A stretch of 33,411 nt of DNA, taken from assembly GCA_017745195.1 (NCBI GenBank), contig JAGHZW010000133.1, positions 1 through 33,411 of the forward strand, given 5' to 3'. Positions 1 through 33,411 of this stretch are shown one piece after another. The position numbers were made by a program, and so were the translations under genes. The notes beneath the pieces were generated by a model that saw only the letters and a list, made by a program, of their open reading frames with translations, was not told the DNA's origin and searched no databases. Numbering within the stretch: position 1 is the stretch's first letter; each line of letters starts with the position of its first letter. Origin of the DNA: Pseudoxanthomonas sp. GTDB taxonomy: Bacteria; Pseudomonadota; Gammaproteobacteria; Xanthomonadales; Xanthomonadaceae.

Positions 1-908
1 ACGGCATCAGCCAGGCGGTGGCCACGCTCGGCACCGCCACTACCGCCGACCATGCCGAGCTGCTGTTCCGCAATGCGCCGGACGTGTACTTCTGCTTCGA
101 CGGCGATGCCGCCGGCCGCCGCGCCGGCTGGCGCGCAGTGGAATCGGTGCTGCCGCGGATGAAGGACGGTCGCCAGGCGTTCTTCCTGTTCCTGCCCGAG
201 GGCGAGGACCCGGACACCATCGTGCGCAAGGAAGGCGCGGCCGGCTTCGACGCGCGCCTGGCCCAGGCCACGCCGTTGTCGCAGTTCTTTTTCGACGAGA
301 TCGGCCGCGACATCAACCGCGGCACGCTCGATGGCCGCGCACGCCTGGCCGAGCGCGCACGGCCGCTGCTGGCGCAGCTGCCCGACGGCGCCTTCGCCGA
401 CCTGATGCGCCAGGAGCTGCAGCGCCAGACCGGCGTGGACGCGGCACGGCCCGCCGAACCGCCGAAGCCGCCGCCGCGTCGCGCGGCGCCCGCGCAGAAG
501 CGCAGCCTGGTGCGCAGCGTGATCGCGCTGCTGCTGCAGCAGCCGGCGCTGGGCCTGCAGCTGGAACAGCCGTACCGTTTCGCCGGCCTGCGCCTGGCCG
601 GGATGCCGCTGCTGCTGGAGATCCTCGAGGTCGTGCGCCAGCGCCCCGAGATCAGCACCGGCGCGCTGCTCGAACACTTCGCCGAACACGAGCAGGGCGA
701 GGCACTGCGCAAGCTCGCCACCCAGGTCCTGCCTGGAGACGAGGCCAGCTGGGCGCACGAACTGCACGACGCGGTCGCCCAGCTGGAGCGGCAGAGCCTG
801 CAGCAGCGCATCGACGAGCTGCAGGAAAAGCAACGCGCGCAAGGCCTGGACGACACCGACAAATACGAACTGCGGATGTTGCTGCAGGCCCTGGCCGGCC
901 GCGCCTGA
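1..908 (+). CDS. dnaG: DNA primase, 3' part
   Basis: DnaG makes the RNA primers for DNA replication and docks on the DnaB helicase. The window opens inside the gene; the reading frame is open from base 3 with no credible start, so the 5' end lies outside. The visible 301 or so residues begin in the TOPRIM catalytic core: the run SLGTATT-like (ATLGTATTADH), then YFCFDGDAAGRRAGWRA with the metal-binding DGD aspartates, then FLPEGEDPDTIVRKEG, all typical of DnaG. A proline/arginine-rich linker (PAEPPKPPPRRAAP) follows and leads to the C-terminal helical DnaB-binding domain. Stop TGA is at 906-908. The next gene starts 37 bases downstream. Identification rests on remembered family motifs and is very secure. 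Confidence 0.96.
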   Translation, partial: GISQAVATLGTATTADHAELLFRNAPDVYFCFDGDAAGRRAGWRAVESVLPRMKDGRQAFFLFLPEGEDPDTIVRKEGAAGFDARLAQATPLSQFFFDEIGRDINRGTLDGRARLAERARPLLAQLPDGAFADLMRQELQRQTGVDAARPAEPPKPPPRRAAPAQKRSLVRSVIALLLQQPALGLQLEQPYRFAGLRLAGMPLLLEILEVVRQRPEISTGALLEHFAEHEQGEALRKLATQVLPGDEASWAHELHDAVAQLERQSLQQRIDELQEKQRAQGLDDTDKYELRMLLQALAGRA

Positions 909-945
909 GCCGGACCGCGCAGGCATCCTGGAGAGGAGAACATCG

Positions 946-1509
946 ATGCGACCGCACCTGATCACGCTTGCCCTCGTCGCGGTGTCGCCGCTGCATGCGA
1001 TGGCCGCCCCGCCTGCCGATGCGGCGGACCGGATCGCCGCCGCGCCCGCAGCCGAAGACACGCGCTCCGCGCCGGCGGCGAAGTTCGCCCAGCCCTACGA
1101 CGGTGTGTATGCCGGCGGCCAGCCCGACGCGCGCGACCTGGCGCAGCTGCATGCGCAGGGCGTGCGCACGCTCATCGACCTGCGTGCCACCAGCGAGGAC
1201 CACGGCTTCGACGAGGCCGCCGAGGCCGCGCGACTGGGCATGGCCTACGTGTCCCTGCCCATCGGCAAGGACGACATCAGCGCGGGCAATGCCGATGCGC
1301 TGCAGGCACTGCTGCGCCAGTACGGCGAAGGCACGCTGGTGCACTGCGCTTCCGGCAACCGGGTCGGCGCCCTGATCGCGCTCGGCGCCGCACGCACCGG
1401 GGCATCGCGCGAGGACGCACTGGCGCTGGGCCGCCTGGCCGGACTGAAATCGCTGGAGCCGGTCGTGGCCGCGCAACTCGATGCCGCGACCGCGGCGCCC
1501 TCGAAGTAG
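946..1509 (+). CDS. Exported protein-tyrosine-phosphatase-fold protein (DUF442/BLH-like)
   Basis: A 187-residue protein with an N-terminal signal peptide (MRPHLITLALVAVSPLHAMA, likely cut after residue 20 or so), hence periplasmic. The mature part starts with a YDGVYAGGQPDARDLAQL segment and contains TLIDLR, both typical of the DUF442/beta-lactamase-hydrolase-like branch of the tyrosine phosphatase superfamily. The active-site loop reads VHCASGNRVG with Cys134. It has four residues between Cys and Arg (CX4R), not the CX5R of classical phosphatases; the DUF442 branch has the same short loop. A good ribosome binding site (GAGAGGAG, 7 bases before ATG) supports the start. The substrate cannot be told: it may be a phosphatase or a sulfur-handling enzyme. 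It stands alone between dnaG and a riboswitch. Confidence 0.75.
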   Translation: MRPHLITLALVAVSPLHAMAAPPADAADRIAAAPAAEDTRSAPAAKFAQPYDGVYAGGQPDARDLAQLHAQGVRTLIDLRATSEDHGFDEAAEAARLGMAYVSLPIGKDDISAGNADALQALLRQYGEGTLVHCASGNRVGALIALGAARTGASREDALALGRLAGLKSLEPVVAAQLDAATAAPSK

Positions 1510-1561
1510 TCAGGACGGTCGCGCGGGTCCGGCGATGCCGCGCCGGCGCTGGGCGCCTGCA

Positions 1562-1570
1562 TGCTAGGAT
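1562..1570 (+). promoter_or_regulatory. Possible extended -10 promoter for the riboswitch-terC transcript
   Basis: TGC followed by TAGGAT (1565-1570) resembles an extended -10 element. No convincing -35 is seen 17 bases upstream. A start site about 7 bases downstream (near 1577) would begin the transcript just before the first strand of the riboswitch P1 helix, which is why I propose it. Confidence 0.4.
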
Positions 1571-1576
1571 CACCCA

Positions 1577-1714
1577 TCGAAGGGGAGTAGCCCTCCCACG
1601 CTCGCGTCGTCATTACGGACCCCGGTCCCGGCGCAGCGGCAGGCCAACCGGCCTGTGGGCAAGACCTTCGCCGCCCCGCGGCGAAGGTGCATCCGGCCCA
1701 CCGGTTTCCGATGC
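1577..1714 (+). promoter_or_regulatory. yybP-ykoY family (manganese) riboswitch
   Basis: The leader of the terC gene carries the conserved blocks of the yybP-ykoY aptamer: AAGGGGAGTAG (1580-1590), GTCGTCATTACGGA (1606-1619) and GGGCAAGACC (1657-1666). CGAAGG (1578-1583) can pair with CCTTCG (1665-1670) to close the aptamer as helix P1. The same CCTTCG is also part of a perfect 10-bp hairpin, ACCTTCGCCG (1664-1673) with CGGCGAAGGT (1679-1688), so the two folds exclude each other. A second small hairpin, GCATC (1689-1693) with GATGC (1710-1714), follows. No U-tract follows, so control is probably translational or Rho-dependent and not by an intrinsic terminator. Mn2+ sensing is established for the family; the switching scheme here is my inference. 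Confidence 0.9.
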
Positions 1715-1759
1715 AGGTTCTCCGCGGTTCATTGACCGCATACCTACGATCGAACCGCC

Positions 1760-2503
1760 ATGGAATCCCTGTTCACCGCCGAAGTCCTGATCGCCCTGGC
1801 CACCCTGACCGCGCTGGAGCTGGTCCTGGGCATCGACAACATCATCTTCATCACCATCCTGGCCGGACGCCTGCCACCGGAGCAGCGCGACCGCGCGCGC
1901 CGGCTGGGCATCCTCGGCGCGGCCGTCACCCGCGTGGCGCTGCTGTTCACCATGGTCTGGATCTCGCGCCTGACCTATCCGCTGTTCGATGTATTCGGCA
2001 AGACCTTCTCCTGGCGCGACCTGATCCTGATCGGCGGCGGCCTGTTCCTGATCGCCAAGGCCACCCTGGAAATCCACCACAAGGTCGAGGGCGCCGGCGC
2101 CACCGGCGAACCCACGTTCAAGCGCGCCGCCACCTCCTTCGCCGGAGTGATCGCCCAGATCATGGTGCTGGACATCGTGTTTTCGCTGGACTCGATCATC
2201 ACCGCGGTCGGCATGGTCGACCAGCGCTGGGTGATGGTCACCGCGATCCTGGTCTCGATCGGTTTCATGCTCGCCTTCGCCGGCCCGATCGGCCGCTTCG
2301 TCGAGGCGCATCCGACGGTGAAGGTGCTCGCGCTGAGCTTCCTGATCATGATCGGCCTGGTGCTGATCGCCGACGGCTTCGGCCTGCACATCCCGAAGGG
2401 TTACGTGTACACGGCGATGGCGTTCTCGGTGTTCGTCGAGTCGATCAACCTGTGGATCCGCCGGCGCGAGCAGAAGGCGGCCGAGGCGTCGAAAGCCGGC
2501 TGA
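1760..2503 (+). CDS. TerC family integral membrane protein (YgdQ-like), probable metal exporter
   Basis: A 247-residue multi-pass inner-membrane protein. The sequence ALTALELVLGIDNIIFITILAG near the start, RDLILIGGGLFLIAKATLEIHH in the middle and DIVFSLDSIITAVGMV later match TerC proteins, closest in memory to E. coli YgdQ (about 237 residues). The two conserved acidic motifs, GIDN and FSLDS, are both present. TerC relatives such as B. subtilis MeeF/MeeY and E. coli Alx are linked to Mn2+ export. The yybP-ykoY riboswitch directly upstream supports that role here. The start ATG at 1760 lacks a strong Shine-Dalgarno sequence, which may matter if the riboswitch controls translation. The gene ends 25 bases before the convergent ChaN-like gene. 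Confidence 0.9.
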   Translation: MESLFTAEVLIALATLTALELVLGIDNIIFITILAGRLPPEQRDRARRLGILGAAVTRVALLFTMVWISRLTYPLFDVFGKTFSWRDLILIGGGLFLIAKATLEIHHKVEGAGATGEPTFKRAATSFAGVIAQIMVLDIVFSLDSIITAVGMVDQRWVMVTAILVSIGFMLAFAGPIGRFVEAHPTVKVLALSFLIMIGLVLIADGFGLHIPKGYVYTAMAFSVFVESINLWIRRREQKAAEASKAG

Positions 2504-2528
2504 CCCGGAATCTGCGCGGCCGCGTGCG

Positions 2529-3353
2529 TCAGTGCATGTCGGCCGCCGCTTCCACGGCCACCGGGCGTGCGATCGTGAAACGCGGCAGCACCAGCCGGTA
2601 GTCGTACGCCTCGGCTTCGTCGAGGCGTCCGCCTTGGGCGCCGGGCGTCACCGGCTGGGGCCCGCAACCGCTCGAGCGGCACGCCCAGTACTGGCCCGCT
2701 AGCGCGGTGATGTCGACCGAATATGGCCGCAGGTCCTGCAGGTCCACGGCCATCGGCGTCTGCATCTGCGGCGGCGCATGGGCGGGCCGCATGCGCATCG
2801 CATGGACGTTGCCGGTCAGCACCAGCATCCGTCCGTCCGGCAGCGCGTCCCAGGCATGGCGCAGGCATGCGGCCATCGCGCGGTCGCGCCACTCGGCTCC
2901 ACGCGAGACGCCGTTGGCGACGTCGAACGGCAGGATCGCCACGTCGCGACCCAGCGCGCGCAGGCGGCGGACCTGTTCGACCAGCTCGAGCATGTCCTCG
3001 CTGCGCCGGCCGTCGTTGGCCGACGCCGGCACCGACCAGTACGGGCGCCGGCGCAACGCATCGCGCTGCGCCGGCGTGCCGTCGCCATGCAGGTAGGCGG
3101 CAAGGCTCGCCTGCTCGCTGGCGTGGATCTCGATGGCCAGCAGCAGCGGCCCGGAACGGCTCCAGCGCTCGGCCACGTCGGCGACGAGTTGCGGAATCTC
3201 CTGCGTGCCGTGCATCTCGCCCAGCAGTACCAGCCGCTGCTCGCCGGCGACCGCGACCAGTTCATCGGCCGCGGACTGGCGCCAGGGTTGCGCCGCGAGC
3301 GGGAAAACGACGGACAGCAGCAGGAGGCAGGCGACGGCGATCCAGCGATGCAT
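2529..3353 (-). CDS. ChaN-like haem-binding/uptake family protein, exported
   Basis: A 274-residue protein of the ChaN-like family (Pfam Cofac_haem_bdg; fold related to EreA/TIKI). Key motifs are LVLLGEMHGTQEIP at about 41-54, AIEIHASEQ at about 73-81 and LVLTGNVHAMR at about 177-187; the paired histidines are the family hallmark. The N-terminus MHRWIAVACLLLLSVVFPLAA is a signal peptide. No lipobox cysteine is seen, so it is probably periplasmic and not a lipoprotein. I chose the ATG at 3353 because AGGAG lies 8 bases upstream; an in-frame ATG at 3374 would extend it by 7 residues. It follows ctaB by 87 bases on the same strand, so it may be co-transcribed with the heme synthesis genes. Haem binding is inferred only from the family. 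Confidence 0.78.
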   Translation of the reverse strand: MHRWIAVACLLLLSVVFPLAAQPWRQSAADELVAVAGEQRLVLLGEMHGTQEIPQLVADVAERWSRSGPLLLAIEIHASEQASLAAYLHGDGTPAQRDALRRRPYWSVPASANDGRRSEDMLELVEQVRRLRALGRDVAILPFDVANGVSRGAEWRDRAMAACLRHAWDALPDGRMLVLTGNVHAMRMRPAHAPPQMQTPMAVDLQDLRPYSVDITALAGQYWACRSSGCGPQPVTPGAQGGRLDEAEAYDYRLVLPRFTIARPVAVEAAADMH

Positions 3354-3440
3354 GGCATCCACTCCTGCAGGCATGCACAGGCGATGGGGACGCGTCCGGT
3401 GCGGATCAAGCGCCGGCTACGCCTGGGCGCGGAATCGCGC

Positions 3441-4340
3441 TCAGGCCTCGAACAGCAGTGGCAGCCAGTGGTCGACCAGCAGGAAAGCGAACAGCGCCAT
3501 CAGGTAGATGATCGAATAGTTGAACACGCGCATGGCGAAGAACTCGTCCGGCGGATCCAGCAGCCGCCACGCGTACCAGAGGAACACGCTGCCCAGCACC
3601 AGCGCGCCGCCCAGGTAGAAGAAGCCGCTCATGCCGAACACCACCGGCAGGATGCTCACCTGCAGCAGCAGCACGGTGTAGAACAGGATCTGCCAGCGGG
3701 TGTAGGTGACGCCGTGGGTGACCGGCAGCATCGGGATCAGCGCGCGCGCGTAGTCCTCGCGGCGGAAGATCGCCAGCGCCCAGAAGTGCGGCGGCGTCCA
3801 CACGAAGATGATCAGCACCAGCAGCAGCGCGTGCTGCCAGTCCCAGGCGCCGTCCATGTTGGTGACCGCGGCCCAGCCCAGCAGCGGTGGCGCGGCGCCG
3901 GCGACGCCGCCGATGACGATGTTCTGCGGCGTGGCGCGCTTGAGCCAGCCGGTATAGACCACCGCGTAGCCGATCAGCGAGGCGAAGGTCAGCAGCGCGG
4001 TGACCGTGTTCACCAGCAGCACCAGCAGCGCCATCGAGGCCACGCCGAGCACGATCGCGAACGCCAGCACCTGCATCGGCCGCAGCGCGCCGGTGGCCAG
4101 CGGCCGGTGCGCGGTGCGCGCCATGACCTTGTCGATGCGCTGGTCGATCAGGTGGTTGATGGCCGCCGCCGACGAAGCCGCCAGCCAGATGCCGAGCAGG
4201 CCGAACACGCTTTCGCGCAACGGCGGCAAGCCGGGCACGGCCAGGAACATGCCGACCAGCGCGGTGAACACCAGCAGCGCGACCACGCGCGGCTTGGTCA
4301 GCTCCAGGTACTGGCGCCAGGTGGGAATGGATGCGGTCAT
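3441..4340 (-). CDS. ctaB: Heme O synthase (protoheme IX farnesyltransferase)
   Basis: CtaB/CyoE transfers a farnesyl group to protoheme to make heme O, the precursor of heme A for cytochrome aa3. The 299-residue polytopic protein begins [24 protein letters not shown] and holds the prenyltransferase metal-diphosphate motif [20 protein letters not shown], with Asn62, Asp66 and Asp70 in the NxxxDxxxD arrangement. A second family motif, [21 protein letters not shown], lies in the second half. Its ATG overlaps the ctaA stop by four bases (ATGA), which indicates translational coupling. It is the last heme gene of the SURF1-ctaA-ctaB unit. Confidence 0.97.
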
Positions 4341-5551
4341 GCGGCCGGCCCGAACTCCCCGGGACCGGGCTCCTTCAACCGCGCCAGCAGGGTCACCAGC
4401 ACGAACAGCAAGGCCACCGCGCCGCCGTTGTGCATCACCGCCACCGGCAACGGCAGGGCCAGCTTGACGTTGAGTACGCCGAGGCTGACCTGGGCCACGA
4501 CCAGCAGGCCGAGCAGGAAGGCCCAGCCGCGCATGCCCGGGGCGCGCGACAGGCGCAGCGCCAGCCACAGCAGGTAGAAGAACACCACCACCGCCATCAT
4601 CCGGTGGGTGAGCTGGATGGCGATGCGCGAGGCGCCGTCGAGCACGCCCCCTTCGTAGTCCACGCCGATGCCGCGCCAGAGCACGAAGCCTTGGCGGAAA
4701 TCGGCCTGCGGCCACCACTGGCCGACGCATTTCGGGAAATCGAGGTAGTGGTGCTCGGCCGTGGCCCAGCCGCCGCCGCCGCAGGCGAGCGCGGCGTAGT
4801 TGGCGCTGGTCCAGCCGCCCAGCGCGATCTGCACCGCAAGCACCGCCAGCCCGACGATCACCCAGCGGCGCAGCACGCGTGCGTCGGCCAGCTGGATCGG
4901 CAGGTCGGTCGCGCGCCAGGCCATCCACAGCAGCAGCGAGAACGTGGTCAGGCCGCCCACCAGATGGCCCATCACCACGATGGGTTTCAACAGCAAGGTG
5001 ACCGTCCACTGCCCGAGCAGGGCCTGGAACACGATCACCGCCAGGGTCAATGCGCCGATGCGCGCAAGGTCCGGCGCCTGGCCGCGATTGGACCAGCGCA
5101 GCGCGGCGAACAGCAGGATCGCCTCGCCGGCACCGGCCAGGGCGAAGGCCATCGCGATCTCTCCGCGCATGTAGGCGAGCACCGCGCCGACTACCAGCAG
5201 CGATGCGCCGATCACCTGCAACACGCCGAAGCGGCGCCGGCGCGCGGCCAGGATCGCCAGCAGCAGCACCAGCGTGCCCAGCGAGGCGGCCAGGTGGCGG
5301 TGCACCTGCTCGCGCCACGCCTTGTGCGTGTCGAACGGACGGATTTCGCTGGCCGCGTGCGCGGCCGCGTCCTGCGGCGCCGACGGCCATGTCGCGCGGC
5401 CGTAGCAGGTCGGCCAGTCCGGGCAGCTCAGCCCGGCGTCGGACAGGCGCACGAATGCGCCGAATACGACCACGCAGGCGGTCAGCAACACCGCCAGCCA
5501 GGCGAGGCGGTGGAAATGGCGGACCAGCGCGGGACGGGCGATCGCATTCAT
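4337..5551 (-). CDS. ctaA: Heme A synthase (COX15/CtaA)
   Basis: CtaA oxidises the C8 methyl group of heme O to a formyl group, giving heme A. The 404-residue protein has about eight membrane helices in two repeated halves. The four candidate heme-ligand histidine motifs are visible: EQVHRHLA (His84/86), VMGHLVGG (His196), QLTHRMMA (His316) and AVMHNGG (His374). The N-terminal loop carries [19 protein letters not shown] with a cysteine pair (Cys43, Cys49). A long periplasmic loop near 257-282 with two further cysteines (Cys257, Cys275) fits the larger proteobacterial/mitochondrial type. It lies 13 bases after the SCO-like gene and overlaps ctaB. Confidence 0.97.
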
Positions 5552-5564
5552 CGGTGCAGCAACC

Positions 5565-6137
5565 TCACTTCAACTTCAGCAGGCGGGCGACGTCGGCGCG
5601 CACGCCGGACGGATCGGCGTGCGGCGGGTAGCGCAGGATGACGAAGCCGTTGGGATCGATCACGTACAGCGGCGTACCGGCCGGGTCCTCGACCCGCGGC
5701 AATGCCGCACGCAGGGCCGGGTCGTCGCGCAGCGCGCGCAGTTCCGGCAGCGCCGGCGCGCCGGCCGGCAGCGGTCCGAGCCAGAGGACCTGGACCTGGT
5801 CGGCGTTGTGGCCGAACAGCTGCCAGACCTTGTCCAGTTCGGCGAGCAGCTGCCCGCACTCGGTCGTGCAGTCCCGTGCAGGCGCGGCCAGGATCCGCCA
5901 GGTGCGCGCGGCCGGGTCCCAGTCGTACGGCGTACCGTCGGCCAGCAGCGGGCGCGCATGGCGCAGGTCGGCCGGTGGCTGCAGCAGTTCGCCATGGTTG
6001 CGCAGGCCGGCTGGCATCCAGCCGCTCAGGCGCAGCATCGCCGCGCCGAAGGCGGTACCGAAGAACAGCAGGAACAGTGCGATCAGCACCAGGCGCCCGC
6101 GGCGGATGCGGGCGGCGTCGGGGGCAGGGACAGTCAT
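5565..6137 (-). CDS. Membrane-anchored SCO-like protein with CxxxC, in oxidase assembly cluster
   Basis: A 190-residue protein with one membrane anchor (VLIALFLLFFGTAFGAAML, about 17-35) and a periplasmic domain. It is usually left as hypothetical in related genomes. I see a CxxxC pair, RDCTTECGQLL (Cys90, Cys94). Downstream are VQVLWLG and PLYVIDPNGFVILRY, a layout like SCO1 copper chaperones (CxxxC, then a strand, then LxDPxG near the end). The distal histidine expected in SCO1 (in VDHS-type motifs) is not seen; the corresponding stretch reads EDPAGTPLYV. It may therefore be a thioredoxin-fold thiol reductase or a degenerate SCO. Position between SURF1 and ctaA points to a role in CuA or oxidase assembly. 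A GTG at 6164 is an alternative start. Confidence 0.72.
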   Translation of the reverse strand: MTVPAPDAARIRRGRLVLIALFLLFFGTAFGAAMLRLSGWMPAGLRNHGELLQPPADLRHARPLLADGTPYDWDPAARTWRILAAPARDCTTECGQLLAELDKVWQLFGHNADQVQVLWLGPLPAGAPALPELRALRDDPALRAALPRVEDPAGTPLYVIDPNGFVILRYPPHADPSGVRADVARLLKLK

Positions 6138-6188
6138 GGGCGGGATTTTCGCACGACCGGGCACGCGGGACCGAACCTGGCGCCCGAC

Positions 6189-6914
6189 TCAGCGCCGGCG
6201 CCGCCCGCGCAGGGTCAGCAGCACGGCGATGACCAGCACCGCCGCGGCCATGGCGAACCATTGCACCGCATAGCCGAGGTGACGCTCCGGCGGCAGGGTG
6301 TTGGGCAGCAGGTCGAGGTCGCGCGCATAGCCCAGCGGCAGCGCCGGATCCAGGCGCAGCACGCGCGGCGCCAGCGCCGGCAGGTGCAGCGCGGTGGCCA
6401 GCGCCGGTGGTTCCAGCGCGACCAGCAGCAGCGTGCCGTCGGCCTGCGCCACGGCGGCGGGCGTGACCAGTCCCGGCGACGGCGGCGGCAGCAGCAGGCC
6501 GGAGACCTGCGCGGCATCGGGCACGGGCACGGCGGGCAACGTCCGGTCGGCGGGCAATGGCAGCCAGCCCAGCTCGACGAGCAGCGGCATCGATCCCGTC
6601 TCCGCGGGCTGGAACACGCGGTAGGCGCGCACCCCGGCGCGGCCCCCGCGGCTCTGGTTGTCGAGCAGCACGGCCGGCGCATCGAGGAAACGTCCGCTGC
6701 CGGCGGCCCAGTCGTAGCCGTGCGATCGCGCCGGGTCGGCGGCGAAGTCCAGTGGCTGCGCGTGGCGCTCGCGCAGGACCTGCGCCGAGGCATCGAGCAG
6801 GGCCTGCTTGGCATGCATGCGCTGCAGCTGCCACAGGCCGAGCGCGGAACACAGCGCGGCCACCGCAAGCGCCAGCATCCAGCCGGCCCACAACGGCAGG
6901 CGCCGTGCGCTCAT
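6189..6914 (-). CDS. SURF1 family cytochrome oxidase assembly protein
   Basis: SURF1 helps insert heme A into subunit I of aa3 oxidases. The 241-residue protein has the family plan: one N-terminal membrane helix (WAGWMLALAVAALCSALGLWQLQRM, containing the LGxWQLxR signature), a periplasmic domain, and a C-terminal helix (LGYAVQWFAMAAAVLVIAVLL, containing the YAxQWF signature) followed by a basic tail. A middle segment reading RVFQPAETGSMPLLVELGWLP also fits the family. The ATG at 6914 was chosen because it puts the membrane helix at the N-terminus and leaves room for the divergent promoter at 6936-6944. It is first in the SURF1, SCO-like, ctaA, ctaB series. Confidence 0.93.
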   Translation of the reverse strand: MSARRLPLWAGWMLALAVAALCSALGLWQLQRMHAKQALLDASAQVLRERHAQPLDFAADPARSHGYDWAAGSGRFLDAPAVLLDNQSRGGRAGVRAYRVFQPAETGSMPLLVELGWLPLPADRTLPAVPVPDAAQVSGLLLPPPSPGLVTPAAVAQADGTLLLVALEPPALATALHLPALAPRVLRLDPALPLGYARDLDLLPNTLPPERHLGYAVQWFAMAAAVLVIAVLLTLRGRRRR

Positions 6915-6935
6915 CGCGCGGTCTCCCCGCCCGCC

Positions 6936-6944
6936 TGCGATAAT
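6936..6944 (+). promoter_or_regulatory. Extended -10 promoter upstream of the DUF2909 gene
   Basis: TG, one base, then GATAAT (6939-6944) is close to an ideal extended -10 element. It faces the forward DUF2909 gene 40 bases downstream. No clear -35 is visible, as expected for an extended -10 promoter. It sits in the 69-base divergent gap with SURF1. Confidence 0.55.
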
Positions 6945-6983
6945 GTCCGGCATCGCATCCACGCACGCATCGAGGCCACCGCC

Positions 6984-7202
6984 GTGAACGACTCGCTGAA
7001 GACCCTGGTGGTGGTGGCGTTCCTGATCGTCATTCTCTGGAATCTCGGCTCGGCCCTGTATTACCTGCTGGTCGACCGCGGCCAGAGCAAGCGCACGGTC
7101 AACGCCCTCACCCGCCGCATCGGCCTGTCGGTGGCGCTGATCCTGCTGGTGATCCTGGGCATCTGGACCGGCGTGATCCAGCCGCACGGCATCGCCCGCT
7201 GA
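6984..7202 (+). CDS. Twin transmembrane protein, DUF2909 family
   Basis: A 72-residue protein made of two membrane helices (LVVVAFLIVILWNLGSALYYLL and GLSVALILLVILGIWTGVI) joined by a short charged loop, DRGQSKRTVNALTRRI. This is the layout of DUF2909, small proteins often found beside SURF1 and subunit III genes in Pseudomonas and xanthomonads, with no proven function. It starts at GTG 6984; no strong ribosome binding site is seen. It is the only forward gene inside the oxidase block, divergent from SURF1 and convergent with subunit III. Confidence 0.85.
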   Translation: MNDSLKTLVVVAFLIVILWNLGSALYYLLVDRGQSKRTVNALTRRIGLSVALILLVILGIWTGVIQPHGIAR

Positions 7203-7271
7203 TCACCCGCGTCCGCGCGCACGGCCCGGACGCTTTCCGTTCCCGCAGACCCGATCCCCGCAAACGGCAGG

Positions 7272-7329
7272 GGACGCCCGGAGGCGTCCGCGTGCCGGAA
7301 ACAGCAGGGACGCCGCGAGGGCGTCCCTG
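7272..7329. repeat. Two related hairpins between convergent genes (terminator or REP-like)
   Basis: Two palindromes share the same core. Hairpin one is GGACGCC (7272-7278), loop CGGA, GGCGTCC (7283-7289). Hairpin two is CAGGGACGCC (7305-7314), a 5-base loop, GGCGTCCCTG (7320-7329), a perfect 10-bp stem. They lie in the gap between the ends of the DUF2909 gene and subunit III, where a bidirectional terminator is expected, but neither has a T-tract. The repeated core suggests a REP-type element; copy number elsewhere cannot be seen here. Confidence 0.6.
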
Positions 7330-7388
7330 TAGAGCGTCGTGCGCCACGGCTGGTGCCATGCGCTGCCGGCCCAGGCCGGCGGCGGGAC

Positions 7389-8258
7389 TCAGAGCACGTA
7401 GACGAACAGGAACAGCGCCAGCCAGACCACGTCGACGAAGTGCCAGTACCACGCGGCCGCTTCGAACGCGAAATGGTTGTCCGGGGTGAAATGGCCCTTG
7501 GCCACGCGGATCCACATCACCGCCAGCATGATCGTGCCCAGCAGCACGTGCGCGCCGTGGAAGCCGGTGAGCATGAAGAAGGTCGAGCCGTAGATGCCCG
7601 AGCCCAGGGTCAGGTTGAGCTCGTGGTACGCGTGGATGTATTCCTTGGCCTGGAAGTACAGGAAGGTCAGGCCCAGCAGCACGGTCAGGCCCTGCCACAG
7701 CAGCACCTGGCCGCGTGCGTTGGCCTTGAGCGCGTGGTGGGCGATGGTCAGGGTCATGCCCGAGGTCAGCAGGATCAGCGTGTTGACCAGCGGCAGGCCC
7801 CAGGCCGGGATGGTCTGGAAATGGCCACCGACCTGGCCCGGGCCGGCGGTCGGCCAGGCGGCGGTGTACCCGTCCCACAGCAGCGCGTTGGTCATCACGC
7901 CGTCGCCATCGCCGCCCAGCCACGGCAGCGCCAGCTGGCGGGCGTAGAACAGCGCGCCGAAGAAGGCGCCGAAGAACATCACCTCGGAGAAGATGAACCA
8001 GATCATCCCCATCCGGAACGAGACGTCGACCTGGCGGTTGTAGTGGCCGGCCATCGACTCGCGCACCACTTCGCTGAACCAGTAGAACAGCACCGCGAGC
8101 ATCGCCGCCACGCCGGCGAAGAACACCCACTTGCCCCATGCCACGCCGTTGATCCAGCTGGCCACGCCGACCATCAGCGTGAACAGCGCGACCGAAGCCA
8201 TGATCGGCGCCTTGCTCTGCGCCGGTACGAAATAGTGGTCCGTCTGCGGTTGGGCCAT
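7389..8258 (-). CDS. ctaE: Cytochrome c oxidase subunit III
   Basis: Subunit III stabilises the aa3 oxidase core and supports proton uptake. The 289-residue protein has about seven membrane helices. Family motifs include FRMGMIWFIFSEVMFFGAFF with the buried glutamate of SEVMFF, IAHHALKA, KEYIHAYHELNLTLGSGIYGSTFFMLTGFHGAHV and the end AAWYWHFVDVVWLALF. It begins 21 bases after ctaG in the same direction and is the last gene of the structural unit. Confidence 0.97.
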   Translation of the reverse strand: MAQPQTDHYFVPAQSKAPIMASVALFTLMVGVASWINGVAWGKWVFFAGVAAMLAVLFYWFSEVVRESMAGHYNRQVDVSFRMGMIWFIFSEVMFFGAFFGALFYARQLALPWLGGDGDGVMTNALLWDGYTAAWPTAGPGQVGGHFQTIPAWGLPLVNTLILLTSGMTLTIAHHALKANARGQVLLWQGLTVLLGLTFLYFQAKEYIHAYHELNLTLGSGIYGSTFFMLTGFHGAHVLLGTIMLAVMWIRVAKGHFTPDNHFAFEAAAWYWHFVDVVWLALFLFVYVL

Positions 8259-8279
8259 GGCGGTGTGTTTCCGTGCTCG

Positions 8280-8873
8280 TCAGGGCGCCGCGTGCGGCGC
8301 GTTGGTGGCCTGTGCCGCGCCCAGTCGCGCGGTCAGGTCCTCGTTCTTGAAGAAAGTGTAGGACAGCGTGATCGTCTTGACGTCGTCCGGCAGGTCGCGG
8401 TCGACGATGAAGCGCACCGGCATGTCGCGCTTCTCGCCCGGCTGCAGGGTCTGGGCGGTGAAGCAGAAGCATTCGGTCTTGGTGAAGTGGCCGGAGGCGC
8501 GCGCCGGCGCCACCGAGGGCACCGCGCTGCCGACGATGGCGCGATCGCCATCGTTGCGGGCGAAGTAGCGCGCCTCGTTGAGTTCGCCCGGCACCACCTG
8601 CATGGTCAGCTGCTCGGGATGGAACGCCCACGGCAGCTTGGAATTGACCCCGCCGTCGAACTGCACGGTGACCGTGCGCGCCTTGCGGTTCTCGCCGGCG
8701 GCGGCGGCGCGGACCTGGCCGGGCCCCTGTTCCAGGCGGATGCCGAACACCTTCTCGCAGGCGATCCGGTACAGCGGCACCAGCGAGAAGGTCAGCGCGA
8801 ACGCGGCCAGCGCCACGCCGGCCAGCTTCAGCCAGCCCGCGCCACGCTTCACCGGGGCCTGCTGCGCACTCAT
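8280..8873 (-). CDS. ctaG: Cytochrome c oxidase assembly protein CtaG (Cox11), copper chaperone
   Basis: Cox11 delivers copper to the CuB site of subunit I. The 197-residue protein has one N-terminal membrane helix (LKLAGVALAAFALTFSLVPLY) followed at once by YRIACEKVFGI with Cys39. The copper-binding pair ECFCF (Cys135, Cys137) sits in KTECFCFTAQTLQPGE. The periplasmic beta-sandwich strands around PWAFHPEQLTMQV are also typical. Its ATG overlaps the stop of the 45-residue gene upstream by four bases. Confidence 0.97.
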   Translation of the reverse strand: MSAQQAPVKRGAGWLKLAGVALAAFALTFSLVPLYRIACEKVFGIRLEQGPGQVRAAAAGENRKARTVTVQFDGGVNSKLPWAFHPEQLTMQVVPGELNEARYFARNDGDRAIVGSAVPSVAPARASGHFTKTECFCFTAQTLQPGEKRDMPVRFIVDRDLPDDVKTITLSYTFFKNEDLTARLGAAQATNAPHAAP

Positions 8874-9007
8874 GCCGAACCCAGCACCCCGGACAGGATG
8901 AAGGCCAGGTACACGACCAGCGCGATGGCGCCCACGATCCAGGCCGTGCGCACCACGCCCTTGCGGCGGCGTGCGTTGTCCTGGTTGTGGTCGGTCGGTG
9001 CGGTCAT
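8870..9007 (-). CDS. 45-residue single-pass membrane peptide in oxidase operon
   Basis: A short gene that is easy to miss. It starts at ATG 9007 and reads MTAPTDHNQDNARRRKGVVR, then a hydrophobic helix TAWIVGAIALVVYLAFILSG, and ends VLGSA. Its TGA overlaps the ctaG start as ATGA, which argues strongly that it is translated and coupled to ctaG. Small single-helix proteins at this place between subunit I and ctaG occur in many proteobacteria and are sometimes called cytochrome oxidase small assembly protein or CoxF-like. The arginine-rich segment before the helix predicts an N-in topology. Function is inferred from position only. Confidence 0.85.
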   Translation of the reverse strand: MTAPTDHNQDNARRRKGVVRTAWIVGAIALVVYLAFILSGVLGSA

Positions 9008-9031
9008 GACTGCGTGCTTCTTATTTCAGTA

Positions 9032-9053
9032 CCGGCACCCGAACGGATGCCGG
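9032..9053 (-). other. Intercistronic stem-loop between subunit I and the small membrane gene
   Basis: CCGGCA (9032-9037) pairs with TGCCGG (9048-9053), with partial pairing inside. It lies in the 102-base gap after the subunit I stop. No T-tract follows in the direction of transcription, so it may set relative mRNA levels and not end transcription. Function is speculative. Confidence 0.35.
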
Positions 9054-9109
9054 CGTTTTCCTGTTGAACACCGGCACATGGATGGGCCGGCTCTTCGGAG
9101 GGATTCCGA

Positions 9110-10723
9110 TCAATGGCTCACGTCACCGTGCGCCAGGTCGCCGTCCTTGATCACCGGCGGCGTGGAGAAGGTGTGGTGCGGCGCCGGCGAGGGCACGGTC
9201 CACTCCAGGCCACGCGCCGCTTCCCAGGCGCGCGCATCGGCCTTGGCACCGTTGCGCTTCGAGTGCAGCAGGATCGCGGCCATCATGAACGGGGTGACGA
9301 ACATGCCGAACGCGCCGATCGAACTGACCAGGTTCCAGTCGGCGAACACCACGTTGTAGTCGGGGATGCGGCGCGGCATGCCGGCCAGGCCGAGGAAGTG
9401 CTGCGGGAAGAACAGCAGGTTGACGAACACCACCGACCACCAGAAGTGGAACTTGGCCGCGGTCTGGTTGTACATGCGGCCGGTCCACTTCGGCCACCAG
9501 TAGTACACCGCCGCGATCAGCGCGAACACCGCGCCGGTCACCAGCACGTAGTGGAAGTGCGCGACCACGAAGTAGGTGTCGTGGTACTGGAAGTCGGCCG
9601 GCACGATCGCCAGCATCAGGCCCGAGAAGCCGCCGATGGTGAACAGGATCACGAAGGCGATCGCCCACAGCATCGGCGCTTCGAAGGTCAGCGAGCCCTT
9701 CCACATCGTGCTGACCCAGTTGAACACCTTCACGCCGGTCGGCACCGAGATCAGCATGGTGGCGAACATGAAGTAGATCTCGCCGCCCAGCGGCATGCCC
9801 ACGGTGAACATGTGGTGGGCCCAGACGATGAACGACAGGAACGCGATCGCCGCGGTCGCGTAGACCATCGCCTGGTAGCCGAACAGCGGCTTGCGGCTGA
9901 AGGTCGGGATGATCTCGCTGACCACGCCGAAGGCGGGCAGGATCATGATGTAGACCTCGGGGTGGCCGAAGAACCAGAAGATGTGCTGGAACATCACCGG
10001 GTCGCCGCCACCGGCCGCGTTGAAGAAGCTCGTCCCGAAGAACTTGTCGGTCAGCAGCATGGTCACCGCGCCGGCCAGCACCGGCATCACCGCGATCAGC
10101 AGGAACGCGGTGATCAGCCAGGTCCAGCAGAAGATCGGCATCTTCAGCAGGTCCAGGCCCGGGGCGCGCATGTTCAGCACGGTGGCGATGATGTTGATCG
10201 AGCCCATGATCGAGCTGACGCCCATCATGTGGATGGCGAAGATCGTGAACGCCACGTTGTAGCTGCCCTGCAGCGACAGCGGCGGGTACAGCGTCCAGCC
10301 GCCGGCCGGGGCGCCGCCCGGCAGGAACAGGGTCAGCAGCAGCAGGGTGAAGGCGAACGGCATGATCCAGAAGGACCAGTTGTTCATGCGCGGCAGCGCC
10401 ATGTCCGGCGCGCCGACCTGCAGCGGGATCATCCAGTTGGCCAGGCCGACGAAGGCCGGCATCACGCCGCCGAAGATCATGACCAGCGCGTGCACCGTGG
10501 TCATCTGGTTGAAGAACTCGGGCGCCACGAACTGCAGGCCCGGCTTCATCAGTTCGGCGCGGATCACCACCGACATCGCCGCGCCGATGATGAACATGAC
10601 GAAGGAGAACAGCAGGTACAGCGTGCCGATGTCCTTGTGGTTGGTCGAGAAGAACCAGCGCTCGACGAAACCCTGCTTGTGGCCGTGGTGGTCGTCGTGG
10701 TGGTCGACTGCGGAGTGGGCCAT
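9110..10723 (-). CDS. ctaD: Cytochrome c oxidase subunit I (A1-type heme-copper oxidase)
   Basis: This is the catalytic subunit that reduces oxygen and pumps protons. The 537-residue protein has twelve helices and a histidine-rich N-terminus (HSAVDHHDDHHGHKQG). Visible ligands are TVHALVM (His78, heme a), FGHPEVY (His254 and Tyr258, the CuB cross-link), HH at 303-304 (CuB) and the pair in VAHFHYV (His389 for heme a3, His391 for heme a). Glu256 in HPEVY, Asp107 of the GAPDMA motif with the Asn pair of PRMNN, and Lys332 of the PTGVKVFNW motif are the D- and K-channel residues of A1-type oxidases. It lies between subunit II and the 45-residue peptide. Confidence 0.98.
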   Translation of the reverse strand: MAHSAVDHHDDHHGHKQGFVERWFFSTNHKDIGTLYLLFSFVMFIIGAAMSVVIRAELMKPGLQFVAPEFFNQMTTVHALVMIFGGVMPAFVGLANWMIPLQVGAPDMALPRMNNWSFWIMPFAFTLLLLTLFLPGGAPAGGWTLYPPLSLQGSYNVAFTIFAIHMMGVSSIMGSINIIATVLNMRAPGLDLLKMPIFCWTWLITAFLLIAVMPVLAGAVTMLLTDKFFGTSFFNAAGGGDPVMFQHIFWFFGHPEVYIMILPAFGVVSEIIPTFSRKPLFGYQAMVYATAAIAFLSFIVWAHHMFTVGMPLGGEIYFMFATMLISVPTGVKVFNWVSTMWKGSLTFEAPMLWAIAFVILFTIGGFSGLMLAIVPADFQYHDTYFVVAHFHYVLVTGAVFALIAAVYYWWPKWTGRMYNQTAAKFHFWWSVVFVNLLFFPQHFLGLAGMPRRIPDYNVVFADWNLVSSIGAFGMFVTPFMMAAILLHSKRNGAKADARAWEAARGLEWTVPSPAPHHTFSTPPVIKDGDLAHGDVSH

Positions 10724-10801
10724 GGCGTTGCTACCTCTGGAATGCGTTTGCGTGGCGGCCGCCGGGCGGCCGTTGCGTTGATCTCGCGGGACCGGCCCGG
10801 G

Positions 10802-11743
10802 TCAGCCCTGCGCGGCGCCGGCCTCGGGGGCGGCGTCCTGCGGTGCGGCTTCCGGTGCCGGGGCGGCCTCGCCAGCCGGGGCGGCTTCGGCGGCCGGTGC
10901 CGGTTCGGCGGCGGCCGGGGCGGCGGCGGCCACCTTCTTCGAGGCCAGCCAGCGGGCGAACTCTTCCTTCGACACCGCTTCGACCACGATCGGCATGAAG
11001 CCGTGGTCCTTGCCGCACAGTTCGGCGCACTGGCCGCGGTACACGCCGGGGGTCTTGATCTCGGTCCAGGCCTCGTTGATCAGGCCCGGGATCGCGTCCT
11101 GCTTCCAGCCCAGCGCCGGCACCCACCAGGCGTGGATGACGTCGTCGGCGGTGATGACGAAGCGGACCTTGGTGTCCACCGGCAGGACCAGGCGGTTGTC
11201 CACGTCGAGCAGGTAGTGCGGATTCTTGGCGAAGTCCGGCACCTCGCCGCTCTGGCGGATGCGGTCGGACTCGCGGTCCAGGCGACTGGTGAAGGTCACG
11301 TTCTCGCCCAGGTAGTCGTACTTCCACATCCACTGGTAGCCGGTGACCTTCACCGTCATCTCGGCGTCGCGGGTGTCGTACATGGCGATCAGCTTGGCCG
11401 TGGCCGGCCACGCCATCGCGACCAGGATCAGGACCGGGATCACCGTCCAGATCGCCTCGGCGGTGGTGTTGTGGGTGAACTGCGCCGCGACCGCGCCCTT
11501 GGACTTGCGGAACCTGAACATCGCCACCGCCATCGCGCCGAACACCAGCACGCCGATGACGATGCAGACGATGAGCACGATCATGTGTGCTTCATAGGCG
11601 TTCTGCGAGGAAGCGGTCACGCCGCGCCCCATGTTCAACTGCCAGCGGTGCGGGTCCGCCGACTGGGCCCAGGCCAGCGCCGGCGCCACCAACAGCGCGC
11701 CTGCCGCCATCCACCGCTTCCACCATCCCTTCGCTTGCGTCAT
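10802..11743 (-). CDS. ctaC: Cytochrome c oxidase subunit II with Ala/Pro/Glu-rich tail
   Basis: Subunit II takes electrons from cytochrome c through the CuA centre. The 313-residue protein has a signal peptide ending near ALAWA, two membrane helices and a cupredoxin domain. CuA ligands are all present: His204 (VIHAWW), Cys239, Glu241, Cys243, His247 and Met250 in GQCAELCGKDHGFM. No fused cytochrome c domain is present, so this is an aa3 and not a caa3 type. After residue 270 a low-complexity Ala/Pro/Glu tail of about 43 residues extends into the periplasm, longer than usual. It starts 19 bases after the DUF2244 gene. Confidence 0.97.
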   Translation of the reverse strand: MTQAKGWWKRWMAAGALLVAPALAWAQSADPHRWQLNMGRGVTASSQNAYEAHMIVLIVCIVIGVLVFGAMAVAMFRFRKSKGAVAAQFTHNTTAEAIWTVIPVLILVAMAWPATAKLIAMYDTRDAEMTVKVTGYQWMWKYDYLGENVTFTSRLDRESDRIRQSGEVPDFAKNPHYLLDVDNRLVLPVDTKVRFVITADDVIHAWWVPALGWKQDAIPGLINEAWTEIKTPGVYRGQCAELCGKDHGFMPIVVEAVSKEEFARWLASKKVAAAAPAAAEPAPAAEAAPAGEAAPAPEAAPQDAAPEAGAAQG

Positions 11744-11762
11744 TGCCTAGACCCTGGTTGCG

Positions 11763-12236
11763 TCATCGGTTGCGGCCTTCTGGGGCCGCCAGGAAATCCT
11801 TCAAACACCGTGCCAGCTGCGAGCGTTCGTCCGGGCCCAGGAAGGCACCCACCTCGACCGAGCGGCCGCTGGACGACAGCGTGACCCTGCCGTCGTCCCT
11901 CCCCACGTTCATCCGCACCCAGTGCGGATGGGCGCGGAACACGACATCGGCCCCGCGGCGGACTTCCACCGCCGACGGCCCGATGGCGATCTCCTCGCCC
12001 CGTTCCCCGCTGCGCCACAGCCAGCGCAGCGCCAGCGCGACCCCCGCGCTGTGCAGCAGGGCGAAGGCCGGCGCGAAGACATTCCCGGCCAGCCAGCCGA
12101 GTCCCGCCACCAGCCACATCGCCCCCGCCAGCGCAGCGAACAGGGCCCTGAACTGGCGGGCCGTCAGGGCCCGCGGCGGGCGCAGCCGCAGCTGCGCACC
12201 GGCGTCGCCGGACCTGGTCGGAACCACCTCGATCAT
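11763..12236 (-). CDS. DUF2244 membrane protein, first gene of the oxidase unit
   Basis: A 157-residue protein of the DUF2244 family, often found next to subunit II genes in proteobacteria. It starts MIEVVPTRSGDAGAQLRLRP. Two hydrophobic segments follow (about 29-44 and 49-66), then a soluble part with WRSGERGEEIAIGPSAVEV and VRMNVG. The end, LGPDERSQLARCLKDFL, is typical: the family closes with a phrase about element or scale of the protein becoming membrane-associated, but its job is unknown. The frame is open further upstream, but the ATG at 12236 matches the family start and leaves a promoter region. A link to oxidase assembly is inferred from position. Confidence 0.82.
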   Translation of the reverse strand: MIEVVPTRSGDAGAQLRLRPPRALTARQFRALFAALAGAMWLVAGLGWLAGNVFAPAFALLHSAGVALALRWLWRSGERGEEIAIGPSAVEVRRGADVVFRAHPHWVRMNVGRDDGRVTLSSSGRSVEVGAFLGPDERSQLARCLKDFLAAPEGRNR

Positions 12237-12276
12237 GTCGCCCACCGCCGCTTGCCGCCTGCGGAAAACACCAAAG

Positions 12277-12306
12277 ATGGTAAGCGCTGGGCATACCGAG
12301 CGGCAA
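12277..12306 (-). promoter_or_regulatory. Candidate promoter of the oxidase structural unit
   Basis: Read on the reverse strand, TTGCCG (12306-12301) and TACCAT (12282-12277) are separated by 18 bases. They lie about 40 bases before the DUF2244 start. The match to sigma-70 is moderate, but the position is right for the DUF2244-ctaC-ctaD unit. Confidence 0.45.
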
Positions 12307-12312
12307 CTTGCA

Positions 12313-12326
12313 TTGATCCGGCTCAA
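12313..12326. promoter_or_regulatory. Anr/FNR-like box in the divergent promoter region
   Basis: TTGATCCGGCTCAA matches the TTGAT-N4-ATCAA consensus at nine of ten fixed positions. It lies just upstream of the proposed -35 of the oxidase unit, centred roughly 49 bases before the predicted start site, and could also act on the divergent AraC gene. Oxygen control of a high-oxygen oxidase would make sense, but binding is not shown. Confidence 0.5.
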
Positions 12327-12435
12327 GTCCCTGGCCGCGTTTCCGCGCTGCGGAAGGTCCCGCCGCACCTGTGGCCGAGCGTCGCGGACCCGGGCCGGGC
12401 GGCCCGCCGCAGCCGGAACGGAGGCAGCCCCTAGA

Positions 12436-13185
12436 ATGTGCGTGTCCCGCCCGCCTGCGACCGCGCCCACCGTGAAGCCCGCCCCTCCGACCGTGGACGC
12501 CGCCGAGGTCGAGGCCCTGTTCGACTCGATCCCCGATGTCCTGTTCTTCATCAAGGACCGGGAGGGCCGCTATACCCACGTCAACGCGACCATGCTGCGC
12601 CGGCTGGGGCTGCGCTCGCGGCGCGAGATCATCGGCAAGCGCGCCAGCGAGGTGTACCCCAGCGGCCTGGGCGCGACCTACGGCCTGCAGGACCAGCAGG
12701 TGCTTGAAGGCGCGGTGATCGACAACCTGCTGGAACTGCACCTGTTCTCCGACCAGGAGCCGGGCTGGTGCCTGACCTGCAAGCGGCCGCTGCGGGTGGA
12801 CGGCCAGGTCGCCGGCCTGATCGGCATCTCCCGCGACCTGGCCAGCCGCGAGGGCCTGGCCGCCGACTACCGGTCACTGAGCGAAGCGCTGGTCCACATG
12901 AACCGGCACTACGCCGGCAACATCCGCATCCACGACCTGCTGGCGATCACCGGCTTTTCCGAGTCCAAGCTCGAGCGCACCTTCCAGAAGGTGTTCCAGC
13001 TGACGCCCCTGCAGCTGCTGACCCGGATCCGGATCCAGGCGGCGATGCACCGCCTGCACGGACCGGGCAGCATCGCCTCGATCGCCCAGGCCTGCGGCTT
13101 CAGCGACCAGAGCGCCTTCACCCGCCGCTTCGTGGCCCTGGTCGGCATGACCCCGAGCGAGTACCGGGCCCTGCGCCAGGCCTGA
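12436..13185 (+). CDS. AraC family transcriptional regulator with N-terminal PAS domain
   Basis: A 249-residue regulator. Residues about 25-130 form a PAS fold (ALFDSIPDVLFFIKDREGRYTHVN at the start, RPLRVDGQVAGLIGISRDL at the end). Residues about 145-249 carry the AraC-type double helix-turn-helix: IRIHDLLAITGFSESKLERTFQKVF, then SIASIAQACGFSDQSAFTRRFVALVGMTPSEYR. It lies directly upstream of putA in the same direction. Pseudomonas uses an AraC-type activator (PruR) for putA, so control of proline use is likely by analogy. Start choice is uncertain: ATG 12436 has GGAGG 12 bases upstream, while TAGAAT at 12432-12437 could be a -10, which would favour GTG 12472. Confidence 0.85.
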   Translation: MCVSRPPATAPTVKPAPPTVDAAEVEALFDSIPDVLFFIKDREGRYTHVNATMLRRLGLRSRREIIGKRASEVYPSGLGATYGLQDQQVLEGAVIDNLLELHLFSDQEPGWCLTCKRPLRVDGQVAGLIGISRDLASREGLAADYRSLSEALVHMNRHYAGNIRIHDLLAITGFSESKLERTFQKVFQLTPLQLLTRIRIQAAMHRLHGPGSIASIAQACGFSDQSAFTRRFVALVGMTPSEYRALRQA

Positions 13186-13189
13186 ACCG

Positions 13190-13203
13190 GGCCGCCGGCG
13201 GCC
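13190..13203 (+). terminator. Possible weak terminator after the AraC gene
   Basis: A GC palindrome, GGCCGCCGGCGGCC, starts 5 bases after the AraC stop and is followed by TTTGTG. The stem is only 5 bp with a 4-base loop and the T-run is short, so read-through into putA is likely. Confidence 0.3.
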
Positions 13204-13361
13204 TTTGTGCCGGCTTCCGCGGCGGCGGCGCCGGAATCCTTCAAGCCAGTGTCACCGGGTCGCGACCATCATGGGCGGCTTGGCGCCACGCCATTCCGAC
13301 CCGTCCGCGCACCGGCCTCCCGCGACCGTTGCGGCGCCCGTTCCTGCAGCCGACCTCGACC

Positions 13362-16300
13362 ATGACCGCCTCGCCCGCAGCCCGCCCCCAACCCGCCCCG
13401 CACGCCGCGATCCCGGTCGCGCCCATCCCCGCCACGCCGCCGGCGCTGCGCGCCGCGATCACCGCCGCCTGGCTGCGCGACGAGGCCACCCACGTCCGCG
13501 AACTGCTGCTGCAGGCACGCCAGGAATCGCTGGTCCAGGCCGAGATCGACGCGCTGGCGGCCGACCTGGTCCGCCGCGTGCGCGCCCGCGTCCACGACCA
13601 GGGCGCGATCGAGGCCTTCATGCGCCAGTACGACCTGGGCAGCGAAGAGGGCGTGCTGCTGATGTGCGTGGCCGAGGCGCTGCTGCGCATCCCCGACCAG
13701 GAGACCGCCGACAAGCTGATCCGCGACAAGCTCGGCGACGCCGACTGGGAGAAACACCTGGGCCAGAGCGAGTCGGTGCTGGTCAACGCCTCGACCTGGG
13801 GCCTGATGCTCACCGGCAAGCTGGTCAACCTCAACGACCTCACCCGCCACGACGTGCCCGGCGCGTTCAAGCGCCTGGTCGGCCGGGTCGGCGAGCCGGT
13901 GGTGCGCCTGGCCGTGCGCCAGGCGATGCGGATCATGGGCCACCAGTTCGTCATGGGCCGCACGATCGGCGAGGCGCTGTCGCGCTCGAAGAAGGGCGAA
14001 AACGCCAGCTACCGCTATTCGTTCGACATGCTCGGCGAAGGTGCGCTGACCATGAAGGACGCGCGCCGCTACCTGCAGGCCTACCGCGACGCGATCCACG
14101 CGATCGGGCGCAGTGGCAATTACGTGGGCAGCGACGTGTTCGCCGCGCCGAGCATCTCGATCAAGCTGTCCGCGCTGTTCCCGCGCTACGAGCATGCCAA
14201 GCGCGAACGGGTGCTGGCCGAACTGGCGCCGGCGGTGCTCGAGCTGGCCCAGCTGGCGAAGTCGTACGGCATCGGCTACACCGTCGATGCGGAGGAAAGC
14301 GACCGCCTGGAACTGTCGCTGGACCTGATCGAGGCGACCTTCGCCGATCCCTCGCTCGATGGCTGGGAAGGCTACGGCCTGGCCGTGCAGGCCTACCAGA
14401 AGCGCGCGCCGTACGTGATCGACTTCCTCGCCGACCTGGCCCGCCGCGTCGGCCGCCGCATCCCGGTGCGCCTGGTCAAGGGCGCCTACTGGGACGCGGA
14501 GATCAAGCGCGCCCAGGTCGAAGGCCTCCCCGGCTATCCGGTGTTCACCCGCAAGCAGAACACCGACGTGTCCTACCTGGCCACGGCCAGGCGCATGTTC
14601 GGCCACGGCGACGCGATCTATCCGATGTTCGCCACCCACAACGCGCAGACCATCGCCGCGATCCGCTCGATCGCGCAGGGCCGGCCCTACGAACACCAGA
14701 AGCTGCACGGCATGGGCGATGACCTCTACGCCGAAGTGGTGCCCACCGACCGCCTCGGCGTGCCGTGCCGCGTGTATGCGCCGGTCGGCAGCCACGAGGA
14801 CCTGCTGCCGTACCTGGTCCGCCGCCTGCTCGAGAACGGCGCCAATTCCAGCTTCGTTAACCGCATCACCGACGAGGACGTGCCGGTGGCCGCCCTGGTC
14901 CAGGATCCGGTCGCCGCAGTGTCCGCGTTCGACTCGATTCCGCATCCGCGCATCCCGCTGCCGCGCGACCTCTATATCCAGCAAGGCTTCGACAGGAACA
15001 ATTCCATGGGCGCCAACCTCGCCGACGACAACGAACTGCAGGCCCTGGCCGCGCGTTTGAACGAGCATGCCGGTCCCTGGCGCGCCGCGCCGCTGGTGCC
15101 GGGCGCGCTGCCGGCCGGCGAGAGCCTGGCGGTCGCCAGCCCGGCCGACCGCCGCCAGGTCATCGGCCACTGGCAGCCGGCCGACGCGGCCACCGTGCAG
15201 CGCGCGCTGGCCAATGCCGTGGCCGCGCAGCCGGCGTGGGACCGCACCCCGGCCGCCAGCCGCGCGGCGATCCTCGAACACGCCGCCACCCTGCTCGAGC
15301 AGCGCCTGCCCGAGTTCATGGCGCTGTGCGTGCGCGAAGCCGGCAAGACCCTGCCCGACTCGGTCGCCGAAGTACGCGAGGCGGTGGACTTCCTGCGCTA
15401 TTACGCTGCCCAGGCGCGTCGCCAGTTCGGCGCACCGGAACAGCTGCCCGGACCGACCGGCGAATCCAACGAGCTGCGCCTGCAGGGCCGCGGCGTGTTC
15501 GTCTGCATCAGCCCGTGGAATTTCCCGCTGGCGATCTTCCTCGGCCAGGTCAGCGCGGCGCTGGCCGCCGGCAACAGCGTGATCGCCAAGCCGGCCGAGC
15601 AGACCAGCCTGATTGGCTTTGCCGCGGTGAAGCTGCTGCACGAGGCGGGCGTGCCGGCTGACGCGCTGCAGTTCGTCCCCGGCGATGGCGCCACCGTCGG
15701 TGCGGCGCTGACCTCCGACGCACGCGTGGCCGGCGTGGCCTTCACCGGCTCGACCGAGACCGCGCGCGCGATCAACCGCGCCCTGGCCGCGCGCGACAAC
15801 GCGCCGATCGCGGTGCTGATCGCCGAGACCGGCGGCCAGAATGCGCTGATCGCCGATTCCTCGGCGCTGCCCGAGCAGCTGGTCAAGGACGCGATCGGTT
15901 CGGCGTTCACCTCCGCCGGCCAGCGCTGCTCGGCCGCGCGCGTGCTGTTCGTGCAGGACGACATCGCCGACAAGGTGATGACCATGCTCGCCGGCGCGAT
16001 GGCCGAGCTGAAGGTCGGCGATCCCGGCGCGCTGGCCACCGACGTCGGCCCGGTGATCGACACCGACGCGCTGGACGTGCTCAAGGCGCACGCCACGCGC
16101 ATGGACCAGGAGGCGCGCCACATCTCCACCGTGCCGATGGACACCGACCTGGCGCTGGGCACCTTCTTCGCGCCGCGCGCGTACGAACTGTCCTCGCTGT
16201 CGCAGCTGCAGCGCGAGGTGTTCGGCCCGGTCCTGCACGTGATCCGCTGGAAGGCCGACCAGCTCGACGCGGTGATCGACCAGGTCAACGCCACCGGCTA

Positions 16301-16565
16301 CGGCCTGACCCTGGGCATCCATTCGCGCATCGACGAGACCGTCGAGCGGATCGCCTCGCGGGTCAAGGTCGGCAACGTCTACGTCAACCGCAACCAGATC
16401 GGCGCGGTGGTCGGCGTGCAGCCGTTCGGCGGCCAGGGCCTGTCCGGCACCGGCCCCAAGGCCGGCGGCCCGCACTACCTGCCGCGCTTCGCCACCGAGA
16501 AGACGGTGACGGTCAATACCACCGCCGCCGGCGGCAACGCCTCGCTGCTGACCCTGGGCGACTGA
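13362..16565 (+). CDS. putA: Bifunctional proline dehydrogenase / L-glutamate gamma-semialdehyde dehydrogenase
   Basis: PutA oxidises proline to glutamate in two steps, passing electrons through FAD to the quinone pool. The 1067-residue protein opens with a Pro/Ala-rich segment, then a helical arm and the proline dehydrogenase barrel: SYRYSFDMLGEGALT near 220, EHQKLHGMGDDLYAE near 450, and YLVRRLLENGANSSFV near 485 with the substrate-binding arginine pair. The aldehyde dehydrogenase half holds Glu822 (AETGGQNAL) and catalytic Cys856 (AGQRCSAARV). No ribbon-helix-helix repressor domain is recognisable at the N-terminus, so it should be a pure enzyme controlled by a separate factor, plausibly the PAS-AraC protein upstream. 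ATG 13362 lacks a clear Shine-Dalgarno sequence. Confidence 0.96.
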   Translation: MTASPAARPQPAPHAAIPVAPIPATPPALRAAITAAWLRDEATHVRELLLQARQESLVQAEIDALAADLVRRVRARVHDQGAIEAFMRQYDLGSEEGVLLMCVAEALLRIPDQETADKLIRDKLGDADWEKHLGQSESVLVNASTWGLMLTGKLVNLNDLTRHDVPGAFKRLVGRVGEPVVRLAVRQAMRIMGHQFVMGRTIGEALSRSKKGENASYRYSFDMLGEGALTMKDARRYLQAYRDAIHAIGRSGNYVGSDVFAAPSISIKLSALFPRYEHAKRERVLAELAPAVLELAQLAKSYGIGYTVDAEESDRLELSLDLIEATFADPSLDGWEGYGLAVQAYQKRAPYVIDFLADLARRVGRRIPVRLVKGAYWDAEIKRAQVEGLPGYPVFTRKQNTDVSYLATARRMFGHGDAIYPMFATHNAQTIAAIRSIAQGRPYEHQKLHGMGDDLYAEVVPTDRLGVPCRVYAPVGSHEDLLPYLVRRLLENGANSSFVNRITDEDVPVAALVQDPVAAVSAFDSIPHPRIPLPRDLYIQQGFDRNNSMGANLADDNELQALAARLNEHAGPWRAAPLVPGALPAGESLAVASPADRRQVIGHWQPADAATVQRALANAVAAQPAWDRTPAASRAAILEHAATLLEQRLPEFMALCVREAGKTLPDSVAEVREAVDFLRYYAAQARRQFGAPEQLPGPTGESNELRLQGRGVFVCISPWNFPLAIFLGQVSAALAAGNSVIAKPAEQTSLIGFAAVKLLHEAGVPADALQFVPGDGATVGAALTSDARVAGVAFTGSTETARAINRALAARDNAPIAVLIAETGGQNALIADSSALPEQLVKDAIGSAFTSAGQRCSAARVLFVQDDIADKVMTMLAGAMAELKVGDPGALATDVGPVIDTDALDVLKAHATRMDQEARHISTVPMDTDLALGTFFAPRAYELSSLSQLQREVFGPVLHVIRWKADQLDAVIDQVNATGYGLTLGIHSRIDETVERIASRVKVGNVYVNRNQIGAVVGVQPFGGQGLSGTGPKAGGPHYLPRFATEKTVTVNTTAAGGNASLLTLGD

Positions 16566-16578
16566 CGCCGCGACCGTG

Positions 16579-16603
16579 GCAGGGCGGGCAGGCCCCGCTC
16601 TGC
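16579..16603. terminator. Stem-loop between convergent putA and glycosyltransferase genes
   Basis: GCAGGGCGGG (16579-16588) pairs with CCCGCTCTGC (16594-16603) as a 10-bp stem with one wobble pair and a 5-base loop. It starts 14 bases after the putA stop. There is no T-tract, so it is a terminator candidate by position and stem strength only. Confidence 0.45.
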
Positions 16604-16644
16604 GGCGGCATGCGCGCGTCGGCGGACCCGCTCGGCCGCGGACG

Positions 16645-18711
16645 CTACTCCAGCCAGGGGTTGCGCAGCGGCGCCAGGCTCGCCGTCGCATCGCCGGCAC
16701 CGCGGATGTCCGCGATCCGTGCCTCGACCTGGCGCCGCACGTCCGGATCCACCGGCACCTTGTCCTGATCCAGGAAGCGCCGGTATGCGCGGATCGCGGC
16801 CGGGCCGTCGCCCAGCCGCACGTAGGCATTGCCCAGCTCGATGCCGCTGGCCATCGACTGCGGTGTCACCGCCACCACTTCTTCGAGCCGCCGCGCGACC
16901 AACGCCCAGTCCTGGCCGCCGTCCTTGTAGATGTACTCGAACACCTCTTCCGAAAGGCTGTCGGCGCGGGTGCGGGGCCGGACCTGCCGGCCCTGCCAGA
17001 CGTCGACGTTGCCGAACGTGGCGACGCGGTGCAGGCCGGCGAAGGCTTCTTCCGGATCCCAGTCCCGCGACGGCCAGCGCAGCCGCATGCTGCGCGGATA
17101 GACGAACCAGCCCTCGTAGATACCCTGCACGTTGTCGTCCTGCAGGCTTTCGACCCGGCGCCGGTAGTTCAGGCGTGCGGCGCGCAGCTGTTCCTCGCCC
17201 ATCCAGTAGCTCGAGTACATCGGCTGGCCGCTGGGCCGGATCACGCGGTCGTGGAATTCGCGGATCTCGGCGAAGCGCTGGCCCAGGTCGAGGCCTTCGT
17301 TGGTGAAGTAGCGATACGCACCGGCGCTGCCGCCGACCAGTTCGTTGTGGTATTCCCAGGCGCGCGGCTCGCGGATGGTCATCGCCAGTGCCGCCACCAG
17401 CAGCGTGGCCGCCGGCGCGCCCCAGCGCCACGAGCGCGCGTGCCAGGCGCGGAACACCGCCGCGCCGGCCAGGATCGCCAGCGCCACCAGCACCGGCATC
17501 GCATGGCGCACGCCGCCCCAGATCGCACCCGAGCCCACCAGCGCCAGCAGGTGGAACGCGCTCGCCCCCAGCACCGTCGCCAGCGTCCAGCGCGCGGCCG
17601 GCGCGAGTGGCGCGCGCCACAAGGCAAGCAGGCCAAGCATGCCCAACAGCAACAGTGCCAATGGCACCTTGGCGACGATGATCGCCGGCCAGCTGAACCA
17701 GGGCGGGTCGCCGCGCCAGGTCCGGCCCCAGACGAAATGCTCGCTGATCGCGCGCCCCTCGACCCCAGTGCGCACGGTGTCCGCCAGTCCCCACAGGTAG
17801 CTGCGCGGCAGCAGCTGCCAGCGGTCGGCGAAGGCGATGCCTTCGCGCCAGTGGACGCTGTTGATCTCGGCGAGCTTGCCCGCCAGGTCGCGATTGAAGC
17901 CGTCGCTGCCGTCGGTACCGGCATGGAAGTGGAATCCGTACTGCGCCCACAGCACGACCACCGCCAGCAGCAGCGCGGCCGCCAGTTTCGCCAGCCGCAC
18001 GGCCACCCCGCTGATTCCCTGCACGCGCCAGGCCGACAGCGCCGCCACGCCCAGCACCGCCACGATGCCGCCGATCCCGGCCAGCGCCGAATGTTTCGCG
18101 CCGAGCGCCAGGCCCAGGGCCACGCCCAGCCCGGCCACCCAACGCCAGCGCCAGCCGGCGGCAAGCAGCCCGGCGCAAACCGCCGCGACCATCAGGGCCA
18201 GCGCCAGCGGCAGGTCGGTCATCACCACCGGCAGATGCGCGGCGACGGTCGGCTCGATCGCCAGGAACGCCAGCGTGCCCGCCGCCCAGGCCAGGCCGAA
18301 GGCGCGCCACAGCAGCAGGCCCAGCGCCATCAGCAGCGCCGCATGCAGCGACCACATCGCCACGCGCGCGCGTTGCTGCGCGGCGGCTGCGTCGTTGTCG
18401 TAGAACATCGTCTCCTCGACCATGTCCCGTTCCTGCATCTTCTCGCTCAACGGCGCGGCCGGGCGCAGGCTGAAGCCGGCCGGCATCGCCATCCCGACCC
18501 AGCGTTTGGCCAGCGGCGGATGCTCGGGGTTGAGCCGGTAGTCGCCGGTGCGCGCGTAGGACACGCCGGCGACGATGTGCCATGGCTCGTCGACGGTGAA
18601 GCCGTCCAGGCGCGTGCCGTGGTGCGAGCGCAGCACGGCCAGCAGCACCAGCGCCAGCAGGAGCAGCAGGCCTCCCAGGCGCGCGCGGCGGTGGCGGCGG
18701 GATGGCGGCAT
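16645..18711 (-). CDS. GT39/PMT-like membrane glycosyltransferase with C-terminal TPR-like region
   Basis: A 688-residue protein with a basic N-terminus and about ten or more membrane helices in the first 450 residues. Just after the first helix, GFTVDEPWHIVAGVSYA (Asp41, Glu42) resembles the catalytic acidic motif in the first periplasmic loop of protein mannosyltransferase/ArnT-type enzymes that use polyprenyl-phosphate sugars. RLNPEHPPLAKRWVG and HLPVVMTDLPLAL are also typical of that superfamily. The C-terminal third is soluble and ends with a TPR-like helix pair (GIELGNAYVRLGDGPAAIRAYRRFL). Acceptor and sugar are unknown. ATG 18711 places the first helix correctly; longer in-frame starts would run into the divergent promoter region. 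Confidence 0.75.
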   Translation of the reverse strand: MPPSRRHRRARLGGLLLLLALVLLAVLRSHHGTRLDGFTVDEPWHIVAGVSYARTGDYRLNPEHPPLAKRWVGMAMPAGFSLRPAAPLSEKMQERDMVEETMFYDNDAAAAQQRARVAMWSLHAALLMALGLLLWRAFGLAWAAGTLAFLAIEPTVAAHLPVVMTDLPLALALMVAAVCAGLLAAGWRWRWVAGLGVALGLALGAKHSALAGIGGIVAVLGVAALSAWRVQGISGVAVRLAKLAAALLLAVVVLWAQYGFHFHAGTDGSDGFNRDLAGKLAEINSVHWREGIAFADRWQLLPRSYLWGLADTVRTGVEGRAISEHFVWGRTWRGDPPWFSWPAIIVAKVPLALLLLGMLGLLALWRAPLAPAARWTLATVLGASAFHLLALVGSGAIWGGVRHAMPVLVALAILAGAAVFRAWHARSWRWGAPAATLLVAALAMTIREPRAWEYHNELVGGSAGAYRYFTNEGLDLGQRFAEIREFHDRVIRPSGQPMYSSYWMGEEQLRAARLNYRRRVESLQDDNVQGIYEGWFVYPRSMRLRWPSRDWDPEEAFAGLHRVATFGNVDVWQGRQVRPRTRADSLSEEVFEYIYKDGGQDWALVARRLEEVVAVTPQSMASGIELGNAYVRLGDGPAAIRAYRRFLDQDKVPVDPDVRRQVEARIADIRGAGDATASLAPLRNPWLE

Positions 18712-18850
18712 GTGCGTGGACCCTGGCATTCCTGGCCCAACGCCGGGCCTGTCCGGATCCGGCCACTGCCGGCGCTGCGGCCGCGGGATGGAAACGACCT
18801 GCGCCGATGCCGCATAGTCGCCGCGACGGTAGTGCCTGCCAGGGAGGCGG

Positions 18851-20002
18851 ATGACCACCGATTTCTACAATCTCCTGCTCACCGACTGCGCGCTGGCATT
18901 GATCCTGCTGGCCCTGTTCTGGTACGTGTCGCGGGTGTCGCGCGGGGTCCGCGGCATCGCTTCGTGGGGCGTGGGCCATTTCTTCTATTCGGTGGGCGCT
19001 GCGGCGCTCGACGGCACCGCGACCGGGCTTGAGCGCGCCGGCTCGGCCACGGCCACCACGCTGGTGGCGGCGGTCGGCGGCATGCTGGCGTGCGGCGGGC
19101 TGGCGGTGCTGGCCGGCGCGGCGATCAAGTTCGCGCAGCAGCGCCCGCTGCGGCCGGCCGAATGGCTGCTGGTACCGGTGCTGGTGGCGCTGTCGGCGCT
19201 GGCCTGGCTGGCCGGCGATGCGATCGACGGCCAGGGGGCGGCGATGAGCCTGGCCGAGCTGGTCATGCTGGCGGTGATGCTCTGGCAGATGCGGCGGCTG
19301 GACGTGCCGCCGCAACGCGTGCCGGCGCGGCTGGTGATGCTCGGCTGCGCGGTGCTGGCCTTCCTCTACGGCCGCGACCTGCTGCACGCCTTCACCGGCC
19401 GCTACGGGCCCAACGACGCCTGGGTCAACGTCGACCTGTCGACCTGGTACCTGATCAACTTCTGCATGCTGATGCTGGCCAGTTTCCGCGCCGCCGAATC
19501 GCTGCGGCAGACCGCGATGCTCGACCCGCTCACCGGCACGCTCAACCGCCGCGGCCTGTTCGCGCGGCTCGACCCGGACCTGGAACGGCTGACCCGCGAC
19601 GGCCAGCTGGCGGTGATCGCGCTGGACCTGGACCACTTCAAGCGGGTCAACGACCGCTACGGACACGCGATCGGCGACCTGGTCCTGCAGAAGCTCAGTG
19701 ACACCATCCGCAGCCAGTCCCGCGAGCACGACGTGTTCGCGCGCACCGGTGGCGAGGAGTTCGTGATCGTGGTGACCGGACCGGATGCGTGCAACGCGCC
19801 GCAGCTGGCCGAACGCATCCGCGTTTCGCTGGCGACCATGCGCCTGGATCCGCCGTCGCCACCAGTGCGGGTCACCGCCAGCCTGGGCGTGTCGCTGTCG
19901 AACCGGCCGATGCCGCTGTCGATGCTGATGCGCGGCGCCGACGAGGCGCTGTACACGGCCAAGCGCGCCGGCCGCGACTGCGTGGTGACGCACACGCTCT
20001 GA
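18851..20002 (+). CDS. Membrane-bound diguanylate cyclase (GGDEF)
   Basis: It makes cyclic di-GMP from two GTP. The 383-residue protein has an N-terminal part with about six or seven hydrophobic helices (residues 1-215) serving as an unknown sensor, followed by a GGDEF domain: DPLTGTLNRRGLF, ALDLDHFKRVNDRYGHAIGD, and the active-site loop GGEEF at 300-304. An inhibitory-site RxxD (Arg291 to Asp294, REHD) lies five residues before the loop, so product feedback is expected. The catalytic residues look intact. A ribosome binding site, GGGAGG, is close to the ATG. No EAL or HD-GYP domain is attached. It is divergent from the glycosyltransferase; a link to surface polysaccharide is only a guess. 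Confidence 0.93.
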   Translation: MTTDFYNLLLTDCALALILLALFWYVSRVSRGVRGIASWGVGHFFYSVGAAALDGTATGLERAGSATATTLVAAVGGMLACGGLAVLAGAAIKFAQQRPLRPAEWLLVPVLVALSALAWLAGDAIDGQGAAMSLAELVMLAVMLWQMRRLDVPPQRVPARLVMLGCAVLAFLYGRDLLHAFTGRYGPNDAWVNVDLSTWYLINFCMLMLASFRAAESLRQTAMLDPLTGTLNRRGLFARLDPDLERLTRDGQLAVIALDLDHFKRVNDRYGHAIGDLVLQKLSDTIRSQSREHDVFARTGGEEFVIVVTGPDACNAPQLAERIRVSLATMRLDPPSPPVRVTASLGVSLSNRPMPLSMLMRGADEALYTAKRAGRDCVVTHTL

Positions 20003-20012
20003 ACGCCGCGAC

Positions 20013-20052
20013 GGGCGCGCCGACGGGGCGCGGTGCACGGCCAGGCGCGCCC
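20013..20052. terminator. Inverted repeat between convergent cyclase and tyrS
   Basis: GGGCGCGCC (20013-20021) and GGCGCGCCC (20044-20052) are perfect inverted repeats around a 22-base GC-rich loop in the 65-base convergent gap. A transcription-ending role is plausible from position; there is no T-tract. Confidence 0.35.
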
Positions 20053-20067
20053 GCGGCGCGCGACGGA

Positions 20068-21315
20068 TCAGCCGACGACGAGGCGCACGCGGGCGAAGTT
20101 GCGCTTGCCGACCTGCAGCACGCCCTCGAAGCCGGGCGCGAACGTGGTCGCCGGATCCTCGACCACCGCGCCCTCGACCTTCACCGCGCGCTCCTTGAGC
20201 TTGCGGTTGGCCTCCGAGTTGGACGGGGTGATCCCGGCGGCGGTGAGCAGCGCGGCGATGCGGATGCCTTCGGCCGGCACCGCCACGTCCTGCAGCGGCA
20301 GCGCCGAGGTGTCGCCCTGGCCGGTGACCACGGCGTGCCAGCCGGCGATGGCCTGCTCGGCCGCGGCGGCGTCGTGGAAGCGCGTGGCCAGCTCGCGCGC
20401 CAGGCGCAGCTTCACTTCGCGCGGATTGAGCGCGCCCGACTCCACCTCGGCCTTCAGTTTCGCCGCCTCGGCCACCGAGATGTCGAAGCTGAGCAGGTCG
20501 ATCCAGCGCCAGGTCAGTTCGTCGCCGATCTTCATCGTCTTGGTCACGATGTCGATCGCCGGCTCGCTGATGCCGATGTAGTTGCCCAGCGACTTGCTCA
20601 TCTTGTTGACGCCATCCAGGCCTTCCAGCAGCGGCATGGTCAGCACGATCTGCGGCTTCTGCCCGTAATGCTCCTGCAGGCCGCGGCCCATCAGCAGGTT
20701 GAACTTCTGATCGGTGCCGCCGAGCTCGACGTCGGCCTGCAGCGCCACCGAGTCGTAGCCCTGCACCAGCGGGTAGAGGAACTCGTGGATGGCGATCGAC
20801 TGCTGCGCAGCGTAGCGCTTGGCGAAGTCGTCGCGCTCGAGCATGCGCGCCACGGTGTGCTGGCCGGCCAGGCGGATCATGTCGGCCGCGGCCATCTTGC
20901 CGAACCACTCGCTGTTGAAGCGCACCTCGGTGCGCTCGCGGTCGAGCACCTTGAACACCTGCTCCTCGTAGGTGCGGGCGTTGGCCAGCACGTCCTCGCG
21001 GGTCAGCGGCTTGCGGGTGACGTTCTTGCCGGTCGGGTCACCGATCATTCCGGTGAAGTCGCCGATCAGGAAGATCACCTGGTGGCCCAGGTCCTGGAAC
21101 TGCCGCATCTTGTTGAGCAGCACGGTGTGGCCGATATGCAGGTCCGGCGCGGTCGGGTCGAAGCCGGCCTTGATCCGCAACGGCCGGCCGCCCGCTTTCG
21201 TCGATTCGGCAAGCCTGGCCTCCAGTTCCTCCCGCTTGAGGACCTCGTCGGCGCCGCGGCCGATCAGGGCAAGGGATTCTTCAACGGACGGCGACTTGGC
21301 ATCAGGGGAAAACAC
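20068..21315 (-). CDS. tyrS: Tyrosyl-tRNA synthetase
   Basis: Charges tRNA-Tyr with tyrosine. The 415-residue class I synthetase has the HIGH motif ([11 protein letters not shown], about 60-63) and the KMSKS motif ([14 protein letters not shown], about 238-242), with [13 protein letters not shown] in between. The C-terminal 60 residues form an S4-like RNA-binding domain ([19 protein letters not shown]). The KMSKS spelling and length fit the TyrZ-type branch found in xanthomonads. I chose GTG 21315 because GGAG lies 6 bases upstream; GTG 21327 would add four residues without a ribosome binding site. It is divergent from the M23 peptidase gene. Confidence 0.96.
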
Positions 21316-21410
21316 GACCGGCTCCACAATTCGGGCAATGACAAACTTGAATGAAATGTTACGTGCGGGTTAACCGGAAAGCCAGCGAAAAGTTCAGCCT
21401 CTTCAATGGT

Positions 21411-21439
21411 TTGACGCACTAGTTTCAGGTGACTATGGT
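21411..21439 (+). promoter_or_regulatory. Sigma-70-type promoter for the M23 peptidase gene
   Basis: TTGACG (21411-21416), a 17-base spacer and TATGGT (21434-21439) form a good -35/-10 pair, 47 bases before the ATG at 21487. It is the best-matching promoter in the window. Confidence 0.65.
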
Positions 21440-21486
21440 ACCCGCCAGTGGGCCGCACTCCGGGGTCCCGTGAAGGAAGTCAAGCG

Positions 21487-22902
21487 ATGCCCATCCCCGA
21501 CCACGGCCGCGTCCGCAAGCAGCAGTTCCACGACCGCCTCGGCATCCTTCACCACAGTTACCTGCATCGCAAGCTGAAGGAACGGTTCCCCGCCGCCTTC
21601 AACACCCGCTGGACCCGTCGCCACTGGCTGCATGCCAGCCTGTTCGCGACCCTCGGCGCGCTGCTGGCCACCATTGTTCCCGGCTTCTCCTCCCAGCTGC
21701 AGCCGACCTCGCTGACCCAGGCGACGCTGCCGTTGCAGCTGCCCCCGCTGACCGTCCACTCGGCCGGCGCGGCCGAGGGCAGTTACTGGGATGTGGTCCA
21801 GGTCGAACGCGGCCAGACCCTGGGCCAGCTGTTCGAGGAAATCGGCGCGCCGGCGGCGACCATGCACCGGATCCTCGAGAACCCGGCCAACCGCGAGGCG
21901 CTGACCCGCCTGCGCCCGGGCGCCGAGATCGCATTCCGCCACGACGAACACGGCGCGCTGCGCGGCTTCCGCTTCGATCGCAGCCCGACCGAGCGGGTCG
22001 AACTGGACCTGCAGGGCGAAGCGATCCACGAGAAGGTGCTCGAGCGCGCCACCACCACCCGCGTGGCGGTGACCAGCGCCGAGATCGACCATTCGCTGTA
22101 CGCCGCCGGGCGCAAGGCGGGGCTGAGCCCGGCCGCGATCGCGGTGATGACCGACGACATCTTCAAGTACGACATCGACTTCAAGGACGTGCAGCCCGGC
22201 GACCGCTTCAGCGCGGTGGTCGAGGAGACCTGGCGCGAGGGCGAGCTGGTCGGCACCGGCAAGATCCTCGCCGCCACCTTCAGCACCGACGGCAAGACCT
22301 ATACCGGCTTCCGCTACGAGCGCAACGGCAAGACCGAGTACTTCACCGCCGACGGCCGGCCGCTGAAGAAGAGCTTCATCCGCATGCCGATCCCGTACGC
22401 GCGCCTGTCTTCGACCTTCGGCTCGCGCCGGCATCCGGTGCTGGGCACGATGCGCATGCACAAGGGCGTGGACTACGCCGCCGGCACCGGCACCCCGATC
22501 ATGGCTGCCGGCGACGCGCGCGTCGCCTTCGTCGGCCAGCAGCGCGGCTACGGCAACGTGGTGATCCTCGATCACGGCCGCGGCTACACCACGCTGTACG
22601 CGCACATGTCGCGCTTCGGCAAGGAGCGCAAGGGCCAGCAGGTCGCGCAGGGCACGGTGATCGGCTACGTCGGCTCCACCGGCCTGGCCACCGGCCCGCA
22701 CCTGCACTACGAATTCCGCGTCAACGGCGTGCACCGCAATCCGCTGTCGGTGACCATGCCGCCGCCGGAACCGCTGAAGGGCGCCGACCTGGTCGCGTTC
22801 CGCGCGGCAACCGCACCGGCCCTGGCGCGGATGGAATCGATGGAAAAGATGATGTTCGCCCAGGCCGACTCGGCCAAGGCGAAGAAGGACAAGCGCGGCT
22901 GA
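21487..22902 (+). CDS. M23 family murein endopeptidase (MepM-like)
   Basis: Cuts peptide cross-links in peptidoglycan, allowing wall growth. The 471-residue protein has a basic cytoplasmic start, one membrane helix (about 46-66, LHASLFATLGALLATIVPG), then a LysM/OapA-like region (SYWDVVQVERGQTLGQLFEEIG), a linker domain, and the LytM zinc domain: HKGVDYAA (His325, Asp329) and PHLHYEFRVNG (His405, His407). All zinc and catalytic residues are present, so it should be active, unlike degenerate EnvC or NlpD types. AAGGAAG lies just upstream of ATG 21487. anmK follows 71 bases later, coupling wall cutting to recycling. Confidence 0.94.
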   Translation: MPIPDHGRVRKQQFHDRLGILHHSYLHRKLKERFPAAFNTRWTRRHWLHASLFATLGALLATIVPGFSSQLQPTSLTQATLPLQLPPLTVHSAGAAEGSYWDVVQVERGQTLGQLFEEIGAPAATMHRILENPANREALTRLRPGAEIAFRHDEHGALRGFRFDRSPTERVELDLQGEAIHEKVLERATTTRVAVTSAEIDHSLYAAGRKAGLSPAAIAVMTDDIFKYDIDFKDVQPGDRFSAVVEETWREGELVGTGKILAATFSTDGKTYTGFRYERNGKTEYFTADGRPLKKSFIRMPIPYARLSSTFGSRRHPVLGTMRMHKGVDYAAGTGTPIMAAGDARVAFVGQQRGYGNVVILDHGRGYTTLYAHMSRFGKERKGQQVAQGTVIGYVGSTGLATGPHLHYEFRVNGVHRNPLSVTMPPPEPLKGADLVAFRAATAPALARMESMEKMMFAQADSAKAKKDKRG

Positions 22903-22973
22903 GCCCGCGTCCGGATACGGTGGTGCCCTCGCGCCGCCTCGCCGCGCAGCGCCGTCCCGGTTAACCTGCGCGG

Positions 22974-24116
22974 ATGCCGCACCTCTTCCTTGGCCTGATT
23001 TCCGGCACCAGTGCCGACGGCATCGATGCCGCGCTGGTCGAATTCCCCGACCCCGGTTCCGCGCATGGCCTGCGCCTGCGCGCCGCGCATGTGCATCCGT
23101 GGACGCCGACGCTGCGCGAACGGCTGGTCGCGCTGGGCCAGGGCGGTGCGCTGGCCTCGCTGGACGAGCTCGGCCATCTCGACGTGCAGGTCGCGCAGGC
23201 CTTCGCCGACGCCGCCTGCACGCTGCTGGACCAGGCCGGCGTCGCCCCGTCGCAGGTCGCCGCCATCGGCTCGCACGGCCAGACCGTGCGCCACCGCCCG
23301 CATGGCGAGGCGCCGTTCACCCTGCAGATCGGCGACGGCAACGTGATCGCCGAGCGCACCGGAATTGCCGTGGTCGCCGATTTCCGTCGCCGCGATGTCG
23401 CCGCCGGCGGCCAGGGCGCGCCGCTGGTGCCGGCCTTCCACGCCGCGCTGCTGCACGCCGCCGACGAGGACCGCGCGGTGCTCAACCTCGGCGGGATCGG
23501 CAACTACACCCTGCTTCCGCGAGGCGCGCACCCCGGGTCGCCCGGTCCGGGACAGGCCGTTCGCGGCTTCGACACCGGGCCGGCCAACGCGCTGCTCGAT
23601 GCCTGGTGTTTCCACCACACCGGTGCGGCGTTCGATGCCGACGGTGCGTTCGCGGCGAGCGGCCAGGTCGACGAGGCGCTGCTGGCGCGCCTGCTCGAAG
23701 AGCCGTGGTTCGCGTTGCCGCCGCCCAAGAGCACCGGCCGCGAACAGTTCCACCTGGACTGGGTGCGCTCGAAGCTGCGCGGCGGCGAAGCCGCGGCCGA
23801 CGTGCAGGCGACCCTGCTCGAGCTGAGCGCGGCCACCGTCGCCGACGCCCTGCACGCGCAGCAGCCGGGCACGACCCGGGTCATCGCCTGCGGGGGTGGC
23901 GTGCGCAATCCACCGCTGATGCAGCGCATTGCCACGCGCCTGCCGGGGGTGACGATCGAATCGTCCGCGGCGCACGGGCTGGATCCTGACTTCGTCGAGG
24001 CGATGGCCTTCGCCTGGCTGGCGCGCGAATGCCTGGCTGGGCGCCCCGGCAACCTGCCCGCGGTCACCGGCGCGCGTGGTCCGCGAGTGCTGGGCGTGGT
24101 GCATCCGGCGACGTGA
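22974..24116 (+). CDS. anmK: Anhydro-N-acetylmuramic acid kinase
   Basis: Phosphorylates and opens 1,6-anhydro-MurNAc to MurNAc-6-phosphate during cell-wall recycling. The 380-residue cytosolic protein begins [22 protein letters not shown], the family signature, and continues with [45 protein letters not shown] and [10 protein letters not shown]. Near the end it has [15 protein letters not shown]. Length is near the usual 370. It follows the M23 peptidase on the same strand; the AmpG-like importer of its substrate pathway is in the same window at 31.9-33.2 kb. Confidence 0.97.
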
Positions 24117-24170
24117 AGCGCCGCACCCGATCGTTCATGCCAGCTGACGGAACGACCCGGAACGCCGCAA

Positions 24171-24201
24171 CGGAAAATCCGCTCGATGAGCGGATTTTCC
24201 G
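24171..24201. terminator. Bidirectional intrinsic terminator between anmK and the TonB receptor
   Basis: CGGAAAATCCGCTC (24171-24184) and GAGCGGATTTTCCG (24188-24201) form a perfect 14-bp inverted repeat around three bases. The A-run and T-run inside the arms give a T-stretch on either strand. It sits 54 bases after anmK and 24 bases after the receptor stop. Confidence 0.85.
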
Positions 24202-24225
24202 GTTGCCTGTCGAAGCGGTGCAGCC

Positions 24226-27200
24226 CTAGAGCTTCTCGCCGCCGAACTTCCAGGTGAAGTTCAGGTAGTACGCGCGACCGATCGTGTCGTACCAGTTGAA
24301 GTTGTAGAACGGATAGTCGACGTTGCTGAAATCGCGCGGCGGCATGGCGTTGGTCAGGTTGTTCACGACCAGCGAAAGGCGGGCGCGGTCGTTGATCCTG
24401 TAGCCCACCGATGCGTTGTAGCGCCAGGTGGCGGGCAGGTACGCCTCGACGTCGGGCAGATAGCTCTCGTCCCAATCCTGGTACCAGAAGTTTTCATCGG
24501 TGGGGATCTTGCCCAGCCGCGATGCGTACAGCGTGGCATCCCAGGCGCTGCGCTCCCAGCCGATGCTGGCATTGAACTTGTTGCGCGGAATGTCATAGCC
24601 GCTGTTGATGGCGAGCATGTCGACAAGCGCCGCATCGGGGGCGTCCTTGCGTTCGTGCGAGTTCACCCAGGTGTAATTGGCGGCGAAACGGAAGGTGCCG
24701 ACTCCGGTTTCCAGACGGTAGTTCGCGGCGGCGTCCAGGCCATTGGTCCTTTCCATGCCGATGTTGACGTAGCCGCCATGGACCGAGGCGATGTGATTGT
24801 CGGCACCGCTGCGCACGACACGCGCGATGGTGTCGGCGCAGAACTGCGAATCGGGATCCTGGTCGAGGCCCAGGCGGCAGTCGTATTCGTCCTGCAGGAT
24901 CTGGTTCACGCTCAGCGACTGGGTCTGGTTGCGCATGTCGATGTCGTACCAGTCCAGCGAGAAGTCCAGCTCCGGCATTGGCGACCACACCACGCCCGCC
25001 GTCCATGACGTGCTGGTCTCGGCTTTCAGGGTCAGATCGCCGCTCCTGTCCAGCTGGAAGCCTTCGTCGGAAAAATCGCAATCGTTGACGGGCACGCCCG
25101 GCTGCTCGGTGGCGCAGCGGTAATAGTCGATGCCGCTGCTGTCGACCGAGCCCTTGCCCGCGTACAGATGGTGCAGTTCCGGTGCGCGGAACGCGGTGCC
25201 GTAGGAGCCGCGGACCAGCAACGTGTCGATGGGCCGCCATTCCAGGCCGGAGCTGTAGGTGAACTTGCTCTGGCTGCGCCCGGAGTACCGGTACTGGTCG
25301 TAGCGACCGGCCAGGCTCAGGTTCAGGCTGTCGAACACCGGCATGCGCAGTTCGCTGGCGAGCGCCCAGCGATTGCGGCTGCCATGGCCATCCTGGTCCT
25401 TCCAGCCCCAGTAGTAGAAAGAATCGCCGGTCGCCCTCGGATCGGTGTTCAGGTCGTAGCCCTGGTTGCCCAGTTCAGCCGTCGCGGCAATACCCGCCGC
25501 GCCGCCGGACAGGTCGAACAGCTTGCCATTGGTTACCGTGAACGACAGCGTCTCGTTGTGCGACTCCGGGTTGTACACGATGTGCGCCAGCATCGAATCG
25601 AGCTGCGCCCGGGTCAGCGGCGTGTAGAAGCGGGTCAGATCGCCGTCGTAGATCGGGTAGCCATCGGCATCCGTGCCCAGTTGCGGGCCCATGAAATAGT
25701 CGTTGGCCACATCGGAAATGATGCGCGGCCAGCTCACCCTCGCCTTGTATTGCGAATAGCTGAATGCCGCCTCGTAATCCCAATCCTGGGCGAAGGTGCC
25801 GCGCAGGCCGGTGCTGAGGCCGAGGGTCTTGTTCGTGGTTTCGGTAAAGCTGTTGGACACGCCACCCAGCTCTTCAGGCGTGAACCGGCGGCGCCACCAC
25901 TCGAGCTGGTCGGTGCTCTGGTTGAAGAAGTAATCGGTGATGGCGTCGGTCTGCGCCGTTTCCCATGTAGGCAGACGGCCCATCTGCTTCATCTTCTGGT
26001 AGCCCAGCTGCAGGTCCGCGAACCATTCCGTGCCGCCGCCGAAGTCGTAGCTGAAGGAACCGTAGGCGGTGATGCCGCGGCGCTCGTGGATGATGGTCTG
26101 CAGCGCGGCAGCGGTATCGCTGCCGCAATAGGACTCGCCATAGCGGTTGTCGGTGATGTAGTACGAATCACGATTGCCCGGGTCGTTGCAGGCGGCTTCG
26201 CCGGGATCGAGCCAGCTGTCGTACCAGTCGCTGCGGGCGAAGAAATCCACCGGCCTGTAGTAGTTGTCGAAATCGACGATGTCGCTGGACGAATCCTGCC
26301 GGCTGCGCTGGTAGCCCCACAGCGGCTTCTGCTCGTTCAATTCCACGCCCATTACGGCGTTGAACCCGCCACGCGCAAAACCGCCGGCCAGGGTCAGGTT
26401 GTACGATTCGCCGCCGCCGGCCTGGGTATCACCGTAGCGGAAGTTCATGGTCAGGCCGTCGGCCTGCTTTTTCAGGATGATGTTGACCACGCCGGAAACC
26501 GCATCGGAGCCGTAAATGGCCGAGGCGCTGCCGGTGAGCACTTCGATGCGCTCCACCATGCCAAGCGGAATGCTGGAAATGTCGGTGGCGCTGACCCCGC
26601 CATCCATCGGCAAGGGGAAGTCGGCCAGGCGGCGGCCATTGACCAGCACCAGCGTGTGGTTCGGGCCCAGACCGCGCAGGTCGACCTGCTGCGCGCCGGG
26701 GGTGAAGTCCGAGTTGCTGAGCGATTGCGGGCTCTGGGTCGCGCCGTTGTTCTGGGTCATCGACCTCATCACCTCCGGCATGGTGGTGAAGCCGTTGGCG
26801 CGGATCTGCTCGGCGGTGATCACGCTGATCGGCGAAGGCCCTTCGATCTGCGCCCGCGGGATGCGTGAGCCGGTGACCTGCACCGCCTCGATCTCGGTCA
26901 CTTCCCCTTCCTGCGCCTGCGCGGGGCTGCCGGCATCGGGGTCCTGCGCAGCCGGCTGCGGTGCGGGCGCGCGACGCGGCGTGTCGACGCGCGCCACCAG
27001 CACCGCGCCGGTGGCCTGGTCGCGGCGCGCACCGAAGCCGCTGCCGTGCAGCAGCTGCTGCAACGCCTGGTCGGTCGAATCGGCGCCCTGCACGCCGGCG
27101 GTGCGGCGGCCCTTGAGTTCATCGGCGCGATAGACCAGCTGGGTATCGGACTGGCGGGCCAGGGTGTTGAGCGCGGCCGCCAGGTCGCCGGCCGGTACGT

Positions 27201-27288
27201 TGATCGGGCCGGATGCCTGGGCCGCCTGCGCGCCCAGCGCGGTCGAACAGGCCAGGCTCAACAGCAGGACTCGCGACGGATGACGCAT
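24226..27288 (-). CDS. TonB-dependent outer-membrane receptor with N-terminal STN signalling domain
   Basis: A 1020-residue receptor. After a signal peptide (to about residue 26) comes an STN domain (about 27-100: PAGDLAAALNTLARQSDTQLVYRAD), a Pro/Ala linker, then the plug (VTGSRIPRAQIEGPSPISVITAEQI to GSDAVSGVVNIILKK) and a 22-strand-type barrel ending NFTWKFGGEKL. The STN domain normally contacts a FecR-type anti-sigma protein, and fecR and fecI genes lie directly upstream on the same strand, so ligand-induced expression is expected. The GSRIPR plug start is typical of the large xanthomonad receptors that take peptides or sugars, not obviously siderophores. Start ATG 27288 has GGAGAG close by. 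The ligand is unknown; the neighbouring cyanophycinase fusion suggests a peptide. Confidence 0.9.
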   Translation of the reverse strand: MRHPSRVLLLSLACSTALGAQAAQASGPINVPAGDLAAALNTLARQSDTQLVYRADELKGRRTAGVQGADSTDQALQQLLHGSGFGARRDQATGAVLVARVDTPRRAPAPQPAAQDPDAGSPAQAQEGEVTEIEAVQVTGSRIPRAQIEGPSPISVITAEQIRANGFTTMPEVMRSMTQNNGATQSPQSLSNSDFTPGAQQVDLRGLGPNHTLVLVNGRRLADFPLPMDGGVSATDISSIPLGMVERIEVLTGSASAIYGSDAVSGVVNIILKKQADGLTMNFRYGDTQAGGGESYNLTLAGGFARGGFNAVMGVELNEQKPLWGYQRSRQDSSSDIVDFDNYYRPVDFFARSDWYDSWLDPGEAACNDPGNRDSYYITDNRYGESYCGSDTAAALQTIIHERRGITAYGSFSYDFGGGTEWFADLQLGYQKMKQMGRLPTWETAQTDAITDYFFNQSTDQLEWWRRRFTPEELGGVSNSFTETTNKTLGLSTGLRGTFAQDWDYEAAFSYSQYKARVSWPRIISDVANDYFMGPQLGTDADGYPIYDGDLTRFYTPLTRAQLDSMLAHIVYNPESHNETLSFTVTNGKLFDLSGGAAGIAATAELGNQGYDLNTDPRATGDSFYYWGWKDQDGHGSRNRWALASELRMPVFDSLNLSLAGRYDQYRYSGRSQSKFTYSSGLEWRPIDTLLVRGSYGTAFRAPELHHLYAGKGSVDSSGIDYYRCATEQPGVPVNDCDFSDEGFQLDRSGDLTLKAETSTSWTAGVVWSPMPELDFSLDWYDIDMRNQTQSLSVNQILQDEYDCRLGLDQDPDSQFCADTIARVVRSGADNHIASVHGGYVNIGMERTNGLDAAANYRLETGVGTFRFAANYTWVNSHERKDAPDAALVDMLAINSGYDIPRNKFNASIGWERSAWDATLYASRLGKIPTDENFWYQDWDESYLPDVEAYLPATWRYNASVGYRINDRARLSLVVNNLTNAMPPRDFSNVDYPFYNFNWYDTIGRAYYLNFTWKFGGEKL

Positions 27289-27302
27289 CGGTTCTCTCCC
27301 CT

Positions 27303-27365
27303 GTGCCGCAGCGGCACTCCCATCAGCTATGGACGAACGACGCGGCCGATGCCCCCATGGCCGCG
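27303..27365 (-). promoter_or_regulatory. Two hairpins in the fecR-receptor gap
   Basis: CGCGGCC (27341-27347) pairs with GGCCGCG (27359-27365), and GTGCCG (27303-27308) with CGGCAC (27312-27317). Both lie in the 83 bases between the fecR stop and the receptor start; the second sits just before the receptor ribosome binding site. They may lower or stabilise receptor mRNA relative to fecIR. Function is inferred. Confidence 0.4.
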
Positions 27366-27371
27366 CACCGA

Positions 27372-28451
27372 TCAACGTGAATGCAGCACGATCCGGTCCG
27401 GGTGGCGCTCGGCACGGACCGGGAAGCCCTGTTCAAGCAGGCCGACGAAACCTTCCAGGTTGGACCAGCGGAAATTTCCGCCGATGCGCAGCTGCGCCAC
27501 CGCCGGATCGGCCAGTTCCAGGCGGCGCGCATTGAAGCGGTTGAACTCGCCAGCCGCCTGCGCCAGCGGAATGTCGTCGAAGGCGAGGAAGCCGTCGCGC
27601 CAGCCCAGGTAGCGCTGCGCCTCGGCCAGCGGCAACGAGCGGACCAGCACACCGTTGCGGCCGGCCGTGGCCAGGCTGCCGGCGGGCAGCAACGCGACCG
27701 GTGCGGCGTGGCCGTCCCTGTCGGGCGCACCCTCCAGCCGGACCCTCCCCTCGGTCACCAGCACCCGCACGCTGTCGGCGTCGCGACGGACCGCGTAATG
27801 CGTGCCCACGGCCACCGCGCGCTGGCCGGCGGCCTCGACCACGAACGGCCGGCCCGGATCGTGGGCGACCTCGAAGAAAGCTTCGCCGCGGATCAGTTCG
27901 ACATGCCGCGCGCCGCGATCCAGGCGCACGTCCAGCTGGCTGTCGCTGCTGAGCGTGGCGCGGGAGCCGTCGGCCAGGGCGACCTCGCGGACCTGGCCCA
28001 GCGCGCTGGCATAACTGGCCTGGTGGCGGCCACCCAGTTGCCAGCCGCCCCAGCCCAGGCCGGCGGTGATGGCCAGGACCGCGCTGGCGGCCAGCCAGCG
28101 CTGCCAGCGCGCCGGCCGGGCAGGATCCGGGCGCGGCGCGAACGCTACCGCGCGCAGGTCGGGACGCTGGTCATCGCCCGCGCCTGCGACCGTGGCCGGG
28201 GTCCGCGCCGACATCCACTGCGACCACTGGTCGCGCGCGGGCACCTGCCCCGGCGGCAGGCCGGCGGCAAGCGCCTGCAACCGCCCGGCCTCGGCCCAGG
28301 CCGACTGCAGCCGCAGCAGCGCCACCCGGTGCGCGGTGCTTTCCTGCAGCCACGCCTGCAGCGCGCGCTCGTCATCCGCGCCCCACGACCCGGCATCGCG
28401 CCGGGCCAGCCACGCCGCGGCGGCGTGCTCAATCTTCCTGCTGTCGGCCAT
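27372..28451 (-). CDS. FecR family anti-sigma/sigma-regulator protein
   Basis: A 359-residue inner-membrane regulator that passes the signal from the receptor STN domain to the sigma factor. An N-terminal cytoplasmic DUF4880 region (about 5-50: IEHAAAAWLARRDAGSWGADDERALQAWL) binds the sigma factor. One membrane helix (about 116-139) follows, then the periplasmic FecR domain (GQVREVALADGSRATLSSDSQ, RGEAFFEVAHDPGRPFVVEA) and a C-terminal DUF4974 region (GFLAFDDIPLAQAAGEFNRFN). ATG 28451 overlaps the end of the sigma gene by 23 bases, indicating coupling. Confidence 0.93.
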   Translation of the reverse strand: MADSRKIEHAAAAWLARRDAGSWGADDERALQAWLQESTAHRVALLRLQSAWAEAGRLQALAAGLPPGQVPARDQWSQWMSARTPATVAGAGDDQRPDLRAVAFAPRPDPARPARWQRWLAASAVLAITAGLGWGGWQLGGRHQASYASALGQVREVALADGSRATLSSDSQLDVRLDRGARHVELIRGEAFFEVAHDPGRPFVVEAAGQRAVAVGTHYAVRRDADSVRVLVTEGRVRLEGAPDRDGHAAPVALLPAGSLATAGRNGVLVRSLPLAEAQRYLGWRDGFLAFDDIPLAQAAGEFNRFNARRLELADPAVAQLRIGGNFRWSNLEGFVGLLEQGFPVRAERHPDRIVLHSR

Positions 28452-29019
28452 GTCCCTGGTCCCCGTCCGCCCCGGACCGTGGCGCCCGCCGCGCAGGCTC
28501 CGGCGCACCGCCACCGTAGAGGTGGTCGGCGAGCAGGCGCATGCCCTTGGCCAGGTGTTTTTCCACGGTCCTTCCGCTGATGCCCAGGCGCTGGGCGACG
28601 TCGTTCTGCGACAGCTCCTCGACCCGGCGCAGCCACACCACTTCGCGGCAACGTCGGGGCAGTGCATCCAGGGCTTCGACCAGCCGTCGCAGCGCCTGGC
28701 GGGTGCCGAACCAGCGTTCCGGCGACACCTCGTCGATCAGGTAGACGTTCGAGGACTCGAAATCACCCACCGGTTCGATCGACACCACCCGGCTGCGGCG
28801 CAGGCGGTCGGTCATCAGGTGCCGGGCGGTGGCGAAGACGAAGGCCCGCGGCGTGGCCGGGCGGCTGCGCGCGGCCGCCTCGTACACGCGCACGTAGACT
28901 TCCTGGCGCAGGTCGTGCACCTCGTCGCGCCGCGGCCAGCTGCGCAGCAGGTACTGGGTCAACGTCCGCTCATGGACCAAGACCTCGCGGACGAACCACT
29001 CATCCAGTTCGTTGGGCAT
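28429..29019 (-). CDS. ECF sigma factor, FecI type
   Basis: A 196-residue RNA polymerase sigma factor. Region 2 spans about 13-80 (LTQYLLRSWPRRDEVHDLRQEVYVRVYEAA, then PRAFVFATARHLMTDRLRR) and region 4 about 112-168 (LDALPRRCREVVWLRRVEELSQNDVAQRLGISGRTVEKHLAKG). The layout sigma, fecR, receptor is the classical FecI/FecR surface-signalling unit. An extra Arg/Gly-rich tail of about 25 residues overlaps fecR. It is divergent from the cyanophycinase fusion gene with 119 bases between them, a gap that could hold promoters for both. Confidence 0.92.
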   Translation of the reverse strand: MPNELDEWFVREVLVHERTLTQYLLRSWPRRDEVHDLRQEVYVRVYEAAARSRPATPRAFVFATARHLMTDRLRRSRVVSIEPVGDFESSNVYLIDEVSPERWFGTRQALRRLVEALDALPRRCREVVWLRRVEELSQNDVAQRLGISGRTVEKHLAKGMRLLADHLYGGGAPEPARRAPRSGADGDQGHGRQQED

Positions 29020-29138
29020 GGCCGCACTCTAACCCGACCATCGCCTGCGCACGGATGGGGGATCGTGGCCGCCGGTTCGTCTAGGCTGTCTGCCGGCCCG
29101 CGGCGTTTTGCCGTGGCCCTGGAACCTGGAGTGGCGGA

Positions 29139-31079
29139 ATGAAGAAGCGTGGTGGCGGTTTGCGGAAGATGGCCGGCCTGGTCCTGGCCTGCGCATTGGC
29201 TGGACCGGCGGCAGCAGCCGACTACGGCCATTACCTGCTCGGCGACACCACCGCGAAGACGCCCGGCCGCGTGCAGCCCGGCCTGCTGCTGATGGGCGGC
29301 GGCGACCGCAACTTCGATGCCATGCACTGGTTCATGAAGAAGGCGGGCAACGGCCACATCGTCGTGCTGCGCGCTTCGCAGGGCGGCGAGATCGGCGAGG
29401 AGTTCTTCAACGAGGTCGGCGGGATCGCCTCCGTCGAGACCTTCGTGTTCAAGGACCGCGAGGCGGCCTCCGACCCGGTGGTGCTGGCCGCGCTCAAGCG
29501 CGCCGACGGCATCTTCCTCGCCGGCGGCGACCAGTCGCGCTACGTGCGCTACTGGCGCGGCACGCCGGTGGCCGAGGCCCTGGACGCGCACGTGCGTGCG
29601 GGCAAGCCGCTGGGCGGCACCAGCGCCGGCCTGGCGATGCAGGGCGAATACCTCTACGGCGCAATGGACGGCGGCAGCCAGACCAGCCCGGCCGCACTGG
29701 CCGATCCGCTCGGCGACGGCAACACGATCGAGACCGGCTTCCTGCACCTGGATGCGCTCAAGGGCGTCATCACCGACACGCATTTCAGCGAGCGCGGCCG
29801 CCTCGGCCGGCTGGTCGCCTTCGTCGCCAAGGGCGAGGCGCTGGCCGGAAAGCCGCTGATCGGACTGGGCGTGGACGAAGACGCGGCGGTCGCGGTGGAA
29901 GGCGACGGCCACGCGCGCGTCTACGCGACTGCGCCGGGCGCCGGTGCGACGGTAGTCAAGGGCGGTTTCGCGCAGAAGCAGGCCGAAGACGCGCCGATGC
30001 AGCTGGCGCAGGTGGAAACCGTGGTGGCCGGCGTGGATTCGGTGCTGCACCTGCCGTCCGGCAAGGTTGATCGTCCCGCTGCGCAGCGCCGCTATGCGGT
30101 GCGCGACGGCGTGCTGGTCGCGCTCGACACGCCGCTGCTGGTGATCCACGGCGGCGCCGGGGTCGAGCGCGCCGGCCTGTCGGCCAGCGAAGAGGCCGAG
30201 GCGCGCAAGGCGCTGGAAGCGGCGCTGCGCGCCGGACACGCGCAACTGAAGGCCGGCAAGCCGGCGGTGGAGGCGATCACCGCCGCGATCACCGTGCTGG
30301 AGGACGCGCCGCAGTTCAACGCCGGTCGCGGCGCGGTGTTCACCCACGACGGTCGCAACGAACTGGATGCCTCGATCATGGATGGCGCCAGCAACCGCGC
30401 CGGCGCGATCGCCGGCGTGCACCGGGTGCGCAATCCGATCCTGCTGGCGCGCGCGGTGATGGAACACTCCAGGCACGTGATGATGGCCGGCGACGGCGCC
30501 GAGGCGTTCGCCGCCGAGCAGGGCATCGAACTGGTCGACCCGTCGTACTTCCGCACCGACAAGCGCTGGCAGCAGCTGCAGAAGGCGCTGGCCGAGGAAG
30601 CCCGGGCGCAGGCGTCCAATACGCCGCTGGCGCTGCCGGGCAAGGCCTATTTCGGCACCGTCGGCGCGCTGGCGCTGGATGCGCAGGGCAGGCTCGCCGC
30701 GGGCACGTCCACCGGCGGCATGACCAACAAGCGCTACGGCCGCATCGGCGACTCGCCGATCATCGGCGCCGGTACCTGGGCCGACACGCGCTGTGCGGTG
30801 TCCGGCACCGGCTGGGGCGAGTTCTACATCCGTACCGCCGCCGCGCACGAGATCTGCGCGCGCGTGCGCCTGGCCGGGCAGCCGCTGGCCAAGGCCGCCG
30901 ATGCGGTGATCAACCGCGATATTCCTGCCGCCGGTGGCGATGGTGGCGCGATCGCACTCGGCGCCGATGGCAGCGTGGCGTTCCCGTTCAACACCGAGGG
31001 CATGTACCGCGGCTGGATCGGCGCCGACGGCGTGCCGCACGTGGCGGTGTTCCGCGCCGAAGCGCTGCCGCTGCCGTGA
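29139..31079 (+). CDS. Secreted fusion: cyanophycinase-like S51 domain + isoaspartyl peptidase/asparaginase
   Basis: A 646-residue protein with a signal peptide (MKKRGGGLRKMAGLVLACAL, cut near PAAA), so periplasmic or exported. Residues about 45-310 are cyanophycinase-like: LLLMGGGDRN, IFLAGGDQSRYV, the nucleophile elbow GGTSAG (Ser162), TDTHFSERGRLGRLV (His215) and GVDEDAA (Glu247), a Ser-His-Glu set like CphB. Residues about 333-646 are an Ntn-hydrolase of the plant-type asparaginase/isoaspartyl peptidase family: LLVIHGGAGV, FNAGRGAVFT, the autocleavage Thr507 in YFGTVGALALD, STGGMTNKRYGRIGDSPIIGAGTWAD. Cyanophycinase releases beta-Asp-Arg, which the second enzyme class can split to Asp and Arg, so one polypeptide could do both steps. 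GGAG precedes the ATG. It is divergent from fecI. Confidence 0.92.
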   Translation: MKKRGGGLRKMAGLVLACALAGPAAAADYGHYLLGDTTAKTPGRVQPGLLLMGGGDRNFDAMHWFMKKAGNGHIVVLRASQGGEIGEEFFNEVGGIASVETFVFKDREAASDPVVLAALKRADGIFLAGGDQSRYVRYWRGTPVAEALDAHVRAGKPLGGTSAGLAMQGEYLYGAMDGGSQTSPAALADPLGDGNTIETGFLHLDALKGVITDTHFSERGRLGRLVAFVAKGEALAGKPLIGLGVDEDAAVAVEGDGHARVYATAPGAGATVVKGGFAQKQAEDAPMQLAQVETVVAGVDSVLHLPSGKVDRPAAQRRYAVRDGVLVALDTPLLVIHGGAGVERAGLSASEEAEARKALEAALRAGHAQLKAGKPAVEAITAAITVLEDAPQFNAGRGAVFTHDGRNELDASIMDGASNRAGAIAGVHRVRNPILLARAVMEHSRHVMMAGDGAEAFAAEQGIELVDPSYFRTDKRWQQLQKALAEEARAQASNTPLALPGKAYFGTVGALALDAQGRLAAGTSTGGMTNKRYGRIGDSPIIGAGTWADTRCAVSGTGWGEFYIRTAAAHEICARVRLAGQPLAKAADAVINRDIPAAGGDGGAIALGADGSVAFPFNTEGMYRGWIGADGVPHVAVFRAEALPLP

Positions 31080-31083
31080 TCCA

Positions 31084-31593
31084 TCACCCGGCCGCCAGCA
31101 GCGCCTGGTAGCGCTGCAGGTCGGCCGCGGAAAAACAGCAGAACACCACCTCGCGCACGACCTGCGCGGGGAACGCGGCGACCGTGGCCACCGCCAGCGG
31201 CGCGGCCAGCTCCGGCGGATAGCCGTACACGCCGGTGCTGATCGAAGGGAACGCGATGCGCGTGCAGGCATGCGTTTCGGCCAGGGCCAGGCTGTTGCGG
31301 TAGCACGCCGACAGCAGCGCGGCCTCGTCATGCCCGCCACCGCGCCAGACCGGGCCGACCGCGTGGATCACGTGGCGTGCGGGCAGCCGATAACCGGAAG
31401 TGATCCGCGCCTGCCCGGTGGGGCAGCCGCCGAGGCTGCGGCATTCGGCCAGCAGCAGCGGCCCGGCGGCGCGGTGGATCGCGCCGTCCACGCCACCGCC
31501 GCCGAGCAGCGAGCTGTTGGCGGCATTGACGATGGCATCCACCGCCAAGGTGGTGATGTCCGCCTGCAGCGCGCGCAGCGACGGCGAAAGCAT
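31084..31593 (-). CDS. Macrodomain ADP-ribose hydrolase / O-acetyl-ADP-ribose deacetylase (YmdB-like)
   Basis: A 169-residue single macrodomain protein close in memory to E. coli YmdB (177 residues). Residues about 11-42 read [20 protein letters not shown] followed by [14 protein letters not shown], the ADP-ribose binding loop with Asn23 and Asn26. [12 protein letters not shown] and [13 protein letters not shown] (second loop) also match. Expected reactions are removal of acetyl from O-acetyl-ADP-ribose or of ADP-ribose from proteins. It lies 10 bases downstream of a small RHH-like gene on the same strand and ends 4 bases from the fusion gene stop (convergent). Confidence 0.93.
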
Positions 31594-31603
31594 CGCGCCG
31601 CGC

Positions 31604-31831
31604 TCAGAAGCCCTTGCCCGCCGGCACTTCCTTCAGCGCCGCGATCGCATCGGCCAGCGCATCCACCTCGCGCTCCTCGAAGCCGCCGCGGACTTCATGC
31701 TCGGAGGCGAACAGGCCCTGCTCGAGCAGGCGCAGGATGGTCTCGTGCTGGCTCCAGCCTCGGGCCACGGAAACCCGGCGGATGCGCTCGGCCAGGATCG
31801 GGTCGATGTCGCGAAGCATCAGGTCGGTCAT
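31604..31831 (-). CDS. Small RHH/Arc-like protein of 75 residues
   Basis: A 75-residue protein with a strong ribosome binding site (GGGGAGG, 5 bases before ATG 31831). It starts [20 protein letters not shown], followed by [20 protein letters not shown], a strand plus two helices like the ribbon-helix-helix fold of FitA/Arc-type antitoxins. An acidic tail ([18 protein letters not shown]) follows. No toxin such as a PIN protein is next to it; the partner is the macrodomain gene 10 bases downstream. It may be an autoregulator of that pair. Family assignment is by pattern only. Confidence 0.7.
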
Positions 31832-31910
31832 GGCGCCTCCCCTCCGGCGTCCGGCATGGCGCCAGACTGCCACGAATCCAACGCCGCCGGGTATGCGGAA
31901 CGGCCGGCGC

Positions 31911-33236
31911 TCAGTCGCCCGGCGAAGCGGCCCCCGGCTCGCGGATTCGCCGCCACAGCCAGGCCAGCAGCAGCAGGGTCGGCACCACGGTCAGCGCACT
32001 GAGGGTGAAGAAGGTCGCGTACGAACTGGCCTCCACCAGGTAGCCGGACAGGCCGCCGGCGAACTTGCCCGGCAGGTTGGCCAGCGACACCATCAGCGCG
32101 AACTGGGTCGCGGTGAAATCGCGGTCGGTGAGCGAGGACATGAACGCCACCAGGGTGGTGCCGGCGAAACCCTGGGCGACGTTGTCGGCGGTGATCGCCG
32201 CGTAGAATGCCCAGATTTCCGACGGATGGTTGGCCATCAGCAGGAACGCCAGGTTCGACAGGGCCACGCCCAGCGCGGCCACCAGCAGCATGCGGCGGAA
32301 GCCGAACGCGGCCACGCACACGCCGCCGAGGAATGCCCCACCAATGCCGGCCCAGATCCCGTACAGCTTGGATACCGTGGCGATATCGGCCTTGCTGTAG
32401 CCGGAGTCCAGGTAGAACGGGCCGGCCATCACCCCGATCACCTGGTCGGGGAATTTGAACAGGCCGACGAACAGCAGCAGCACGACGCCGAAGACCACAC
32501 CGTTGTTGCGGAAGAAGCTCGAGAACGGCTGCCAGAACGCGCCCAGGAAATCGATCCGGCGCTGCACCGAGGTCTCCGGCGCGGCCGGCTCGCGGCTGAG
32601 CAGCGTGGCCAGCAGCGGCAGCGCCATCAGTGCGGCCATGCCCAGGTAGGCCGCCGTCCAGCCGGCGAAGTCGGCCAGGTACAGCGCGCCGGCGCCGCCG
32701 AGGATCAGGCCGATCCGGTAGCCCAGGGTGTAGGTCGCCGCCAGCGCGGCCTGCGCGTTCGCTGGCGCGATCTCGATGCGGTACGCATCGACCACCGAAT
32801 CCTGGGTGGCGCCGGCGAAGGAGGTGAACAGCACCCAGCCCACCAGCGGCATCACGCCCAGCTCGGGGCGGACGAAAGCCAGCGCGCCCAGGCCCAGCGC
32901 CACCCCCGCCTGCGCGGCCAGCAGCCACGAACGGCGCCGACCGAGCAGGCCCAGCGGCAGGAACACGTAGCGGTCCAGCAGCGGCGCCCACAGGAACTTG
33001 AACAGGTAGAAGAAGCTGGCCAGGCTGATCAGGCCGATCTCGTGCAGGTCCAGGCCGGCATCGCGCAGGCGCGTGGACAGGGTCAGCGAGGCGATCGGCA
33101 GGAACGGCAGGCCGCAGCCGAAGCCGAACACCGCCATGCTCAGCGCCGACGGCGTGCCGAAGGCGCGGCGGATCCCGGCCCAGCCCTTGTACGAAGGTTT
33201 TTCCCCCGCGGCGGCCGCCCCGGTTTCGGCGCTCAC
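31911..33236 (-). CDS. AmpG-like MFS transporter (muropeptide permease family)
   Basis: A 441-residue protein with about twelve membrane helices. FGFGCGLPFLPIASLTLSTRL after a short cytoplasmic start, EIGLISLASFFYLFKFLWAPLLDRY, and SFAGATQDSVVDAYRIEI (the ATQDxxxDA motif) are typical of AmpG permeases, which import anhydro-muropeptides for recycling. The middle motif FKFPDQVIGVMAGPFYLDSGYSKADIA also fits. It is a little shorter than E. coli AmpG (491). The GTG start overlaps the stop of the exonuclease III gene by four bases (GTGA), so the two are translationally coupled. With anmK in the same window a recycling role is likely, though other AmpG-family members carry different cargo. Confidence 0.88.
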   Translation of the reverse strand: MSAETGAAAAGEKPSYKGWAGIRRAFGTPSALSMAVFGFGCGLPFLPIASLTLSTRLRDAGLDLHEIGLISLASFFYLFKFLWAPLLDRYVFLPLGLLGRRRSWLLAAQAGVALGLGALAFVRPELGVMPLVGWVLFTSFAGATQDSVVDAYRIEIAPANAQAALAATYTLGYRIGLILGGAGALYLADFAGWTAAYLGMAALMALPLLATLLSREPAAPETSVQRRIDFLGAFWQPFSSFFRNNGVVFGVVLLLFVGLFKFPDQVIGVMAGPFYLDSGYSKADIATVSKLYGIWAGIGGAFLGGVCVAAFGFRRMLLVAALGVALSNLAFLLMANHPSEIWAFYAAITADNVAQGFAGTTLVAFMSSLTDRDFTATQFALMVSLANLPGKFAGGLSGYLVEASSYATFFTLSALTVVPTLLLLAWLWRRIREPGAASPGD

Positions 33237-33411
33237 TTGCCGCCGTCCGCGTAGTCGACGATGAACGGCGCGTGGTCGGAGAAGCGCTGCTCGCGGTAGA
33301 TCGAGCAGCCGCGCAGGCGATCACGCAGTGAAGGGGTGACGAACTGGTAGTCGATCCGCCAGCCGACGTTGTTGGCCCGCGCTGCGCCGATCCTGCGGGC
33401 CAGGTCCTCGT
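33233..33411 (-). CDS. xth: Exodeoxyribonuclease III, 3' end only
   Basis: The last 58 residues of a DNA-repair exonuclease/AP endonuclease of the ExoIII family; the rest lies beyond the window. Reading the reverse strand gives EDLARRIGAARANNVGWRID, then YQFVTPSLRDRL, and near the end YREQRFSDHAPFIVDY. NNVGWRIDY and SDHAP are the conserved C-terminal motifs, the latter holding the catalytic Asp-His pair. The TGA overlaps the GTG start of the AmpG-like gene. Confidence 0.93.
   Translation of the reverse strand, partial: EDLARRIGAARANNVGWRIDYQFVTPSLRDRLRGCSIYREQRFSDHAPFIVDYADGGK

Follow-up and report, generated by a model that had tools for sequence, protein, structure and literature searches.

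The 33,411-nucleotide stretch of Pseudoxanthomonas sp. DNA analysed here, referred to below as the window, contains a gene that appears to join a cyanophycinase and an isoaspartyl peptidase behind one export signal, and this locus raises the question of whether such a fusion is a genuine protein and what it might degrade. The gene (29139..31079, forward strand) is a single intact frame of 646 aa that begins with ATG and has one stop codon, at its end. Pfam recognises Peptidase_S51 at residues 115-256 (E 1.1e-8, 35.5 bits against a cut-off of 23.9) and Asparaginase_2 (PF01112) at residues 332-636 (E 1.2e-109). Together with NCBIfam matches and alignment, these define a signal peptide followed by an S51 cyanophycinase domain and an isoaspartyl peptidase domain, as the original prediction, made from the DNA alone, had proposed in placing both enzymes in one polypeptide with a single signal peptide. 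The latter is of the Sec type and occupies residues 1-26 (29139..29216, +; MKKRGGGLRKMAGLVLACALAGPAAA / ADYGHY, with the cleavage site placed by eye). The two domains are joined without a linker, the IaaA part starting approximately three residues past the end of the S51 domain.

The fusion is a real, conserved protein family. Among the first 98 related loci, 69 carry the fusion, six encode the two enzymes as adjacent genes and 23 encode IaaA alone, one of these (L074) being counted as IaaA-only merely because its contig ends there. Eight locus pairs represent the same record twice, and subtraction of six duplicates leaves 63 distinct fusions. A simple home-made rule detects a signal-peptide-like N-terminus in 62 of these 63, the sole miss being L058, for which the start codon was probably chosen wrongly. 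Export as a lipoprotein is not supported, since a standard lipobox is present in only one of the 63 fusions (L042) and no conserved lipobox is found in the relatives. Purifying selection acts on both halves of the protein, with dN/dS values of 0.04-0.31 in both domains for eight of eight close pairs, and a model of the full-length fusion is obtained with pLDDT 83.2 and pTM 0.82. Separate adjacent genes do occur in relatives, which might suggest that an assembly error or a frameshift has joined two genes here, a danger that the original prediction had itself raised. We give this almost no credence, as the fused frame spans its full length in at least 100 of 395 genomes of the same taxonomic family (counted by eye, the window's own genome included), the junction HLPSGKVDRPAAQRRYAVRDGVLVALD/TPLLVIHGGAG is gapless in all 63 distinct fusions aligned and the dN/dS values likewise exclude such an error.

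The S51 cyanophycinase-like domain extends over residues 27-327 (29217..30119, +), as delimited by sequence match, alignment, modelling and fold search. Alignment identifies Ser162 (codon 29622..29624, +) as the proposed nucleophile, located in the motif GGTSAG, together with His215 (29781..29783, +) in DTHF and Glu247 (29877..29879, +) in GVDED. Among the 63 distinct fusions Ser162 and His215 are each retained in 62 and Glu247 in all 63, and the single exception for the S51 residues, L070, has a disrupted S51 stretch. The pocket residues of CphB (Gln101, Asp172, Arg178, Arg180 and Arg183) correspond to Gln132, Asp213, Arg219, Arg221 and Arg224 of the fusion and are kept in 62-63 of 63, and Thr214, which precedes His215, is found in 63/63, although CphB has Gln at that position. 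The exported cyanophycinase CphEal has Ser171, His224, Glu251, Gln136, Asp222, Thr223, Arg228, Arg230 and Arg233 according to the part of the published account available (PMC3235067), and Q136/S171/D222/T223/H224/R228/R230/R233/E251 match Q132/S162/D213/T214/H215/R219/R221/R224/E247 of the fusion. In contrast, E. coli PepE deviates at Q132, D213, T214 and R219, with Thr, Glu and Glu where the fusion has Gln132, Asp213 and Arg219.

Profile and structural comparisons point in the same direction. The solved sequences that match the S51 half are 7uqv, 3en0 and 7uqw, all named cyanophycinase, with 7uqv first, and identity to the solved cyanophycinases is about 23%. A profile built from 41 relatives recovers these three with values between 6e-21 and 6.5e-19, as against 3e-3 for peptidase E types; all 41 aligned S51 members match the cyanophycinase model at E <= 0.001, and 22 of them also match the PepE model weakly. 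Modelling, which the original prediction had recommended as a check, gives a structure for residues 30-330 with pLDDT 90.2 and pTM 0.91. In Foldseek its nine top-ranking PDB chains, from entries 7uqv, 3en0 and 7uqw, belong to cyanophycinase or pseudo-CphB (E 6e-18 to 2e-16); next comes the "cyanophycinase-like" exopeptidase 6nqc (1.4e-11), and peptidase E types rank after it with E-values no better than 3e-8. The best sequence match, 7uqv, bears the entry title pseudo-CphB, a warning that fold alone does not prove activity. The NCBIfam cyanophycinase model TIGR02069 scores 102.1 bits for the whole protein and 104.1 bits for the domain, below its equivalog cut-off of 126.6. A peptidase E or an MccG-like S51 enzyme was ruled out as the best fit by the residues, the profile and the fold matches. 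A role of the S51 half in detoxifying peptidyl-nucleotide antibiotics, in the manner of MccG, would draw on the fact that MccG is an S51 peptidase cutting an isoaspartyl-nucleotide, as described in the accessible part of PMC9239234. As that toxin is set free within the cell and the fusion carries an export signal, and as both the fold and the profile searches lead to cyanophycinase, we regard such a role as highly improbable.

The C-terminal half, residues 331-646 (30129..31076, +), is an IaaA-type N-terminal-nucleophile hydrolase domain (plant-type asparaginase, T2) by Pfam, NCBIfam, alignment and fold match, and shares 153 of 315 aligned residues with E. coli IaaA. Thr507 (codon 30657..30659, +), which aligns with Thr179 of E. 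coli IaaA and lies in the motif FGTVGA, is the predicted nucleophile and autocleavage site, and Gly506-Thr507 is found in 63/63 distinct fusions. Residues Thr197, Arg207, Asp210, Thr230 and Gly231 of EcAIII, which we take to be helpers of the nucleophile and, for the Arg and Asp, substrate-binding residues, correspond to Thr525, Arg535, Asp538, Thr557 and Gly558 and, like Thr179, are kept in all 63. The catalytic residues named in the original prediction (Ser162/His215/Glu247 and Thr507) were thus correctly chosen, and the alignment retains both catalytic sets in 62-63 of 63 fusions, with no loss of an active site outside L070. The NCBIfam beta-aspartyl-peptidase model NF007589 gives 312.4 bits, short of its equivalog cut-off of 567. 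In the fold search the full model comes closest to the uncleaved precursor of E. coli IaaA (E 6.6e-35), so that cleavage before Thr507, at this conserved site, is expected to generate an alpha and a beta chain. In solved IaaA structures the alpha chain remains bound to the beta chain after cleavage. As the S51 domain forms one chain with the alpha part of IaaA, the predicted product would be an S51-alpha chain of roughly 51 kDa plus a beta chain of roughly 14 kDa, and the suggestion that autocleavage could split the protein after export would hold for the polypeptide and not for the two enzymes, which would stay together.

One position sets the group apart, namely Trp559, which stands where E. 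coli IaaA has Thr232. It is Trp in 63/63 fusions and in all 18 exported, unfused relatives of the tree set, and Thr or His in 5/5 outgroup rows, and it marks the exported group. Its use as a sign of cyanophycin specificity is not supported, as the aligned enzyme of entry 8dqm, presumably RhIaaA from a cyanophycin cluster, has Asp there.

The properties of the two halves bear on whether the substrate is cyanophycin at all. The enzyme might instead degrade aspartyl and isoaspartyl peptides generally, for instance fragments of aged proteins or beta-Asp material of other kinds, in which case the S51 half would be an exopeptidase of broad range and the IaaA half a promiscuous isoaspartyl peptidase or asparaginase. 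The missed TIGR02069 cut-off and the pseudo-CphB title of the closest solved sequence would both be compatible with this, and IaaA enzymes, even those from cyanophycin clusters, are promiscuous according to the portion of PMC10206079 available. Furthermore, an exported IaaA stands without S51 in every IaaA-only locus but one (22 of 23; the exception, L074, being the locus at a contig end), so the role of IaaA is not tied to cyanophycin. Nevertheless, we consider a general peptidase unlikely, since the pocket linked to cyanophycin in CphB and CphE is kept in 62-63 of 63 fusions, three of its five residues (the Gln, the Asp and one Arg) differ or are absent in PepE, and both fold and profile favour cyanophycinase over PepE by many orders.

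Roughly one in four of the family genomes sampled contains the fusion, one further genome (G745) having a fusion cut by a contig end, and the fusion sequences are consequently already in public databases. The original prediction had held that no protein of this architecture was known to be characterised. No description of the fusion was found in the accessible part of the literature searched on cyanophycin degradation, outside which most subscription journals lie, and that statement stands to this extent; the fusion is nevertheless no lone oddity. Among the best 80 matches the hosts are Pseudoxanthomonas, Luteimonas, Thermomonas, Lysobacter, Dokdonella, Arenimonas and some Xanthomonas. One species with the locus is Pseudoxanthomonas daejeonensis (L021). 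Surveys at class level (369 genomes) and phylum level (299 genomes) returned the fusion only from the window's genome and one genome of the same genus, although, with at most three to four candidates scored per genome and few close relatives included, rare fusions elsewhere could have been missed. Apparent fusions in G240 (a spanning row), G107 and G1055 (long-frame rows) all proved to be separate genes.

Two-gene relatives carry a leader on IaaA in L015, L080, L081 and L089 and on both genes in L128, L129 and L130. The simplest history is one in which two adjacent exported enzymes became joined through loss of the stop codon and of the second leader. Phylogenetic analysis gave varied pictures of this event. 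In a first S51 tree the fusions all fall on one side of a branch, which has a support of only 33, and in an IaaA tree that includes IaaA-only rows they are scattered, requiring six changes. After removal of the IaaA-only rows, together with two long S51 rows, each tree requires two changes and a single fusion clade has p-AU values of 0.756 and 0.863, so that a single origin is not rejected, yet not proven. The mixed IaaA tree leaves room for a second fusion event, for recombination or for subsequent losses.

It is the context of the locus (receptor, FecR, ECF sigma factor and shared site) that says most about the function of the fusion. Divergent from the fusion gene is a gene for a FecI-like ECF sigma factor (28429..29019, -), recognised by domain matches and locus comparison, which is accompanied by genes for a FecR-like anti-sigma/signal protein (27372..28460, -; the start is approximate and the open frame extends to 28667) and a TonB-dependent receptor (24226..27288, -, with a likely ATG at 27288), both identified by Pfam and locus comparison. 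The receptor has an N-terminal STN-like domain that scores 28.0 bits, just below the Pfam cut-off of 28.4. These three genes and their shared promoter-like site had been missed in the original prediction. FecI adjoins 61 and FecR 60 of the 63 distinct fusions, and the receptor is present in 53 of the 57 fusion loci taken from genome contigs. Three of the four remaining loci (L035, L048 and L058) lie no more than 2.3 kb from an upstream contig end; the fourth, L063, has no receptor, FecR or FecI within 6 kb. L045 possesses the receptor and lacks FecI and FecR. Two-gene loci of the first set have FecI in six of six cases (five distinct), and of three further two-gene loci one, G046, has FecI, FecR and receptor, and the other two, G223 and G332, show only the receptor of these three genes. 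None of the three genes was found beside the 23 IaaA-only loci, for which the flank is only 1.5 kb in L013-L020 and is cut in L074 and L092. In G075, from another family, the stretch read contains only an exported S51 enzyme and a receptor.

Gene order within the genus shows the same association. Five same-genus species (L079, L014, L016, L018 and L019) have IaaA alone at the chromosomal spot occupied by the fusion, and the receptor, FecR, FecI and S51, which form one block in the window, are absent there. Minus-strand frames opposite the M23 peptidase and anmK genes (u21433 and u22707) served only as position markers in this comparison. The flanks themselves could suggest that the fusion serves cell-wall recycling, as the locus is flanked on one side by genes for an M23 peptidase (21448-22902, +) and AnmK (22974-24116, +) and on the opposite side by a gene for an AmpG-family transporter (31911-33236, -). 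We regard this as very improbable: AmpG occurs in 11/69 fusion loci as against 66/69 for FecI (duplicates and short flanks included), anmK and the M23 gene do not accompany the fusions as a conserved group, and IaaA-only relatives occupy the same spot without the module. The rarity of AmpG and the presence of IaaA alone at this spot make the anmK/AmpG flanks look like a chromosomal address and not a functional group.

The divergent genes share a promoter-like site. Alignment of the stretches upstream of the fusions yielded the motif GGGGGA-N12-KTTCGTC, which was scanned with up to two mismatches. In the window GGGGGA-N12-GTTCGTC lies 57 bases before the fusion ATG (29057..29081, +), and motif scans locate a second copy, with GGGGGC for GGGGGA, 43 bases before the likely ATG of the receptor (27332..27356, -). 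The motif is found no more than 200 bases from the start of the fusion in 62/63 loci (36 exact, 20 with one and six with two mismatches) as against an average of 0.455 loci, and a maximum of three, in resampled sequence, a count that is partly circular because the motif was taken from those same stretches. The receptor side provides the test, in which the motif is present in 50 of 52 reachable regions versus 0.59 in resampled sequence (maximum three), and it precedes IaaA in 0/21 IaaA-only loci examined. The same loose scan gave 43 additional matches across the 63 loci, so the loose motif alone is not specific; 12 of these are minus-strand matches 200-500 bases upstream, at about the position of the sigma gene. 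The window itself has four matches to the loose motif, with 1.4 expected. A genome-wide pattern, GGGGGM-N12-GTTCGTC, in which the sixth base was widened to A/C after the receptor site had been seen and the first base after the spacer was fixed as G, occurs exactly only twice in the window's 3.6-Mb genome, before the fusion and the receptor genes. With one mismatch allowed there are 15 other matches, giving 17 in total versus 11 for a backward control.

The site resembles ECF promoters, and no sigma-70-like promoter was found in the interval 28900-31250. From this resemblance and from its position we infer that FecI reads the site. L045 and L063 carry the site before the fusion although no FecI is nearby, so that its reader in these loci need not be the neighbouring sigma factor.

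The distribution of cyanophycin synthetase (CphA1) suggests where the substrate would come from. CphA1 scores above the cut-off in 21 of 60 relatives and in two (G006 and G028) of the 12 fusion genomes of this set (G000-G003, G006, G009, G010, G012, G013, G014, G022 and G028). In G006 and G028 CphA1 is adjoined by a separate S51 gene without a leader. None was found above the cut-off of 850 bits in the window's genome, G000 (best score 86 bits), an absence that is not certain as this assembly is 87.6% complete. In this set the fusion thus mostly occurs where the organism's own polymer seems not to be made, and most of the hosts examined seem to scavenge foreign polymer. Clustering of cyanophycinase and IaaA genes has been reported for 94% of 32 genomes lacking CphA1, and these were viewed as scavenging clusters in the part of PMC10206079 available; the distribution of the fusion relative to CphA1 fits this description. 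The window's locus has both enzymes together, in one gene, and a transporter, in a genome with no CphA1 above the cut-off.

We conclude that the fusion is probably a bifunctional exported cyanophycin-degrading enzyme within a scavenging locus that is co-regulated with an importer, its activity being deduced from residues, fold and context. After Sec export the S51 half, with its Ser162-His215-Glu247 triad and a Gln/Asp/Arg pocket resembling that of CphB and CphE, would cut cyanophycin, a nitrogen-storage polymer, to beta-Asp-Arg, which the IaaA half, once autocleaved before Thr507, would split into Asp and Arg. The polymer would in this way be converted to free amino acids outside the cytoplasm by halves that remain together as S51-alpha and beta chains. 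The receptor may sense the substrate, import it, or both, and may signal via FecR to the sigma factor, which would then transcribe the enzyme and receptor genes. The receptor would be dispensable if the enzyme were secreted and free amino acids entered via porins. More tentatively, the locus could constitute a dedicated and self-inducing importer of an amino-acid polymer, in which the receptor takes cyanophycin chains or fragments into the periplasm, the tethered two-site enzyme converts them to Asp and Arg without releasing the dipeptide, and the ECF regulon consists of the two promoters.

The mechanism and fold of both halves are those of two known enzymes. CphE of Pseudomonas (CphEal of P. 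alcaligenes DIP1), as far as the accessible text of PMC3235067 allows comparison by published residues, resembles the fusion in its signal peptide, GXSXG serine, Asp-Thr-His motif, Glu and Gln/Asp/Arg pocket, but is a stand-alone enzyme of 43.6 kDa in its mature form that ends at the dipeptide. CphB (PDB 3EN0, 7UQW) shares the fold, triad and pocket residues of the S51 half, with about 23% identity to the domain, but is stand-alone and intracellular. E. coli IaaA/EcAIII (PDB 2ZAK, 3C17) resembles the second half in its whole fold, in the Thr nucleophile following Gly and in the catalytic residues checked; unlike the fusion it is stand-alone and without a signal peptide, and has Thr232 in place of Trp559. 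The clustering of enzymes and the transporter recall the scavenging clusters described in the accessible part of PMC10206079, in which a cyanophycinase is found with iaaA or iadA, often with a transporter and without cphA1. A TonB-dependent receptor near a cyanophycinase gene, with cyanophycin proposed as its substrate, is mentioned for Citromicrobium sp. JLT1363 in the available portion of PMC3400609. As far as these partial sources describe them, the window differs in that the enzymes are one exported protein and in the addition of an ECF sigma/FecR pair and a two-site motif. What is new is that the enzymes are joined, that both steps are exported and that a sigma locus with two predicted promoters accompanies them.

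If this interpretation is correct, one naturally occurring enzyme, the fusion, would turn a nitrogen-rich polymer into free Asp and Arg, which would be useful in cyanophycin technology. The sigma factor and two predicted promoters would amount to a cyanophycin-inducible switch, and the receptor is a concrete candidate for uptake of cyanophycin across the outer membrane. Cyanophycin from lysed cells would then be linked to a named gene set in relatives of Xanthomonas.

Long open frames occupy the minus strand of the window, at 21433-24104 opposite the genes for the M23 peptidase and AnmK, and at 28959-31340 opposite the fusion gene. The frames at 21433-24104 gave no Pfam match; at both positions the frames look like high-GC shadow frames. 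A macro-domain gene of the O-acetyl-ADP-ribose deacetylase type (31084-31593, minus strand; 242.5 bits against a cut-off of 200) lies tail to tail with the fusion gene, 4 bases past its end.

The fusion encoded by Pseudoxanthomonas sp. NC8 (locus L070) retains an open frame, with an S51 part that is unlike that of other fusions around Ser162-Arg224. It is possible that sequencing errors lie behind this odd stretch, since L070 and L005 are one record, and the listed completeness of its genome (G014) is 57%.

Locus L134, from a genome of another family (G075), contains an apparently exported S51 gene that is divergent from an adjoining TonB-dependent receptor gene, and no IaaA was seen in the stretch holding these two genes. 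This arrangement may represent an earlier version of the module. It is common for Xanthomonas and relatives to carry IaaA alone, apparently with a signal peptide of its own (loci L013, L014, L016-L020, L079, L084-L088 and L090-L098); this IaaA looks like an exported isoaspartyl peptidase without an adjoining cyanophycinase. One relative (G010) carries both the fusion (C23:53721-55625) and a second IaaA match (C26:100301-101278; 75% identity). Trp559 of the fusion (codon at 30813-30815) aligns with Thr232 of E. coli IaaA, and tryptophan at this position is common to the exported IaaA relatives examined, both fused and non-fused. This residue may shape specificity.
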